From: Rhodobacteraceae bacterium D3-12
Lineage (GTDB): Bacteria > Pseudomonadota > Alphaproteobacteria > Rhodobacterales > Rhodobacteraceae
Length of the DNA: 64,000 nt
Reading direction: 5' to 3'
NCBI GenBank assembly: GCA_025916135.1
Contig: CP104793.1
Span: 2,852,001 to 2,916,000 of the forward strand
This document shows positions 1-64,000 of this stretch, in pieces. Each line of letters starts with the position of its first letter. Positions within the stretch are counted from its first letter, which is position 1. The notes beneath the pieces are model-generated. The model made no database searches. It had not been told where the DNA came from and saw only the letters and a list, made by a program, of their open reading frames with translations. The translations under genes and the position numbers were made by a program.

Positions 1-141
1 CAGCGCCACAAACAACAGCGCCGACAACAGGCTGAACATCCCCGCCAGCATCGCCGTCACAAACAACCGGTTGGTCACCACAATCGCAATCGCCGTGACG
101 ACCAACATGATGAACAATGTGATAACAATGAAGGTCTCCAT
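1..141 (-). CDS. Mrp/Mnh antiporter DUF4040 (MbhD-like) subunit, 5' end only
   Basis: Only the first 47 codons lie in the window; the gene runs off the left edge. The visible part starts METFIVITLF and is almost entirely hydrophobic, with one membrane helix and part of a second. Its ATG overlaps the TGA of mnhG by 4 bp (ATGA). The position directly after mnhE-F-G on the same strand, and the short hydrophobic N-terminus, match the DUF4040/MbhD-type subunit that precedes MnhB in many alphaproteobacterial Na+(K+)/H+ antiporter operons. The family assignment rests on context and a fragment only. Confidence 0.6.
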   Translation of the reverse strand, partial: METFIVITLFIMLVVTAIAIVVTNRLFVTAMLAGMFSLLSALLFVAL

Positions 142-551
142 CACCGCGCCTCCTCGCCATCATGCTCACCGTCGTGCTCGTCCTCATCCTCGTCCAAATC
201 GCTCGCAACAAGCGGCTCTGGCTCGGCGGGCACCAACCCTTTGGCCACCTTGGGGCGCAACCCCGACACCAGCGCGGCATTGGCTACAGCATGGGTCGCG
301 GTCGGCCCTGTGATGAACAGGAAAAGACCGATAATCAGCAACTTAACCGTGATCAACGTCGGCCCCGCCTGAAGGCACATCCCGACAATCAGCAGGATAA
401 CACCGCCCGAATCCGTCACCGACGCCGCATGCAACCGCGCCCAGAAATCCTCAAGCCGCCAGCTCCCGAAGGCGCCGACCAGCACGAAAAAACTGCCCGA
501 GACGATGCAGATCCAGCTCAGAACCTCGACACTCACTTCTGCCCAGCTCAT
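141..551 (-). CDS. mnhG: Monovalent cation/H+ antiporter subunit G
   Basis: A 136-residue inner-membrane subunit of the multisubunit Mrp-type Na+(K+)/H+ antiporter, which uses the proton gradient to expel cations. Three hydrophobic segments are visible (about residues 8-30, 42-65, 68-90). The conserved MnhG stretch with RLEDFWARLHAAS followed by a glycine-rich helix is clear. The C-terminus carries an acidic/His tail (DEDEDEHDGEHDGEE) that is longer than in the minimal family and could bind cations, though that is speculation. It overlaps mnhF and the next subunit gene by 4 bp each, so translational coupling is likely. Confidence 0.9.
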   Translation of the reverse strand: MSWAEVSVEVLSWICIVSGSFFVLVGAFGSWRLEDFWARLHAASVTDSGGVILLIVGMCLQAGPTLITVKLLIIGLFLFITGPTATHAVANAALVSGLRPKVAKGLVPAEPEPLVASDLDEDEDEHDGEHDGEEAR

Positions 552-916
552 CGCGCGCTCCCCTCGCCATCCGGCGCCATCTTTCCGGCCATCGGCCCGG
601 CGACCCCGTCACCCTCGGCACCTGCGCCTTGACCCGGCGCTTGCCCCGGTATCTGCACAATATCGCCAATCGCGCGATAGCGGAAAAACTTCAGAACCGC
701 GATCGTGCCGACAAAGTTGATCAGCGCATAAAGCAGCGCAATATCAAGGAAATCGGGCCGCCCCGACAGAAACCCCATCACCCCGATCAACAACACGGTA
801 TGGGTGCCAAACAGGTTCACCGCCAACACCCGATCATACAGCGTCGGCCCGGCGAACGCCCGGATCAGCACGAAGACCATGCCGATGAAAATCGCAATCG
901 TGGCCAGAATAAACAT
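548..916 (-). CDS. mnhF: Monovalent cation/H+ antiporter subunit F
   Basis: About 122 residues with three predicted membrane helices, the usual MnhF size plus a Gly/Ala/Pro-rich C-terminal tail of about 35 residues. The family core is visible: RAFAGPTLYDRVLAVN near residue 25 and a PDFLDIALLYALINF helix. I start it at the ATG whose first base is the last base of the mnhE stop codon (TGATG overlap) rather than at the GTG one codon upstream. It is the middle member of the mnhE-F-G run and acts in the inner membrane as part of the Mrp complex. Confidence 0.9.
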   Translation of the reverse strand: MFILATIAIFIGMVFVLIRAFAGPTLYDRVLAVNLFGTHTVLLIGVMGFLSGRPDFLDIALLYALINFVGTIAVLKFFRYRAIGDIVQIPGQAPGQGAGAEGDGVAGPMAGKMAPDGEGSAR

Positions 917-1488
917 CACCCGCGCCCCTTGGTTGCAGCCGTCGCATGCTCGGTAACCGTCACCCGCCGGTCCATATCGCGCAGCGCGTCCATATCGTCG
1001 GGGCTGAAATTCAGCGCATGCACCAAAAACCGCTCGTCCTCGGTCTCGACCGTGATCGTGCCGGGGGTCAGGGTGATCGAATTGGCGAAAATCACCTGTC
1101 CAACGTCGGTTTTCTGGCTGTGTTTGACGCTAAACAGATGCTGGCGCGTCTCGGCCACCGGGGCCATGATAATCTTGGTCACCGCCCAGTTCGCCTTGGC
1201 GATTTCGACCAGCAACCAAAGGAAATAAGCGAAACTGCTGAACGGGCGCAGCACCAGAGGCACCACATAATCATCGGCATCATCCATCCGCCGCACGAAA
1301 TAGACCGCAAGCAGGGCTGAAACGACCCCGAACCCGACAATCAACGGCTTATACAGCCCCGACAGCAACAGCCAAAGCGCCATCAATACGATGAACGGTC
1401 CGATTATCCGCACGAAGCTCAGCCCCCCAGTTCTATCGTGGGCCAGCGCAGTTTTCGTGGCGCGGATCCCCGTTTTTGATTGCCCCAT
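916..1488 (-). CDS. mnhE: Monovalent cation/H+ antiporter subunit E
   Basis: Subunit E of the Mrp antiporter and the first visible gene of this minus-strand operon. Two hydrophobic segments are followed by a cytoplasmic domain with the family signature around ANSITLTPGTITVE and a short C-terminal tail. The start is uncertain: a GTG at 1527, an ATG at 1488 and a GTG at 1413 are in frame. MnhE proteins are usually near 160 residues, which favours 1488 or 1413; I chose the ATG at 1488 (190 residues). In many alphaproteobacteria the operon continues with the B, C and D subunits, expected beyond the left edge. Confidence 0.85.
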   Translation of the reverse strand: MGQSKTGIRATKTALAHDRTGGLSFVRIIGPFIVLMALWLLLSGLYKPLIVGFGVVSALLAVYFVRRMDDADDYVVPLVLRPFSSFAYFLWLLVEIAKANWAVTKIIMAPVAETRQHLFSVKHSQKTDVGQVIFANSITLTPGTITVETEDERFLVHALNFSPDDMDALRDMDRRVTVTEHATAATKGRG

Positions 1489-1630
1489 TTGGTATCGTTC
1501 TACCCCCCGGATTACAAGCATCCCCACGGCATTTTTCGCCGTTTTCCGCTCAAATCCGCGTCATCACGTCACCGTGACAAACGCCCGCAATGACGCTTTA
1601 TTTCAATGATCCGGTCACATTTTTGCCGTA

Positions 1631-1641
1631 TGACATTGTCA
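1631..1641. promoter_or_regulatory. Perfect inverted repeat in the mnhE/kpsT divergent gap
   Basis: TGACATTGTCA is an 11-bp perfect palindrome with a single central base. It lies in the roughly 250-bp gap between the divergent antiporter operon and kpsT. It could be an operator for either side. No clear promoter hexamers were recognised around it. Confidence 0.3.
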
Positions 1642-1739
1642 TAGACTGTCGTGATCCGACATAATGACGGAGAAAAGACGCACCAAGCGTTAACCAAACC
1701 CCGTTAAAGAGGGTTGAGAGAGCAGTACCGGAGCCTGAG

Positions 1740-2399
1740 ATGCTCGAATTTGACAATGTAAGCAAGTCCTTCTGGACCGGCACGCAGCGCAAGGTGATCC
1801 TTGACCGCGTGAGCTTTCGAGTCGATCTTGGCCGGTCGATGGGCGTGCTTGCGCCCAACGGCACCGGGAAAACCACGCTTATCAACATGATGGCCGGCCT
1901 TGAAAAGCCGGATGAGGGCGAAATCCGCCGCGATTGCCGCATCTCCTTCCCGCTTGGTTTCATGGGCGGCGTCGTTTCCAAACACACCGCCGTCGAAAAC
2001 AGCCGCTTCATCGCCCGCCTCTATGGTCTCGACCCCGATTATGTCGAAGCCTACTGCCGCTGGCTCTGTGGCCTTGGTGAATATTTTGACCAACCCTTGG
2101 GCACCTATTCCTCGGGGATGAAATCGCGCTTTTCCTTCGCCCTCATGTTGGCGCTTGATTTCGACATGTATCTCATCGACGAAGGGATGCCCGGCTCAAC
2201 CGATGTTGAGTTCAATCGCAAGGCCGGCGACATCCTGCGCGAACGCCTGCGCACCACGACTGTGGTGATTGTGTCGCACAGCCCGCAGGTGTTGGAACAA
2301 TTTGCCACCTCCGCCGCAGTTCTGTTAAACGGTAAGCTGCATATTTTTGATACCTTGGAAGAAGCGAAACAGCTCTATGACTACGAAACCCAAGGCTAG
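1740..2399 (+). CDS. kpsT: Capsular polysaccharide export ABC transporter ATPase, KpsT-like
   Basis: A 219-residue nucleotide-binding subunit of the ABC exporter that moves group 2-type capsule or related polysaccharide across the inner membrane. Walker A (APNGTGKTT, residues 38-46), a short signature motif (YSSGMK, about 123-128) and Walker B ending IDEG (about 143-149) are visible; the atypical signature is normal for KpsT. GGAG lies 7 bp before the ATG. The next gene starts 23 bp inside its 3' end, so the two are translationally coupled. The matching permease gene (kpsM) is not adjacent, which is unusual for a classical kpsMT pair. Confidence 0.88.
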   Translation: MLEFDNVSKSFWTGTQRKVILDRVSFRVDLGRSMGVLAPNGTGKTTLINMMAGLEKPDEGEIRRDCRISFPLGFMGGVVSKHTAVENSRFIARLYGLDPDYVEAYCRWLCGLGEYFDQPLGTYSSGMKSRFSFALMLALDFDMYLIDEGMPGSTDVEFNRKAGDILRERLRTTTVVIVSHSPQVLEQFATSAAVLLNGKLHIFDTLEEAKQLYDYETQG

Positions 2400-4292
2400 A
2401 AAATTCCGCATACGCCGCTCCGGAGTCGGGGCGGGCGCAATCGGTGCCAAAACGGCCGCCGATGGCACAGCTGCGGGCAACGCCGATGACACCAGCGATC
2501 AGTCAAAGCCGCTGACCGCCGAAAGCCTTGTGCAACCCGCTGCCAAGCCGAAGGCCAAAGCCCAATCAAAATCCACGCCCACTGATACAGCCAGCGCCGG
2601 GACCAGCGATAAAGCTGCGCCCACTGCCGCCGCAGCCAGCGCCGCCCCCGGAGCGGCCCTGCGCGCCGCCGCCGCAAGGGCCAAAGCTCCCGACACCAAA
2701 TCACAGCCCCAACCCGAGGCCCGCACCCAAACGCAAACCGCGCCCGACCCCGACCCCGCTGTCGACACCCCCACCCCGGCGGGCGACTTCGCCTCCCCGC
2801 GTGAAACCCGCGCCGAAACCGACATCGACGCCATCCGCAAAGAGGGGCTGACCGGACGCCAACTCCGCATGGCGCGCCGCGTCGCCCAGAAACACGGGCT
2901 CGCCCCGATCTCTGATTTCGACGCCGTAAGACAGCTGCGCACCCGTGGCATCGACCCCTTCCAACGCGCCAACATGCTCGAACTCGTCGTCCCCGGTGAG
3001 GGCGCCGGCGGGGCCGGTGGCGGTGGTGGCAAGGGCGGTGTGCCCGTCGACAATGGCGGCCAGCCGCCCGATATGGGCCACGCCAAACTGCCCCAAACGG
3101 TGCAGGCGCAAAAATCCACCCTGCCCTCGACCGATACCATGACCCCGGCCCAGCGCCGCGAGATGGAGATCACCGAGATCCAGCGCGACATCGCGCGGCG
3201 TCGCCGCCGCCGTCTCGCCCTGCTCTTTACCCGCCTGTCGGCCTTTGTCTTCATCCCGACGATCCTTGCCGGTTGGTATTACTTCGTCCTCGCCACGCCG
3301 ATGTATGCCACCCACACCGAATTCATGATCCTCTCCAATGACGGCGGCGGCGGTGCCGGGCGCTCCCTTTGCCCTCGCAATATGCCAACAGTCAGGACAG
3401 CATCGCGGTGCAATCCTATATGCTGTCCAAGGACGCCATGCTCAGGCTTGACGCCGAACACGGGTTCAAATCGCATTTCTCCGACCCGTCGATCGACCCG
3501 ATCCAACGCCTCGCCGCGGATGCCTCGAACGAAAAGGCGCACAAGCTTTATAAAAAGATGGTCAAGATCGGCTATGATCCGACCGAAGGCGTCGTCCGGA
3601 TGGAGGTTATCGCCGCCAGTCCCAAGGTCGCCTTTGATTTCTCGCAACTGCTGGTCGATTTCGCCGAAGAGCGCGTCGATGAACTCAGCCGCGAGAAACG
3701 CGAAGACGCGATGGCCTCGGCCAATCAAAGCCTGAAAGAGGCCCGCGATGAACGCCGCGCCGCACAGGCCACGCTGGTCAACCTTCAGGAAACCCAAGGC
3801 GTCGATCCGACCGAACAGCTCGCCGTGCTGCGTCAGCAGATCTCAAGCTACGAGACAGAGTTGCTTGAAAAGGAACTGCAACTCGCCGCCCTGCTCGACA
3901 ACCCGCGCCCCAACCGGGCCAAGGTTGACGGCGCGCGCGCCGATATCACCCGCCTCAACGCCTTGATCAAAACCCTCAACGCGCGGATGACCGGCAGCAG
4001 CGACAGCTCAGACAGCCTCGCCTCCCGCTCCGCCCGCGTGCAAATGGCACAGGCCGACCTCACCACCGCCGACCTGTTCCTGCAAAACGCCCTGCAAACC
4101 GCCAAACAGGCCGAGCTTGAAGCCTCAAAACAGGTGCGCTACCTGACCGTCCCGGTCCTGCCCGTACAGGCAGAAGAGGCGTCCTACCCGCGTGCATTCG
4201 AGAATACGGTGCTGGCCTTCCTGATCTTTGCCGGCATCTATCTCATGGTCTCGCTGACCTCCTCGATCCTGCGCGAACAGGTCTCCTCGTGA
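2377..4292 (+). CDS. Capsule polysaccharide export inner-membrane protein, KpsE-like (frameshifted)
   Basis: This matches the KpsE/polysaccharide co-polymerase-like family: a cytoplasmic N-terminus, a membrane helix (about residues 288-310), a long periplasmic coiled-coil region and a second helix near the C-terminus. The first 270 residues form an Ala/Pro-rich, low-complexity extension holding a conserved-looking block (EGLTGRQLRMARRVAQKHG), as seen in Rhodobacterales homologues. The reading frame breaks at about 3358-3365, just after YATHTEFMILSNDGGGG; the continuing frame resumes with SQYANSQDSIAVQSY. Adding one G to the GGG at 3358-3360 restores one protein of about 638 residues. I regard this as one gene with a probable sequencing deletion; a true pseudogene is the alternative. 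Confidence 0.8.
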
Positions 4293-4390
4293 CGCGAGCG
4301 TGTGCGGCAACAATGGGCGGCGGCGGCACAACGCGCCGGTTTTCTGCGCCGCCCCGCCTTGCACCGTTTCGCTGATCATGTAACCTCGAC

Positions 4391-4416
4391 CCATAGTCCT
4401 GAGCCATAGTTCCGAG
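4391..4416. repeat. 13-bp tandem duplication upstream of the phosphomannomutase gene
   Basis: Two consecutive 13-mers, CCATAGTCCTGAG and CCATAGTTCCGAG, differ at two positions. They end about 15 bp before the TTG start of the next gene, so they form part of its leader. Function is unknown. Confidence 0.45.
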
Positions 4417-4431
4417 CAGAGAGTATTCCCG

Positions 4432-5928
4432 TTGAAAAAACCGCTTCCCACCGTCACGCCCAACACTTGGGATTTCCTGCGCGACGCCATGATCGCCCCC
4501 ACCGGTTTCCGCGAATATGACGCCCGCTGGCAATACCCCGAAGCGATCAACCTGCCCGGCATCACCGCCCTCGGCCTCGGCCTTGGCACGCAAATGCGCC
4601 GCCGCGGGATCGAGCCGGTCATCGCCGTCGGCAATGATTACCGCGACTATTCGCTCTCGATCAAAAACGCCCTCATGCTGGGCCTGATGCAGGCCGGTAT
4701 CCATGTCAAAGACATCGGTCCCGCCCTCTCCCCCATGGCGTATTTCGCGCAATTCCACCTTGATGCGCCCGCCGTTGCCATGGTCACGGCCTCGCATAAT
4801 CCCAACGGTTGGACCGGCGTGAAAATGGGCTTTGAACGCCCCCTCACCCACGGCCCCGACGAAATGGGCGAACTGCGCGACATTGTCTTGAACGGCGAAG
4901 GTCAAACCGCCCCCGGCGGTGGCTATGAATTTGTCGATGGCGTGCGCGAGGCCTATCTCGACGACCTCATTGGCGACTTCAAAATGACCCGCAAGCTCAA
5001 GGTGGTCTGCGCCACCGGCAATGGCACCGCCGCCGCCTTCGCGCCCGAGCTGTTTGAGCGTCTCGGCGTCGAAGTTGTGCCCTCCCATAATGAGCTCGAC
5101 TACACCTTCCCGCATTACAATCCCAACCCCGAAGCCATGGAAATGCTGCACGATATGTCGGACAGCGTGCGCGCCTCCGGCGCCGATTTCGCGCTTGGCT
5201 TTGATGGCGATGGCGACCGTTGCGGCGTGGTCGATGACGAGGGAGAAGAGATTTTCGCCGACAAGGTTGGCGTCATCATGGCCCGCGATTTTGCCAAGCT
5301 TTACCCAAACCGCACCTTCGTCGCCGATGTGAAATCCACCGGCCTCTTCGCCTCCGATCCCGAACTGATCAAACACGGGGCCAAAGCCGATTACTGGAAA
5401 ACCGGCCATTCCCACATGAAACGCCGGGTCAAGCAAATCGGCGCGCTGGCGGGGTTTGAGAAATCCGGCCATTACTTCCTCGCCGAACCGGTGGGCCGTG
5501 GCTATGACTGCGGCATGCGCGTTGCGGTCGAAATCTGCAAAATGATGGACCGCAACCCCGACATGTCGATGTCCGACATGCGTCGCGCCCTGCCCAAAAC
5601 ATGGGCCTCGCCCACCATGTCGCCCTATGCCGCCGATACCGAGAAATACGATATCCTTGACCGGCTGGTGCAAAAGCTCGTCGCCAAACACGAGGCCGGC
5701 GAAACCCTCGGCGGCCGCCCCATAAAAGAGGTGGTCACCGTCAACGGCGCGCGGGTGATCCTAGATAACGGCTCATGGGGTCTGGTCCGGGCCAGCTCGA
5801 ACACACCCAACCTCGTCGTTGTCTGCGAAAGCAGCCAATCCGAGGCCGAACTCCGCGCCATTTTCGCCGACATCGACGCGGTCATCCGCACCGAACCCGG
5901 CGTGGGTGACTACGACCAAACCCTCTGA
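4432..5928 (+). CDS. Phosphomannomutase/phosphoglucomutase
   Basis: A 498-residue member of the alpha-D-phosphohexomutase family, which interconverts hexose 6-phosphate and 1-phosphate and so feeds nucleotide-sugar synthesis. The catalytic phosphoserine loop TASHNPNG is near residue 121 and the Mg-binding loop DGDGDR near 258. A sugar-binding block with EKSGHYF is near 343, and the C-terminal phosphate-binding region is near RASSNTPN. The start is a TTG (reading KKPLPTVTPNTWDFL), since no ATG lies upstream in frame. Next to capsule export genes it probably supplies mannose- or glucose-1-phosphate for surface polysaccharide. Specificity (manB/algC type versus pgm) cannot be told from sequence alone. 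Confidence 0.9.
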   Translation: MKKPLPTVTPNTWDFLRDAMIAPTGFREYDARWQYPEAINLPGITALGLGLGTQMRRRGIEPVIAVGNDYRDYSLSIKNALMLGLMQAGIHVKDIGPALSPMAYFAQFHLDAPAVAMVTASHNPNGWTGVKMGFERPLTHGPDEMGELRDIVLNGEGQTAPGGGYEFVDGVREAYLDDLIGDFKMTRKLKVVCATGNGTAAAFAPELFERLGVEVVPSHNELDYTFPHYNPNPEAMEMLHDMSDSVRASGADFALGFDGDGDRCGVVDDEGEEIFADKVGVIMARDFAKLYPNRTFVADVKSTGLFASDPELIKHGAKADYWKTGHSHMKRRVKQIGALAGFEKSGHYFLAEPVGRGYDCGMRVAVEICKMMDRNPDMSMSDMRRALPKTWASPTMSPYAADTEKYDILDRLVQKLVAKHEAGETLGGRPIKEVVTVNGARVILDNGSWGLVRASSNTPNLVVVCESSQSEAELRAIFADIDAVIRTEPGVGDYDQTL

Positions 5929-5966
5929 CCAAACCCTCTAACCACCCCTTCTAACCGGACCGACCC

Positions 5967-6571
5967 ATGCGCCTATTCCTGCCCCTCATGCTGCTGGCTT
6001 CACTGGTCGCCGTTGGGTTGGCGCTCGTCCGCCCTGAGCTTTCCGACATCCTGCTGCTGGCAGTGCCCATTGGCTTGGCCAGCGGCTGGCTCTGGCTCTC
6101 CAACCTGCGCCGCCCGGCGCCACCACCGCCCAAACCGCCGCAGACCCGGCCAAACGCCTCGTCATCGACGGCTCCAACGTGATGTATTGGCGCGACAACA
6201 CGCCAAAGCTCGAAACCGTCATCGAGCTCATCACCCTGCTGCACGCCAAAGGCTACCAGATCGGCGTCATCTTTGACGCCTCCGCCGGTCACGTCCTCTT
6301 CGGGCGTTACCTCGACGACGCCCCCTTCGCCGCCCGCCTCGGCATTGCGGTCGAAGAATGCTTCGTCGTCCCCAAGGGCACGGTGGCAGATGAATACATC
6401 CTCAAATCCGCCCGCGACCTTGGCACGCGCATCGTCACCAACGACCGCTACCGCGACTGGGCCGATCAATTCCCCGAGGTCCACAAGAAAGGCCACCTCA
6501 TCCGTGGCCACTACGAAAAAGGCGCGCTCCACCTCCACTCGCTTATCCCGCCGCGCTCAAAATCCGCCTGA
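5967..6571 (+). CDS. Membrane-anchored NYN-domain (Zc3h12a-like) ribonuclease, frameshifted
   Basis: The N-terminus has two hydrophobic helices (about residues 1-20 and 26-46) ending in a basic/Pro linker. It is followed by an NYN/PIN-like nuclease domain: LVIDGSNVMYW, then VIFDASAG, a middle block with VPKGTVADEYI, and IVTNDRYRDWA. The acidic residues of these blocks are the expected metal ligands of this RNase fold. The helices and the nuclease domain are in different frames; the shift lies between about 6105 and 6145, and adding one C at the CC at 6120-6121 joins them into one protein of about 200 residues. Substrate and role are unknown. It follows the phosphomannomutase by 38 bp on the same strand. 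Confidence 0.75.
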
Positions 6572-6694
6572 CTGGCTGCCTCAATTCCAAATATGGAAAC
6601 ACACTGTCCTAGCTGATTTGCTTGACAGGTACCTCAAAAGCCAACACTTTTAGGCGAATTCGAGCCATCGCAATGCACATCATGGAGGACGCCA

Positions 6695-7180
6695 ATGACA
6701 CGTTTTAGCAAGGGAATGCTGATCTCCGCTTTTCTCGTCGCGGTTCCCTCTCTCGGGATCGCTGATCCCAAACCGAGAAATGCCCAGCCCGCAACGGCTG
6801 CGAAAATCACCAAGATCTACGCTGGCAAAACTGATGTCTGGGACACAGACTGCGGCGGCGGCATCTACTTCGGCCCCAACGGCCAGGCCCGCGCCTGGTG
6901 CGCCACCAACCCCGATACCCTCGGCGCCGGCACGTGGTATGCCACCAATCAGGGCCAACTGTGCCACAAGCTGAAATGGTACTACCCCCAAGGCTCCGGC
7001 GCCGGGGTAAGCGCCGAACAAACCAGCTGCATCGACCATGTCGACAAACGCTGGGGCAACACCTACCGCAACTACGCCGATAGCGCCGAATGGTGGCCGA
7101 TCGACGATTATTCAGGCCCAAAACGCGGCTACAAATTCCAAGCCAACGTAAAAGCCGCCCGCGCCAAACTCGGCCTCTAA
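6695..7180 (+). CDS. Small secreted protein, DUF995-like
   Basis: A 161-residue protein with a Sec signal peptide (hydrophobic core about residues 8-22, likely cleavage after GIA). The mature part is Trp- and Gly-rich: IYAGKTDVWDTDCGGGIYFGPNG, an AWCATNP block and a C-terminal WWPIDDYSGPKRGYKF. Four cysteines could make two disulfides in the periplasm. The pattern of a 'Y.GKT..W..GG.YF..G..RAW' core resembles DUF995, a family of unknown function. GGAGG lies 6 bp before the ATG, and a perfect TTGACA hexamer at 6622-6627 may be its -35 box, although the -10 is weak. It is followed by hairpin repeats and a convergent gene. Confidence 0.65.
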   Translation: MTRFSKGMLISAFLVAVPSLGIADPKPRNAQPATAAKITKIYAGKTDVWDTDCGGGIYFGPNGQARAWCATNPDTLGAGTWYATNQGQLCHKLKWYYPQGSGAGVSAEQTSCIDHVDKRWGNTYRNYADSAEWWPIDDYSGPKRGYKFQANVKAARAKLGL

Positions 7181-7214
7181 AGCACCCGCGCTCAGCGCAT
7201 TACAGAGCCCGCGT

Positions 7215-7353
7215 CTTCATCTGACTGAAAATATCTCGGGGGCGTGGGGGCTGGCCCCCACTTTAACCTGCGTGTGGGGGCTGGCCCCCACTTTAACCTG
7301 TGCGTGTCGCACCGAAGGTGCGCCATAATACTGTCTGGCCCCACTTAAACCGG
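7215..7353. repeat. Hairpin-rich tandem repeat between convergent genes
   Basis: The gap starts with the dispersed motif CTTCATCTGACTGAAAATA (7215-7233). Two near-identical 29-30-bp units follow (7242-7270 and 7271-7300), each holding the hairpin TGGGGGCTGGCCCCCA and ending CTTTAACCTG. Then come GCACC-gaa-GGTGC (7309-7321) and a degenerate third unit around 7333-7353. The position between two converging genes suggests a bidirectional terminator. The remainder of the gap up to 7425 shows nothing recognisable. Confidence 0.6.
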
Positions 7354-7425
7354 CGCGTGGGGATGGCCCGCAACCCTAGCTAGCATCACGCACCCCCTTT
7401 TTCCAACCGTTGCACACCGCACCCA

Positions 7426-9441
7426 TCACGCCCCAACCAACCCGCGCCCCTTGAGCAATGCCTCAACCCCCGGCAACCGCCCGCGGAACCGCTCGTAAAG
7501 CACCGCCGCATCGACCGACCCGCCAGTGGACAGGATATTCGCCTCCAGCGCCTTGGCCGTCGCGGCATCAAACGCGCTCCCCGCCTCCTCAAAGGCGGCA
7601 AAGGCATCCGCGTCCATCACCTCCGACCACATGTAGGAATAATAACCCGAGGAATAGCCGTCCCCGGCAAAGACATGCGCAAACTGCGGCGTCGCATGGC
7701 GCATGGTGATCGCCTTCGGCATCCCCAGCGCCTCCAGAACCTCCGCCTGTTTCGCCATCACATCGCCCGGCGCCGCCCCGCCATGAAACTCCAGATCCAC
7801 AAGCGCCGAGGCAACATACTCCACCGTCTGGAACCCCTGATCGAAATTCGCCGCGCCCAAGACCTTTTCCAACATCTCTTCGGGCATTGCCTCGCCACTC
7901 TCCACATGGGTCGCAAACTCGCGCAACACCTCCGGCACCTCCAACCAATGCTCAAAAAGCTGGCTTGGCAGTTCAACAAAATCCCGCGCCACGCTGGTGC
8001 CCGAAACACTCTCATAGGTCACATCCGACAACATCTGATGCAGCGCATGACCGAACTCGTGGAACAACGTCCGCGCATCGTCATAAGACAACAGCGCCGG
8101 TTCTCCTCGCGCAAAATTGCACACGTTGATCACCACCGGCGCCTGCGCGCGCGGCCACTTCGCTTGCGACCGCATCGCCGAACACCACGCGCCCGACCGC
8201 TTTGACCCACGCGCGAAATAATCGCCGATGAACACTGCCACATGCCGGCCATTGCGCGTCACCTCCCACGCCCGGCAATCGGCATGGTAAAGCGGCACGT
8301 CCAGCCGCTTGAACTCCAACCCGAACAGCCGCCCGGCACAGGCAAACGCCGCCGCGATCATCCGGTCCAGCGACAGGTAAGGCTTCAACGCCGCCTCATC
8401 CAGATCATGCTCCGCCCGCCGCCGCTTCTCTGCGTAATACCGCCAATCCCACGGGGCCAACGCTCCGTTGACACCATCGCCGTGCATCATCTCTTCCAAC
8501 ACAGCGGCGTCCGCCTCGGCCTGCGCCTTGGCCGGTTCCCAAACCGCCATCAGCAATTCGCGCACCGCCTCCGGCGTCTTGGCCATCTCGGTTTCCAACT
8601 TGAAGGCCGCAAAATTTTCATAGCCAAGCAGCTTCACCCGCTCCTCGCGCAGCGCCAAAATCTCCGCCGCCACCTCGCGGTTGTCGGTCTCGCCGCCATT
8701 GGCCCCCCTAGCGGCCCACGCCGCAAACGCCTTCTCGCGCAAATCCCGGCGCGGCGAAAATTGCAAAAACGGCACGATCAGCGAGCGTGACAGCGTCACC
8801 ACCGGCCCCGCGGCCCCCTTCTCGCGCCCCGCCTCGCGCGCCGCCTCGATGACAAACTCCGGCAACCCTTCCAGATCGCCCTCGCCCAGCTCCATGAACC
8901 ACGCCCGCTCATCCGCCAAAAGGTTCTGCGTGAACGCCGTGCCCAACTCGGCCAACCGCGCCTTGATCTCCTTCATCCGCGCGTCCGCCGCCCCGTCAAG
9001 CGCCGCGCCCGACCGCACAAAGCTGCGCCGCGTCAACATCAACACCCGCGCCTGCTCCGGGTTGAGCGTCAAGCTGTCGCGCGCCGCCCACACGGCCTCG
9101 ATCCGCGCAAACAGGGCCTTGTTCGCTGTGACGGCTGCGAAATGGCGCGCCAACAAGGGCGAAAAGTCGCGCTGCAACGCCTCGCGCTCCGGGTTGCTGT
9201 CCGCCCCGGCCACGGTGAAAAACACTGACAGAACCTTGTCGAGCGCCTCGCCCGCCGCCTCCAACGCGCCAATCACATTTTCAAACCCCGGCTCCGATGT
9301 ATCCGCTGCAATCGCCGCGATCTCGGCCTCATGCGCCGCCAATGCCTCTTTCAAAGCGGGCGCAAAATCGTCATCCGAAATCGCATCAAACGGGGCCAGC
9401 CCGAATTGCGTGGTCCATTCCTGCAAAAGGGGGTTCGTCAT
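7426..9441 (-). CDS. M3 family zinc oligopeptidase (oligopeptidase A/Dcp-like)
   Basis: A 671-residue cytoplasmic metallopeptidase of family M3, expected to degrade peptides left by proteases and cleaved signal peptides. The zinc site HEFGHALHQ lies near residue 461, followed about 25 residues later by the third ligand region containing DFVELPSQLFEHW. The C-terminal substrate-binding region includes GDGYSSGYYSYMWSEV, typical of oligopeptidase A and dipeptidyl carboxypeptidase. Length and domain order match the family; no signal peptide is seen. It stands alone on the minus strand, with a long gap upstream. Confidence 0.93.
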   Translation of the reverse strand: MTNPLLQEWTTQFGLAPFDAISDDDFAPALKEALAAHEAEIAAIAADTSEPGFENVIGALEAAGEALDKVLSVFFTVAGADSNPEREALQRDFSPLLARHFAAVTANKALFARIEAVWAARDSLTLNPEQARVLMLTRRSFVRSGAALDGAADARMKEIKARLAELGTAFTQNLLADERAWFMELGEGDLEGLPEFVIEAAREAGREKGAAGPVVTLSRSLIVPFLQFSPRRDLREKAFAAWAARGANGGETDNREVAAEILALREERVKLLGYENFAAFKLETEMAKTPEAVRELLMAVWEPAKAQAEADAAVLEEMMHGDGVNGALAPWDWRYYAEKRRRAEHDLDEAALKPYLSLDRMIAAAFACAGRLFGLEFKRLDVPLYHADCRAWEVTRNGRHVAVFIGDYFARGSKRSGAWCSAMRSQAKWPRAQAPVVINVCNFARGEPALLSYDDARTLFHEFGHALHQMLSDVTYESVSGTSVARDFVELPSQLFEHWLEVPEVLREFATHVESGEAMPEEMLEKVLGAANFDQGFQTVEYVASALVDLEFHGGAAPGDVMAKQAEVLEALGMPKAITMRHATPQFAHVFAGDGYSSGYYSYMWSEVMDADAFAAFEEAGSAFDAATAKALEANILSTGGSVDAAVLYERFRGRLPGVEALLKGRGLVGA

Positions 9442-9539
9442 CGCTCATCTCCTCGGTTGCGCAAAGGCGCGCTTCTTTCGCGTCACGTTAAGTCTGAGCG
9501 CAGCCAGTTGCAATTCGATCCGCGCGTTTGTTCGCATGT

Positions 9540-9562
9540 CTTCATCTGACCCCAAATATCCC
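9540..9562. repeat. Copy of the CTTCATCT...AAATA intergenic motif
   Basis: CTTCATCTGACCCCAAATAT, a copy of the motif also seen at 7215-7237 and 11305-11326. It lies about 100 bp upstream of the M3 peptidase start, inside a 344-bp gap without a gene (9442-9785). Confidence 0.5.
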
Positions 9563-9669
9563 CGCCGGAGGCTCCCGTCCCAACCAAACGCTCCTCGGCC
9601 CATGGTGCAATCACGCAACAACGCACGCTCCATTAACCAAATTCGGCGCCCCCGGACCCATCCCCCCGG

Positions 9670-9702
9670 CAGCCGGGAGTCAGCCGGATGTCAGCCGGGA
9701 GT
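9670..9702 (+). repeat. Three-unit array of 11-bp repeats, copy 1
   Basis: Three consecutive 11-mers: CAGCCGGGAGT, CAGCCGGATGT, CAGCCGGGAGT, followed by CACCCCCC. It lies in the gap between the M3 peptidase start and the 3' end of the ThiF-like gene. TTAAC motifs occur at about 9732 and 9775-9790. The same three-unit array recurs at 31725-31757 and, inverted, at 54607-54639. Confidence 0.8.
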
Positions 9703-9785
9703 CACCCCCCCAAAAGCCACCGCAGAGCGTGATTAACAAACCTTGCCAAATCGTGAACATCGCGGCGAAAACCTTAACAGAAAGG

Positions 9786-10835
9786 TTAACGCGCCGCGCC
9801 GCAAACCGGGCAATCCGCGCGCCGTTTCACGCCGATCTTGCGGCTTTCCCCCCACAACCCGTCATAGATCAGCAACTCCCCGCGCAACACATGCCCGGCC
9901 CCGCTGATCACTTTGATCGCCTCCAGCGCCATCATCGTGCCGACCACGCCGGGCAGCGGTCCAACCACCCCCGCCTCGGCACAAGAGGGCGCCAATTCCG
10001 CCGCTGGCGCCTTGGGGAACACACATTGATAACAGGGCGCGTCCCGGGCCGGATCAAACACCGACAATTGCCCCTCCCATTGGGTAATTGCCCCCGAAAT
10101 CAACGGCTTGCCCGTGGCGACTGCGGCGCGATTGACCAAATACCGCGTGTCAGAATTGTCCGTCCCGTCAAGGATCACATCATATTCGGCAAACAGCGCC
10201 TCGGCGATCTCCGTACTCAGCCGCCGCCCATAGGGGCGCACATCGACAAACGGGTTCACCCCCTTCATCGCCGCCATCGCCGATTGCACCTTGGGCAGGC
10301 CGATCGCGCCTTCGGAATGGATCACCTGCCTTTGCAGGTTGCTCGCATCAACCGTGTCGTCATCAATCACCCCGATCCTGCCCACGCCCGCTGCCGCCAG
10401 ATACAGCAACACGGGCGAGCCTAAACCGCCGGCCCCGACCACCAACACCTTGCTTTCCTTAAGCTTTTTTTGCCCCGGCCCGCCCAGCTCCCGCAGCACG
10501 ATATGACGCGCATAGCGCGGCAATTCGCCCGGCGCAAACGCCCCTGCCGTCACCGCAACCGGCACCTCGTCCTGTGGCACCACCGCCCGCGCCTTCAACC
10601 ACGACAACCCCTTGGCATAGCTCAAAACCACCACGGCAAGCGCGCCCACAATGCCCCAAAGCACCGCGCTCTCCCCCGTCGCCATCCGCAGCCCATGCCC
10701 CTCCGGCAACAGCAGATGCAGCCCGAAAACCGCCGCCCACAACAGGGCAATCAGCACCCAGATCACAGCGCCCGACAGTCCGAACAACCGCCCCACGCCC
10801 CAGATCATCGCCGCAATGCCAAAAACCAGCAGCAC
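9786..10835 (-). CDS. HesA/MoeB/ThiF family E1-like adenylyltransferase with membrane N-terminus
   Basis: A 349-residue protein. The first ~75 residues carry two or three hydrophobic helices; the rest is a ThiF-type E1 domain with the ATP-binding motif VVGAGGLGSP (about residue 131), DDDTVDASNLQRQ, an active-site cysteine in PSCAEAGVVG (about 283), and zinc pairs CYQC and CPVC. MoeB adenylates the C-terminus of MoaD, ThiF that of ThiS. Which carrier this one serves cannot be told, and no moaD/thiS gene is nearby. The start is a GTG directly after the dut stop codon. The membrane helices are an N-terminal addition compared with E. coli MoeB. Confidence 0.87.
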   Translation of the reverse strand: MLLVFGIAAMIWGVGRLFGLSGAVIWVLIALLWAAVFGLHLLLPEGHGLRMATGESAVLWGIVGALAVVVLSYAKGLSWLKARAVVPQDEVPVAVTAGAFAPGELPRYARHIVLRELGGPGQKKLKESKVLVVGAGGLGSPVLLYLAAAGVGRIGVIDDDTVDASNLQRQVIHSEGAIGLPKVQSAMAAMKGVNPFVDVRPYGRRLSTEIAEALFAEYDVILDGTDNSDTRYLVNRAAVATGKPLISGAITQWEGQLSVFDPARDAPCYQCVFPKAPAAELAPSCAEAGVVGPLPGVVGTMMALEAIKVISGAGHVLRGELLIYDGLWGESRKIGVKRRADCPVCGAAR

Positions 10836-10840
10836 CCGCG

Positions 10841-11296
10841 CTACCCCCGCCCGGTCGAGCCGAAGCCACCAGCGCCCCGCGCCGTCTCGCTCAACGCGTC
10901 AACCACCGCAAACGCCGCCTGCACCACCGGCGCGACCACCAATTGCGCCACCCGCTCGCCATGGCCAACCACAAAGGTCTCCGCCCCGGTATTCAACAGG
11001 ATCACCCCAAGCTCACCGCGATAATCGCTGTCAATCGTCCCCGGCGCATTCACCAGCGTAATCCCGTGTTTCAACGCCAAACCCGAACGCGGCCTGACCT
11101 GCACTTCAAACCCTTGCGGAATCTCCATCCGCACCCCCGTCGAAATCAGCGCCCGCGCCCCCGGCGCAATGCGAACCTCTTGGCGATCCACAAAATTCGC
11201 CCGCACATCCGCCCCCGCAGATCCGCGCGTTTCATAAGACGGCAGCAACACCTCCCGGTCCGCCCCCGCAACCCAACTCAGCTTGATTTCAACCAC
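10841..11296 (-). CDS. dut: Deoxyuridine 5'-triphosphate nucleotidohydrolase
   Basis: A 151-residue trimeric dUTPase that hydrolyses dUTP to dUMP, keeping uracil out of DNA and supplying thymidylate synthesis. The conserved motifs appear in order: [47 protein letters not shown] and the C-terminal arm [12 protein letters not shown]. The open frame extends upstream, but the family start fits the GTG at 11296, which has an AAGGG about 7 bp before it. It sits between coaBC and the E1-like gene on the same strand, an order common in alphaproteobacteria. Confidence 0.95.
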
Positions 11297-11304
11297 GCCC
11301 CGCC

Positions 11305-11326
11305 CTTCATCTTGCTGAAAATACTC
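11305..11326. repeat. Copy of the CTTCATCT...AAATA motif in the dut leader
   Basis: CTTCATCTTGCTGAAAATAC on the plus strand. It fills the short gap between coaBC and dut and, read on the minus strand, forms the transcript leader just before the dut ribosome-binding site. Confidence 0.5.
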
Positions 11327-12530
11327 ATTCCAACGCCGCCGCAATCGCCGCCGCCAGCCGCCGCGCGACCATATCCTTGCCCATCCGCGGCCACGCATCG
11401 ACGCCACTTTCCGAGATCACATGCACCGCGTTTTCCGCGCCCCCCATGATCCCCGTCTCCGGCGACACATCATTCGCCACGATCCAGTCACACCCCTTGC
11501 GCGCCCGCTTCTTTGTGGCGTTGTCAATCACGTCATCGGTCTCCGCCGCAAAGCCTACAACCAGCCCCGGCCGCCCTTCGCCCATCCGGCTTACCGTTTT
11601 CAAAATGTCCGGGTTCTCGGCAAACTCCAGCACCGGCAACGCGCCATCCTGTTTCTTGATCTTCGAACCCGACGCGCTCTTCACCCGCCAATCCGCCACC
11701 GCCGCCGCGAACACCGCTGCCGCCACGGGCAAGGCCCCCTCGACCGCCGCCAACATCTCTGCCGCGCTTTGAACCTCAATGATCTCAACACCTTGCGGGC
11801 GCGCGGCCTCCGCCGGGCCGGTGACAAAAACCACCTCCGCCCCAAGCGCCGCCAAGGCGGTCGCAATCGCCGTGCCCTGCGCGCCAGAGGACCGGTTGGC
11901 GATATAGCGCACCGGATCAATCGGCTCATGGGTTGGCCCGCTCGTCACCAACACCCGCTTGCCCTTCAACGGCCCATCCGCCAGAACCCCGGCAATCGCC
12001 TCGACAATCTCCATCGGCTCGCTCATCCGGCCGGGGCCGAACTCGCCACAGGCCATGTTGCCCTCATTCGGGCCGACAAACCGCAGGCCATCGCCCTGCA
12101 ATACCGCGATATTGCGCTGCGTGGCGGCATGCTCATACATCCGCACATTCATCGCCGGAGCCACCAAAACCGGCGTATCCGTTGCCATCAGCAACGTCGT
12201 GGCCAAATCATCCGCATGCCCGCCCGCCATCTTGGCCAGCAAATCCGCCGTCGCCGGGGCCACCACCACCAAATCCGCCACACGAGAGAGCTGGATATGC
12301 CCCATCTCGGCCTCGTCGGTCAGATCAAACAGATCGGTAAAGGCCTTCTCCCCGGCCAAGGCTGCAACGCTCAAAGGGGTCACAAACTCCTGCGCCGCCC
12401 GCGTCAAAACCGGCGTCACCGCCGCGCCGCGCTCGCGCAGGCGCCGGATCAGATCAAGACATTTGAACGCGGCAATCCCGCCCCCGATTATCAACAGGAC
12501 ACGCTTGCCCGCCAACCCCATGCTCTGCAT
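11325..12530 (-). CDS. coaBC: Bifunctional phosphopantothenoylcysteine decarboxylase/phosphopantothenate-cysteine ligase
   Basis: About 401 residues covering two steps of coenzyme A synthesis: joining cysteine to 4'-phosphopantothenate and decarboxylating the product to 4'-phosphopantetheine. The N-terminal FMN-binding CoaC half shows GGGIAAFK, the catalytic His of EMGHIQLSR, the [11 protein letters not shown] motif and the active-site Cys in [12 protein letters not shown]. The CoaB half contains [14 protein letters not shown] and a Lys-rich end. The ATG at 12530 has GGGGAG about 6-8 bp upstream and is preferred to the upstream in-frame ATG at 12545. Start uncertainty is a few codons. Confidence 0.94.
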
Positions 12531-12591
12531 TCCGGCTCTCCCCATGCGACTTGCGCCAAACTAAGCGGCAATCGCCACAATCACAATGGCT

Positions 12592-13389
12592 TCAACCTTT
12601 CTGAAACGCCGCGCAAGGGTCGTCGCGCTCTGCCTCGGGAAACCGCTCGCTCGCATCAAAACGCGCCGCATCGCCGCTGCCCTCCTCCAACAGCCCCAGC
12701 GCAAAAACCGTCACCTCCGGCGCGACTTTTTCAACCAGCCGGGGCACACCCCAGTCGCGCCGCGCATGGCCATTGCCGGTGATCACCACAACCGGCCCGC
12801 CGGTCTCGTGCAAGGCCTGCACCACGGCCCGCGCCAATGTGGCATCCCGCAGGCGCTGCAACGCGACCATCACAGGCAGCATCTCTGGCGGCATCGCCTC
12901 GCAATGGGCCAGATGCTGCTCTTGCTCGCGTGCGGCCTGCTCTGCCTCTGCCAGAGCGGTGTTCAAACCATAGGCCTCGGCCTCTGGTCCGAAGCTCTCC
13001 GCGATCCCCGCTTTCATTGCCGCCCGCGCCTCGCGCCTCGGCACCGCCGCGCCGTAAAACTTCGCCTCTCCCGAGGCTAGGAAAATCGGGTAATACATCG
13101 CAAAACCGGGCCAACCCGTGTCTTTCCAGCCCAGCGCCGCCTCCAACTTGCCAGCCTCCGACCGCAGCGAAGGCTTCGCCCTCTCGGCCTGTGATCTGGT
13201 CAGCATCTCGAACACCACCGCCTTCGGGGCAAGCGCCGCAACCAACTCTGCCTGACGCGCATGAATCGCTGCGTTATCATGGACTTCGCCCAAGATCACA
13301 ACCTCTGCACCCGCCATGCCTTCGGGCAAATCCTGCGCCATTGCCGCGCCCGCGATCACGACCCAGATCATCACTATTAAGCGTCGCAT
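12592..13389 (-). CDS. ChaN-like (Tiki/EreA superfamily) secreted protein
   Basis: A 265-residue protein with a short Sec signal peptide (cleavage probably after AAMA, residue 18). There is no lipobox, so it is unlikely to be a lipoprotein, unlike some ChaN members. The family core is visible: VVILGEVHDNAAIH near residue 30, FEMLTRSQ near 60, and a late VVVITGNGHARRDWGVP. ChaN was proposed to bind haem in the envelope; the related Tiki/PrgY group includes metal-dependent proteases. The role here is unknown. Three cysteines are present. It is transcribed away from cobU. Confidence 0.75.
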   Translation of the reverse strand: MRRLIVMIWVVIAGAAMAQDLPEGMAGAEVVILGEVHDNAAIHARQAELVAALAPKAVVFEMLTRSQAERAKPSLRSEAGKLEAALGWKDTGWPGFAMYYPIFLASGEAKFYGAAVPRREARAAMKAGIAESFGPEAEAYGLNTALAEAEQAAREQEQHLAHCEAMPPEMLPVMVALQRLRDATLARAVVQALHETGGPVVVITGNGHARRDWGVPRLVEKVAPEVTVFALGLLEEGSGDAARFDASERFPEAERDDPCAAFQKG

Positions 13390-13443
13390 GCTTTTCTCGC
13401 CTCCCGGCCTCTGCTACCCAGATGCGAAACTAGGGGCTGGATC

Positions 13444-13965
13444 ATGGCAACACAATGCACACTCGTCCTCGGCGGTATCGCAAGCGGTAAATCGGCCCAT
13501 GCCGAAACCCTGATGCACGCCACCGGCTTGCCGATGCTCTACCTCGCAACGGCCCAAGGTTTCGACAGCGAAATGCAGGCCAAAATCGCCCGCCACCAAG
13601 CCACCCGCGGCACCAATTGGCGCACCATCGAAGAACCGCTCGCCGCCGCTCAAATCCTGCGCGATGCGCCCGCCGACCACGCGCTGCTGTTTGATTGCGC
13701 CACCATGTGGCTGAGCAATCATATGCTGGCCGATCATGATCTTGAGGTCGAACAAGCCGCGCTCACCGACGCGGTTGCCGCCTGCCCGGCCCATCTTGTC
13801 ATTGTCTCGAACGAGGTCGGGCTGTCCGGCGTGCCTGAAAACGCCCTCGCCCGGCGGTTTGCCAATGCCCAAGGGCGGCTGAACCAAGCGCTCGCGTCGC
13901 TGGCAAACCGCGTGATCCTCGTCACGGCGGGCCTGCCGCAAACGCTCAAAGGACGCACAGCATGA
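13444..13965 (+). CDS. cobU: Adenosylcobinamide kinase/adenosylcobinamide-phosphate guanylyltransferase
   Basis: A 173-residue enzyme of late cobalamin synthesis: it phosphorylates adenosylcobinamide and then forms GDP-cobinamide. The P-loop is GGIASGKS (residues 10-17; GGARSGKS in most members), and the family block VSNEVGLSGVPENALARRF with the following NQ is intact. The 4-bp overlap with the phosphatase gene suggests a two-gene unit. The other cobalamin genes are not in the window. The B12-dependent mutase encoded at 49.5 kb is a likely consumer of the cofactor. Confidence 0.93.
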   Translation: MATQCTLVLGGIASGKSAHAETLMHATGLPMLYLATAQGFDSEMQAKIARHQATRGTNWRTIEEPLAAAQILRDAPADHALLFDCATMWLSNHMLADHDLEVEQAALTDAVAACPAHLVIVSNEVGLSGVPENALARRFANAQGRLNQALASLANRVILVTAGLPQTLKGRTA

Positions 13966-14534
13966 GACGCGTTTTCTGGGTCCGCCACGGGCCAACCCAT
14001 GCCAAAACCATGGTCGGCTGGTCCGACCTGCCCGCCGATCTGTCTGACGTGGCACAAATTGCGCGGGTGTCAGGGTTTTTGCCGCGCGACGCGCCGGTGA
14101 TTTCCTCGGATCTGTCGCGCGCGTCGGCCACCGCCGATGCCATTGCCGGACCGCGGCCGCGCCTGCCCCATGACTGCGGCTTTCGCGAAATGCACTTTGG
14201 CGAATGGGAGCTGAAACGCTTTAACGAGATCGAAGACCAAGCCCACGCCCGCGCCTTCTGGGAAAACCCCGGTGACATTCGCCCCCCCGGCGGCGAAAGC
14301 TGGCACGAGGTGAGCGCCCGCGTCGATAACGCCGTCGCCCGTCTGCTCGCCGTTGAACCGGCCCAAGACGTTGTGATCGTTGCGCATTTCGGGGTGATCC
14401 TGACCCAGCTGCAACAGGCGCTACAGCTTGACGCTTACGAGGCATTCTCGCACAAGATCGACAACCTTTCGGTCACTGAACTGCACTACGCAGATGGCGG
14501 CTGGTCCGCCGCACGCTTTAATCACCACCCGTGA
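13962..14534 (+). CDS. Histidine phosphatase family protein, possible alpha-ribazole phosphatase
   Basis: A 190-residue enzyme of the phosphoglycerate mutase/histidine phosphatase clan. The phosphorylated histidine is in VRHGPTH (His9). Further catalytic features are SSDLSRASATAD, the acid-base Glu in CGFREMHFGEWE, and the second His in VIVAHFGVI. CobC removes the phosphate from alpha-ribazole 5'-phosphate in cobalamin assembly; coupling to cobU by an ATGA overlap makes that role attractive here. Sequence alone does not separate CobC from other small phosphatases, so no symbol is given. Confidence 0.8.
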   Translation: MRRVFWVRHGPTHAKTMVGWSDLPADLSDVAQIARVSGFLPRDAPVISSDLSRASATADAIAGPRPRLPHDCGFREMHFGEWELKRFNEIEDQAHARAFWENPGDIRPPGGESWHEVSARVDNAVARLLAVEPAQDVVIVAHFGVILTQLQQALQLDAYEAFSHKIDNLSVTELHYADGGWSAARFNHHP

Positions 14535-14593
14535 TTAGAGCCCCCGCAAATATTCATTTGGTGAATATTGCGCGCACCGCATAACCTCGTCTC

Positions 14594-15460
14594 ATGAGTT
14601 ATGATCTTTTCATCGGTGATCGCACCTTTTCCAGTTGGTCCATGCGTGGCTGGCTCATGCTGGAACAATTCAACCTGCCGTTTCGCACCCATATGGTCGG
14701 GCTTTATGATGGCACAATGGCCCAAGATCTCGCGGCGCTGGCACCGGCCCGCCTTGTGCCGGTATTGCGCGATGCCCAAGGGATCGTGATCGGCGACAGC
14801 CTCGCCATGGGCGAAACCTTGGCCGAGCGCCACCCCGAGGCCGGTCTCTGGCCTGCCGACCCTGCGGCGCGGGCTTTGGCACGCTGGATGGTGGCGGAAT
14901 TGCACTCCGGCTTCTCCGGATTGCGCGGAGAGTGCCCGATGCAACTCTTGCACCAATATCAAGGGTTTGCCCCCTCCGATGCGGTCAAGACCGATTTGGA
15001 GAGACTGCAAACGCTCTGGTCACTGGCACGCGACCGCCACGGGGCGTCGGGGGGTTGGCTCTTTGGCGACTATTGCCTTGCAGATGCGTTCTATGCGCCG
15101 GTGGCGGCCCGGATCGCGGGCTATGACCTGCCGGTGGATGCGCCTGCCCAAGCCTATGTCGCCACCACGCTGGCCGACCCGGCGTTTCGCCGCTGGCGCT
15201 CATTGGGCCTCACCAAATCTTACGACCCGGTGCCATATGCCTTGCCGCTCACCACCCGCGACTGGCCCGGCCCGGTCCCGATCAGCGCCCATGCGGTCGC
15301 CACTGGCCTCTCGGTAAACGCCGATTGCCCCTATTCCGGCAAACCGGTGCGCGATTTTCTATCGCTTGATGGCCGCATCTTTGGGTTTTGCAATCCAACC
15401 TGTCGCGACAAAACGGTGAATGATCCGGGCGCGTGGCCCGCCTTTATGGCGTTGCTCTGA
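14594..15460 (+). CDS. Glutathione S-transferase-like protein with C-terminal Cys domain
   Basis: A 288-residue protein. Residues 1-80 form a thioredoxin-like GST N-domain (FSSWSMRGWLML, a VPVLRD cis-proline region, then GDSLAMGETLAE), followed by the helical GST C-domain to about residue 210. The last ~60 residues are an extra domain, with CPYSGKPV followed by FGFCNPTCRDK. This looks like a YHS/TRASH-type Cys cluster with one cysteine of the first pair replaced. GST members of this type often have no assigned substrate. It lies 60 bp downstream of the phosphatase gene, so co-transcription with cobU is possible. Confidence 0.8.
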   Translation: MSYDLFIGDRTFSSWSMRGWLMLEQFNLPFRTHMVGLYDGTMAQDLAALAPARLVPVLRDAQGIVIGDSLAMGETLAERHPEAGLWPADPAARALARWMVAELHSGFSGLRGECPMQLLHQYQGFAPSDAVKTDLERLQTLWSLARDRHGASGGWLFGDYCLADAFYAPVAARIAGYDLPVDAPAQAYVATTLADPAFRRWRSLGLTKSYDPVPYALPLTTRDWPGPVPISAHAVATGLSVNADCPYSGKPVRDFLSLDGRIFGFCNPTCRDKTVNDPGAWPAFMALL

Positions 15461-15470
15461 TCTACAGGTG

Positions 15471-15600
15471 TTGCGCCGCGCGTTGCGCGTCGCCGGGGGG
15501 GCCTCGCTTCGCTCGGCCCTCGCATGTGGCCAGAGGGGTGATAAAAGCTCCGATGCTTTGCTTGGGGCGGATCGTGGAATGGGTATTTTTACCATTTAAG
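15471..15600. repeat. Composite hairpin repeat, copy 1
   Basis: The gap after the GST gene holds TTGCGCCGCGCGTTGCGCGT, then GGGCC-tcgcttcgctc-GGCCC (about 15498-15518), and about 60 bp later GGGTATTTTTACCATTTAAG. The same elements in the same order and spacing appear at 31533-31665. Placement just downstream of a gene and the strong stem suggest transcription termination. A TTAACC-rich stretch follows before comM. Confidence 0.6.
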
Positions 15601-15680
15601 AAACGCGGGCGGGCGCGTTAACCTTTCTTCAACCATCTGAGGTCACTCTTAACCATGATTAACGATGGTTGGGAAATCAC

Positions 15681-17194
15681 ATGGTCGCTCGCGCCTATAC
15701 AGTCGCCTTTGAAGGGGTCGAGGCCCGCGCCGTCGAAGTGCAATGCGCCGTCACCCCCGGACTGCCCGGCTTCTCAATTGTTGGTCTGCCCGACAAAGCG
15801 GTGAGCGAGGCGCGTGACCGGGTGCGCACTGCACTTTCCTCGCTGTCGATCGCGCTGCCGTCAAAGCGGATCACGGTCAATCTATCCCCTGCCGACCTGC
15901 CCAAAGAGGGCAGCCATTATGATTTACCCATCGCACTGGCGCTGCTCGCCGCGTTGGAAATCATTCCGGGCGACGCCGTGGAATCCATCACAGCGCTTAG
16001 GGAGTTATCGCTTGATGGCTCGCTTGTGCCCGTGCTTGGCGCGCTACCCGCCGCCATGTCAGCCGCTGAACAAAGCCGCACGCTTGTCTGCCCTGCCGCA
16101 TCCGGCGCCGAGGCGGCTTGGGTCGGCGCGGCGCAAGTGCTGGCGCCCGCGTCACTGGCCGATGTGGTGCGCCATTTCACCGGACAATCCCCCCTTGCCC
16201 CGGCCGTTCCGGGCGAAGTTTCGCTCAGCCAGCACGCGCGCGATTTACGCGACGTGAAAGGCCAGGAACGCGCCAAACGCGCGCTAGAAATCGCCGCAGC
16301 AGGGCGCCACCACATGATCATGGTCGGCACGCCCGGGTCGGGAAAATCCATGCTCGCGGCGCGCATTCCCTCAATTTTACCGCCGCTCACCCCGGTCGAG
16401 GCGCTGGAAACCTCGATGATCCACTCGCTCTCCGGCTTGCTTGACGAGGGTGGCATTTCCCGCGCCCGCCCCTTTCGCGAGCCGCATCACACCGCCTCCA
16501 TGGCCGCGATCGTCGGCGGAGGACGCAACGCAAAGCCCGGAGAAATCAGCCTCGCCCATAATGGCGTGCTGTTCATGGATGAATTTCCCGAATTCCCGCG
16601 CCCGGTTCTGGAAACCCTGCGCCAGCCGATCGAAACCGGAGAAGTGGTCATCTCCCGCGCCAATGCCCATGTCCGCTACCCCTGTAAGTTCATGCTGGTC
16701 GCGGCTGCAAACCCTTGTAAATGCGGCTATCTTCCCGACCCCGCCCGCGCCTGCGCCCGCGTTCCACAATGCGGTGAAGACTACCTCGGGCGGATCTCCG
16801 GCCCCCTGATGGACCGCTTTGATCTTCGCATCGAGGTACCGCCGGTGGCCTATACCGACCTTGACCTCCCCCCGCAGGCGAAGGGTCTGGCGACGTGGCC
16901 GCGCGCGTGGCGGCAGCGCGTCAGCTGCAAGAGGCGCGCTTTGCCAACACACCAGAGGCGCGGCTCAATTCCGACGCAGAAGGCGAACTGCTCGAAGAGA
17001 TCGCCGCCCCGGACACCCAAGGCCGCGAGTTGCTTGTCAAAGTGGCCGAGCGGATGGGCCTTTCCGCGCGCGGCTATCACCGGGTGCTGCGCGTGGCGCG
17101 TACCATCGCTGATCTTGAGCGCTCCGCCGATGTGCGTTACCCGCATGTGGCCGAAGCGGTCAGCTTTCGCCTGATGACGATGAAAGAGAGCTGA
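15681..17194 (+). CDS. comM: YifB/ComM family Mg-chelatase-like AAA+ ATPase (frameshifted)
   Basis: A hexameric AAA+ helicase of the ComM family, which promotes branch migration and integration of DNA during natural transformation; many non-competent bacteria keep it. The N-terminal Lon-protease-like domain (PGFSIVGLPDKAVSEARDR) is followed by Walker A GTPGSGKS (about residue 216), the Mg-chelatase block FREPHHTASMAAIVGGG, and Walker B LFMDEFPEF. The C-terminal helical part lies one frame over from about 16874. Adding one C to the six-C run at 16868-16873 reads through to give about 505 residues. The ATG at 15681 has GGGA 6 bp upstream. Its 3' end overlaps the converging hydrolase gene by 35 bp. 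Confidence 0.87.
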
Positions 17195-18071
17195 TCCACC
17201 CGGCCAAATCGTCAAGCGTCGCATTCGCCTCTGGCATCACCGGCTGAAACAGCGGCCAAACATGCGGCAGGTTGTGCGCCACGCTCTCGCGTACCTTGAC
17301 GCCTTGCGCGCGCAACCGCTCGGCCATGCGCCGCGTGTCATCCAAAAGAATTTCGCTGTCCCCGACACAAAGCCAAACCGGACACGCCCCGGTGAACTCC
17401 GCCCAAAGCGGCGAGGCACGCGGATCGGTCGGATCCCCCCCGGCCATATACATCTCTTCCATATCGCGCGCGCGCCCGACGGGCAGCACAGCGTCGGCCC
17501 GAGCGTTCTCGGCAAAGGACGTACCGGAAAATGTCATATCGGTAAGCGGTGAAAATGCAAATATGCCAGCGGGTTGTGGCAATTCCAGACGGCAAATCTC
17601 GCCCAAAAGCGCCAGCGCCAATCCGCCACCCGCGCTATCCCCACCGATCACGATCCGCTCCGACGCGCCCGTCGCACAGAGCGCCTCATAAACCGCCAGC
17701 GCATCCTCGACCGCGGCTGGAAACGGGGCCTCGGGCGCCTTGCGATAATCCGGCAACCAAGCAACCCGCTTGGTCAGCTTTGACAGGCGCGCCAACATCG
17801 CCTTATGCGTCGCGGGCGACCCCATGACATAGCCGCCGCCGTGAAAATAAAGCAGCACCTGAGCATCCCCCGCACCCGGCCCCGTCACGCGCAAGCCGCC
17901 AACTCCGCCGAGCGTGGCCGCCTCATAACGCGCCCCCCGTGGCCCGTGAAAAAACAACCGCGCACTGCGCTCAAACCCGGCACGAAGATCGGCCGGATCA
18001 TCCGCCCGCATCAATCGGCGCTTCTCCACCAACCGCAAGAACAGGTTGATCACCTGTGCCCGCAAGCTCAT
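17160..18071 (-). CDS. Alpha/beta hydrolase of the hormone-sensitive lipase group
   Basis: A 303-residue esterase/lipase-like enzyme. The oxyanion-hole motif [11 protein letters not shown] is near residue 75, the nucleophile elbow [10 protein letters not shown] near 145, and a catalytic Asp region [10 protein letters not shown] and a late His (HNLPHVW) complete the likely triad. This is the HSL (family IV) arrangement. No signal peptide is present, so it should be cytoplasmic. The start codon overlaps the gshB stop by 4 bp, so it is the last gene of the rsmI-yraN-gshB run. Substrate unknown; the C-terminus is a Ser-rich tail. Confidence 0.88.
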
Positions 18072-19033
18072 GCGCGTTTGGCCTCAATCACGGTCCAGAT
18101 TTTCTCGGCAATGTTAACGTCGTCAAACCGCTCCAGCTCCTGAATGCCCGTCGGGGAGGTCACGTTAATTTCGGTCAGATAGTCACCAATCACGTCAATA
18201 CCGACAAACACCTGACCCTTTTCGCGCAACAGCGGGCCAATCGCGGCGCAAATCTCCATGTCGCGTTCGCTCAACCCGATTTTTTCTGGCCGCCCGCCGA
18301 CATGCATGTTCGACCGGGTCTCACCCGCCGCCGGCACCCGGTTGATCGCGCCAACCGGCTCACCATTCACCAAAATGACCCGCTTGTCGCCGTTGGAGAC
18401 ATCGGGCAAAAATTTCTGCGCAATCAACGGTTCACGGGAAAATCCGGTGAACAACTCATGCAACGACGACAGGTTGCGATCCGCCTCGGTCAACCGAAAC
18501 ACCCCGGCCCCGCCATTACCGTAAAGCGGTTTCAGAATGATATCGCCATGCTCGGCCTTAAAGGCGCGGATCGTGTCAAGATCACGGGCAATGGTTGTGG
18601 GCGGCGTCAGATCGGGAAAATCCAGAACCAAGAGCTTTTCCGGGTAATTACGTACCCAGAACGGGTCATTCACAACCAATGTATCGGGGTGAACCCGATC
18701 CAGCAAATGGGTCGTGGTTATATAAAACATATCAAACGGCGGATCTTGCCGAAGCCAAACCACGTCAAACTCGGAAAGATCAACGTCCTGCAATTCCCCC
18801 AGACTATAATGATCCCCCTTAACCCGGCGCACCTCCAACGGCCAACCGCGCGCCATCACCCGACCTTCGCGAAACGAAAGCTGCTCGGGCGTGTAATAAA
18901 ACAACTCATGCCCGCGCGCCTGCGCCTCTTCGGCCAGCCGAAAACTGCTGTCGGCATTGATATCAATTGGCCCGATCGGGTCCATCTGGAATGCGATTTT
19001 CAATCGCTTGGCAGGGGCTGGTGTGGTGCTCAT
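18068..19033 (-). CDS. gshB: Glutathione synthase
   Basis: A 321-residue ATP-grasp ligase that joins gamma-glutamylcysteine and glycine in the cytoplasm. The prokaryotic GshB features are present: the N-terminal [34 protein letters not shown], the ATP-binding stretch [19 protein letters not shown], and a late [22 protein letters not shown]. The open frame runs further upstream, but the family start fits the ATG at 19033, with AGAGGA about 10 bp before it. It lies 64 bp downstream of yraN on the same strand. Confidence 0.95.
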
Positions 19034-19097
19034 CGCGCGGCAATCCTCTGGAATTTGGCTGCCACTTACATGGCCCAAGCCCGCAGATTGTGCAATG

Positions 19098-19526
19098 TCA
19101 GAACCCGCCGAAGGCATTCTCCAGTATCCGGATCGCGCCAGTGCCATCAACCAACGCCGCATCAAACCGCATCTCGGTCAGCTGTCCCAAAGGCATAGAG
19201 CCAAGAAACTCTTCCGCCGCGCCGCAAATGCGCTCAATCTGGCGTGCACTCAAACTCTCTGCGGCGCGATCAAATGTCTTGCTCTGTTTGACTTCGACAA
19301 AAACCAACGCGTCACCAGTCCGCATTACAAGGTCGATTTCGCCGCGCTGACCGCGCCAACGTCGCCCCACCTCGCTAAATCCACGGCGCAAGTAGTCGCT
19401 TGCGACCTGCTCCTCCGCCGCGATCCCGGCACAATAGGCCCGCTTGCCGCGTCGCCTGCGCGACGCTGACATCGCAGCAGACACCGGCGAACCCCAAAAC
19501 TCTTCAACTGCCACATGCGCCGTCAT
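19098..19526 (-). CDS. YraN family (UPF0102) endonuclease-fold protein
   Basis: A 142-residue protein of the YraN/UPF0102 family, which has a restriction-endonuclease-like fold but no firmly established function. The conserved core [22 protein letters not shown] carries the Asp/Glu/Lys pattern of a PD-(D/E)xK site. The start overlaps the rsmI stop by 4 bp. The rsmI-yraN pairing is widely conserved in Proteobacteria. Confidence 0.9.
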
Positions 19527-20417
19527 CCGTCGCCCTTCCTAGATTTCGACAATTCAAGCGCCCGTTGATACACATCGCGCCGCTTCAAGCCGGTTTTTGC
19601 CGCCACCTGATCCGCCGCATCCCGCACCGACACAGACCCAAGCAACCCCTCCAACTCCGAATCTAAATCAATTTCCCTAATATTTCCCGAATCCCCCAGC
19701 CGATCAGAAAAACAATCTCCCCCTTCAACCGTCTCTCGGTGGTCAAAGCGGCCAATTCCTCCAGACTCCCGGTCAGAATTTCCTCGAATTTTTTGGTCAA
19801 TTCCCGACAAATCGCTGCCGGGCGCGCGCCGCCCAAGACCGCAACCGCATCCGCGACACAGGCGGCGATCCGATGGGGCGATTCGTAAAAAATCAGCGTT
19901 CCGGGCACCTCAGAGAGCGCCGCCAGCGCGGATTTTCGCTTGCCCGAGCTATTCGGAAGGAACCCGGCAAAAAAGAACCGGTCAGTCGGAAGCCCCGCCA
20001 GCGTCAACGCTGTGATCGCCGCCGACGCCCCCGGAGCCGAGGTGACTTTCACGTCTTCCTCGCGGGCGGCCCGCACCAGATCATAGCCCGGATCAGACAC
20101 CATTGGCGTCCCCGCTTCGGACGCATAGACCACCGATTTGCCCTCGGCCAAAGACGCCAAAAGCCTTGTGCGCACCTTATCCCCGCTATGATCGTGGTAG
20201 GACACCAGCGGTCGCGCCCCCAACGGCACGCCGTGGATTTCCAGCAACCGGCGCATGCTGCGCGTGTCCTCGGCGGCAATCACATCCGCCGTCGTCAAAA
20301 TATCCAACGCCCGCAAGGTGATGTCGCGCGCAGCACCAATCGGTGTTGCAACAAGGTAGAGTCCGGGGCTCAAATCCCCCCTTCGGGCGTATGTGACTTG
20401 CCGCTGTCGTAATTCAC
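19523..20417 (-). CDS. rsmI: 16S rRNA (cytidine1402-2'-O)-methyltransferase, two apparent frameshifts
   Basis: RsmI methylates the ribose of C1402 of 16S rRNA with S-adenosylmethionine. The SAM-binding signature GLYLVATPIGAARDITLRALD, AAEDTR, VYASEAGTPMVSDPGYDLVR and AGLPTDRFFFAGFLP are intact. Two breaks are apparent. At the 5' end the natural start (GTG at 20417, reading NYDSGKSHTPEGG) joins the main frame only if one base is added to the six-C run at 20376-20381. At the 3' end the main frame stops early, and adding one base to the five-C run at 19693-19697 restores the usual helical tail (SVRDAADQVAAKTGLKRRDVY). The corrected length is about 298 residues. The gene diverges from the LpoA-like gene. 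Confidence 0.85.
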
Positions 20418-20516
20418 CCTAGACCCCGCATGTTGGACGTTTATTATTCCCGGCAACCTTCCGTCCCGGCCCCTCACCGGTACGGGCGAAAACCACGAGG
20501 GAGCGAGAGGTCGTCC

Positions 20517-21710
20517 ATGTTTGCCGTTTTAACCAAAATCCGCAAGTCCGCCACCCGTCTGTTGGCGGCGGGCGCAATACTCGGATTGGCCGCCTGTCAG
20601 CCGATCTCGCTTGGCGGTGGTGGCCTTGCCTCTGGCGGTGGTCCCAACATTGATCCTTCAGCCCCCGTGCCCGTGGCGCTGCTTTTGCCTCGTGGGTCCA
20701 GCAGCCAAAGCGATGAATTCCTCGCCCAAAGCCTCGAAAACGCAGCCCGCTTGGCCATCGCCGACCTGAGCGGCGTTCAGATCGACCTGCGCGTCTATGC
20801 CACCGCAGGCAGCGCCGCTCAGGCGCAATCCGCCGCGTCTCAGGCGGTGGCCGATGGCGCGAAAATCATCCTTGGCCCGGTGTTTGGCGAAGCCGCCAAC
20901 GCCGCCGGAGTCGCCGCCGCACCCAAAGGCATCAATGTCCTGTCGTTCTCCAACAACACGACCATCGCGGGCGGCAACGTGTATGTGCTTGGGCCGACCT
21001 TTGACAACACTGCCAGCCGCCTCGCCGGCTATGCCGCGCGTCAGGGCAAAGGGCGCATCCTCGTCGTGCATTCCCAGAACGTCGCGGGACAGCTTGGCAG
21101 CCAAGCCATTCAGCGCGCGATCTCGCGCAGTGGCGCAACACTGGCCGGCACCGTCGGTTATGAATTCTCCCAACAAGGCGTTGTCGCCGCCGTGCCCAAG
21201 ATCAAATCCGCTGCCGCCTCGGGCAGCGCCAATGCGATCTTCCTGACGGCCAACACCGCAGGCGCCCTGCCCTTGTTCGCGCAAATGCTGCCCGAAGCCG
21301 GTCTTAGCACCGCGACCACGCAATACATCGGCCTGACCCGCTGGGACATCCCGGCGCAAACGCTTGATCTCCCCGGTGTTCAGGGCGGCTGGTTCGCCAT
21401 GCCTGACCCCGGCAAAACCAACGCCTTCCGGTCGCGCTTCAACGCCGCCTACGGCACTGCGCCGCACCCGATTGCGGGCCTTGCCTATGACGGCATCGCG
21501 GCGATTGGCGCGCTGGTCAAATCCGGCAAATCCAACGCGCTCACCGGCGCGGCCCTGACACAGGGCGCAGGCTTCCAAGGGGCAACTGGCATTTTCCGCC
21601 TGCGCTCGGACGGCACAAATGAACGCGGGCTTGCCGTCGCCCAGATTCGCGACAGGAAGGTCGTCGTCATTGACCCAGCACCAAGCGGATTCGGCGGCGC
21701 CGGATTCTAA
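20517..21710 (+). CDS. Penicillin-binding protein activator, LpoA-like lipoprotein
   Basis: A 397-residue outer-membrane lipoprotein candidate. A lipoprotein signal peptide ends LGLAAC, with Cys27 as lipid anchor, and a Gly-rich linker follows. The rest is a periplasmic binding-protein-like fold of the LpoA C-domain/ABC-substrate type: VPVALLLPRGSSSQSDEF, ILGPVFGEAA, NVLSFSNN and GLAYDGIAAIGALV. LpoA activates the bifunctional penicillin-binding protein PBP1A from the outer membrane. Alphaproteobacterial members lack the E. coli TPR domain, so the function is by family analogy. The ATG at 20517 begins a proper signal peptide; the frame is open further upstream. Confidence 0.82.
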   Translation: MFAVLTKIRKSATRLLAAGAILGLAACQPISLGGGGLASGGGPNIDPSAPVPVALLLPRGSSSQSDEFLAQSLENAARLAIADLSGVQIDLRVYATAGSAAQAQSAASQAVADGAKIILGPVFGEAANAAGVAAAPKGINVLSFSNNTTIAGGNVYVLGPTFDNTASRLAGYAARQGKGRILVVHSQNVAGQLGSQAIQRAISRSGATLAGTVGYEFSQQGVVAAVPKIKSAAASGSANAIFLTANTAGALPLFAQMLPEAGLSTATTQYIGLTRWDIPAQTLDLPGVQGGWFAMPDPGKTNAFRSRFNAAYGTAPHPIAGLAYDGIAAIGALVKSGKSNALTGAALTQGAGFQGATGIFRLRSDGTNERGLAVAQIRDRKVVVIDPAPSGFGGAGF

Positions 21711-21745
21711 TCCGGCCACCCCGACTTCCCAGCTTCTACCCGGAC

Positions 21746-24543
21746 TTGCCCCCCAAGTCCGACCTGATTTGCGACCCGGACGAGATCTTCGACCGGGCCG
21801 CCATCAGTGCGGCCATCATCGACGCATGCGCCGCGGCCAAGGAGCAACCCGAAGACGACACCGCCCTGCGGGCGACCGTGGTCGATATCCTCTCTCCCGC
21901 GCGCGACGCCGGGATGGAGCGGATCGCCGCCGCCTTCACCGATGCGCCCTTCAAATCCCGCCCGACCATCCACGCCTATGCATGGCTGACCGATTGCCTC
22001 GTCGCCTGCACCTTCCACGTTGCCTCGACCGCCATGAACCCGCTGGCCAAAGCCACCCCGGCAGAGCGGCTCTCGCTCCTTGCGGTCGGCGGCTATGGCC
22101 GTGGTGACATGGCGCCCGGATCAGATGTCGACCTGCTCTTTCTGACACCCGACAAAAGCGGCTCCAAGCTCGGCGCCAAAGCCAACAGCAAAACGAACCC
22201 ATGGGCCGAAAGCGTGATCGAATCCATGCTCTATATGCTGTGGGATCTGCACCTCAAGGTCGGCCACTCCAGCCGCACGGTCAAAGACTGCCTGCGCCTT
22301 GGGCGCGAGGATTACACCATCCGCACCGCTCTGCTGGAACAGCGCCATCTCGTCGGCAATGCCAAGCTTGCGACCGAACTGCGCAACACCCTGCGCAACA
22401 CCTCTTCATCGGCTCAGAGCGCGACTTCACCGAAGCCAAGCTCGCCGAGCGTGACGCCCGCCACCTCAAACAGGGCGAGCGCTACGTCGTCGAACCCAAT
22501 GTCAAAGAAGGCAAAGGCGGCTTGCGCGACCTGCAATCGCTCTACTGGATCGCCAAATATATCCATGACGTGCGTGACGTGCGCGACCTCGTGAAACTGA
22601 AATTCTTCACCACCGAAGAAATGAGCCAGTTTGAGAAAGCCGAAAGCTTCCTCTGGGCGGCGCGCTGCCACCTGCACATCGCCTCGGGGCGGCCCAACGA
22701 ACAGCTCACCTTTGATATGCAGGTCCAAGTCGCCGAACGTATGGGCTATACCGACAAGGGCGGTCGCCGCGCGGTTGAACACTTCATGCAGGACTATTTC
22801 CGCCACGCCACCCGCGTCGGCGACCTGACCCGCATCTTCCTGACCAAACTTGAAGCGACCCACACCAAGGGCGAACCGCTGCTCGAGCGTCTGTTCAAAC
22901 GCCGCCGCAAGCTGAAAGCCGGCTTTATGGTTGTGCATGGCCGTCTTGCGATCCAGAATCAAAAGACGTTCCTAGAGGATCCGCTCAACCTCTTGCGCCT
23001 GTTCGAAGAAGGCCTGCGCACCGGCATGTTGATCCACCCCGACGCCATGCGTCTGGTGACGGCCAATCTTGACAAGATCGACGACAAGATGCGCGCCAAC
23101 AAGGAAGCCAACCGTATCTTCCTTGATCTTCTGCTCAAACATGGCAACCCGGAACGCGCCCTGCGCCGGATGAACGAACTCGGCGTGCTGGCCGCCTTCA
23201 TCCCCGAATTCGCGCCGGTCGTGGCGATGATGCAATTCAACATGTATCACGCCTATACGGTTGACGAACACACCATCCAAGTGATCTCGCAATTCGAGAA
23301 AATCGAAGACGGCGCCTTGAAGGAAGAGCTGCCCGTTTCGTCCGAAATCATCAACAACGGCCTCAATCGCAAGGTGCTGATGGTCGCCATGCTCTGCCAT
23401 GACATCGGCAAGGGGCGCGCCGTCGATCACTCCGTGCTTGGCGCGCAAATCTCGCGCAGCGTCGCCCCCCGGCTGGGGCTGTCCAAGGCCGATTGCGATA
23501 CCGTCGAATGGCTGGTGCGCTATCACCTGCTGATGTCCGACATGGCGCAGAAACGCGACATCGCCGACCCGCGCACCGTGCGCGACTTTGCCAAGGCGGT
23601 CGGCTCGGTCAAACGGCTCGACCTGCTGTTGCTGCTGACCGTCTGCGATATTCGCGGCGTTGGCCCGACCACGTGGAACAACTGGAAAGCGGTGCTCTTG
23701 CGCGCGCTCTATCGCCAGACCCGTGTCGCGCTGGAAGACGGGATGGAGGCGCTCTCTCGCGAGGTGCGCGGCGCGGAGGCCAAAAAACTGCTGCGCGCCG
23801 CCCTGCCCGATTGGGACGCCGCCGATCTCAAACTCGAAACCGGACGGCACTATGCGCCCTATTGGCAGGGCATGCATGTCACCGCCCATGTGGTTTTTGC
23901 CAAACTGTTGCGCGGGCTTGGCAATGATGAAATCCGCATCGACCTGCACCCCGATGACGACCGCGACGCCACCCGCGCCTGTTTTGCCATGCCCGACCAT
24001 CCCGGCATCTTCAGCCGCATGTGCGGCGCGCTCGCTCTGGTCGGGGCCAATATCGTTGACGCCCGCACTTTTACCTCCAAAGACGGCTTTGCAACCGCCG
24101 CCTTCTGGATCCAAGACGCCGATGGCCACCCCTACGAGGTGAACAAACTCAAACGCCTCGAAGCGATGATCCAAAAAACGCTCAGCGGTGAGGTCGTCAC
24201 CGGCGACGCCATCAAAAGCCGCGAAAAGCTCAAGAAACGCGAACGCGCCTTTCGCGTGCCAACAACGATCGCCTTTGATAACGACGGGTCCGAGATTTAC
24301 ACCATCATCGAAGTCGACACCCGCGACCGCCCCGGCTTGCTCTATGATCTGACCCGCACCTTGGCCAACGCCAACGTCTACATCGCCTCTGCGGTGATCG
24401 CGACCTACGGCGAACAAGTGGTCGACAGCTTCTATGTCAAAGACGCTTTCGGGCTGAAATTCCACTCCGAAGCCAAACAGCGCTCGCTCGAGAAAAAGCT
24501 ACGCGAGGCAATTGAAAAGGGTGTCGAACGAGCCCAAGGCTAA
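21746..24543 (+). CDS. glnD: Bifunctional PII uridylyltransferase/uridylyl-removing enzyme (frameshifted)
   Basis: GlnD senses glutamine and adds or removes UMP on PII proteins, controlling nitrogen assimilation. Domains in order: nucleotidyltransferase (VGGYGRGDMAPGSDVDLLFL), the GlnD/PII-UTase helical domain (VEPNVKEGKGGLRDLQSLYWI), an HD domain (CHDIGKGRAVDH) and two C-terminal ACT domains (PDHPGIFSRMCGALALVGAN and DTRDRPGLLYDLTRTLANAN). The frame breaks near 22401, between ELRNTLRNT and LFIGSERDFTEAKLAERDARH; one added C at 22401-22402 joins them, giving about 932 residues. The TTG start at 21746 is the best in-frame candidate but has no clear ribosome-binding site. Confidence 0.9.
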
Positions 24544-24598
24544 GGCGGGGTCGCGGCATTCAGGCCTTGCGACGCGGTAATGCGGGACAGGTTTGCCG

Positions 24599-25156
24599 TT
24601 ACCTTGCCATCAACGAATGTCGGCTTTTACAGTGCCGCGCCCAGCTAAATCCGACGAGAAGAACCAGCACCACAGCCAAGGTTGTTGCAATAGACTTAAG
24701 AATTGTTGCTGTGCTGACGGCAACTACCAGAGGAACAGAAACCTCTGGCCAGCTCTGGATCATGGCCAGAATTCCAAGGTTTTCGGCATAGTCAAACAAA
24801 GCGCTTCCAACCGAAAGGATAACGCCAGCGTGGATCAGCCGTCTGTTTGGCACGCGTTGCCCAAACCACAGAAGCGTCGAAATCAGGGTGAGCGCGAGCA
24901 GTGCCGGATAGGCTGTGTCCAAAGCGATCTGTCGACCAATATAATACGCGCGGCCGTCCGCTCCCAAGGAGCCGAGAAGCGTGGCGGCCTCTATCGGTCC
25001 ATAGCCGAACGGTCGCATGTCAAAGGGAACCTGCCCCGAAACCGCTTGGATATGGGCGAGCGTGACAGTTGTCATCAGCCAATAGAGAGAGGCAGCAATC
25101 AACCCCGAACCAACCGCAATAACTCCAGCATGTTTTGACAGACTTCTTTTCATCAT
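24599..25156 (-). CDS. Four-helix membrane protein of unknown function
   Basis: A 185-residue inner-membrane protein not assigned to a named family. Hydrophobic segments are at about residues 12-33, 84-104, 112-135 and 146-170. The loop after helix 1 contains FGYGPIEAATLLGSLGADGRAYYIG, resembling an uncharacterised bacterial membrane family in which a 'GR.YY' motif and a following 'LDT.YP' are conserved. AAGGAG lies 8 bp before the ATG at 25156. It is divergent from the Crp/Fnr gene, which is the likely regulator. The region is more AT-rich than its neighbours and appears to be the left part of an accessory block. Confidence 0.65.
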   Translation of the reverse strand: MMKRSLSKHAGVIAVGSGLIAASLYWLMTTVTLAHIQAVSGQVPFDMRPFGYGPIEAATLLGSLGADGRAYYIGRQIALDTAYPALLALTLISTLLWFGQRVPNRRLIHAGVILSVGSALFDYAENLGILAMIQSWPEVSVPLVVAVSTATILKSIATTLAVVLVLLVGFSWARHCKSRHSLMAR

Positions 25157-25209
25157 TTTATAAACTCCTTGATCTGTGCCACACATGCCCTCCAACGCAT
25201 TCACCTGCA

Positions 25210-25223
25210 TTATCATTTGATAA
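25210..25223. promoter_or_regulatory. Palindrome TTATCATTTGATAA upstream of the Crp/Fnr gene
   Basis: TTATCA-tt-TGATAA is a perfect inverted repeat ending 11 bp before the regulator's start codon. It overlaps the region where both divergent transcripts should start. It is a candidate operator for autoregulation by the adjacent Crp/Fnr protein, though it differs from the E. coli FNR (TTGAT-N4-ATCAA) layout. Confidence 0.4.
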
Positions 25224-25234
25224 GGGACGCCAAG

Positions 25235-25810
25235 ATGGATCTCCGGACGTTTCTGATGCAGTCCCCTGACCTGTCGGACTGGGCCAACACCGACGCATTC
25301 GCATCTGCTTGGAAGCAAATTCGTTTGAACAAGGGCGCACAGCTGACGCAGCAGGAACACTCCCAAACAGATGAGTTCATTCTTTTGCAAGGGTGTTTGG
25401 CGAGCAGTATTTGTGACCAAGACGGCAAAGAAGTTTGCGTCGGGTTTTATGTGGGGCCATGCGTCATCACGCCCAACATAGCCAGAACGCGCAACGGGCT
25501 GTCGCTCGTATCTATCGTGGCGTTGACCGACACGCGGCTGGCACGCATCGAAAGTGATGAGCTTTCAGACAGGATGATCGCCTCTGAACCCGTTCGAAAT
25601 TGGGCCAATGGTATCCTGCGGGACGCTTTAAGCCGGAAGGTGGATCGAGAGTGGTGCCTCGCGGCACTTGGTGGGGCTGAACGGCTCGCTTGGTTTCGCA
25701 AAGAATTCCCAGGTTACGAAGACATTTTTCCCCATACGCTGATTGCGTCCTTTTTGGGCGTCACTCCTGTCACAATGAGCCGCTTGCGAACCTCCGACAA
25801 AAATCTATAG
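25235..25810 (+). CDS. Crp/Fnr family transcriptional regulator
   Basis: A 191-residue regulator with an N-terminal cyclic-nucleotide-binding-like beta barrel (residues 20-120; FILLQGCLASSICDQDGKEVCVGFYVGPCVITPN) and a C-terminal helix-turn-helix ending TLIASFLGVTPVTMSRLR. No four-Cys cluster of the FNR type is present, so an oxygen-sensing Fe-S cluster is unlikely. The short C-terminus resembles the Crp-like subgroup next to small membrane proteins. The chosen ATG has AAGGG about 9 bp upstream. It probably regulates the divergent membrane protein gene; effector unknown. Confidence 0.82.
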   Translation: MDLRTFLMQSPDLSDWANTDAFASAWKQIRLNKGAQLTQQEHSQTDEFILLQGCLASSICDQDGKEVCVGFYVGPCVITPNIARTRNGLSLVSIVALTDTRLARIESDELSDRMIASEPVRNWANGILRDALSRKVDREWCLAALGGAERLAWFRKEFPGYEDIFPHTLIASFLGVTPVTMSRLRTSDKNL

Positions 25811-25962
25811 GAAGCTGTGCTTCGGACAAGTCGCAGCATCTGTGCCTCCGGGCTCATAGCGGTTTTTCGCTGCGGTTGCGGATGTTGTTTGGTAAGATTT
25901 GCCACGCCGAGGGCAGCTTTGCGGGACGTAGCTGCCGTTTGATTTGCCTTCTTATAGGTCCG
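25811..25962. other. Convergent gap with a degenerate repeat fragment
   Basis: No gene is seen. The stretch GGGCTCATAGCGGTTTTTCGC at about 25850-25870 resembles a fragment at about 28048-28068 and another near 29757-29777 (consensus GGGCTC...AGC...TTCGCTGC). It probably represents remnants of a dispersed non-coding repeat within the accessory block. Confidence 0.35.
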
Positions 25963-26853
25963 CTATGCCCTCCCCGTCGCAAGTTGTTGATCGTTGCTCC
26001 ATTGCCGGGGTGACTGGCCGTACATCCTTTTGAACTCGCGGCTGAATTGAGATGCGCTTTGATATCCCACATCCCATGCCGCCTCGGACACGGTCTTTCC
26101 TTCCGCGATCTTCATGGCGGCGTTGTTCAGCCGCATGGATTTCACGAACTGGATCGGGGACATCGTCGTGGCTTCTTTGAAACGCCGATGGAAGACAGCG
26201 CGGCTCATGCCGACATGGTCGGCCATGTCGTCGATGGTGACCTGCTCGTTCAGATGGTTCGCGAGATAGTCGATCGTGCGCGCAATTTCGTTGCCGACTC
26301 CAAAGGACCGTTTTGCTGCGGCCCCGGCCTCGCCCTTGAGCACCGCGTAATACAACTCGCGCAGTCGCCCTGCTCCTAACACTTCCAGATCGACAGGAGC
26401 GTCGAGCAACTGCAAAAGTCGCAACAAAGCCTGCGTGAACCCCGCGTCCCAATACGCCAATGCCAAAGCAGACGGCGCTACGCCCAGAGACTGTTTGGTG
26501 CCACCGGCAGCCGTTTCGATATCCAGCGTGAGCGCGCGCATCATGCGTGGCTCCAAAGTGATCACAACACCAATGAGAGGGTTCTCTTCGGACGCTTGCG
26601 GCGTGCCCGCCTCGACCGGCAGGGTCATCGGGCAAAGCAGGTATTTGTCGCTGCCATAGACATGGTGGTTGCCATCCAGCACAGCTTCCTTTGTGCCACC
26701 GAGAATGGCCACCACCGTGGGCTCATAGACGGCAGGCACGCAGGGCATGGCCTCGGTTACCCGGAAAAGCTGGACGCCCTTCAACGCGGTATCGACAAGG
26801 CCTGCTTCGGGCAGATGGCGTTCAATCAGGGCTTTGATCAGGTCTTTGCTCAT
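25963..26853 (-). CDS. AraC family transcriptional regulator
   Basis: A 296-residue regulator with an N-terminal AraC_N-type cupin domain (VQLFRVTEAMPCVPAVYEP, then YLLCPMTLPVEAGTP) and a C-terminal double helix-turn-helix (VTIDDMADHVGMSRAVFHRRF and VSEAAWDVGYQSASQFSREFKR). This domain pairing is typical of regulators sitting next to short-chain dehydrogenases or aldo-keto reductases in Proteobacteria. The frame is open upstream, but the ATG at 26853 (MSKDLIKALIERH) fits the family. It is divergent from the SDR gene, its likely target. Confidence 0.9.
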   Translation of the reverse strand: MSKDLIKALIERHLPEAGLVDTALKGVQLFRVTEAMPCVPAVYEPTVVAILGGTKEAVLDGNHHVYGSDKYLLCPMTLPVEAGTPQASEENPLIGVVITLEPRMMRALTLDIETAAGGTKQSLGVAPSALALAYWDAGFTQALLRLLQLLDAPVDLEVLGAGRLRELYYAVLKGEAGAAAKRSFGVGNEIARTIDYLANHLNEQVTIDDMADHVGMSRAVFHRRFKEATTMSPIQFVKSMRLNNAAMKIAEGKTVSEAAWDVGYQSASQFSREFKRMYGQSPRQWSNDQQLATGRA

Positions 26854-27014
26854 GTATCCAAGCTGGCAGAGAAATTTCCTGATTGCAATACGGTTGAGAC
26901 GATTGGGCAAGTAATCGAGATGATATCGCCTGTTTCTGTATCCTGCGGGGGGCTATCTGTGCTTTCAAACAATGACATCCCAAACCGCCAGCCTGCGCTG
27001 GCAGGAGACAGAAA

Positions 27015-27968
27015 ATGGCGGATACAACATTTGGACCCAAAGGCTGGACACCCGAACGCCTCGGCGACCTTTCGGGCAAAACCTACATCATCACTGGCGC
27101 CAACGCCGGTGCTGGCTTTCAGGCCGCACGGACGCTTCTGAAGAAGAACGCCAAGGTGGTGATGCTGAACCGCTCGCCCGAGAAATCCGAGGCAGCGATC
27201 GCGGACCTGAAACAGGAATTCGGCACAAAAGCCGACGTGAGCTATATCCGCATGGACCTATCCGTTCTGAACAGCGTGCGCGAGGCTGCCGTAGACGTTC
27301 TGAAGACGGTGCCCCGCATCGACGCGCTGATCAACAACGCCGCCATCGCGCAGGTACCGACGCGCAAGCTGACCGTCGACGGGTTCGAGAGCCAGCTTGG
27401 CACCAACCACTACGGTCATTTCCTGCTCAATGGTCTGCTCTTTGACCGCATCGCACAAAGCAAGGGCCGAATCGTGGTCGTGGCCAGCCTCGGCTACAAC
27501 ATGGGTCTCAAGACCATCAAGTTCGATGATATGAATTGGGATGAGGGCTACGGCGCAAACACCGCCTATTCGCAAAGCAAGCTGGCGCAGATGATGTTTG
27601 CCTACGAATTGCAGGACCGGCTGGCTGCTGCAGGGCGCAAAGATGTAGAGATCTATGTCTGTCATCCGGGTTCTTCGGCAACCTCGCTGATCACAACAAG
27701 TGGCAGCCGCACGATGCGTTTCATCTGGTGGCTGATGACCAAGACGCCAATGGTTCAGACGGCAGAACAGGGCTCGTACCCTGAGGTCATGTGCGCGACC
27801 GAAGAGGCTTTGACCGAGCAACGCGCCCTTTACGGCCCAACCGGTCGAATGGAAGCGGTCGGCCCTGTTGGCAAGGGCACGCTGAACGCTCATGCTCACG
27901 ACAAAGCCGTCATGGCTCGGCTTTGGAATGAGTCAGAAACGGCCGTCGGGTTTGAGTGGCACCTCTGA
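27015..27968 (+). CDS. Short-chain dehydrogenase/reductase
   Basis: A 317-residue NAD(P)-dependent oxidoreductase of the SDR superfamily. The cofactor motif is TGANAGAG (residues 27-34), with INNAA in the middle region, the catalytic Ser in VVVASLGYN and the Tyr/Lys pair in AYSQSKLA (Tyr185, Lys189). The long insert and C-terminus resemble the retinol-dehydrogenase/WWOX-like SDR group often annotated as 'oxidoreductase'. The substrate is unknown. It is divergent from the AraC gene with a 161-bp gap, implying AraC-controlled expression. Confidence 0.9.
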   Translation: MADTTFGPKGWTPERLGDLSGKTYIITGANAGAGFQAARTLLKKNAKVVMLNRSPEKSEAAIADLKQEFGTKADVSYIRMDLSVLNSVREAAVDVLKTVPRIDALINNAAIAQVPTRKLTVDGFESQLGTNHYGHFLLNGLLFDRIAQSKGRIVVVASLGYNMGLKTIKFDDMNWDEGYGANTAYSQSKLAQMMFAYELQDRLAAAGRKDVEIYVCHPGSSATSLITTSGSRTMRFIWWLMTKTPMVQTAEQGSYPEVMCATEEALTEQRALYGPTGRMEAVGPVGKGTLNAHAHDKAVMARLWNESETAVGFEWHL

Positions 27969-28363
27969 CCAGTTGAAAGAGGTCAGCTGCACGGCGCACC
28001 TGTTCGGGGAATGGACGTTGGTGCGCAGTGCAGCATCAGGTAGGTCTGGGCTCAAAGCCGCCGTTCGCTGCGGTCCCTTCAACTGTCTGCAATGGGCCGT
28101 TCGTGAACATCGACATCAAGAACGGAAAGCAGACCTTCGCCGCGATTCGAGCAGTGGTCCGCTTTGCGGACCTAGCGCGCTTTCGCAGTGCTTTCATCAA
28201 TGGCAGCTTTCAGAATTCAGCGATAACGCGTAGAGTAAAATAGTTGCCCCAAAAACCGTAGAGATGTCCGTTGCGGACGCCTTTCGGCCTCTGGGGCTCA
28301 GGCCCTGTATACGTCCTAAGTTGTTCAAACCTCGGGAACTGGTGCACTGACCAAATGTCCTAA
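27969..28363. other. Gene-free stretch with strong hairpins and repeat remnants
   Basis: About 395 bp without a convincing gene; a 71-codon open frame at 28028-28243 is low quality. Two strong hairpins are visible: GGTCCGC-ttt-GCGGACC (28156-28172) and GTCCG-ttg-CGGAC (28266-28278). GGCCT...AGGCC (about 28287-28304) may be a terminator. A GGGCTCAAAGCCGCCGTTCGC block (about 28048-28068) resembles fragments near 25850 and 29757. Confidence 0.45.
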
Positions 28364-28546
28364 CTAAGCCCTAATTGTTTCAGGAAACCAAATCCGTAAG
28401 GAGAAGGTCTTTTTCTTGGGCAAAATGGCCTTCGCCAATTTGTGTGCCTGTTCGGAACGCATCTTTCGACCAAAAAGCATATAGTAAGCCGTATCTATCG
28501 ACCCATTCGGGTGGCGCTTGATGTCTGGAGTTTCATAATGTTGCAT
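28364..28546 (-). CDS. Small conserved-looking protein of unknown function
   Basis: A 60-residue protein starting MQHYETPDIKRHPNGSIDTA, with GAAGGA about 9 bp before the ATG. It has a motif 'NGSIDTAYYM..GRKMRSEQAHKLAKA' like short, uncharacterised proteins common in Rhodobacterales. The C-terminus is basic, and no membrane segment or signal is present. It lies 51 bp downstream of the tautomerase gene on the same strand, so the two may share a transcript. It could be spurious, but the good ribosome-binding site argues for a gene. Confidence 0.55.
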   Translation of the reverse strand: MQHYETPDIKRHPNGSIDTAYYMLFGRKMRSEQAHKLAKAILPKKKTFSLRIWFPETIRA

Positions 28547-28597
28547 GGTTGTGGTCCTTCGATTTCCATTCATCTTTTCCGGGCGTGGGTTTTGTTC

Positions 28598-28813
28598 TCA
28601 ACCCGCGGCCATTGCTTTGATGTCGTCAGAGCTCGGAGTATTTCCACCGATGCCCCAATGTCCGCTGCGGACTTCTTTGACGCGCACCCAAGTGACCGAG
28701 CGCATGGCTTCGCCTTCGATGTCGACCATCGCGTTGGTCACCTTTTGGATCATCTGGGCCTTTTGCTCTTCGTCGAAGACCCCTTCGATTACCTCGATAT
28801 CTACTAGTGGCAT
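28598..28813 (-). CDS. 4-oxalocrotonate tautomerase family protein
   Basis: A 71-residue tautomerase. The N-terminal Pro (second codon, exposed after Met removal) is the general base of the family, and the beta-alpha-beta fold pattern is present (PLVDIEVIEGVFDEEQK, then SVTWVRVKEV). The C-terminus GHWGIGGNTPSS is typical of the 4-OT/DmpI-like subgroup. These hexameric enzymes tautomerise or dehalogenate small acids; the substrate is unknown. It is divergent from an HxlR-type regulator that probably controls it. Confidence 0.85.
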   Translation of the reverse strand: MPLVDIEVIEGVFDEEQKAQMIQKVTNAMVDIEGEAMRSVTWVRVKEVRSGHWGIGGNTPSSDDIKAMAAG

Positions 28814-28887
28814 GATCTATTCCTTTGCAGTTTGTTTCTCTGGCACGAGGTTCACACTCAAAGCGCAAGCCGTTCCAGTTCTGCAAA

Positions 28888-28905
28888 TGTAGTAAACCCA
28901 CTACA
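28888..28905. promoter_or_regulatory. Inverted repeat TGTAGT-N6-ACTACA, candidate HxlR operator
   Basis: A perfect 6-bp inverted repeat with a 6-bp spacer sits in the 149-bp gap between the divergent tautomerase and HxlR genes, about 58 bp upstream of the regulator start. HxlR proteins are dimeric winged-helix regulators that usually bind such sites next to their own gene. Confidence 0.45.
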
Positions 28906-28962
28906 CTTTCTGCAGTGGACGATATAACGCCCTAGTGCTTAATTCGGGTTGGAGGTGCCGCA

Positions 28963-29682
28963 ATGTCAGGTTCAACTTATCCACGTTTTTGCCCCGTCGC
29001 GATGGCCGCCAGTATTTTGGAACCGCGATGGACCATGCTTTTACTTTGCGAAATGTGGTCTGGATCAACGCGTTTCAATGAAATTCAGCGTGGCGTTCCC
29101 GGGATGTCTCCGGGGCTGCTGTCCAAACGTCTTAAAGAAATGGAAGTGAAAGGCCTTGTCTCGCGAGCAGGTAACAGGCGTGGTAGCCATACTGAATACT
29201 TGACCACCCCGCTTGCAGACGAACTTGAACCTTTAATCAGGGGACTCGGCGAATGGGCGCATCGCAACATTGACTGTGAAGTCTCACTTCAGGATCTTAA
29301 TGCGCGCCTACTGATGTGGAAGATCAGGAGCAAAATCGACCTTCTTGAAATGCCGAAGCGCAAAAGCATCATCCAGTTCATTCTTCAAAATCCAACGGAA
29401 GAAACGGCTAACTACTGGTTGGTGGCGAAACCGGGAGAGGAGACCGATCTTTGTTACACCGATCCCAAATTCGAGGTGGACCTGTTCGTCGTCGCCGAAC
29501 TCCGGGCTCTGACTTCTGCATGGATGGGACACACGTCCTTCGCGGTGGAAATCGAGCAAGGTCACATCACTCTAACGGGGGACGATCTTATGGCGAGAAC
29601 TCTCACGGAATGGCTTGTTCGCAGCAGCTTCTCAAAAGTAATCAAAGCCGACTTTCCCCATAAGATCAGGGGCGTCGTTTAA
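28963..29682 (+). CDS. HxlR family transcriptional regulator with C-terminal SCP2-like domain
   Basis: A 239-residue protein. Residues 10-100 are an HxlR winged helix (CPVAMAASILEPRWTMLLLCEM, then RFNEIQRGVPGMSPGLLSKRLKEME). Residues 120-235 look like the sterol-carrier-protein-2-like domain found in longer HxlR members (YWLVAKPGEETDLCYTDPKFEVDLFV). Such proteins often sense small hydrophobic or electrophilic compounds. It is divergent from the tautomerase gene with a palindrome between them. Base composition is more AT-rich than in the flanking housekeeping genes. Confidence 0.87.
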   Translation: MSGSTYPRFCPVAMAASILEPRWTMLLLCEMWSGSTRFNEIQRGVPGMSPGLLSKRLKEMEVKGLVSRAGNRRGSHTEYLTTPLADELEPLIRGLGEWAHRNIDCEVSLQDLNARLLMWKIRSKIDLLEMPKRKSIIQFILQNPTEETANYWLVAKPGEETDLCYTDPKFEVDLFVVAELRALTSAWMGHTSFAVEIEQGHITLTGDDLMARTLTEWLVRSSFSKVIKADFPHKIRGVV

Positions 29683-29917
29683 GTTTTCTTCGCATTCCCA
29701 TACCCGAAAATCTTATAACCGCGACTTTCGCGGAGCTGCAGAAAATCTGCAACTTGGGCTCCTAGCTGCCCTTCGCTGCACGCCGCATGCGCGGAACGCT
29801 TTGGCCGCCAACCCCTCTCCCGAAATCCCACATTCCGCCGCCAATCGCGCCGCCCCCTCTTCCCCCGCCCTTGTCCGCCGCGCTAAGAAGAGCGCAAACC
29901 AAAGGCAGAGCATACCC
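29683..29917. other. Gap between the accessory block and murJ
   Basis: No gene is recognised. A small inverted repeat CTGCAGAAAATCTGCA lies at about 29739-29754, followed by TTGGGCTCCTAGCTGCCCTT with TTCGCTGC after it, resembling repeat fragments near 25850 and 28048. The murJ frame is open through part of this gap, but the family start is at 29918. Confidence 0.35.
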
Positions 29918-31459
29918 ATGAAACCCATCCGCCTCGTTGCCGGCTTCCTTACTGTCGGGGTCTGGACGCTGTTAAGCCGCGTGCTCGGGCTTGTCCGCGA
30001 GATCCTTCTGCTCGGCCTCATCGGTCCCGGCCCGGTGATGGATGCCTTCGTGGCCGCCTTCCGCCTGCCCAACATGTTTCGCCGGTTCTTTGCCGAAGGG
30101 GCGTTCAACGCGGCCTTCGTGCCGATGTTTTCCAAACGCTACGAAGCAGGCGAAGACGCCCAAGGGTTCGCGCAAGAGGCCTTCAACGGGCTGGCGCTCG
30201 CCGTGCTGGCGCTCACGGCTTTGGCGATGATCTTCATGCCTGCGTTCGTCTGGGCCACCGCCGAAGGGTACACCCAAGACGCGCGGTTTGACCTCACGGT
30301 TGGTTACGGGCGGGTGGTGTTCCCCTACATCGTGTTCATGTCGCTCTCGGCGTTGTTTTCCGGCGTGCTCAACGCCACCGGACGGTTCGCGGCGGCCGCC
30401 GCCGCGCCGGTGCTTTTGAACATCTTTGTGGTCACGGCCATGCTTGCTGCGCACGCCTTGGGACAGGAAGTCATAATCTGGCTGATCTGGACCGTGCCGA
30501 TCGCCGGGATCGCCCAGCTTGCTTTGGTCTGGTCCGCCGCCGCGCGCGCCGGGGTGCGCATCCGTCCGGGACGCCCGCGTTGGACGCCCGACATGAAGCA
30601 CCTGTTGGTCGTCGCCCTGCCTGCGGCGCTCAGCTCGGGGGTGATGCAGATCAACCTGCTGGTCGGTCAGCAAGTTGCCTCGCAAACCGAAAGCGCGGTC
30701 AGCTGGCTGTTTGCCGCCGACCGGCTCTATCAATTGCCGCTGGGCGTGGTCGGGATTGCGGTCGGCATCGTGCTGTTGCCCGACCTGTCGCGCCGTTTGC
30801 GAGATGGCGACGGCCCCGGCTCTCGCGAGGCGTTCTCGCGCGCGGGTGAGATTTCTCTGGCCCTGACAATCCCCAGCGCCGTGGCGTTGGTGGTGGTGCC
30901 GATGCCGCTGGTCTCGGTGCTGTTTGAACGCGGCGCACAAACCTCGGATGACAGCGCGGCAATTGCTCTGGCCTGCGCGGTCTACGGGCTGGGCCTGCCG
31001 GCCTTCGTGCTGCAAAAAGTGCTGCAACCGCTCTATTTCGCACGCGAAGACACCCGCACGCCGTTCCGCTTTGCCGTCTGGGCGATGGTCATCAACGCCG
31101 CGGTCGCGGTCGGACTGCATACCTACATCGGCTGGATCGCACCGGCCTTTGCCACGACGCTTGCGGGCTGGGCGATGGTTTGGATGCTGGCACGCGGCGC
31201 GCGGCCCATGGGCGACATGGCGCGGTTCGACAAACGCTTCAAACGCCGCACCTGGCGGATCATCCTCGCCTCGGCGGTGATGGGCGCGGTGCTCTGGGGC
31301 ACGAACCTTCTGTTGGGCCCGCTCATCACGGCGGCGGGCTGGCGCTATCTCGCTCTGTTGCTTTTGGTCGGCGCGGGCGTGCTGAGCTATGCGCTCGCCG
31401 GACAAATGCTCGGCGCCTTCCACGTGCGAGAATTGCGCTCGGCCTTGCGTAGGGGATGA
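29918..31459 (+). CDS. murJ: Lipid II flippase MurJ
   Basis: A 513-residue polytopic membrane protein of the MATE/MOP superfamily that flips lipid II for peptidoglycan synthesis. The start of the family (VGVWTLLSRVLGLVREILL) and RLPNMFRRFFAEGAFNAAFVP, with essential basic residues, are intact; about 14 hydrophobic segments are visible. The start at 29918 matches the family length. In related genomes murJ commonly follows glnD; here about 5.3 kb of accessory genes lie between them. It is followed by hairpin repeats and a convergent gene. Confidence 0.95.
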   Translation: MKPIRLVAGFLTVGVWTLLSRVLGLVREILLLGLIGPGPVMDAFVAAFRLPNMFRRFFAEGAFNAAFVPMFSKRYEAGEDAQGFAQEAFNGLALAVLALTALAMIFMPAFVWATAEGYTQDARFDLTVGYGRVVFPYIVFMSLSALFSGVLNATGRFAAAAAAPVLLNIFVVTAMLAAHALGQEVIIWLIWTVPIAGIAQLALVWSAAARAGVRIRPGRPRWTPDMKHLLVVALPAALSSGVMQINLLVGQQVASQTESAVSWLFAADRLYQLPLGVVGIAVGIVLLPDLSRRLRDGDGPGSREAFSRAGEISLALTIPSAVALVVVPMPLVSVLFERGAQTSDDSAAIALACAVYGLGLPAFVLQKVLQPLYFAREDTRTPFRFAVWAMVINAAVAVGLHTYIGWIAPAFATTLAGWAMVWMLARGARPMGDMARFDKRFKRRTWRIILASAVMGAVLWGTNLLLGPLITAAGWRYLALLLLVGAGVLSYALAGQMLGAFHVRELRSALRRG

Positions 31460-31461
31460 GG

Positions 31462-31665
31462 GGATTGCGCCGCCTTCGGCGTCAGCAGGTTTAAAAGGGT
31501 TGCGCCACCTTCGGCGTCAGCAGTTTCAAAAAGGATTGCGCCGCCTTCGGCGTCGCGGGGGGCCTCGCTTCGCTCGGCAATTGCGCAAGCGGCAGCGGTG
31601 GTGTGACCTCTCCCATCACAGCGCGTGCGGCCACGGATGGGATTTGGGTATTTTCACCAATAAAA
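31462..31665. repeat. Tandem 36-bp hairpin repeat and composite element, copy 2
   Basis: Directly after murJ, three units of about 35-36 bp begin at about 31462, 31497 and 31532. Each contains TTGCGCC(G/A)CCTTCGGCGTC, whose CGCC-ttc-GGCG part can form a hairpin. The last unit runs into GGGGGGCCTCGCTTCGCTCG and, about 60 bp later, GGGTATTTTCACCAATAAAA, in the same order as at 15471-15600. It probably terminates murJ transcription. Confidence 0.65.
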
Positions 31666-31690
31666 AAACATCAGCGCACGCTCGATTAAC

Positions 31691-31706
31691 TTAATGTCGC
31701 ATTAAG
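31691..31706. promoter_or_regulatory. CtrA-like box TTAATGTCGCATTAAG
   Basis: A perfect TTAA-N7-TTAA match to the CtrA response-regulator site of alphaproteobacteria. It lies between the converging murJ and rhomboid genes, so no obvious target start is near; it may be a chance or decoy match. Confidence 0.35.
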
Positions 31707-31724
31707 AATTACTGCGTCAGGGGA

Positions 31725-31757
31725 CAGCCGGATGTCAGCCGGGAGTCAGCCGGATGT
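31725..31757 (+). repeat. Three-unit array of 11-bp repeats, copy 2
   Basis: CAGCCGGATGT, CAGCCGGGAGT, CAGCCGGATGT, then CACCCC. Both unit types are identical to those at 9670-9702, but in the alternate order. GTTAACGCG follows about 30 bp downstream. Confidence 0.8.
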
Positions 31758-31803
31758 CACCCCCTCTTTCGGGCCGTGCCAAAAGCGTTAACGCGACCGG
31801 AGG

Positions 31804-32490
31804 CTAGCGGTTTCTCAGCCGTTGCAAAACCCGGCTCCAACCGCCGGGACTCACCACAAAAGACAGCAAAAAACCGCAGACAAAGCCGCCCAGATCAGCC
31901 AGCCAATCGCTGCGCGCCCCGAACAGGATGCCGAACAAAAGCTGTATTCCCATCAGGAACCCGATCAGCACAAAGGCCCGCCATTGGTTTTCGCCGCTTT
32001 CCCCAAGCCGCAGCCAAAGCACGTAAGAAAACGCACCGATTAGCCCGTAAACACCTGGAAACGCGCCATATAAATAGCCAGGCTCATTCAACAAAAGCCC
32101 CCAGATCGCGGCACCGCCCATGCCCGACCCAAGAAACACCAGCGCCACCGCCCAGCCGGCAAAAACCTCGCCCACGAATTTGCCCAAGGCCAGCAACATG
32201 ACCCCCGCCACGATCATATGCGTCAGGCTCGCATGCACGAACAGAAAGCTGACGAAACGCAGCAAATGTTCGCTCGGCCACAGGTTGCGCGCGCGCATCT
32301 GGTCGAAAATTCCACCACTGAAGCCGTAATCTTGCACCGCGCCCAAACGCCAGCCGATCGCTTCAGGCCCGCCAACAACCCCTTGAGCGCCAAGGGTAAA
32401 CGCCAATTCAATCCCCAGCATGACGAGGAAAAACACCACCACAACCGGGCTGACCGGGTTGACGGCTCTCACTTTAGGATCACTGCTCAT
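31804..32490 (-). CDS. Rhomboid-family membrane protein lacking the catalytic dyad
   Basis: A 228-residue, six-helix rhomboid-like protein. Landmarks align well: [18 protein letters not shown] (helix 2, HxxxN region changed), [27 protein letters not shown] and [17 protein letters not shown]. In active rhomboids the nucleophile motif is GASG and the second catalytic residue is the His in AHxxG. Here these positions read GAFP and ADLGG, so both Ser and His are missing. It should be an inactive pseudoprotease, perhaps binding membrane proteins as iRhoms do. The ATG at 32490 follows a good AGGAG-like site. It diverges from trpS and converges on murJ. Confidence 0.85.
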
Positions 32491-32562
32491 GTTGCCTCTC
32501 CTTGACGGGGCTTTCCCCCATGGGTAAGCCAGCCGCAGCAATAAATCCAGACGGAGTATCCG

Positions 32563-33578
32563 ATGACCGAGATGGCCTTTACCCCCGTGTTTTCTCAGGG
32601 ATTCAGCCATCAGGCGGATTGACCCTTGGCAATTACCTTGGCGCGCTGAAACGTTTTGCCGATGCGCAAGACAAGGGGATCGAGACGATCTATTGCATGG
32701 TCGACCTGCACGCCATCACCGTCTGGCAGGATCCCGCGGCGCTGCGTCGCCAAACGCGCGAGCTGGCGGCCGGCTTCATCGCCTCGGGCGTTGATCCGGA
32801 AAAATCCATTCTTTTCAACCAATCCCAAGTTGCGGAACACACACAGCTTGCTTGGATTTTCAACTGCGTTGCGCGCATGGGCTGGATGCAGCGCATGACA
32901 CAATGGAAAGACAAGGCCGGTAAAAACCAGCAGAACGCCTCGCTCGGATTGCTGGCCTATCCGTCGTTGATGGCCGCTGACATCCTGATTTATCACGCCA
33001 CCCATGTGCCGGTGGGCGAGGATCAGAAACAGCACCTCGAGCTGACGCGCGACATCGCGACCAAGTTCAACCACGACTATGGCGTTGATTTCTTTCCCAT
33101 TACGGAACCGGTGATCGAAGGCGCGGCAACCCGCGTGATGTCGCTGCGTGACGGGTCAAAGAAAATGTCGAAATCCGATCCTTCGGATGCCAGCCGGATC
33201 AACATGACCGACGATTCCGACACGATCGCCAAGAAAATCCGCAAGGCCAAAACCGACCCCGAAGCTCTCCCCTCCGAAGCCAAAGGGCTCGAGGACCGCC
33301 CGGAAGCGCGAAACCTTGTTAACATTTATGCGGCACTGTCCGACCAAAGCGTTGATCAGGTGTTGCAGGAGATGGGCGGCAAGCAATTCTCGGAATTCAA
33401 ACCCCTTCTGGCCGATCTTGCCGTTGATAAAATGGCACCGATTTCGGGCGAAATGTCGCGTTTGATGGGCGATGTCGACGAAATTGACCGCATCCTGAGC
33501 CGAGGCGCAGAACGCGCCCGCGAGATCGCCGCGCCAATTCTGAAGCGCACATATGAGATTGTCGGCATGGTTCGTTAA
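32563..33578 (+). CDS. trpS: Tryptophanyl-tRNA synthetase (frameshift near the N-terminus)
   Basis: A class I aminoacyl-tRNA synthetase charging tRNA-Trp. The Rossmann entry [12 protein letters not shown] (HIGH equivalent) and KKMSKSD (KMSKS loop) are intact, as are [14 protein letters not shown] and the C-terminal region. The natural start is the ATG at 32563, with GGAG 6-7 bp upstream, reading MTEMAFTP. It connects to [11 protein letters not shown] only if one C is added to the five-C run at 32582-32586, giving 338 residues. The main frame is open upstream without a convincing start. This pattern indicates a sequencing deletion rather than a dead essential gene. Confidence 0.92.
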
Positions 33579-33590
33579 GCTTTGATTAAC
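33575..33590. promoter_or_regulatory. CtrA-like box TTAAGCTTTGATTAAC at the trpS end
   Basis: A perfect TTAA-N7-TTAAC site spanning the trpS stop codon. It lies about 250 bp upstream of the aminotransferase gene, inside a 264-bp gap that otherwise shows only a weak stem (GCTTG...CAAGC, about 33602-33623) and C-rich sequence. Confidence 0.45.
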
Positions 33591-33842
33591 TTCTAGGGGG
33601 CGCTTGTTAACCGCTTAGCAAGCTTTGCACAGCGGCACGGTGAAACCGGCAAAGGGCGCCAATTGCCCTCTGCCCCTCCCCGACCGTTGTCCCCCTGAAC
33701 GTGCCTGCCCGCATTGCCACAGCAATCGCCTGCCCTCACCTGTCAAATCGCCCTTTACGCCCCCGCCTGCCGGCCCTACTTTCGCGCCCAGAACACGCCG
33801 GACCGCGCCGGATTGAACGCGCCGGCCTGAAGGAGACACCGC

Positions 33843-34712
33843 ATGGCAATTGGCAGCAAAATCCGCACCTATTTCAACGGCACTTGGCACGACGGGAACC
33901 CTGCGGTCATGCGCGCCGCCGATCATGGCGCATGGCTTGGCACAACCGTATTTGACGGCGCGCGCTTCTTTGATGGGCTGACCCCTGATCTTGATGCCCA
34001 CTGCGCCCGGATCAACCGCTCGGCAGAGGCGCTGTTGCTCACGCCCACCGTCACAACCCAAGACATGATCGACATGGTGCATGATGGCCTGAGCCAATTC
34101 GACAAGAGCGAAGCCGTCTACATCCGCCCGATGTATTGGGGCATCGACGGCGATATGACCACAAGCGCGATTGCGCCGGACCCCGATGAAACCGGCTTTG
34201 CCATCAGCCTTGAAACCGTGCCGATGGCCCCGCCCGAGGCCTCTACCACGCTCACCCGCACGCGTTTTCGCCGTCCCGTCCTCGAAGACGCGGTGGTCGA
34301 TGCCAAGGCAGGGTGCCTTTACCCCAATAATGCGCGGATGCTGCGCGAGGCCAAATCCAAGGGCTTTGGCAATGCTCTGGTGGCCGACGCGATGGGAAAT
34401 GTCGCTGAAACCGCCACCGCGAATGTCTTTATGGTCAAAGACGGAGAGGTCTTTACCCCGATTGCCAACGGCACCTTCCTGTCGGGTATCACCCGCGCCC
34501 GCCATATCGCGAACCTTGCCGCTGACGGGGTGCAAGTCCATGAAACCGTTTTGAAATTCGATGACTTCCATGATGCCGATGAGGTCTTCCTGTCGGGCAA
34601 TATGTCCAAGGTGACGCCGGTCACGGCGTTTGACGACACCCAATATCAGGTCGGCCCCGTAACCCGCCGGGTCCGCGAAATGTATTGGGATTGGGCTGCG
34701 TCAAATCGCTAG
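33843..34712 (+). CDS. ilvE: Branched-chain amino acid aminotransferase (class IV)
   Basis: A 289-residue fold-type IV PLP aminotransferase. The N-terminus AADHGAWLGTTVFDGARFF, the Schiff-base lysine in VDAKAGCLYPNN (about residue 158), the Glu in GNVAETATANVF and the phosphate-binding FLSGITRARHI are all present. It transaminates leucine, isoleucine and valine; D-amino acid transaminase and 4-amino-4-deoxychorismate lyase share the fold, so specificity carries some doubt. AAGGAG lies about 8 bp upstream of the ATG. The 264-bp leader contains a CtrA-like box. Confidence 0.85.
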   Translation: MAIGSKIRTYFNGTWHDGNPAVMRAADHGAWLGTTVFDGARFFDGLTPDLDAHCARINRSAEALLLTPTVTTQDMIDMVHDGLSQFDKSEAVYIRPMYWGIDGDMTTSAIAPDPDETGFAISLETVPMAPPEASTTLTRTRFRRPVLEDAVVDAKAGCLYPNNARMLREAKSKGFGNALVADAMGNVAETATANVFMVKDGEVFTPIANGTFLSGITRARHIANLAADGVQVHETVLKFDDFHDADEVFLSGNMSKVTPVTAFDDTQYQVGPVTRRVREMYWDWAASNR

Positions 34713-34790
34713 TCGGCATCCGGCAACTCACCTGTTGCCAGCGCCCGCCGCCTGCCCCATCATCACGCTACCAAGCTGAGGAGAGCTTAG

Positions 34791-35246
34791 ATGCGCAAAT
34801 TTCTGGTCGTGCTGGATGACAGCCGCGAATGCCTGAACGCTATGCGCTTTGCGACCATGCGCGCCGAGAATACCGGCGGCGGTGTCGAGGTGCTTGCCGT
34901 GATTCCGCCCGAAGAGTTCAACCACTGGATCGGCGTCGGTGATATCATGCGCGAAGAAGCCCGCGAGCGGATCGAGGCCCATTTCGAAGTCTTTGCAAAG
35001 TGGATGCGCGACCGCCACGGCATCGAGCCCGAACTGGTGATCCGCGAGGGCGAACCGATTGCCGAGATCCTTGAGCAGGTCAAAGAAGACCCGGATATCG
35101 GCGTTCTGGTTCTTGGCGCTGGCACTGACAAAAAAGGCCCCGGCCCGCTTGTGACCCAACTCACACGCAGCTCTGGCGTGTTGCCTGTTCCGATCACAAT
35201 CGTACCGGGCGACTTGTCCAAGGACAGGCTCGAGGCCATCACCTGA
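34791..35246 (+). CDS. Universal stress protein (UspA family)
   Basis: A 151-residue UspA-domain protein beginning RKFLVVLDDSRECLNAMRFA and holding the nucleotide-binding-type end LVLGAGTDKKGPG with VTQLTRSSGVLPVPITIVPG. The G-x2-G-x9-GS/T loop is partly altered, so ATP binding is not assured. Such proteins support stress survival. It is a single gene with its own AGGAGAG site upstream. Confidence 0.9.
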   Translation: MRKFLVVLDDSRECLNAMRFATMRAENTGGGVEVLAVIPPEEFNHWIGVGDIMREEARERIEAHFEVFAKWMRDRHGIEPELVIREGEPIAEILEQVKEDPDIGVLVLGAGTDKKGPGPLVTQLTRSSGVLPVPITIVPGDLSKDRLEAIT

Positions 35247-35359
35247 GCGGTGTGCGCCCTCTCACATCCTCGTTCTCGACACAGATTAGAACACTTCTAA
35301 ACATTGACATTCGCCCCGCCCGGACGCATATCTGAGCGTAGAGATAAGGAATGCGAACA

Positions 35360-35923
35360 ATGTTCATTCAAACAGAATCCACGCCGAACCCGGCCACCCT
35401 GAAATTCCTGCCCGGTCAATCCGTGATGGGCAGCGGAACGGCTGATTTCCCTGCGCCTGTAGGCGCTGACACGTCGCCGCTGGCGGCGCGCGTCTTCGCC
35501 GTTGATGGCGTCAAGGGCGTGTTCCTTGGCAATGACTTCGTCACCGTGACCAAAGAAGAAGCGGTTGAGTGGGACCATGTGAAGCCCGCCATTCTGGGCG
35601 CGATCATGGAACATTTCCAATCCGGTCAGCCGGTCATGGCCGCAGGCATGGAAAGACCCGCCGACACCAGCCAAGAAGACGGCCCCGATGGCGAGATCAT
35701 CACCCAAATCAAGACGTTGCTTGATACCCGCGTGCGCCCTGCTGTGGCGCAGGATGGTGGCGACATCACCTTCCACGGCTTTGACGAAGGCGTTGTCTAT
35801 TTGCATATGCAAGGGGCTTGCGCCGGTTGCCCTTCTTCGACCCTGACTCTCAAGATGGGGATCGAGAACCTGCTGCGGCACTACATTCCCGAGGTGACCG
35901 AGGTGCGGCCAGTTGCCGTCTGA
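35360..35923 (+). CDS. Nfu/NifU-type iron-sulfur scaffold protein
   Basis: A 187-residue protein with an N-terminal Nfu_N domain (MFIQTESTPNPATLKFLPG) and a C-terminal NifU-like domain holding the CxxC pair (GACAGCPSS, about residue 155), which carries a [4Fe-4S] cluster for transfer to target proteins. The ATG at 35360 is preferred to the one 9 bp upstream because AAGGA is 9 bp before it. The 3' end overlaps tsaB by 11 bp. Confidence 0.92.
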   Translation: MFIQTESTPNPATLKFLPGQSVMGSGTADFPAPVGADTSPLAARVFAVDGVKGVFLGNDFVTVTKEEAVEWDHVKPAILGAIMEHFQSGQPVMAAGMERPADTSQEDGPDGEIITQIKTLLDTRVRPAVAQDGGDITFHGFDEGVVYLHMQGACAGCPSSTLTLKMGIENLLRHYIPEVTEVRPVAV

Positions 35924-36599
35924 CCATCCTATCGTTCTGGGCTTTGACACATCGGCCGCGCATTGCGCGGTCGCTTTGCTTCAAGGCCCCGAAACCCTCG
36001 CCCACCGGACCGAGGACATGACCCGCGGACAGGCAGAGCGCCTTATGCCGCTGCTGGAAGAAACCCTGCGCGACGCCGGTCTGGCGTGGCGGGACCTTGC
36101 GGCCATCGGGGTCGGCATCGGCCCCGGCAACTTTACCGGCATCCGCATTTCCGTCAGCGCCGCGCGTGGGCTGAGTCTCGGCCTCGGCATCCCCGCCATC
36201 GGCGTCAGCGGGCTCGAGGCGCTTACCCACGGGTACAGCAACGTCATCGCCTGTTGGCCCGCGCCCCGCGACAGCGCCTATGTGCAGGCCTTTGTTGCGG
36301 GCGGCGACCCAAGCCCCCGCCTCGTGCGCTCAGCGGATGACTTGCCGATCTATCCCGCTGGCGCTCTGCCTTCCCTCGTCGGACCGGGCGCAGAAACTGT
36401 TATGGCGTTGCGCCCCGAAAGCGTCACAGATCCGCTCTTTCCCTTGCCGGTTGCCATCGCGTCCATCGCGGCTGAGCGGCTCCAAGGCGTTGCAGCCAAA
36501 GACATCCCCGCCCCTGCCCCGCTCTACCTCAAACCGGCAGATGCGGCGCCGTCGTCCACGCCTCCGGTTGCGATGCTGTCCTCAAACCATGACGCCTGA
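35913..36599 (+). CDS. tsaB: tRNA threonylcarbamoyladenosine biosynthesis protein TsaB
   Basis: A 228-residue ASKHA-fold protein starting (TTG) with PSDHPIVLGFDTSAAHCAVALLQG. It also shows the motifs GQAERLMPLLEE and GVGIGPGNFTGIRI of TsaB/YeaZ, the partner of TsaD in making t6A37 on ANN-decoding tRNAs. The TTG start lies inside the nfu 3' end; no better start is visible and the residues after it match the family. It overlaps rimI by 11 bp, a common tsaB-rimI arrangement. Confidence 0.93.
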   Translation: MPSDHPIVLGFDTSAAHCAVALLQGPETLAHRTEDMTRGQAERLMPLLEETLRDAGLAWRDLAAIGVGIGPGNFTGIRISVSAARGLSLGLGIPAIGVSGLEALTHGYSNVIACWPAPRDSAYVQAFVAGGDPSPRLVRSADDLPIYPAGALPSLVGPGAETVMALRPESVTDPLFPLPVAIASIAAERLQGVAAKDIPAPAPLYLKPADAAPSSTPPVAMLSSNHDA

Positions 36600-37005
36600 C
36601 GCCCTTGCCACTTTGCACGCTCGCGCTTTTGCGCGTCTGCGACCATGGTCAGCGCCCGAGTTCGCATCTCTGCTCACCTCGCCGCATGTGTTTCTTGTAA
36701 CCCTGCCACATGCCTTCGCCCTTGGCCGCGCCGTCGCGGACGAGGCCGAACTTCTGACCATCGCCACCGACCCGGCGCATCAACGCTCCGGCATGGGAAC
36801 CGCCTGCCTCAAAGCCTTTGAAACCGCCGCCGTTGATCGCGGCGCCGCGCAGTGTTTTCTCGAAGTCGATAGCGAGAATACCGCCGCGCTTGCCCTCTAT
36901 CGGCGCTTTGGTTTCACTTCGACCGGTCGGCGTGCTGATTACTATAGCTTACCCAACGGAATGCGTGCGGATGCCATTCTAATGGCCAAGCCCTTGACCA
37001 GATGA
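36589..37005 (+). CDS. rimI: Ribosomal-protein-alanine N-acetyltransferase RimI-like (GNAT)
   Basis: A 138-residue GNAT acetyltransferase. The acetyl-CoA loop appears as ATDPAHQRSGMGTACLKAFE (Q/RxxGxG/A), followed by FLEVDSENTAALALYRRFGF and the RRADYYSLPNG end typical of RimI, which acetylates the N-terminus of ribosomal protein S18. The assignment relies on the tsaB neighbour and on this ending. The start codon lies inside the tsaB 3' end. Confidence 0.87.
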   Translation: MTPDALATLHARAFARLRPWSAPEFASLLTSPHVFLVTLPHAFALGRAVADEAELLTIATDPAHQRSGMGTACLKAFETAAVDRGAAQCFLEVDSENTAALALYRRFGFTSTGRRADYYSLPNGMRADAILMAKPLTR

Positions 37006-37133
37006 TCAAGTTTGCTGTTGACGCTGCCCTGCGACTCCGTCCTAAATCGAGCGTGATCAAACCCGATCTGCTAAATTGTGGGGCGAAGCGGGAGCAACCT
37101 GCCGCCTGAAACCTGACCAACTGGGAGAAACCA

Positions 37134-38123
37134 ATGACCCTGATGCAAAAATTTCTGGGCGCTGCCGCGACTCTGGCCCTTTCCGCGGGTACCGCGCTGG
37201 CCGACCCCGCCTTGATCTTCGATCTCGGCGGCAAATTCGACAAATCCTTCAACGAAGCGGCCTTTGGCGGCGCAGAACGCTGGGCCAAAGAGACCGGCGG
37301 CAAGTTCCGCGAGATCGAGCTTCAGTCTGAAGCGCAGCGCGAACAGGCCCTCCGCCGTTTCGCCGAAGCTGGCAACAACCCGATCGTGATGACCGGTTTT
37401 GCCTTTGGCAACGTCCTTTCCGAAGTGGCGCCGGATTACCCAGACACCAAATTCGCCATCATCGACATGGTTGTCGATCTGCCCAACGTGCGCTCGGTTG
37501 TCTTTAACGAGCACGAAGGCTCCTACCTCGTTGGCATGATGGCCGCTCAAGCCTCCAAGACCGGCACCGTCGGCTTTATCGGCGGTATGGACATCCCGCT
37601 GATCCGCAAATTTGCCTGCGGCTACGTACAGGGCGTCAAAGCGGTCAACCCGGACGCGGTTGTGATCCAGAACATGACCGGCACCACCCCGGCCGCCTGG
37701 AACGACCCGGTCAAAGGCTCGGAGCTTACCAAAGCGCAAATCGGCCAGAAAGCTGACGTGGTTTATGCCGCAGCGGGCGGCACCGGCGTTGGCGTTCTGC
37801 AAACTGCCGCCGACGAAGGCATCCTTTCGGTCGGCGTTGACAGCAACCAGAACTACCTGCACCCCGGTAAGGTGCTGACATCCATGATGAAACGCGTGGA
37901 CAACGCGGTTTACGACGCGATGAAAGCCGGTACCGATCTCAAAGTTGGCATCAACGTGATGGGCGTGGCCAATGGCGGCATCGACTATGCGCTTGATGAA
38001 TACAACGAGCCGCTCATTACCGAAGAGATGAAAGCAGCCGTCGACGCCGCCAAAGCCAAGATCGCAAGCGGCGACCTGGTGGTGCATGACTACATGTCCG
38101 ACAACACCTGCCCGGTCGAGTAA
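37134..38123 (+). CDS. BMP-family nucleoside-type ABC transporter substrate-binding protein
   Basis: A 329-residue periplasmic binding protein with a Sec signal peptide (cleavage likely after TALA, residue 23). There is no lipobox Cys, although many BMP/Med family members are lipoproteins. Family motifs: DLGGKFDKSFNEAAFGGAERW, FAFGNVLSEVAPDYPDTKFAIID, GTVGFIGGMDIPLIRKF and VYAAAGGTGVGVLQTA. It is the first gene of a four-gene importer (binding protein, duplicated ATPase, two permeases) of the YufNOPQ/NupABC type, which takes up nucleosides. GGGAG is 6 bp before the ATG. Confidence 0.92.
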   Translation: MTLMQKFLGAAATLALSAGTALADPALIFDLGGKFDKSFNEAAFGGAERWAKETGGKFREIELQSEAQREQALRRFAEAGNNPIVMTGFAFGNVLSEVAPDYPDTKFAIIDMVVDLPNVRSVVFNEHEGSYLVGMMAAQASKTGTVGFIGGMDIPLIRKFACGYVQGVKAVNPDAVVIQNMTGTTPAAWNDPVKGSELTKAQIGQKADVVYAAAGGTGVGVLQTAADEGILSVGVDSNQNYLHPGKVLTSMMKRVDNAVYDAMKAGTDLKVGINVMGVANGGIDYALDEYNEPLITEEMKAAVDAAKAKIASGDLVVHDYMSDNTCPVE

Positions 38124-38131
38124 CCTCGCAA

Positions 38132-39724
38132 ATGCAGGCGGATGACACCAACGGGCGGCGGGAAACTGCCGCCCCGACTGACCAGCACCCAGCGCCCCAC
38201 CCGGCGATTGAGCTGAAAGGCATTTCCAAAGCCTTTGGCCCGGTGCAAGCCAACAAAAACATCTCTATCCGGGTCATGCCCGGCACGATTCACGGAATCA
38301 TCGGCGAAAACGGGGCCGGAAAATCCACCCTGATGTCGATCCTCTATGGCTTTTACAAAGCCGATTCTGGTGAAATTTTCATCAATGGCAAAAACACATC
38401 CATCCCCGATAGCCAGGCCGCGATTTCCGCTGGTATCGGCATGGTGTTCCAGCATTTCAAACTGGTGCGCAACTTTACCGTTCTCGAGAACATCATCCTT
38501 GGTGCCGAAGATGGCCGCCTTTTGCGCCCCTCATTGGCCAAGGCCCGCAAGTCCCTGATTGAGCTTGAAAAAGAATACGGCCTCAACGTCGATCCCGATG
38601 CGGTGATCGAAGACATCGGCGTTGGCAAGCAACAGCGCGTTGAAATTCTCAAAGCACTTTATCGTCAGGCCGAGATCCTCATTCTAGACGAACCAACCGG
38701 GGTTTTGACCCCAGCCGAAGCGGATCAGCTTTTCCGCATCCTCGCGCGGCTTAAAGAAGAAGGCAAAACCATCATTCTCATCACGCATAAGCTGCGTGAA
38801 ATCATGGACATTACCGACACCGTCAGCGTGATGCGCCGTGGCGAAATGACCGCAACCGTCAAAACCGCCGAGACCAGCCCCGAGGAGCTCGCCGAGCTGA
38901 TGGTCGGGCGCAAGGTGTTGTTACAGGTGGATAAAACCCCCGCAAAACCCGGCGCTCCGGTGCTTGAAATCGAACACCTCAATGTCTCTGACGAAAACGG
39001 CGTCGAGCGTCTTCAAGACGTCTCTCTCAATGTGCGTGCGGGTGAAATCCTTGGCATCGCTGGCGTTGCCGGCAACGGGCAGTCCGAATTGCTAGAAGTG
39101 CTCGGCGGGATGCGCCGCGGCACCGGCACCGTGCGCATGAATGGCGCTGAGATCGACCTGAGTGGCTTGAAATCAGACGGCAGGTCTCGTCGAGCAAGAG
39201 GAATCGCCCACGTCCCCGAAGACCGCCAGCGCGAAGGCCTGATCATGGAGTTCTCCGCTTGGGAAAACTCGGTTTTCGGCTATCATCACGATCCCGCCTA
39301 TCAGGCCAACCCACTAATGATGAACAACTCCGCGCTCGTCGATGTCGCCCAAGACAAGATGAACCGTTTCGATGTGCGCCCTCCCAACCCGCGCCTTTCG
39401 GCCAAAAATTTCTCAGGCGGCAACCAACAGAAAATTGTCCTCGCCCGCGAAATCGAGCGTAACCCCGACCTGCTTCTCATCGGCCAACCCACGCGCGGTG
39501 TCGATATTGGCGCGATTGAATTCATTCACCAGCAAATCGTCGCCCTGCGCGACGCGGGCAAGGCGATCCTGCTTGTCTCTGTTGAGCTGGATGAAATCAT
39601 GTCCCTCTCCGACCGGATCGCGGTGATGTTCGACGGGCGGATTATGGGTGAACGCCTTCCCCAGCATACGGATGAAAAAGAACTGGGCTTGCTCATGGCT
39701 GGCATCAACGAGGAGGCCGCCTGA
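38132..39724 (+). CDS. Nucleoside-type ABC importer ATPase with two ATP-binding domains
   Basis: A 530-residue ATPase built from two nucleotide-binding domains, as in the sugar/nucleoside CUT2-like importers. The first has a standard Walker A (GENGAGKST, about residue 58), Q-loop and a degenerate signature. The second has GVAGNGQSELLEVLGG at its P-loop position (degenerate Walker A, normal for this group), a clear signature FSGGNQQK and LLIGQPTRGVDIGAIEF. It energises import of nucleosides with the two downstream permeases. The stop codon overlaps the next start by one base. Confidence 0.93.
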   Translation: MQADDTNGRRETAAPTDQHPAPHPAIELKGISKAFGPVQANKNISIRVMPGTIHGIIGENGAGKSTLMSILYGFYKADSGEIFINGKNTSIPDSQAAISAGIGMVFQHFKLVRNFTVLENIILGAEDGRLLRPSLAKARKSLIELEKEYGLNVDPDAVIEDIGVGKQQRVEILKALYRQAEILILDEPTGVLTPAEADQLFRILARLKEEGKTIILITHKLREIMDITDTVSVMRRGEMTATVKTAETSPEELAELMVGRKVLLQVDKTPAKPGAPVLEIEHLNVSDENGVERLQDVSLNVRAGEILGIAGVAGNGQSELLEVLGGMRRGTGTVRMNGAEIDLSGLKSDGRSRRARGIAHVPEDRQREGLIMEFSAWENSVFGYHHDPAYQANPLMMNNSALVDVAQDKMNRFDVRPPNPRLSAKNFSGGNQQKIVLAREIERNPDLLLIGQPTRGVDIGAIEFIHQQIVALRDAGKAILLVSVELDEIMSLSDRIAVMFDGRIMGERLPQHTDEKELGLLMAGINEEAA

Positions 39725-40821
39725 TGGAAAAAATGCCACGCTGGGCCGATGCCGTACTGGTGCCGTTGATTAGCTTACTGTTGGCGGCGATCCTATCAAC
39801 CTTCGTGATCCTCGCGATCGGCGAAGACCCGATTGCAGCCTATAAGTTAATGATCGACGGCGCGTTGATGAGCAGCGCAGGTTGGGGCTACACGCTTTAT
39901 TACGCGACAAACTTTATCTTCACAGGGCTTGCGGTCTCGGTCGCATTTCATGCCCGCCTATTCAACATCGGCGGCGAAGGACAGGCCATGCTGGGCGGAT
40001 TGGGCGTCGCTCTTGTCTGCCTTTACATCCCTTGGCCGCATTGGAGTTTTGCACTTATCGGCTCAGCCGTTGGCGCGGCCGTTTTTGGTGCTCTCTGGGC
40101 GTTCATGCCCGGCTGGCTTCAGGCAAAACGCGGCAGCCACGTGGTCATCACCACCATCATGTTCAACTATATCGCCTTCTCGGTGTTGAACTATGTGCTG
40201 GTAAACTTGCTGCGGCCCATCGGCTCAATGGACCCCGCCACACCGAAATTCCCTCAAGCCACGCATCTGCCAACCTTTCGCGATATGTTCTCGACTTCGG
40301 AGACCATACTGTTTCGCGGCGCACCGGTGAATGTTTCATTTTTCCTTGCGGTTCTGGCCTGTATTCTGGTCTGGATACTGATCTGGCGCACGCGTCTGGG
40401 CTTTGAAATCCGTGCCTTTGGCCACTCCGACACCGGGGCCAATTATGCTGGCATCTCTGCGGTCAAGATCACCATCGTAACGATGCTGATCTCCGGCGCG
40501 CTGGCCGGCCTGATGGCTGTAAACACGACCCAAGGCGAGGCCGAGCGTCTGATCCTCAACTCAACCGAAGGCGCGGGCTTTATCGGCATCGCCGTGGCTC
40601 TTATGGGGCGCAACCATCCGCTGGGCGTGTTTATCGCGGCGATCCTCTTTGGCTTTCTTTATCAGGGCGGAGCCGAGCTTGCGCTTTGGACAAGCATTCC
40701 AATTCAGCTCATCATCGTGATACAGGCGCTTGTCATCCTCTTCACCGGAGCGCTCGACAATATGGTGCGCATGCCGCTCGAAAAGCTCTTCCTCGCGCTG
40801 CGCAAGAAGGAGGCCCGGTAA
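39724..40821 (+). CDS. Nucleoside-type ABC importer permease 1
   Basis: A 365-residue membrane permease of the branched-chain/nucleoside type (BPD_transp_2). About eight to ten hydrophobic helices are visible. Landmarks are FNIGGEGQAMLGGLG in the N-terminal half and RAFGHSDTGANYAGISAVK, the cytoplasmic coupling loop that contacts the ATPase. It starts at the last base of the ATPase stop codon, and its stop overlaps the second permease gene by one base, so the operon is tightly coupled. Confidence 0.92.
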   Translation: MEKMPRWADAVLVPLISLLLAAILSTFVILAIGEDPIAAYKLMIDGALMSSAGWGYTLYYATNFIFTGLAVSVAFHARLFNIGGEGQAMLGGLGVALVCLYIPWPHWSFALIGSAVGAAVFGALWAFMPGWLQAKRGSHVVITTIMFNYIAFSVLNYVLVNLLRPIGSMDPATPKFPQATHLPTFRDMFSTSETILFRGAPVNVSFFLAVLACILVWILIWRTRLGFEIRAFGHSDTGANYAGISAVKITIVTMLISGALAGLMAVNTTQGEAERLILNSTEGAGFIGIAVALMGRNHPLGVFIAAILFGFLYQGGAELALWTSIPIQLIIVIQALVILFTGALDNMVRMPLEKLFLALRKKEAR

Positions 40822-41878
40822 TGGATTTCGCAACCCTCCTTCAGGTGCTCGACAGCACGATCCGCCTTGCAACGCCGCTGCTTCTGGCCTGTCTAGCCGG
40901 GCTCTACTCCGAGCGCGCCGGAGTGTTTGATATCGGCCTCGAAGGCAAAATGCTCATGGCTGCGTTTTTCTCTGCAGCGGTGGCGTATCACTATTCGGCA
41001 AACCCACTTTTCACTTATGAAACAACTGTCTGCGACCCAAGTGGTGGAAACTGCCAGACCTCGCTTGTTGGCTATCACTCCCCGCTCAGTCCCGTCTGGC
41101 TTGGGCTGATCGCTGGCATCCTATCCTCAATGTTGCTGTCTGCGATCCATGGGCTCGCATCAATTACATTTCGCGGAAATCAGCTCATCTCTGGAGTTGC
41201 GATCAACTTCCTCGCGTCCGGCATAACGGTTTTGATCGCGCAGGATTGGTTCAAGCAAGGCGGGCGCACACCGTCGCTGACCGAAGGCGCCCGATTTGAG
41301 CCGATTACCCTACCCCTCGCCGATAAACTCAACGATATTCCCGTGCTCGGCCCGATCTATTCCGAGCTAGTTTCGGGACACACGATCCTCGTTTACATCG
41401 CCTTTGCCGCTGTGCCTCTTACATGGTGGATCCTGTTCAGACCCGCTTTGGCCTGCGGCTTCGCGCCGTCGGTGAAAACCCCGAGTCGGTTGATACCGCC
41501 GGTGTTTCCGTCATCGGCCTTCGGTTCGCCGCCATTGCCATCGCTGGTATCCTCTGCGGAATCGCGGGTGCTTACCTCGCAACCGCCTTGCAGGCTGGTT
41601 TCGTTCGCGAAATGACGGCTGGGCGCGGATTTATCGCTCTCGCGGCGCTGATCTTTGCGAAATGGCGCCCTTGGTATGCGCTTTCGGCCACACTTCTGTT
41701 TGGTTTTCTCCAGGCGATCGCGGTTCGGTTCCAGAATATCGACCTTGGTGGCGTGGTGATTCCTGTCCAATTCATGGAAGCCCTGCCCTATATTCTCACC
41801 GTTGTGATTCTCGCGGGTTTTGTTGGCAAAGCGATCCCTCCACGCGCGGGTGGAGAGCCCTACGTGAAAGAGCGCTAG
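40821..41878 (+). CDS. Nucleoside-type ABC importer permease 2 (frameshifted)
   Basis: The second BPD_transp_2 permease of the importer, beginning DFATLLQVLDSTIRLATPLLLACL and holding RAGVFDIGLEGKMLMAAFF. The frame breaks at about 41435-41441, inside the coupling loop: the N-terminal frame ends VPLTWWILF and the C-terminal frame resumes TRFGLRLRAVGENPESVDTA. One added base joins them into about 352 residues, with the expected last helices (YILTVVILAGFVGKAIPP). I treat it as one intact gene with a sequencing deletion. Confidence 0.85.
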
Positions 41879-41983
41879 TCCCAGAAGGCTATTTCTGCCT
41901 GCTTGCAGCTGGTTTTCTGCACCAGCAACATTTTCTCCCGCTTCACGCTTGATTCCTCCCCTCGCGCGGCGCTACTTACAAAC

Positions 41984-42907
41984 ATGCAGATTTACCTCCC
42001 CATTGCCGAAGTCTCTGTGAACGCTTTTCTGCTGCTGGGACTTGGCGGGCTGGTTGGCGTTCTGTCTGGTATGTTTGGCGTTGGCGGCGGGTTTCTGATG
42101 ACTCCGCTGCTTTTCTTTATCGGTATCCCCCCCGCCGTGGCTGTTGCCACCGAGGCGAATCAGATTGTCGCATCGTCATTTTCCGGCGTCCTTGCCCATC
42201 TCAGGCGAAAAACCGTCGATTTACGAATGGGTATGGTGTTGATGGTCGGCGGGCTTGCCGGGGCGGCTGTAGGGGTGTTGCTGTTCAACTACCTTCGCTC
42301 TCTTGGACAAGTCGATCTGCTGGTCAAACTATGCTACGTAGTGTTCCTTGGAATTATCGGCGGGTTGATGTTTTTCGAAAGCCTCAACGCCATCCGCCGC
42401 GCCAAGAAAGCCGGAACCGCTCCTGCAGCCAAACGGCGGCAGCGTGGTTGGGTCCACACCCTGCCTTTTAAAATGCGTTTTCGCACCTCTGGCCTCTATA
42501 TCTCGGTCATTCCACCGCTCTTGGTCGGTGTCGCTGTTGGTATTCTGGCCGCGATTATGGGGGTTGGCGGTGGCTTCATCATGGTGCCCGCCATGATCTA
42601 TATCCTCGGCATGCCAACCAAAGTTGTCGTTGGCACCTCGCTGCTTCAGATCATTTTCGTCACTGCATTCACCACCTTGCTACATGCAACGACCAATTAC
42701 ACAGTCGACATGGCGCTTGCCGTTCTGCTGCTGATTGGTGGGGTCATCGGGGCGCAGATTGGCACCCGCATCGGCGTAAAACTCAAGGCAGAGCAGCTTC
42801 GTATCTTGCTGGCTATGATGGTTCTTCTGGTCTGCGGCAAACTTGCGCTCGACCTTCTTTTGCAACCGGCCGAGCTTTATTCGCTCGGGAAATCCGGGGG
42901 CCATTGA
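41984..42907 (+). CDS. TSUP family (TauE/SafE) membrane permease
   Basis: A 307-residue membrane protein with two repeated halves, each with the TSUP motif: GLGGLVGVLSGMFGVGGGFL near residue 15 and GILAAIMGVGGGFIMVPAM near 190. A basic cytoplasmic linker (RRAKKAGTAPAAKRRQRG) separates them. TauE/SafE proteins export sulfite or sulfoacetate-type anions or move other sulfur compounds. Substrate unknown. The upstream open frame is not used because MQIYLPIAEVSVN is the family start. It ends TGATG with the next gene, so the two are coupled. Confidence 0.87.
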   Translation: MQIYLPIAEVSVNAFLLLGLGGLVGVLSGMFGVGGGFLMTPLLFFIGIPPAVAVATEANQIVASSFSGVLAHLRRKTVDLRMGMVLMVGGLAGAAVGVLLFNYLRSLGQVDLLVKLCYVVFLGIIGGLMFFESLNAIRRAKKAGTAPAAKRRQRGWVHTLPFKMRFRTSGLYISVIPPLLVGVAVGILAAIMGVGGGFIMVPAMIYILGMPTKVVVGTSLLQIIFVTAFTTLLHATTNYTVDMALAVLLLIGGVIGAQIGTRIGVKLKAEQLRILLAMMVLLVCGKLALDLLLQPAELYSLGKSGGH

Positions 42908-43674
42908 TGCAGCGGGTATTCGCCTCTCTTTTGCTGGTCCTCTTTGCCATTTCGCCGCTCAAGGCCGAAGAAGTGGTCTTAGGGTTGAGCCAGAATCGCG
43001 TGGCGATCACAGCAAACTTTGACGGCTCGGAAATCCTGATTTTTGGGGCAATCAAACGCGAAAAACCCGTACCTGCGGGTGACCCGATTGGCGTGATCAT
43101 CACCGTCGAAGGACCGAGCCACCCCGTAACTGTCCGCCGCAAAGAGCATAAATACGGCATCTGGATCAACACCGACAAGGTCGAGATCGACAGTGCCCCC
43201 GCCTTCTACGCCGTGGCGACAAGTGGTCCCTTCAACGAAATCGTCAGCCACACTGAGGACCTGCGCCATCACCTATCAATCCCACGCGCCATCCGTTCGG
43301 TGGGCGCACCTGAAGGGGTGCTCGACGCTCCGGAGTTCAGCAAGGCCGTGATCCGTATCAGGCGAAAAAACAACCTCTACCAGCTGCTTGAAAACGCGGT
43401 CGACGTTCAATCGCAAACGCTGTTCAAAACCTCGATCGCCCTTCCATCGAACCTCACCGAAGGGGTGTATAAAACCCGCATCCTGTTGACCCGCGATGGC
43501 AATGTCATTTCGCAGTATGAAACACAAATCGACGTTCAGAAAGTCGGTCTGGAACGGTTTCTATTCAACCTGTCGCGTGAACAACCGCTGATCTATGGGC
43601 TCTTGTCTCTCGCGATTGCGATTATCGCGGGCTGGGGCGCGTCGGCTGTGTTTCAAGTGTTTCGCCGCAGCTAA
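42907..43674 (+). CDS. TIGR02186-type envelope protein paired with the TSUP permease
   Basis: A 255-residue protein with a cleavable signal peptide (after LKA, residue 20), a mostly beta-rich periplasmic domain (VVLGLSQNRVAITANFDGSEILIFGAIKRE) and one C-terminal membrane helix (LIYGLLSLAIAIIAGWGASAVF). This layout matches the conserved hypothetical family TIGR02186, often found next to TSUP permeases in alphaproteobacteria. It probably forms an envelope partner of the permease. The function is unknown. Its stop is 2 bp from the converging helicase gene. Confidence 0.75.
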   Translation: MQRVFASLLLVLFAISPLKAEEVVLGLSQNRVAITANFDGSEILIFGAIKREKPVPAGDPIGVIITVEGPSHPVTVRRKEHKYGIWINTDKVEIDSAPAFYAVATSGPFNEIVSHTEDLRHHLSIPRAIRSVGAPEGVLDAPEFSKAVIRIRRKNNLYQLLENAVDVQSQTLFKTSIALPSNLTEGVYKTRILLTRDGNVISQYETQIDVQKVGLERFLFNLSREQPLIYGLLSLAIAIIAGWGASAVFQVFRRS

Positions 43675-43676
43675 GT

Positions 43677-45202
43677 TCAAGCGTCTTCCTGATCAAGCTC
43701 GAGCGGTGGTGGCGCCGCCACAAGGTCCTCTGTGGTCAGGGGATATTCTGGTTTTGACAGTCGGTTCCGCACGACCCAGAAAAGCCGCTCTTGCGCGCGT
43801 GTAATGGCCACATAGGCCAGCCGCTTCCAAAGCGGTTGTCCGGCTTCGACGCGCCCCATTCGAGCCGCGACAAACAGGTCCGGCGCAAAAACCTGCACGT
43901 TCTCCCATTGTGAGCCTTGCGCCTTGTGAATCGTCACCGCAGCCCCGTGCAGGAACGTCGCTCCCATGCCGGCGGCAAAGGGGATAAACGGCTCTTCTTC
44001 GTCTGGCTTCTCAATCTTAACGATGGAGGCCGCCGAGACTCTGGGGTCCGGCGCGCCCACAACGTGCAGCTTTGAAAATCCAGGCTTGCGCCCCGGTCCG
44101 AGATAAACGACCTGCGCCCCTTTGATCAGCCCTCGTGCCTCAAGATCAAGCCGACGCTTGCGGTGTTTGAGTGGCAGTTCGATCCCATCGCAGATCAACG
44201 GCTCACCCGACAAAAGCGCGTCCTCTGGCGCGCCATGAACACGCCGAAACGCATTGATCAGCCGGATGCGCGTCGCGTTGCGCCAAACAAGAACGGGGCT
44301 GCGTGCCATCAGGTCCACCTCAACCCGCTGCCCCCAAATCACGCGATCATCCTTTTTGGCTGTTTCTTCAACAAGCCCTTCGAAGTCTTGAAATCCGACC
44401 TCAGGATCAGAAAGCACATGGGCGAGATCGAGGATCGGGTTGCTCGCATCCTGCCGGTGTACCCGGCTAAGCTCAAGCTTGGCTGGTGCGTTCAAACGGT
44501 CGAATACCATCGTCCCGGACTGTTTGACCGGAGCCAACTGCGCCGGATCTCCAAACAACAAAAGAACGGGAAAAATCTCTTTTAGATCATCGAATTGCTT
44601 GTCATCAAGCATCGACGCCTCATCGACAAAACCGATGTCGAGCGGTTCATCTCGTCGCTTCCAACCCGTGATAAAATCTGATCCCCGCAACCCCGCGGCA
44701 GCCAAGGCGCCGGGATCGAGCGGTTCTGCTTGTAAAACGCCATCGCTCGTTCAAGCGCCACTTCGGTCAGGCCTTCGATCTCGGGCTTGTCCCCTTCGCC
44801 GGCAAGCCACGCGGCCATGCGCTCATATTCAGGGTCATACATCGGCGTATACAGGATGCGATGGATCGTGGTTGCCGGAACGCCCTGCATGCGCAAAACG
44901 CTCGCCGCTTTGTTGGTCGGGGCAAGGATCGCCATGGATCGACGCTCTTTGCGACGGCGGCTTTCATAATCGCCGCTAATGATCTCTACGCCGCTGTCTT
45001 CGAGGGCATCAAACAGTTTCGAAAGAAGCATGGTTTTGCCCGAACCTGCCTTGCCCATCACGGCCATGACCATCCCGCTTTGCTCTTTCGCAGGAACCAT
45101 AGCGCCATCTTCCAGATCGACACCCTGCCCTCGCAGCGCCTCGGTTATCTGGTCAAACGCATCGGCTTGATCATGCGAAAAAGTGATGGGGGTGGACGAC
45201 AT
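43677..45202 (-). CDS. RecD/UvrD-like ATP-dependent DNA helicase (frameshifted)
   Basis: An SF1 helicase of about 508 residues once repaired. The N-terminal part has Walker A (MGKAGSGKT, about residue 50) and APTNKAA (motif Ia). The C-terminal part has FVDEASMLDD (motif II), FGDPAQLAPVKQSG (motif III) and the late TIHKAQGSQW and AITRAQERL (motifs V and VI). The two parts are in different frames; the junction is at about 44700-44712 in NRSIPA/LAAAGLRGSD, and one added base restores continuity. It resembles the stand-alone RecD-type AAA helicases of Rhodobacterales rather than RecBCD. Role not known. Confidence 0.83.
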
Positions 45203-45486
45203 GAAAAGACCCTATCCTCGCGGTGATCCAATCACAACGGGCGACCATCAGACACTGAGTTTTTCCTGCATTTGTGAGCCGAAACTATGCTCGAAGCAGC
45301 CTTGAGAAGCATTTGAGAAACCCGGTCGTTCCGCTTCCCCCTGAGCAGGGCCACCTCGTGGAAGCTCCACTATCCACCACTGGTCAGCTCCCGCTCATTC
45401 TCCGGGCATCCAAGGATGTCCGGTGCAGGTCCGATCCTTAATAGGAGTGTCTGGCGCCAGCCCTACAGCACCGCACGCCATATCAT
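45203..45486. other. 284-bp gap without a recognised gene
   Basis: Neither strand offers a convincing small gene. The sequence contains a short inverted repeat (GGGCATCC-aa-GGATGTCC, about 45404-45421). I saw no match to 6S, SRP, tmRNA or tRNA. It lies between the helicase start and the LuxR 3' end. Confidence 0.3.
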
Positions 45487-46215
45487 TTAGACAACGATAA
45501 GCCCGCGTGTCAGCGCCCGCGCCACTGCGTGTGTCGTATTCGACGCGCCAAGCTTTAGACGCGCGGATTCGATATAAACCCGAAGCGTATGTTCGGAAAT
45601 CGACAGCGTGTCCGCGACTTGAGCGCGGCTGTATCCCATCGCCAGAAATGTCATCGCGTCGACTTCCCGCGGTGACAGGGTTTGTACCTGGGCCGGTGTC
45701 CGGTTCGGCTCAAAGTAAAGCGCCTTGTGATTGAAAAAGTGAGCGATCAGAATGAGCGAGCGGCAGTTCTTTTCAGTGAACTCGGCCCATGCCGCATCAT
45801 CACAGCAATGCGAAACTGTAAACACCGCGAATTGGCCATTTGGCCCACGGATCGGAACAGAAAACCCCTGATTCCCGACGCCATAGGCAAGCGCATCTGC
45901 TAGAAAAGCCCGCGCCGCTTTGCTGCTCCAATCAAGGCGCTTCCAGTCAACGGGGTTAAACCGTTGATAACACCCCTGCACAACAGGATCGACGCGAAGG
46001 TATTCCTTTTCCAGATAGCGTTGCACCCATTCAGGCGAATAGGTTCCGCAGCCATATTGATCGCCTGCGCTACTGACCCAATGATAGATAAGGTGATCGA
46101 CTTCAAAGTGATCTCTAACGCGCTCTGAAAACGACTGAAGCGCCTCCGGTTTAGTGGCGCGTTCCAAGCCTTCCAAGATTGCGTTCAAATTGCTTGCTTT
46201 CAGACTTCGCGTCAA
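45487..46215 (-). CDS. LuxR family regulator with autoinducer-binding domain (solo)
   Basis: About 242 residues. The N-terminal domain has the Y/W/D pattern of the acyl-homoserine-lactone pocket (LIYHWVSSAGDQYG, YSPEWVQRYLEKEYLRVDPVV). The C-terminal GerE-type helix-turn-helix is LSPREVDAMTFLAMGYSRAQVADTL then SEHTLRVYIESARLKLG. No luxI-type synthase is in the window, so it looks like a solo. The start is uncertain: the TTG at 46215 has GGGGAGG 9 bp upstream, and a TTG at 46188 is possible. It overlaps the preceding small gene by about 65 bp, implying coupling. Confidence 0.85.
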   Translation of the reverse strand: MTRSLKASNLNAILEGLERATKPEALQSFSERVRDHFEVDHLIYHWVSSAGDQYGCGTYSPEWVQRYLEKEYLRVDPVVQGCYQRFNPVDWKRLDWSSKAARAFLADALAYGVGNQGFSVPIRGPNGQFAVFTVSHCCDDAAWAEFTEKNCRSLILIAHFFNHKALYFEPNRTPAQVQTLSPREVDAMTFLAMGYSRAQVADTLSISEHTLRVYIESARLKLGASNTTHAVARALTRGLIVV

Positions 46216-46360
46216 TGAGCTGGCCCTCCCCTGAGGACGCGATCTCGGCAGTGGCAACAAGCGCCGTTTCCTCCAACTGAATTGCCAAACTGGCAAGTCC
46301 ATTGTTTTGAGCAAACGTTTTTAGATCCGCGAGAACGTCCAATATCCAGTCCTTTTTCAT
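46151..46360 (-). CDS. 69-residue protein preceding the LuxR regulator
   Basis: A small soluble protein, MKKDWILDVLADLKTFAQNN..., with a predicted helical N-terminal half (LASLAIQLEETALVATAEIA) and a polar C-terminus. It belongs to no characterised family, but similar short ORFs occur upstream of LuxR-type genes in Rhodobacterales. A CtrA-like box lies 23 bp upstream of its ATG, where a promoter is expected. It may modulate the regulator or simply lead its transcript. The leader has only a weak GAG-type ribosome-binding site. Confidence 0.65.
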   Translation of the reverse strand: MKKDWILDVLADLKTFAQNNGLASLAIQLEETALVATAEIASSGEGQLIDAKSESKQFERNLGRLGTRH

Positions 46361-46382
46361 AACGAGTCTCGCTTTTAAAGAG

Positions 46383-46398
46383 TTAATGAAGGATTAAC
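46383..46398. promoter_or_regulatory. CtrA-like box TTAATGAAGGATTAAC upstream of the small gene and luxR
   Basis: A perfect TTAA-N7-TTAAC site, 23 bp upstream of the ATG of the 69-residue protein on the minus strand. CtrA controls quorum-sensing, motility and gene-transfer-agent genes in several Rhodobacterales, so control of this LuxR solo by CtrA is plausible. Confidence 0.6.
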
Positions 46399-46513
46399 AC
46401 AACCTTAGCAGTTTGAGGTTTTTTGGAAACTCACGCAATTATACTCCCCAAAAATAGCGAGGCGCTTAAATACAAGGCATTGTTTTTTTATGCCGGGTCC
46501 AGCAACGCGCAAA

Positions 46514-46541
46514 CCCGCGAAACACTATTGTGAGTCGCGGG
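46514..46541. terminator. Stem-loop downstream of ccr
   Basis: CCCGCGA at 46514-46520 pairs with TCGCGGG at 46535-46541 over a 14-nt loop, about 25 bp after the ccr stop. Only a short T run follows on the minus strand, so it is a plausible but not ideal intrinsic terminator. Confidence 0.5.
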
Positions 46542-46566
46542 CTTCCATTGATGTTTTTAAATCCTG

Positions 46567-47859
46567 TTAGGATGCTTTTCCGGCTTCCAGGACTTCTTCA
46601 ACCGTGCGTAGGCCGGTTTTTGGCGCTTGAACCAACACGGCCATATTGCCCGGCTTGTGTTCGTTCTTCATCATCTTGACATGCGCATCGGGGATTTCCG
46701 CCCAAGGGAAGACCTCGGACATGCAAGGATCAATTCGCCGCTCAACCATCAAGCGGTTGGCCGAAGCTGCTTGTTTGAGGTGGGCAAAGTGGCTGCCTTG
46801 AAGACGCTTTTGGTGCATCCACATATAGCGCACGTCAAAGGTACAGTTGAACCCGGATGTGCCGGCACAAATCACGACCATACCGCCCTTTTTACAAACC
46901 AGCGTAGACACCGGGAACGTCGCCTGACCGGGGTGTTCAAACACGATGTCGACATTGTTGCCCTTGCCGGTGATATCCCAGATCGCCTTGCCGAACTTGC
47001 GCGCCTCGGTGAACCATTGCTTGTATTCGTCCGAGTTCACCTCGGGAAGCGCACCCCAGCACTTGAAATCCTTGCGGTTGATCACGCCCTTGGCGCCAAG
47101 GTCCATCACAAATTCACGCTTGCTCTCATCCGAGATGACGCCAATTGCGTTGCCCCCTGCGGCGTTGATCAGCTGGATCGCAAACGACCCAAGACCACCC
47201 GACGCCCCCCAGACCAAAACATTCTGACCCGGCTTGAGTTCGTGTGGGTGATGGCCGAACAGCATCCGGTACGCGGTGGCCAGCGTCAGCGTATAACACG
47301 CGCTTTCTTCCCAGGTCAGATGCTTGGGGCGCGGCAAAAGTTGCTGCGCCTGCACACGGGTGAATTGCGCGAAGGATCCGTCATGGGTCTCATAACCCCA
47401 GATCCGCTGCGTCGGCGAAAACATCGGATCGCCGCCATTACATTCCTCGTCGTCGCCATCATCCTGGTTACAGTGGATGACAACCTCGTCGCCGACCTTC
47501 CAGGTTTTTACCTTGTCACCGACTTTCCAAACGATGCCCGACGCATCGGACCCGGCAATGTGATAAGGCTGTTTGTGGCTGTCAAAAGGCGAGATCGGAA
47601 CGCCCAGACCAGCCCAGACACCGTTATAGTTAACGCCCGCAGCCATCACGAGAACCAGAACTTCGTGGCTGTCGATTTGCCATGTGTCAACGACTTCGAC
47701 TTCAAACGACTTGTCCGGTTCGCCGTGGCGCTCGCGGCGGATCGCCCAAGCGTACATCTTGGGCGGCACAAAGCCGAGAGGCGGCAGTTCACCGATTTCG
47801 TACAGTTCTTTTTCAGGCGCGTCGTATGCCGCGATTCCGGTGTCGGTATCCAGTGCCAT
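46567..47859 (-). CDS. ccr: Crotonyl-CoA carboxylase/reductase
   Basis: A 430-residue MDR-superfamily enzyme that reductively carboxylates crotonyl-CoA to ethylmalonyl-CoA with NADPH, the key step of the ethylmalonyl-CoA pathway for acetate assimilation. Diagnostic blocks: AAGVNYNGVWAGLGVPISPF, the nucleotide-binding WGASGGLGSFAIQLINAAGG and FEHPGQATFP, which is characteristic of Ccr rather than simple crotonyl-CoA reductases. The length and the nearby ecm gene support the call. GGGAG lies about 6 bp before the ATG. A 20-bp imperfect palindrome lies 77 bp upstream. Confidence 0.95.
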   Translation of the reverse strand: MALDTDTGIAAYDAPEKELYEIGELPPLGFVPPKMYAWAIRRERHGEPDKSFEVEVVDTWQIDSHEVLVLVMAAGVNYNGVWAGLGVPISPFDSHKQPYHIAGSDASGIVWKVGDKVKTWKVGDEVVIHCNQDDGDDEECNGGDPMFSPTQRIWGYETHDGSFAQFTRVQAQQLLPRPKHLTWEESACYTLTLATAYRMLFGHHPHELKPGQNVLVWGASGGLGSFAIQLINAAGGNAIGVISDESKREFVMDLGAKGVINRKDFKCWGALPEVNSDEYKQWFTEARKFGKAIWDITGKGNNVDIVFEHPGQATFPVSTLVCKKGGMVVICAGTSGFNCTFDVRYMWMHQKRLQGSHFAHLKQAASANRLMVERRIDPCMSEVFPWAEIPDAHVKMMKNEHKPGNMAVLVQAPKTGLRTVEEVLEAGKAS

Positions 47860-47935
47860 GATAAGCTCCCTAGTGGTCTTGCCGCGATGCAGAATCGCGG
47901 TGAATCACCAAGGAAATATTCTGAGCCGCGCAATA

Positions 47936-47955
47936 ATGCAATGCCCGGAATGCAT
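47936..47955. promoter_or_regulatory. Imperfect palindrome ATGCA-N10-TGCAT upstream of ccr
   Basis: A 20-bp stretch with arms ATGCA and TGCAT lies 77 bp upstream of the ccr start, in the 141-bp gap after the acyltransferase gene. It is a candidate binding site for a regulator of the ethylmalonyl-CoA pathway; no known regulator motif was matched. Confidence 0.35.
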
Positions 47956-48000
47956 GTTTTGAAATTTTATAACCTTGCGACCGCAGAAAAATCGACCGAA

Positions 48001-49380
48001 TTACGCCGCGCCTGCAAACAGATGGGCGATGGAGGCCGCGTAATACTGCATGATCGGGGCATCTTTGGGGGACACCGCAAACTTTCCGTCGTTGTCGACT
48101 GCAATGCGCCGACGGCGCAGGTTGCGAATTCCCACCTCAACCGCATAGCTTTGATCGCCGCGCGGGATGTGAACATGCGCATTGGGGAGTTTTGCCATAA
48201 GAGTATTAACAGCCTCTTCCAACTCCGCACGCGACAGCGGGGCGTCGGCCTGTAACAGCGCCGTGGCCACAAGCGGCACGGGGAGCACCGGCACTTCTTC
48301 TCCGATCCGTCGCATCAATTCTTCGGCCAAAGGCTGAACCATATCGTTGGTCGCGATGCTTTTCTGACCCGCCATGAACTCTTTGAGCGAGACCGGCGCG
48401 CCGAAGCTAACGGCGGCATAGCCAAAGCGGTGGTATTTTCCGCGCAGCCGCAACCAAAGCTGCTTCATTAGAAATTTCACGATCAGCGATATGCGTGCGC
48501 GGAAGCGCCGCTCGCCTGCTTGCCCCGCCGCGACAAGGATACGGTCCTCGAACACCCGGTCATAGTTGAGTGCGACAGGCACGAACACCACGTCGCGCGA
48601 CGCGGTATCGAACCCCTCGACCACATATTTCAAAATACCCATGCGCGGCGCGCCCAATGCACCATCAAGCGAAAGCCCACCTTCGGGGAACACCGCTTGC
48701 ATCACGCCACCATCCGTGGCCAGACGGACATAGCGCGCCAGCACCTTGCGATAGAGATCGCCGCGCGATTTGCGGCGGATAAAGTAAGCGCCCATCGCCT
48801 TGATCAACCGGCTAAGCGGCCAAACGCGCGCCCATTCGCCCACCGCATAGCTGAGCGCGCTACGTTTGGCGGCAAGATAGGTCACCAGCACATAATCCAT
48901 GTTGGAGCGGTGGTTCATGACAAACACCACGGTGGCGTCCTCATCTACCGCGGCAAGGCGGCGTTCGGCATAATTGCCCAAGCGCACGCGGTAAAGCGCG
49001 GTGCTGATCAGCTTGGCCAGCCAAATCGCAAACCCGAAATAGAGCGTTGCGCTAAACGATGGCACGATCTCGCGCGCGTACCTCTGGGCCTGTTCAAAGG
49101 CCACGTTTTCGGGCACCCCTTCTTCGGCTGCATGCTGTGCGATCGCCTTGGAAACCTCGGGATCATAGATCAGCCGCTGGATCATATCGTGCCGCCGCGC
49201 CAGCTTGAACGGTTGGATCGGACGCTCAAGCTTCTCGTTGAGCCGCGCCACCACCCGCTCCATTCGGCGCCGAAAGAACCAGCGTACCGATGGCAGCATG
49301 ACCTTTTCCAAGGCAGCATACCCGGCAAACAGCAGAATAAGGATCAGAAGCCAAAGCGGCATTTGCACAGTGGTGAACAT
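48001..49380 (-). CDS. 1-acylglycerol/glycerol-3-phosphate acyltransferase-like membrane protein
   Basis: A 459-residue protein with an N-terminal membrane helix (PLWLLILILLFAGYAAL) and a PlsC-type acyltransferase domain. The catalytic HX4D motif is VMNHRSNMDYVL (about residue 158) and the glycerol-phosphate-binding motif is VFPEGGLSLDG. The C-terminal half is longer than in PlsC and resembles the PlsB-like group, so it may acylate glycerol-3-phosphate. It acts in phospholipid synthesis at the inner membrane. The start at 49380 is a guess among in-frame ATGs; the leader has no strong ribosome-binding site. The gene lies between ccr and ecm. Confidence 0.83.
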   Translation of the reverse strand: MFTTVQMPLWLLILILLFAGYAALEKVMLPSVRWFFRRRMERVVARLNEKLERPIQPFKLARRHDMIQRLIYDPEVSKAIAQHAAEEGVPENVAFEQAQRYAREIVPSFSATLYFGFAIWLAKLISTALYRVRLGNYAERRLAAVDEDATVVFVMNHRSNMDYVLVTYLAAKRSALSYAVGEWARVWPLSRLIKAMGAYFIRRKSRGDLYRKVLARYVRLATDGGVMQAVFPEGGLSLDGALGAPRMGILKYVVEGFDTASRDVVFVPVALNYDRVFEDRILVAAGQAGERRFRARISLIVKFLMKQLWLRLRGKYHRFGYAAVSFGAPVSLKEFMAGQKSIATNDMVQPLAEELMRRIGEEVPVLPVPLVATALLQADAPLSRAELEEAVNTLMAKLPNAHVHIPRGDQSYAVEVGIRNLRRRRIAVDNDGKFAVSPKDAPIMQYYAASIAHLFAGAA

Positions 49381-49539
49381 ATAGGCAGCGTGGCAGGGAT
49401 ATGCCCTTGCGTAAATAGCGCGTGGACAGAGCGCAAACAGGCCCATGCCGCAATGCAGCGAATTGACAGCGCCACAAAATTCCAAGTATCAACGCCCAAG
49501 CGCAACAATATTGCCCAAACTGATTCACGAGGCCCGCCC

Positions 49540-51519
49540 ATGTCGCAGACGCAAAATGACCGCAAAGCCGACCGCCCTTGGCTTATCCGTACCTATGCCG
49601 GGCATTCCACGGCCAAAGCCTCTAACGCGCTTTACCGCTCCAACCTTGCCAAGGGGCAGACCGGCCTGTCGGTCGCTTTCGACCTGCCGACGCAGACAGG
49701 CTATGACAGCGATCATATCCTTGCCCGTGGCGAAGTCGGCAAGGTTGGCGTGCCGATCTGCCATTTGGGCGACATGCGCACGTTGTTTGACCAGATCCCG
49801 CTGGATCAGATGAACACCTCGATGACGATCAACGCCACCGCGCCTTGGCTCCTCGCTCTTTATGTGGCGGTGGCCGAAGAACAAGGCGCGGATATCACCA
49901 AGCTTCAGGGCACAGTACAAAACGATATCATTAAGGAATACCTAAGCCGGGGCACGTATGTCTGTCCGCCCAAGCCGTCGCTCAAGCTGATTGGGGATGT
50001 CGCCGAGTATTGCTATACCCATGTGCCCAAGTGGAACCCGATGAACGTCTGTTCCTATCACCTGCAGGAAGCGGGCGCGACGCCGGAACAGGAGCTGGCC
50101 TTTGCGCTGGCCACGGCGATTGCGGTTCTGGACGAGCTGAAGGGCAAGGTACCGGCAAGCGATTTCCCCGGTGTCGTGGCGCGGATTTCGTTCTTTGTGA
50201 ATGCGGGCATCCGTTTCGTGACCGAGATGTGCAAGATGCGCGCCTTTGTTGATCTCTGGGACGAGATTTGCCTTGAGCGATATGGCGTCGAGGACCCAAA
50301 GCTGCGGCGGTTCCGTTACGGTGTGCAGGTCAATTCGCTCGGTCTGACCGAGCAGCAGCCGGAGAACAATGTTTACCGTATTCTGATCGAGATGCTGGCG
50401 GTGACTTTGTCCAAGAAAGCCCGCGCCCGCGCCGTGCAATTGCCCGCCTGGAACGAGGCGCTTGGCCTGCCGCGCCCGTGGGATCAGCAATGGTCGATGC
50501 GCATGCAACAGATCATGGCCTATGAGACCGATCTGCTTGAATACGAAGACCTTTTTGATGGCAACCCAGCGGTGGACGCCAAGGTTGAGGCGTTGAAAGA
50601 CGGGGCGCGGCACGAGTTGGCCACGCTTGACGGGATGGGCGGGGCCGTGGCCTCGATCGAATATATGAAATCGCGGTTGGTGGATTCAAATGCCGAGCGT
50701 TTGAACCGCATCGAAGCGGGCGAAACCACCGTGGTCGGCGTGAACCGCTGGACCGAGGGCGAGCCCTCGCCGCTGATGACCGGCGATGGCGGGATCATGA
50801 CCGTCGATCCGGCGATGGAGCAGGATCAGATTGACCGTCTCAACGAATGGCGCGAGGCGCGCGACGAACCTGCGGTGCAGGCAGCGTTGGCAGAATTGCG
50901 CGAGGCGGCGGCATTGGGGGCCAATGTGATGGGCCCGTCGATCAAGGCAGCCAAAGCGGGTGCGACAACCGGCGAGTGGGCCGCGCAGATGCGCGCTGTC
51001 TTCGGAGAATATCGAGGCCCGACAGGGGTTTCGCGGGGCGTTTCCAACAAGACCGAAGGCTTGGACGACATTCGCGAGGCCGTTGATGCGGTGTCGGATC
51101 GGCTGGGTCGACGACTTAAATTCGTGATCGGCAAGCCGGGGCTTGATGGCCATTCCAACGGCGCCGAGCAGATCGCCTTTCGGGCGCGTGACTGCGGGAT
51201 GGACATTGAATACGAGGGAATCCGCCTGACTCCGGAAGAGATCGTCAATGCCGCGAAATCGCAGGATGCCCATGTGGTTGGCCTGTCTATTCTGAGCGGG
51301 TCGCACATGCCGCTGGTTGAGGATTTGATGGAACGGATGCGGGCCGAGGGGCTGGGCCATATTCCGGTTATCGTTGGCGGGATTATCCCGGATGACGACG
51401 CAAAGCGCCTTTTGGAACAAGGGGTTGCGCGGGTCTATACGCCCAAGGATTTCGAGCTGAACACGATCATGATGGATATCGTCACGCTGGCTGATCCCAA
51501 GGCGGCAGCCGCCGAATAA
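49540..51519 (+). CDS. ecm: Ethylmalonyl-CoA mutase (B12-dependent)
   Basis: A 659-residue coenzyme-B12-dependent acyl-CoA mutase converting ethylmalonyl-CoA to methylsuccinyl-CoA. The N-terminal TIM-barrel domain begins [18 protein letters not shown] and includes [16 protein letters not shown]. The C-terminal cobalamin-binding domain carries DGHSNG (DxHxxG, the cobalt-ligand His) and GLSILSGSH. Methylmalonyl-CoA mutase is close in sequence, but size, the single-subunit form and the neighbouring ccr favour ecm. The ATG at 49540 is the first one consistent with the family, although the frame is open far upstream. Confidence 0.9.
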
Positions 51520-51589
51520 AAAGCCCAAGACAAGCGATTGCCCCTGCCCCGCGCCAGTGTATTCTGGCGCGAAGCAAGGGAGCGTGAGT

Positions 51590-52294
51590 ATGACCATTCA
51601 CATTGGGGCCAAGCCCGGAGAGATTGCCGAAACCGTTTTGATGCCGGGCGACCCTCTGCGCGCGAAATGGGCGGCCGAGACATTCCTGACGGACGTTAAA
51701 TGCGTCAATGAAACAAGGGGGATGCTTGGGTTTACCGGGACGTGGAATGGCCACCGCGTCAGCATTCAGGGATCGGGCATGGGCATGCCGAGCCTGTCGA
51801 TTTACGCCAATGAGCTGATCAAGGATTTCGGGGCGAAGACCCTGATCCGCATCGGCTCTTGTGGGGCGATGCAGGAGAGCGTGGGCATTCGCGATGTGAT
51901 CGTGGCGATGACGGCGAGTTCGCTTTCGACCCCGTCGCGGGGGTTCTTCAAAGAGCTGAATTTTGCCCCTTGCGCCGATTTCGGATTGCTGCGCGGGGCA
52001 GTGGCGGCAGCCGAGGCCAGAGGGGTCACACCCCATGTCGGCGGGATCTATTCGGCGGATGTGTTTTATGACGAACGCCCTGATTTGAATGAACAAATGA
52101 CGCGCCATGGGATTTTGGCCGTCGAGATGGAAGCAGCCGAGCTTTACACTGTTGCGGCGCGGTTCGGGGCGCGCGCGCTGGCGGTTTTGACCGTGTCGGA
52201 CCATTTGCTGACCCATGAGGCATTGCCCGCCGAAGACCGCGAGCGCAGCTTTGGCGACATGGTTGAAATTGCGCTAACCGCTGCTTTCGCCTGA
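51590..52294 (+). CDS. deoD: Purine-nucleoside phosphorylase, DeoD type
   Basis: A 234-residue hexameric phosphorylase of the E. coli DeoD group, cleaving purine nucleosides to base and ribose-1-phosphate. Motifs: [45 protein letters not shown], and the base-binding VEMEAAELY then [16 protein letters not shown] lies about 8 bp before the ATG at 51590. It could act with the nucleoside importer at 37-42 kb. Its 3' end overlaps the converging LysR gene by 21 bp. Confidence 0.94.
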
Positions 52295-53149
52295 GAGCTG
52301 GGCACAAATCTTGTCGAGCGTTTCTGATCGCGGGCCGGGGCGGCGCTCTAGCGTGATGGCCTTGCCGGTTTCAAGCACGGGCGACAGAACCGCGACCAAG
52401 CGACCGGCGTCGAGGTGAGGTTGCACAAGGGGGCCATGCGCCATGAGCACCCCTGCCCCGTTGACCGCCTCCTGAACGGCGAGAGCATAGAGCGAAAACG
52501 CCGGCCCGGACAGGGAGAGACGGCGTTGCGGCGCGGCGTAAGCGAGCCAGTCTGACCAATCCTCGGCCCATGTGGCATCCCGCAGGCAGGCGTGATCTTC
52601 AAGGTCGGCGGGGGTGGTGATGGTGGCGGCGATTTGCGGGGCGCAAACCGGGAAAATGACATCCGGTTCAATGGCTTGCCCTTCATCATGACCCAAGAAG
52701 ATCGACAGGTCAAACGGCTCGCGCATCAGGTTCGGCGGGGTTTCCAATGCGGTGATCGACAGGTCAAGATCTGGCATGGCGGTGCGCAGCGCGGGCAAGC
52801 GCGGAGAGAGCCAAAGCTGGGCAATTGCGGGCAAGGCGGCGATGTGCACCCGCTCTGGTCGGGCTGAGGCGCGCAGACCTTGCACGGCGCGTCCCATCTG
52901 GTCAAAGGCGCTCACCAGAGGGGCGAGGGTTTGTTTGCCAAGGCTTGTCAGGCTGAGCCCTTGGGCGTGACGCGCGAACAAAGCCGCCCCTGCCCAATCT
53001 TCGAGGGTTTTCACATGCTGGGCAACAGCACCGGGCGAAACGCCAAGCTCTTCTGCCGCTTTGGAAAAGCCGCCCAAACGCGCCGCCGCCTCGAAAGCGC
53101 GCAAGGCGTTGAGCGACGGGCCACGCGGGCGGGGTGGGTTAACGGCCAT
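52274..53149 (-). CDS. LysR family transcriptional regulator
   Basis: A 291-residue regulator with the N-terminal winged helix ([38 protein letters not shown]) followed by a type 2 periplasmic-binding-like effector domain. The LNALRAFE opening is typical of the GcvA-like group, which often controls amino acid metabolism. It is divergent from the SHMT-like gene with a gap of about 100 bp, where LysR sites are expected, and so probably regulates it. Effector unknown. Confidence 0.9.
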
Positions 53150-53248
53150 ATCGAAGACTCAGTTTTTCTAGCCCTAATTTTCAGAAATACTGGTTTGCAA
53201 AGGGCAATTATTCAAGGTCTTTTCCGATTAACCAATGGAGTGACTGTC

Positions 53249-54574
53249 ATGCAAAACCTTGTTCAACGCGGCTGGGTGCCAAAAACGACCGAAACGCTGG
53301 TTCAAACGGTCGCCGCCGATGTGTCAAACCAGACAAGTGACGCCATCGCCGCGCGGATCGAGGGCTTGGCAGTGGACAACAAGAGCATCCACGAAAAAGA
53401 TTGCTTTAACCTTAATCCCGCGACCAACGTGATGAACCCACGCGCAGAAGCCTTGCTTTCCAGTGGGTTAGGCACGCGCCCCTCGCTGGGCTATCCCGGT
53501 GACAAATACGAAATGGGGCTGGAAGCGATTGAGGAAATCGAGGTGATCTGCGCCGAGCTTTGTGCCGAAGTATTTGACGCGAAATACGCCGAAATCCGGG
53601 TGCCATCCGGCGCGATTGCCAACCTTTATGGCTTTATGGCGCTGTGCAAGCCGGGCGACCAAATCATTGTTCCGCCTGGCAAAATTGGCGGACACGTGAC
53701 GCATCACATGGCCGGGTGCGCCGGGCTTTATGGGTTGCAGATCCATGAGGCGCCGGTCGATGCCGATGGCTATTCGATTGACCTTGACGGGTTGGAGGCA
53801 TTGGCGCGGCGGGTGAAGCCGGTGCTGATCACGGTTGGCGGTTCGCTCAACCTGTATGAGCATCCGGTGCGTAAGGTGCGTGAAATCGCAGATAAAACAG
53901 GGGCTTACGTGCTGTTTGACGCGGCGCATCAATGCGGGATGATCGCCGGGAAGGCGTGGTCGAACCCGCTGGCAGAGGGCGCGCATCTGATGACGATGAG
54001 CACCTACAAGAGCCTTGGCGGGCCGCCTTCGGGTTTGATCGTGACCAACGAGGCGGAGATCGCCAAGCGGCTGGATTCAATCGCTTTTCCGGGCATGACG
54101 GCGAATTTCGACGCGGCGAAATCGGCCGCTTTGGCGATGGCGATGCTGGATTGGAAGGACCACGGCGAAGCCTACGCGCGGGCGATGATCGACACGGCGC
54201 ACGCCTTGGCCAAGGCGTTGAAAGACAACGGTATTGCGCTGTTCGAGGGGCGCGACGGGCCGACCCGAAGCCACCAGTTTGCGGTTCTGGCCGAGGGGTT
54301 TGGCGGCGGGCAAGCGGCGTCAAAGACCCTGCGAAAAGCCGGGTTTCTGGCCTGTGGCATCGGCCTTCCGATCAAGGAATTAGCGCATGATCTCAACGGG
54401 TTGCGAATTGGCACGCCAGAGCTTGTCCGGTGGGGGATGACGCCGTCTGACATGCCGGAATTGGGCGCGCGGATCGCGGCGGCTTTGAGGTCGAACAAGC
54501 CCGAAGAGCTGGCCGGGGAGACCGCAAAATATCGCGGGTTATTCAATCGTATACACTACGTTCACGGGGGTTAA
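53249..54574 (+). CDS. Serine hydroxymethyltransferase-like PLP enzyme
   Basis: A 441-residue fold-type I PLP protein. The Schiff-base lysine is in MSTYKSLGGPPSGL (about residue 252; SHMT has TTTHKTLRGPRGG), preceded by LFDAAHQCGMIAGKAW, where Asp contacts the cofactor, and by NLNPATNVMNPRAEALLSSGLG near the N-terminus. It is not the canonical GlyA, whose sequence differs around the lysine. Candidate roles are 2-methylserine hydroxymethyltransferase or another beta-hydroxy-amino-acid aldolase; neither can be settled. GGAG is about 8 bp before the ATG. It is divergent from the LysR gene. Confidence 0.8.
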   Translation: MQNLVQRGWVPKTTETLVQTVAADVSNQTSDAIAARIEGLAVDNKSIHEKDCFNLNPATNVMNPRAEALLSSGLGTRPSLGYPGDKYEMGLEAIEEIEVICAELCAEVFDAKYAEIRVPSGAIANLYGFMALCKPGDQIIVPPGKIGGHVTHHMAGCAGLYGLQIHEAPVDADGYSIDLDGLEALARRVKPVLITVGGSLNLYEHPVRKVREIADKTGAYVLFDAAHQCGMIAGKAWSNPLAEGAHLMTMSTYKSLGGPPSGLIVTNEAEIAKRLDSIAFPGMTANFDAAKSAALAMAMLDWKDHGEAYARAMIDTAHALAKALKDNGIALFEGRDGPTRSHQFAVLAEGFGGGQAASKTLRKAGFLACGIGLPIKELAHDLNGLRIGTPELVRWGMTPSDMPELGARIAAALRSNKPEELAGETAKYRGLFNRIHYVHGG

Positions 54575-54606
54575 CCGGGGCAATCGGGGCGAAATCAAAA
54601 CGTATG

Positions 54607-54639
54607 ACTCCCGGCTGACATTCGGCTGACTTCCGGCTG
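54607..54639 (-). repeat. Three-unit array of 11-bp repeats, copy 3 (inverted)
   Basis: Read on the minus strand: CAGCCGGAAGT, CAGCCGAATGT, CAGCCGGGAGT. It is the same design as the arrays at 9670 and 31725, with two units slightly diverged. Two GGTTAACGC repeats follow at about 54657 and 54672 on the plus strand. It lies between the converging SHMT-like and DUF1989 genes. Confidence 0.8.
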
Positions 54640-54709
54640 CCGTTTAAGTGAACCGTTGGTTAACGCAAAATTGGTTAACGCAGCGTTTGGTAACCTTTTG
54701 AACCGCAGC

Positions 54710-55552
54710 CTAGCCTCCATGGCTACGGTCATAACCGTTGGGCGCGGGGGAGGTCCAGCCGGTGAGCGCCTCCGGGTCGGGGGCGAACACCTCGACCAGC
54801 AGCGGGAAGCAGGCGGCGGTATCGGACGAATGCTCGGCCGAGCAATCGCCGCCGGGACAGGCGGAGAGCGCGCCGAGCAGGTCAATCTCGGCAAAGAATT
54901 CGAGGTGGTCGCCGGGGCGCACCGGAGAAGCTTTCATAAAATATTGCCCGGTGTCGCGGGTGAAGCCGGTACACATGAAGACGTTGAGCACGTCATGCAC
55001 ATGCGGTTCGGCCTCGTGCAGACTCATGCCGGTTTCGGCGGCCAGAGCGCGGGTGAGGTTGGAGTGGCAGCAATGGTGATACTGCGTGCCGGCCAGAAGG
55101 TTGCCGGTGTAAGGGTCACAGCGCGTGCCGATCACGTCATGCACCGAGCCGCCGAAGGCGTCGATGCCATACCAGCCAAGCGTGTCGGTGGTGATGGTGG
55201 CCATGGGGCGCAGGGTTGGGAAGCTGCTCCACATCCGCTCGCCCGTGGTGAGGTGGGTGCCGTGAAGGGCGCGGGATTTGCCGGAGTAGAACCGCTCGCT
55301 GAGGTCATTGGCGTTCCAGAGGTTGAGGTCACCGACCTGTGGGCCATCGACCGAGGAGATGCGAAAGAAATGCCCGGCCGGGGCGCGGAAGGTTCTGGCA
55401 TCGCGCGGAGGGACCAGCACCTCGGCCGTTTTGATCGCACCGGCGCGGGCGGCGGCGTAGAGCGCGAGATCGGGCTTGGGCAGCGTTTCATTGGGGTAGC
55501 AGATGACAGGTTTGACGGCGCGGCGTTGGGCGGCATCGGGTGGTGTTGGCAT
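54710..55552 (-). CDS. DUF1989 (urea carboxylase-associated) family protein
   Basis: A 280-residue protein of the DUF1989/YcgI family. The core shows RTFRAPAGHFFRISSVDGPQVGDLNLWN, LTTGERMWSSFPTLRPMATI and HHCCHSNLTRAL, with conserved His/Cys residues likely to bind a metal. Members are found next to urea carboxylase genes and in purine or urea catabolism, but no urea gene is nearby here. The ATG at 55552 has AAGGAG 7 bp upstream; the frame extends upstream without a better start. It is followed by the 11-bp repeat array. Confidence 0.85.
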   Translation of the reverse strand: MPTPPDAAQRRAVKPVICYPNETLPKPDLALYAAARAGAIKTAEVLVPPRDARTFRAPAGHFFRISSVDGPQVGDLNLWNANDLSERFYSGKSRALHGTHLTTGERMWSSFPTLRPMATITTDTLGWYGIDAFGGSVHDVIGTRCDPYTGNLLAGTQYHHCCHSNLTRALAAETGMSLHEAEPHVHDVLNVFMCTGFTRDTGQYFMKASPVRPGDHLEFFAEIDLLGALSACPGGDCSAEHSSDTAACFPLLVEVFAPDPEALTGWTSPAPNGYDRSHGG

Positions 55553-55611
55553 GGCGCGGCTCCTTGCGATTGGGCCAACAGTCCAACGAATTGCAGCCAA
55601 GCGCAACAGCA

Positions 55612-55662
55612 GGCATGCGCCGGCCATATGGCGGGCGCATGCCGGATCGTAGGCGATCCGGC
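55612..55662. repeat. Nested palindromes in the DUF1989-decarboxylase gap
   Basis: GGCATGCGCC (55612-55621) pairs with GGCGCATGCC (55634-55643) around the palindrome GCCATATGGC (55623-55632), with only the bases at 55622 and 55633 unpaired. A second hairpin, GCCGGATCG-tagg-CGATCCGGC (55641-55662), follows, sharing three bases. It lies in a 359-bp gap without a gene and is about 60 bp upstream of the DUF1989 start. Confidence 0.6.
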
Positions 55663-55716
55663 GGGGAGCGCAATGGGTTGGCTGGGGAGGTCTGGACGGG
55701 AGAGGTGTGAACGGGG

Positions 55717-55833
55717 CATGCCCGACCTCGGGAGGGCCAGACAGACGAGCGCGACCGTTGTGATGCCGAATGCCATCGCCCCGAGCGCAGCGGTCGTCGT
55801 ATGAATGCCCTCCCCGGGGGGAGGTCGGGCATG
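55717..55833. repeat. MITE-like element with 13-bp inverted repeats
   Basis: CATGCCCGACCTC at 55717-55729 and GAGGTCGGGCATG at 55821-55833 are perfect inverted copies bounding 117 bp. CCTCCCC...GAGG and GCGCGGTCGCGC palindromes follow at its right end. No transposase is nearby and no target duplication was seen. It may be a small mobile remnant or a structured transcript end of the decarboxylase gene. Confidence 0.45.
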
Positions 55834-55911
55834 GCGCGGTCGCGCCGGGTGCTTCGCTTTTTCAGGGATGCACCCGGAGTCTTTCGCGCAATTACACCTC
55901 TCGTCAGATGC

Positions 55912-57084
55912 TCAGATCACCACCACATCCAGCGGCGGGAAGCCGTTGAAGCCGACGGAAGCATAGCTCGACGTGTAGGCGCCGCAATTGCGGATCAACA
56001 CGCGGTCGCCGGAGCGCAGACCAAGGGGGAGATCGACCATCCGTTTCTCATAGAGCACATCGGCGCTGTCACAGGAGGGGCCAGCCATGATGCAGGGGCC
56101 GCGGCGTTCGGCGTCGCGCTCGGTCACGAATTGATAGCGGATCGCCTCGTCCATGGTTTCGGCGAGGCCCGAGAATTTGCCGATATCGAGGTAGACCCAG
56201 CGGTGCAATTCGTCCTCGGATTTGCGCGAGACCAGCAGCACCTCGGCGGCGATCATGCCCGCTTCGGCGACCAGCCCGCGGCCCGGTTCGGCCATGATGC
56301 GGGGCACGTCGCCGAAGCGTTCGTTGATGAGGGCGATGACGCGGGCGGCGTAGGGCGTGGGGGCTTCGATCGCCTCGCCGTAAAACGCCGGGAAGCCGCC
56401 GCCGATGTTGAGCAGCGAGAGGTCATGCCCCGCCGCGCGCGCCGCGTGCCAGAGGGCAGCGATTTGATCGAGGGTGGCGGCCCACATGCGCGCCTCGCGG
56501 GTTTGCGAGCCGACGTGGAAAGAGAAGCCCACCGGCGCGAGGCCCAATGCGCGGGCGCGGTCGAGCAGGGAAATCGCCTTGTCCCGGCCACAGCCGAATT
56601 TGCGCGAGAGCGGCCAGTCGGCCTCGGAGGCGTCAACGATCAGGCGGATATAAACCTCGGACCCCGGTGCGAATTCAGCTATCTTTTCAAGCTCTTGCTC
56701 GGCATCTGCCGCAAAGAGGCGAATGCCCGCGTGATAGGCGAATTCGATGTCGGAGGCGCGTTTGATGGTGTTGCCAAAAGAGATTTTCGACGGCTCGGCG
56801 CCTTGGCTGAGGCAGAGTTCAATCTCGGCGCGGCTGGCGGCGTCAAAGCCGGAGCCGAGGTTTACCAGCGTCTCGATGATCTCGCGCGCGGGGTTTGCCT
56901 TGACCGCGTAGTGGATGTGCGCCGGGCCGAGACCCGCCGCCAGAGCGGCGTATTGACGGGCCACCGCTTGGGTGTCGATCACCAGCGTCGGGCGATCAAA
57001 GCGGGCGGTTTGCAGGAAGGTTTCGACGCGCGAAACAGGCATAGCACGACGGGCGACCCCAAGGTCGGTTACGAAAGCGTTCAT
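55912..57084 (-). CDS. Type III PLP ornithine/lysine decarboxylase
   Basis: A 390-residue alanine-racemase-fold decarboxylase of the eukaryotic ODC type, producing putrescine or cadaverine. The PLP lysine is in YAVKANP (Lys62). Other features are FGNTIK (sometimes used to separate ornithine- and lysine-active members), HVGSQ, a Gly-rich GGGFP loop, AEPGRGLVA and the catalytic Cys in GPSCDSAD. The ATG at 57084 is favoured over the one two codons upstream because GGAG sits 6 bp before it. It supplies polyamines; whether it also decarboxylates lysine cannot be read from sequence. Confidence 0.9.
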   Translation of the reverse strand: MNAFVTDLGVARRAMPVSRVETFLQTARFDRPTLVIDTQAVARQYAALAAGLGPAHIHYAVKANPAREIIETLVNLGSGFDAASRAEIELCLSQGAEPSKISFGNTIKRASDIEFAYHAGIRLFAADAEQELEKIAEFAPGSEVYIRLIVDASEADWPLSRKFGCGRDKAISLLDRARALGLAPVGFSFHVGSQTREARMWAATLDQIAALWHAARAAGHDLSLLNIGGGFPAFYGEAIEAPTPYAARVIALINERFGDVPRIMAEPGRGLVAEAGMIAAEVLLVSRKSEDELHRWVYLDIGKFSGLAETMDEAIRYQFVTERDAERRGPCIMAGPSCDSADVLYEKRMVDLPLGLRSGDRVLIRNCGAYTSSYASVGFNGFPPLDVVVI

Positions 57085-57283
57085 GGTCATCTCCAAAAGA
57101 CAATGGCCTTGCATAGGCCGATCCGTTCAAAGGGAGACGTTACCGTCGCTGCGTAACCATAGGGGATGTGGCCCCTTGCGCCAGAGGCGCGTGCGTTGGC
57201 GTCTTGATCGCGCAATTGGGGCCAAACGCGATTCTGCGCAAGTGGTAAAATGCGCGGGCGGGTGGTTTTTTGCGTGCCCGGGT

Positions 57284-57511
57284 TTAACTCGCCTTATCTG
57301 TGCCCGGGCGGCGACAGTCATAGGGGGGCTTGCCCGTTGTTGTCACGGTTTGTGCGCCGCAGGCGACACACACATAGTGGCGTTCTGCGCCCTGCGCGCG
57401 CGGATCGCCACGGCGGCGGTCTTCGCGCCAGCGACAGTGGCGCGCGGCGGGATTGGCGTAGATCGCGATAAGAATGATGGCGATGACGACGCCAGCGAGG
57501 GCAAAAATCAT
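57284..57511 (-). CDS. Small membrane protein with C-terminal CxxC motif
   Basis: A 75-residue protein: one N-terminal membrane helix (IFALAGVVIAIILIAIYA) followed by a basic cytoplasmic part with CVACG and a third Cys 13-14 residues later, possibly binding metal. Similar short proteins occur in Rhodobacterales; none is characterised. It lies between the dehydrogenase and decarboxylase genes with about 200 bp to the latter. Confidence 0.6.
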   Translation of the reverse strand: MIFALAGVVIAIILIAIYANPAARHCRWREDRRRGDPRAQGAERHYVCVACGAQTVTTTGKPPYDCRRPGTDKAS

Positions 57512-57603
57512 GGCGTGATGAGGCGCGTATGGGCGCGAAATGTCAAGTTTCAGACGGGAGGGCGCATGGCCATGCCCCCGTCCCTTTCACATGATCGCAA
57601 CCG

Positions 57604-59250
57604 TCAGGCGCTGCGCCCTGCCGCACGGCCCGAGAAGATACAGCCGCCGAGGAAGGTGCCTTCGAGCGCGTTGTAGCCGTGATAGCCGCCACCGCCGAAG
57701 CCCGAAACCTCGCCCGCGGCATAGAGCCCCTCGAACGGGGTGCCATCGGGGCGCAAGACGCGGGCGTCGATATCGGTGTGCAGCCCGCCCAGCGATTTGC
57801 GGGTCAGGATGTTGAGGCGCACGGCGATGAGCGGCCCCTTGGAGGGATCGAGGATGCGGTGTGGTTTGGCCACGCGCACGATCTTGTCCCCGAGGTAGTT
57901 GCGGGCCGAGCGGATCGCCATCACTTGCGCATCCTTGGAGAATTTATGCGCGATCTGGCTGTCGCGGGCCTCGATCTGGGCGCGGATGCGGGCCGGGTCG
58001 AGCGGCGCATCGGGGGTCAGCGCATTCATGCCTTTGATCAGCGTGTCGAGGTCATCAGAGATAACGAAATCCTCACCATGGCTTTTGAAGGCTTCGACCT
58101 CGGTCGTGGCGCCCTTCTTGAAGGTGCGCGCCTTGAGCACCTCCCAAAGCTTGCCAGACACGAAATCGGGGTTTTGTTCGGAACCGGAGAGGGCGAATTC
58201 CTTTTCGATGATCTTTTGCGTGAGGATGAACCAGCTGTGCTCGTGCCCCGTTTGCAGGATGCGTTTCAGGGTCGCCAACGTGTCAAAGCCCGGCAGGCAG
58301 GGCGCCTCCATCCGCTCGCCCAGAGCGTCGAACCACATGGAGGACGGGCCGGGCAGCACGCGGATGCCGTGGTTGGGCCAGATCGGATCCCAATTGGCGA
58401 GGCCTTCGGTATAGTGCCACATGCGGTCTTCGTTGATGGCCCCTGCCCCGGCGGCTTTGGCGGCTTCGGCCATTTGGCCGTCGACGTAATCAGGCACGCC
58501 GGCGACCATGCGTGCGGGCGCGGGGCCTAGCCGGTCGACCGGCCAGACTTTGCGCACCATGTCGTGGTTGCCGCCGATGCCGCCGCTGGCGACGATCACG
58601 TTCTCGGCGTGGTATTCAAAGGTGCCCGTCACCTCGCGGTTGGTCGAGGCCCCGCGCCGCGCGTGATCATGGGCGAGCATTTCGCCCTGCACGCCCGTGA
58701 CGCGCCCGTTGGTGACAACGAAGCCGGTCACGCGGTGGCGGAAGGCAAAGCGCAGCGTGCCCGCCGCTTCGGCCGCGCGGGCGAGGTCGACAAAGGGCGC
58801 AACGATGCCTTCGCCCGCGCCCCATGTGATGTGAAAGCGCGGCACCGAATTGCCATGCCCATCAGCAAAGCCGCCGCCGCGTTCGGCCCAGCCCACAAGC
58901 GGGATCCAGCGCATGCCGATCGCGGCGAGATCATCGCGCATCGGCCCGGCGGCATAGTCGAGATAGGCCTCGGCCACTTGGCGAGGGTTATCATCCTCGG
59001 GACGATCAAAACCGGCGCTTCCCATCCAGTCGTTATGGGCCAGCGTGCGGCTGTCTTTGACGCCCATGCGGCGTTGCTCGGGCGTGTCGATCATGAAGAG
59101 GCCACCGAGGGACCAGAACGCCTGACCGCCGAGGCTTTGCTCGCCTTCCTGTTCGATCATCAGCACCTTGCGGCCCCGGTTGGTGGCGGCGTGGGCGGCG
59201 GCCAGCCCGGCAAGGCCGCCGCCTACGATGATGATGTCTGCGTCTGGCAT
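57604..59250 (-). CDS. FAD-binding dehydrogenase (KsdD/succinate dehydrogenase-like fold)
   Basis: A 548-residue flavoprotein. The dinucleotide-binding motif DIIIVGGGLAGLAAAHAA begins at residue 5 and is followed by the FAD-binding acidic residue in KVLMIEQEGEQSLGGQ. The C-terminal FAD loop is GLYAAGEVSGFGGGGYHGYNALEGTFLGGC. It belongs to the 'FAD-binding dehydrogenase' group (COG3573-like) related to 3-ketosteroid dehydrogenases, with unknown substrate. The ATG at 59250 has AAGAGGGA about 6 bp upstream. It stands alone with long gaps on both sides. Confidence 0.85.
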   Translation of the reverse strand: MPDADIIIVGGGLAGLAAAHAATNRGRKVLMIEQEGEQSLGGQAFWSLGGLFMIDTPEQRRMGVKDSRTLAHNDWMGSAGFDRPEDDNPRQVAEAYLDYAAGPMRDDLAAIGMRWIPLVGWAERGGGFADGHGNSVPRFHITWGAGEGIVAPFVDLARAAEAAGTLRFAFRHRVTGFVVTNGRVTGVQGEMLAHDHARRGASTNREVTGTFEYHAENVIVASGGIGGNHDMVRKVWPVDRLGPAPARMVAGVPDYVDGQMAEAAKAAGAGAINEDRMWHYTEGLANWDPIWPNHGIRVLPGPSSMWFDALGERMEAPCLPGFDTLATLKRILQTGHEHSWFILTQKIIEKEFALSGSEQNPDFVSGKLWEVLKARTFKKGATTEVEAFKSHGEDFVISDDLDTLIKGMNALTPDAPLDPARIRAQIEARDSQIAHKFSKDAQVMAIRSARNYLGDKIVRVAKPHRILDPSKGPLIAVRLNILTRKSLGGLHTDIDARVLRPDGTPFEGLYAAGEVSGFGGGGYHGYNALEGTFLGGCIFSGRAAGRSA

Positions 59251-59809
59251 GTTTGTCCCTCTTCCCCGTTTGAGACCGAGCGTAGGAGGTTTGGGGCGGG
59301 TCTGTCTATGTTGACGGTGGGTTAGTGGAAAGCCGGGCGGCGGCGGACCGGGGGGGGCGGTCTGGCGATGCATCCTCTCGGCAATGGGTGGCTTGCGGGT
59401 TTGATGCCGTGCATTGACGGCGCGCGCGGGGGCGACCCGACGGTATTATCGCATGTTTTAACTATGCCAAGTCCGAACACCTTCACCGTCGCGCCTGTCC
59501 TCAGCCAAATCGCCGCCGCGTTGGGGCGCGCCGGCGATGCACGGCGGCCTGCGGCCTTGTTCCCGTGCAAGGGCAGTAACGAAATGAGGCTTTCGGATGC
59601 GGCACCGGGCGCGAATAGCGGCCCTTTGGGCCGCCGCGCATCACTGCCGCGCTCCCACGCGGCGGCGATTGGCTGCTGTCATGTGCGCCATTCATCGTGG
59701 TCGGATTTGGCTGGCATAAATTGCCCCAATCAGTCGTTGCATCGCCACCGCGCGCGGCAGCCATGCGCGCTGGTCGGCGGCGGGGAGCTCACCCCCGCCG
59801 CCGGTTGGG
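59251..59809. other. 559-bp gap without a recognised gene
   Basis: Open frames here are short and compositionally poor. Visible structure: the hairpin GCGGCCC-ttt-GGGCCGC (59618-59634) and a C/G-rich end. No RNA gene was recognised. The left part is the dehydrogenase promoter region, the right part the 3' side of creD. Confidence 0.4.
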
Positions 59810-61236
59810 TCAGCTTGCCGGACCGCTTGCCGTGGCCGGGGCCTGTGCGCGCGCCGGGCGGGTGAACCAGCGGCGGCGGGTGCGCCCCTCGCCATACCAA
59901 TTGGCGTTGCGGGTGGCGAACATCGTGCCGGCGATGGCGCCAAAGGTCAGCACCGCCCCGGCCAGAAGCGCGTAATCAGCGCTGCGCAGGATCAGGTAGA
60001 GCACGCCGTAGAGCACGCCCTGCAACGCCGCGAGCAGCCATGTGCGCCGCCCCAAGCCCAGCGCGAGCGCCCCGAAGCCCGCGATCAGCGCCACCGTCGC
60101 GGCGGCAGAGATCAGATAGGCCAGCGCAAACCCCATCTGTTCGGCCAGTGCCAGCATCAGCAGGAAAAACGCCGATTGAGCCAGCCCGACAAGGATGTAT
60201 TGCACCGGATGTGCGGGGCGCTTTGTCTGTCCTTCGATCAGGAAAATCGTAAGGAAGGTCAGGCCGATAAACAGCACGCCGTAATGCGCCGCGCGGTAGC
60301 TTTTTTGATAAAAATCATTGGGTTGATAGAGGCGCACGCCAAAGCTGGTATGGCGGCGGGCGTCGGCTTCGTGATCCTGACGGGCGATTTGGGCCACGGC
60401 GCGGGCAAGGTGGGGAATGGTCCATGAGGCGGTAAAACCGGCCTCGGACACCTCGCGCGTGTCGGGCAGGAAGGCGCCGATAAAGCTGGGATGCGGCCAG
60501 TCGCTTGTCATTGCAATCCGGCTTTCACGCCCTGCGGGGTGAGCGTGAGCGATTGCGCGCCGTTGATGGCGAGGCTGAGGTGATAGGTGCCATGCTTGCG
60601 TGGATCACCCGTCGCCGCTTCGATGCCTTGCATGTCACCTTGGGCGGCGCCGAGCGGTTCGAGCATCAGGGTCTTGCCCCCCGCTTTGAGCGTTGCCGCG
60701 CCGCGCAGGGCGCGGTTTGAGCTAACGTGGACGCGCAGGCGTGCTTGATCCCACAGCGCGATCTCTTCGCCGGTGAGGTGGTCGGCGAGTTGATCGACGG
60801 GAAAATCGAAGGCCAGCGCCAGATCGGCGCGGTAGACCGGCACGCGAAAAATGCCGCGGTGGCGCTCTTCTGTTTTGCTTGTGACGTCGGCGTCAAAGCG
60901 GTTGGGATAGAGGTAAACCGGCGCGCGGGCTTGCACGCGATCAACCTCGCGGATGACAAAGATCGGGTTGCCTTTGCCATCAAGCTTTTGCGCGCCGGTG
61001 GCCGGGTCGGTCAGCTCGTGTTTCTCGCGCACGGTGACGGTTTCCTGGACCGGCACGACCAGAACCGGGCCGCTAAGCTTTTGCCGCCCGCCCCACTCGT
61101 GACCGACGCTTTGCATTGTGGAGCGGTTATAGCCGGCGCGTTCGTTGATGATTTCCGAGACGAAAAAGGCGGGGATGAACATCAGAAGAGTTAAGAGCCC
61201 AACGATAAGGAAGCGGAGACCGGGGGAGTTACGCAT
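59810..61236 (-). CDS. creD: Inner-membrane protein CreD (frameshifted)
   Basis: About 475 residues once joined. A first membrane helix (RFLIVGLLTLLMFIPAFFV) is followed by a large periplasmic domain (RQKLSGPVLVVPVQE, YLYPNRFDADV) and a C-terminal block of membrane helices beginning YGVLFIGLTFLTIFLIEG. CreD responds to the CreBC two-component system in enterics; in other bacteria it appears without CreBC and its role is unclear. Here the N-terminal frame ends VKAGLQ and the next begins MTSDWPHPSF, overlapping by 4 bp. One added A at 60509-60511 makes one protein, as in homologues. A true split gene is possible but less likely. Confidence 0.85.
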
Positions 61237-61378
61237 ATGCACTGTCCTTTTGCATTTTGAATTATGCAGACAGGATTAGCGGCGCGATTGCGCAAGGCTT
61301 TGAGGGGTGTTTCAGCAGATTTCGTGCAGGCGTGGCGGTGTAAGGGGTGGCGGTGCAGGCATGGTGGGGTCGCCGGGA

Positions 61379-61666
61379 TCAGGCGTCGTCGGTGAGCCGT
61401 TTGATCAGATGGGCGCGGCGCTCTGCTTTGGTAAGGGTGCCCGCGCTATAGCCGTTGCCAAAGGCGGCTTGGGTCTCGGGAGAGGCATAGTCGCTTTCAA
61501 ACACGCGCCCGAGCTGTTTAAGCATCTCGGCGACCTCCCACGAGAAGCCGCTTTCGCCCATGGCAACGCGATTGAGGTAATGCATCCGCGACGCGAGAGC
61601 GTGGCAGGTGGCGCGGAACTCTTCTTTGGATTTGAATTCCAGAGAGGGTTCCGCGGGGTCGCCCAT
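61379..61666 (-). CDS. Conserved hypothetical protein downstream of sdhB
   Basis: A 95-residue soluble protein, mostly helical (FKSKEEFRATCHALASRMHYLNRVAMGESGFSWEVAEMLKQLGRV). No known domain was recognised. Its ATG overlaps the sdhB stop codon (TGATG), so it is translated with the sdh genes. The pairing suggests a link with succinate dehydrogenase, but no function is established. Confidence 0.7.
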   Translation of the reverse strand: MGDPAEPSLEFKSKEEFRATCHALASRMHYLNRVAMGESGFSWEVAEMLKQLGRVFESDYASPETQAAFGNGYSAGTLTKAERRAHLIKRLTDDA

Positions 61667-62448
61667 CACACCACCCGATTGACCATCATCTGCTTGATCT
61701 CAGAGATCGCCTTGGCCGGGTTCAACCCTTTGGGGCAGGTCTTGGTGCAGTTCATGATGGTGTGGCAGCGATAGAGTTTGAACGGATCTTCCAGATCGTC
61801 CAAACGCTCGCCCGTGGCCTCATCGCGGCTGTCGATGATCCAGCGGTAGGCATGCAAGAGCGCCGCCGGGCCGAGGTATTTGTCCGAGTTCCACCAGTAG
61901 GACGGGCAGGACGTGGAGCAGGACGCGCACATCACGCATTCATAAAGACCATCGAGTTTCTTGCGGTCTTCAATCGACTGGCGCCATTCGCGTTGCGGGC
62001 GGTTGGTTTTGGTTTCGAGCCACGGCATGATGCTGGCGTGCTGGGCATAGAAATGCGTGAGGTCGGGGATCAGGTCCTTGACCACCGGCATATGCGGCAG
62101 CGGATAGATTTTGACCGTCTCGCCTTTGATCTCGTCCATGCCATAGATACAGGCCAGAGTGTTCAGCCCGTCGATGTTCATCGCGCAGGAACCACAGATC
62201 CCTTCGCGGCAGGAGCGGCGGAAGGTCAGCGTCGGGTCGACCTTGTCCTTGATATAGATGAGCCCGTCCAGAACCATCGGCCCGCAATCGTCGAGATCAA
62301 CGAAGTAGGTGTCAACGCGTGGGTTCTGGCCGTCATCCGGGCTCCAGCGATAGATCTGGAACTTGCGCAGGTTGGTCGCGCCGGAGGGCTTGGGCCATGT
62401 CTTGCCCGTCACCATGCGGGAGTTCTTTGGAAGGGTCAGTTGAACCAT
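61666..62448 (-). CDS. sdhB: Succinate dehydrogenase iron-sulfur subunit
   Basis: A 260-residue Fe-S subunit of complex II, passing electrons from the flavoprotein to the quinone site. The plant-type [2Fe-2S] motif [21 protein letters not shown] is near residue 80, and the bacterial-type [4Fe-4S]/[3Fe-4S] motifs [11 protein letters not shown] and [14 protein letters not shown] follow. Length and spacing fit SdhB. The gene lies 17 bp after the sdh-linked lipoprotein gene and overlaps the downstream hypothetical gene by one base. Confidence 0.97.
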
Positions 62449-62464
62449 GGGGTCGGTCCTCTGC

Positions 62465-62785
62465 TTAATTGAGGGCCAGCGAGATGCTGGCCTTTGTGAT
62501 ACATTGCAACGCTTCGGGGCGTTTGGCGATAGCGAGCGTCAGTTCGGTCACATCGGCGTGGGCGCCGGTGGCCGCGCTGCCTGCGATTTGCAGGATTTCC
62601 TGAGCGCTGGCGGCGTCGATGATACAGTCGGTGACCGGTGCTGCGTTCACGCCGGGGAATTTTTCGGCCACGACACCGTTCACGGCGGTTTTGGCGCGGC
62701 CACGCGCCATGTCATCGGCGGCCTGTTGGGCCACGTCGCATGCCGTGAGCGCCATAAGCGCGAGTGTTGCCAGAGCCAGACGCAT
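62465..62785 (-). CDS. Small lipoprotein between sdhA and sdhB
   Basis: A 106-residue protein with a lipoprotein signal ([16 protein letters not shown]; Cys16 after LTA). The mature part is helical with two further cysteines ([13 protein letters not shown] and ALQCITKAS), which could form a disulfide. It is not a known Sdh subunit, but its placement between sdhA and sdhB with a 4-bp overlap is conserved in Rhodobacterales. Role unknown; perhaps envelope-linked assembly of complex II. Confidence 0.75.
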
Positions 62786-64000
62786 CAGAATGTCCGCGCT
62801 TTGGGTGCGATTTTCTTCAGCGAAATACCGCCCTCTTTCTCGGTCGTGAGCGGGTCTTTAACCACGTCACGCTGGCTGAGGCTGACCTTGTTGCCGCTCA
62901 CCCGTGCGATGGTGTGGACGCGCCAGTTTTCATCGTCACGCTTGGGGTAATCCTCGTGCGCGTGGGCGCCACGAGATTCCTTGCGTGCCTCGGCACCGAC
63001 GATGGTGGCCAGCGCGTTGGGCATGAGGTTGGTCAGCTCAAGCGTTTCCATCAGATCGGAGTTCCAGACCAGCGAGGTGTCTGTGACTTGCAGGTCATCC
63101 AGCTTGGCCGCGACGACGCCCATCTTCTCGACCCCTTCTTTGAGGGATTTGTCGGTGCGGAACACGGCCGCGTCGGCCTGCATGGTTTTTTGCATCTCAA
63201 GGCGCAGTTCCGCCGTGGGCGTTGCGCCCTTGGCGTGGCGCAGCCCGTCAAAGCGGTCAAACGCGGCATCAACCGAAGCCTGATTCAGCGCCGGGTTGGC
63301 CGTGCTTGGGTCAACCACATCACCGGCGCGAATGGCGGCGGCGCGGCCAAAGACCACAAGGTCAATCAGCGAGTTGGACCCGAGGCGGTTGGCCCCGTGA
63401 ACGCTGGCGCAGCCCGCCTCGCCCACGGCCATCAGGCCCGGCACAACGGCGTTGGGGTCTTTGGCAGTGGGGTTGAGGACTTCGCCCCAATAGTTGGTCG
63501 GGATACCGCCCATGTTGTAATGCACGGTGGGCAGAACCGGGATCGGCTCTTTCGTGACATCGACACCGGCGAAAATCTTGGCGCTTTCCGAGATGCCGGG
63601 AAGGCGTTCGGCCAACGCCTCGGACGGGAGGTGGGAGAGGTTGAGGTGGATGTGATCCCCGTCCTTGCCCACGCCGCGCCCTTCGCGGATTTCCATGGTC
63701 ATCGAGCGCGACACGTAATCGCGCGGCGCGAGGTCTTTATACTGGGGCGCATAGCGCTCCATAAAGCGTTCGCCTTCGGAGTTGGTGAGATACCCCCCTC
63801 GCCGCGCGCGCCTTCGGTGATGAGACAGCCGGAGCCATAGATGCCGGTCGGGTGGAATTGCACGAACTCCATATCCTGAAGCGCGAGGCCGGCACGGGCG
63901 ACCATGCCGCCGCCATCGCCGGTGCAGGTATGCGCCGAGGTGCAGGAGAAGAACGCCCGGCCATAACCGCCGGTGGCCAGCACGACCATCTTGGCGTTGA
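62785..64000 (-). CDS. sdhA: Succinate dehydrogenase flavoprotein subunit, 3' part, frameshifted
   Basis: About the last two thirds of SdhA; the 5' end lies beyond the right edge. SdhA oxidises succinate to fumarate using covalent FAD. Visible: TGGYGRAF and [11 protein letters not shown], then [20 protein letters not shown] in one frame. A shift near 63793-63798 leads to [24 protein letters not shown] and the substrate/active-site region [11 protein letters not shown], then [19 protein letters not shown], in the next frame. One base added to the six-C run at 63793-63798 restores continuity ([18 protein letters not shown]). The stop codon overlaps the lipoprotein start by 3-4 bp. Confidence 0.92.

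Follow-up and report, generated by a model that had tools for sequence, protein, structure and literature searches.

How CtrA is wired to quorum sensing is an open question in Rhodobacterales, and the locus described here raises it in a concrete form: a short open reading frame (ORF) with a CtrA-type box directly in front of it overlaps a luxR gene that has no luxI beside it. The window, meaning the whole 64,000-nt stretch of DNA that was analysed, covers positions 2852001-2916000 of a one-contig, 4.5-Mb genome (G000). The original prediction read this arrangement as a CtrA box driving a LuxR solo whose expression is coupled to the translation of the small protein. Read on the minus strand, the genes are ccr, the small ORF, luxR and a RecD-like helicase. 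The two outer ORFs are presumably ccr and the helicase, names that follow PMC3824088 and not a family search. The features, in window positions and in the direction of transcription, are as follows.

46567-47859, minus strand: upstream neighbour, presumably crotonyl-CoA reductase (ccr), named from the published B topology.
46444-46461, minus strand: imperfect conserved dyad CTCGCTATTTTTGGGGAG (CTCNC-N7-GGGGAG), candidate LuxR operator.
46402-46410, minus strand: extended -10 promoter element TGCTAAGGT, adjoining the box upstream, read from the sequence with a pattern taken from relatives.
46382-46398, either strand: CtrA-type box GTTAATGAAGGATTAAC, with TTAA-N7-TTAA at 46383-46397.
46151-46360, minus strand: small ORF of 69 aa, with a conserved core (residues 1-42, predicted helical hairpin) and a variable, disordered tail overlapping luxR.
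46224-46233, minus strand: Shine-Dalgarno sequence of luxR (CAGGGGAGGG), within the small ORF.
46151-46215, minus strand: overlap of the small ORF and luxR, 65 nt, frame +1, the frame relation being identical in 129 of 130 loci.
45487-46215, minus strand: LuxR-type regulator (Autoind_bind and GerE domains), 242 aa from a TTG at 46215; a longer mechanical ORF reaches 46314.
43677-45202, minus strand: downstream neighbour, presumably a RecD-like ATP-dependent helicase, named from the published B topology; two overlapping ORFs with an apparent frameshift.

The reading that best explains these features as a whole, to which we give a probability of about 0.7, is that the locus is the head of a B-topology quorum-sensing operon that has lost its luxI, with a three-element promoter gated by CtrA and a real small protein as its first product. 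Much of the case comes from relatives, where the search for the small ORF upstream of LuxR genes that had been proposed with the original prediction was productive. With the single sequence as query, the ORF was found in 22 of 61 genomes, its own included, all 22 belonging to the same family; a profile of those 22 sequences detected it in 285 of 395 Rhodobacteraceae genomes and in 3 of 387 genomes drawn class-wide, all 3 again within the family. Loci were parsed from 142 distinct genomes, a genome found twice being counted once. LuxR comes next in 130 of these loci (LuxR+) and is missing in 12 (LuxR-), a share that is underestimated because the set was drawn from the half of the hits with the better scores, about 143 of the 285 genomes lying outside it. 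No LuxR was detected at E<=1e-20 in any of the 12 genomes with LuxR- loci, and in the five such loci examined for it the helicase is directly next after the small ORF.

The LuxR of the window belongs to the AHL-binding LuxR family, matching PF03472 (Autoind_bind) at E 2.6e-36 and PF00196 (GerE) at E 1.4e-11, with roseobacters (Marimonas, Tateyamaria, Roseovarius) among its best named matches. The start that agrees with relatives is the TTG at 46215, after AGGGGAGG, and not the earlier one at 46314 in the mechanical ORF list. The six AHL-pocket residues listed in the available part of PMC11655674 (W, Y, D, P, W, G) are all identical to those of QscR 3szt in an alignment read by eye.

Across relatives, the usual continuation of luxR is luxI, found next in 124 of 130 loci; of the 80 named loci, 73 have it. 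Detection relied on a motif and on a profile made from the sequences that this motif hit in the named loci, with a Pfam check in 80 genomes. The genome's own divergent orphan LuxI had served poorly as a query, finding luxI in 0 of the 80 named loci, and was replaced by this search. No luxI was found after luxR in G000, G001, G019, G199, G094 and G402, where three of the six stretches (L085, L110, L130) end 558-636 bases after luxR. Pfam gave one LuxI each in G000, G001 and G019, covering three of the six, and all of these lie elsewhere in the genome. Between the window luxR and the helicase, no luxI remnant was seen by eye in the three frames. Both genomes of the genus that were searched (G000 and G001) lack luxI at the locus, and LuxR pN/pS between these two is 0.21. 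Because luxI follows luxR in 124 of 130 loci and not in these two, the window LuxR is a solo by luxI loss: luxI would have gone in this genus and left LuxR as a receiver. The claim that no luxI-type synthase is present holds beside the window luxR and fails for the genome, which has one at G000:C1:3323714, and the label of a solo, as first applied, gives way to an operon of the form small ORF, luxR, luxI from which the last gene is missing in both genomes of the genus examined. The locus is the head of a ccr-linked B-topology operon (LuxR-beta, or LuxR2-type as in D. shibae), whose full form is small ORF - luxR - luxI; ccr upstream and the helicase downstream are present here, and luxI directly 3′ of luxR is absent. 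This also gives it the arrangement of LuxR solo group 2, CR - luxR - helicase without luxI.

Several observations surround this account. The genome's single luxI (G000:C1:3323714-3324223) adjoins a response-regulator ORF and has no adjacent Autoind_bind luxR, resembling the orphan luxI topologies in the accessible portion of PMC3824088. A second Autoind_bind LuxR (G000:C1:1908358) lies close to a ribosomal protein S2-like ORF, as judged by eye, and resembles the published LuxR solo group 1 (near tsf). The helicase 3′ of the window luxR is read in two overlapping ORFs (44582-45202 and 43677-44705) and in a single long frame in relatives; the split is an apparent frameshift, real or a sequencing error. 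Single genomes show signs of decay: luxR is split between frames in G014, a luxI match at G248:C14:1434043-1434465 contains an internal TAA, and the luxI match at G141:C1:2969645-2969809 is short. In G036, the same small ORF, box and -10 occur with luxI adjacent.

The box that started the inquiry is real. TTAATGAAGGATTAAC lies at 46383-46398 on the plus strand, and TTAA-N7-TTAAC is matched on both strands (minus match at 46382-46397); as first described, it directly precedes the small ORF, with a spacing to the ATG of 22 bases and not 23. Taken alone, such a motif is weak evidence, with 27 genome-wide matches against 16 for the reversed pattern; the evidence is its conservation at a fixed position. 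A perfect TTAA-N7-TTAA lies 33-38 nt before the ATG in 110 of the 130 LuxR+ loci (111 if a locus with its first box at -47 is included) and in 0 of the 12 LuxR- loci, and each of three upstream control windows gave 0. Among the LuxR+ loci, 19 have no perfect box in -60..-15, and 3 of the 12 LuxR- loci retain a TTAAC half-site in the box region. The perfect box is found in 71 of the 80 named loci, and when LuxR sequences are clustered at 70% identity, 20 of the 24 clusters include a locus that has it. Spacer positions 5-6 carry almost no information (0.18 and 0.05 bits), so shared descent alone does not explain why the eight fixed bases are kept. Since the small ORF and CtrA persist in the 12 LuxR- loci from which the box has been lost, box and small ORF are separable. 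Another perfect TTAA-N7-TTAAC, matched on both strands, occurs in the window at 33574-33590, near an ORF end and 268 nt before the next ORF.

When the 110 loci are anchored on the box, TGCTATRGTT appears directly upstream and a purine-rich ribosome site downstream. The extended -10 pattern TGnTAnnnT is perfect in 97 of 130 LuxR+ loci (3.5 in shuffles) and in 0 of 12 LuxR- loci, four of which keep four of its five bases. Further upstream, the dyad CTCNC-N7-GGGGAG is complete (10/10) in 76 of 130 loci and matched at 9 positions or more in 104; at that level, a control window yields 1 of 130 and the 12 LuxR- loci none; among the 80 named loci, 56 have an exact dyad near the ORF, and one exact copy occurs elsewhere in these loci. 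Because the loci scored for the -10 and the dyad are also those from which the two patterns were derived, it is the controls and the LuxR- loci that carry this argument. By this comparison, the promoter is a three-part module, in the order dyad, extended -10 and box, and apparently a new one. From its position and co-occurrence, the dyad is a candidate LuxR operator; the literature searched held nothing useful on an ExpR-type operator. A wider LuxR regulon reached through the dyad was considered and rejected, as the exact 18-base match occurs only at the locus itself and the pattern, at up to 3 mismatches, is not enriched genome-wide (133 matches against 187 for the reversed pattern). Five of the 8 further hits with 1-2 mismatches were fetched; three (L271, L273, L275) are inside ORFs, and one (L274) sits between ORFs in a larger hairpin-like repeat. 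On the preferred reading, LuxR or another dimeric regulator would act at the dyad, a σ70 polymerase would start within or beside the box, and CtrA~P would bind the box and gate the operon.

The regulator needed for such gating is at hand. The genome carries both sequence features of a CtrA regulon member, a TTAA-N7-TTAAC box and a ctrA gene, the product of which has 74% identity to the Caulobacter CtrA sequence used as query. CtrA was detected in 79 of 80 genomes, G007 being the exception, with partial matches in G023 and G341. All 12 LuxR- genomes are among the 79, and for this reason absence of CtrA was rejected as the cause of box loss. No perfect box was seen at obvious classic CtrA genes in the 19 stretches holding the genome's other sites (by eye), nor in a 3-kb stretch around ctrA.

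What CtrA would do at the box is less clear, since two lines of evidence conflict. The start predicted for the extended -10 promoter is covered by the box, which would lie at about -35 only relative to a possible second start at the small-ORF ATG. According to the part of PMC4287350 available, full CtrA motifs of Caulobacter are mostly at -35 and activating, and one full motif there is thought to repress a start for which its 5′ end is at -14 and to activate another for which it is at -39. By this geometry, a box covering the predicted start would repress it. In D. shibae, by contrast, the luxR2I2 operon has two perfect CtrA sites and its expression is lower in ctrA, cckA and chpT mutants, as given in the portion of PMC4046655 consulted, which points to activation. 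The sign of CtrA action is thus uncertain here, while net CtrA dependence is likely by analogy with the D. shibae mutants. Control by CtrA, as originally proposed, fits a conserved CtrA-type box tied to luxR and a CtrA in the genome; a box "driving" the genes is unsupported in that form, with the box on the predicted start.

The alternative that survives best takes the geometry at face value: CtrA~P would directly repress the promoter by covering the transcription start, and the effects of the D. shibae mutants would be indirect. Speaking for it are the Caulobacter motif at -14 and the extended -10, which adjoins the box upstream in 97 of 130 loci; the drop of luxR2I2 expression in D. shibae ctrA mutants speaks against it. 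It is a tentative but serious possibility.

Next comes the original prediction itself, in which CtrA acts as an activator at the box and luxR is translated only when the small ORF is. Here the D. shibae mutants count in favour, as does the position of the luxR start inside the small ORF in a fixed frame, confirming the predicted 65-nt overlap of a 69-residue ORF. The luxR gene starts 44-80 nt (median 59) before the small ORF ends, and 129 of the 130 loci have it in frame +1; starts were picked by a heuristic within a set window, which bounds this range, and 3 of 129 loci without a start there were left out. Against it, the box lies just downstream of the conserved extended -10 and not at its -35, and luxR has a ribosome site of its own. 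The site pairs with 16S rRNA at a median of -5.3, against -1.7 at random places (starts having been picked partly for pairing), and in predicted folds it is unsequestered, with an accessibility of 0.397 against a background of 0.384. Sequestration of the site by RNA structure was accordingly dropped for want of a signal, 57 of 126 loci being below their own mean. Moreover, three of 22 family genomes without a small-ORF match have a LuxR at E<=1e-20. In G099 (69%) and G064 (47%), it follows ccr without the ORF, the box and, by eye, the dyad; in G079 (39%), it is a distant LuxR in another context. LuxR without the ORF in G099 and G064 and the ORF without LuxR in 12 of 142 loci mean that each gene survives without the other. 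Obligatory translational coupling is therefore not supported, and the prediction in its full form is rather unlikely. The overlap looks like compact packing, because the luxR start and its ribosome site lie in the last ~27 codons of the small ORF, which are unconstrained in their own frame.

A more elaborate and still less probable scheme would have CtrA operate a two-promoter switch and would place the small protein in a new family of helical-hairpin regulators linked to CtrA within the Rhodobacteraceae. As long as CtrA~P is absent, transcription from the extended -10 promoter, with LuxR assisting from the dyad, would yield an mRNA for the small protein and LuxR; CtrA~P on the box would block that start and activate a second one at or just inside the small-ORF ATG, and this second mRNA would skip the small-protein ribosome site and keep that of luxR. 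A second start there is conceivable because the 5′ end of the box is 33-38 nt from the ATG, about the distance for CtrA activation. Mapped CtrA promoters of R. sphaeroides, in the part of PMC6180460 available, have 12-33 bp from start to start codon. If true, the switch would reconcile the geometry with the D. shibae mutant data.

Slightly behind it stands the idea that the palindromic GTTAA-N7-TTAAC box is an operator of LuxR itself and not of CtrA. The box is missing in 12 of 12 LuxR- loci though CtrA is present in all 12 genomes, and in G007, where LuxR and a perfect box occur together, CtrA gave no match at E<=1e-70, through an assembly gap or a true loss. However, the box consensus is asymmetric (C in 90% after the second TTAA, G in 53% before the first), as fits a CtrA direct repeat, and the separate dyad already fits a LuxR site. 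Boxes also precede paralogs of the small ORF that have no luxR. On balance, this idea is improbable. In 35 of 36 genomes with at least two small-ORF hits that were searched again (G380 was missed), 20 stretches were fetched and 27 paralogs read. TTAA-N7-TTAA occurs within 120 nt upstream in 5 of the 27, where 0.07 are expected and at most 2 were seen in 500 shuffles; 3 of the 5 come from one genome (G132), two of these being near-copies. The paralogs concerned, in stretches L261, L278, L283 and L284, have no LuxR and carry the box 57-82 nt upstream. This suggests, without proving, a CtrA-linked small-protein family. One paralog (G261:C81) lies ~100 nt downstream of a luxI, which suggests that the family is connected to quorum sensing in another way as well. 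In G325:C4, two paralogs flank an ORF that by eye resembles a CBS-GGDEF diguanylate cyclase. Overall, the paralog neighbourhoods, inspected by eye, are too varied to indicate a function.

As for the small ORF, its substitution pattern marks it as a real protein gene under purifying selection in its core. In raw proportions, with synonymous sites near saturation, pN/pS over codons 1-44 is 0.26 for 498 pairs of LuxR+ loci and 0.36 for the LuxR- loci, where there are only 7 pairs, and in the tail it is 0.97 (137 pairs); the tail is shaped by luxR. An AlphaFold2 model gives a two-helix hairpin (helices 5-19 and 23-42), with a block pLDDT of 83-98 for residues 1-40, followed by a tail of low confidence. 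That the ORF is merely a leader or spurious, its conservation a by-product of luxR and the promoter, is very improbable: its C-terminal third is indeed unconstrained in its own frame, but the core is constrained, is kept without LuxR, has a confident predicted fold and exists in stand-alone paralogs. The protein has no credible match in Pfam, NCBIfam, PHROGs, PDB or fold libraries, and Foldseek gave none below E 0.001 in PDB or viral libraries. No description was found in the literature searched, which covered few subscription journals; the figure 2 legend of PMC3824088, a source available in part, lists conserved hypothetical proteins. Apparently, then, this is a new, family-restricted helical hairpin with paralogs. 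We favour a role in the circuit that joins CtrA and quorum sensing, as a helical adaptor or regulator acting as a dimer, since boxes also precede some of the LuxR-less paralogs.

Among known systems, the closest is the roseobacter B-topology R-beta/I-beta operon (Cude and Buchan 2013, PMC3824088), which shares the upstream ccr, luxR and the downstream ATP-dependent helicase; luxI is missing here, and the accessible parts of that paper do not mention the small ORF. LuxR solo group 2, "CR - luxR solo - helicase" (Subramoni et al. 2015, PMC4338825), has the same luxI-less context, with AHL-pocket residues unchanged, whereas the small ORF and promoter module are not described in the available text. 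CerM/CerN of Cereibacter sphaeroides are LuxR proteins likewise wired to CckA/ChpT/CtrA, but these act, indirectly, on ctrA, and PMC11655674, in its available part, groups CerM with GtaR/LuxR1. Finally, D. shibae luxR2I2 (Wang et al. 2014, PMC4046655) has CtrA-type sites in the luxR2 promoter, as here, with luxI2 present there and luxI missing here. The gene directly behind the box is an apparently undescribed small-protein gene and not luxR, so earlier luxR2I2 mutants and reporters may have touched it, which is worth checking. For D. shibae and other existing model strains, the locus also supplies definite targets for mutation, namely the gene, the box, the dyad and the predicted start site. 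The same paper, as far as its available portion goes, presents the CtrA sites that precede quorum-sensing genes as gained independently and in a scattered way; in contrast, the box studied here keeps a fixed position within a single operon promoter in 110 of 130 loci.
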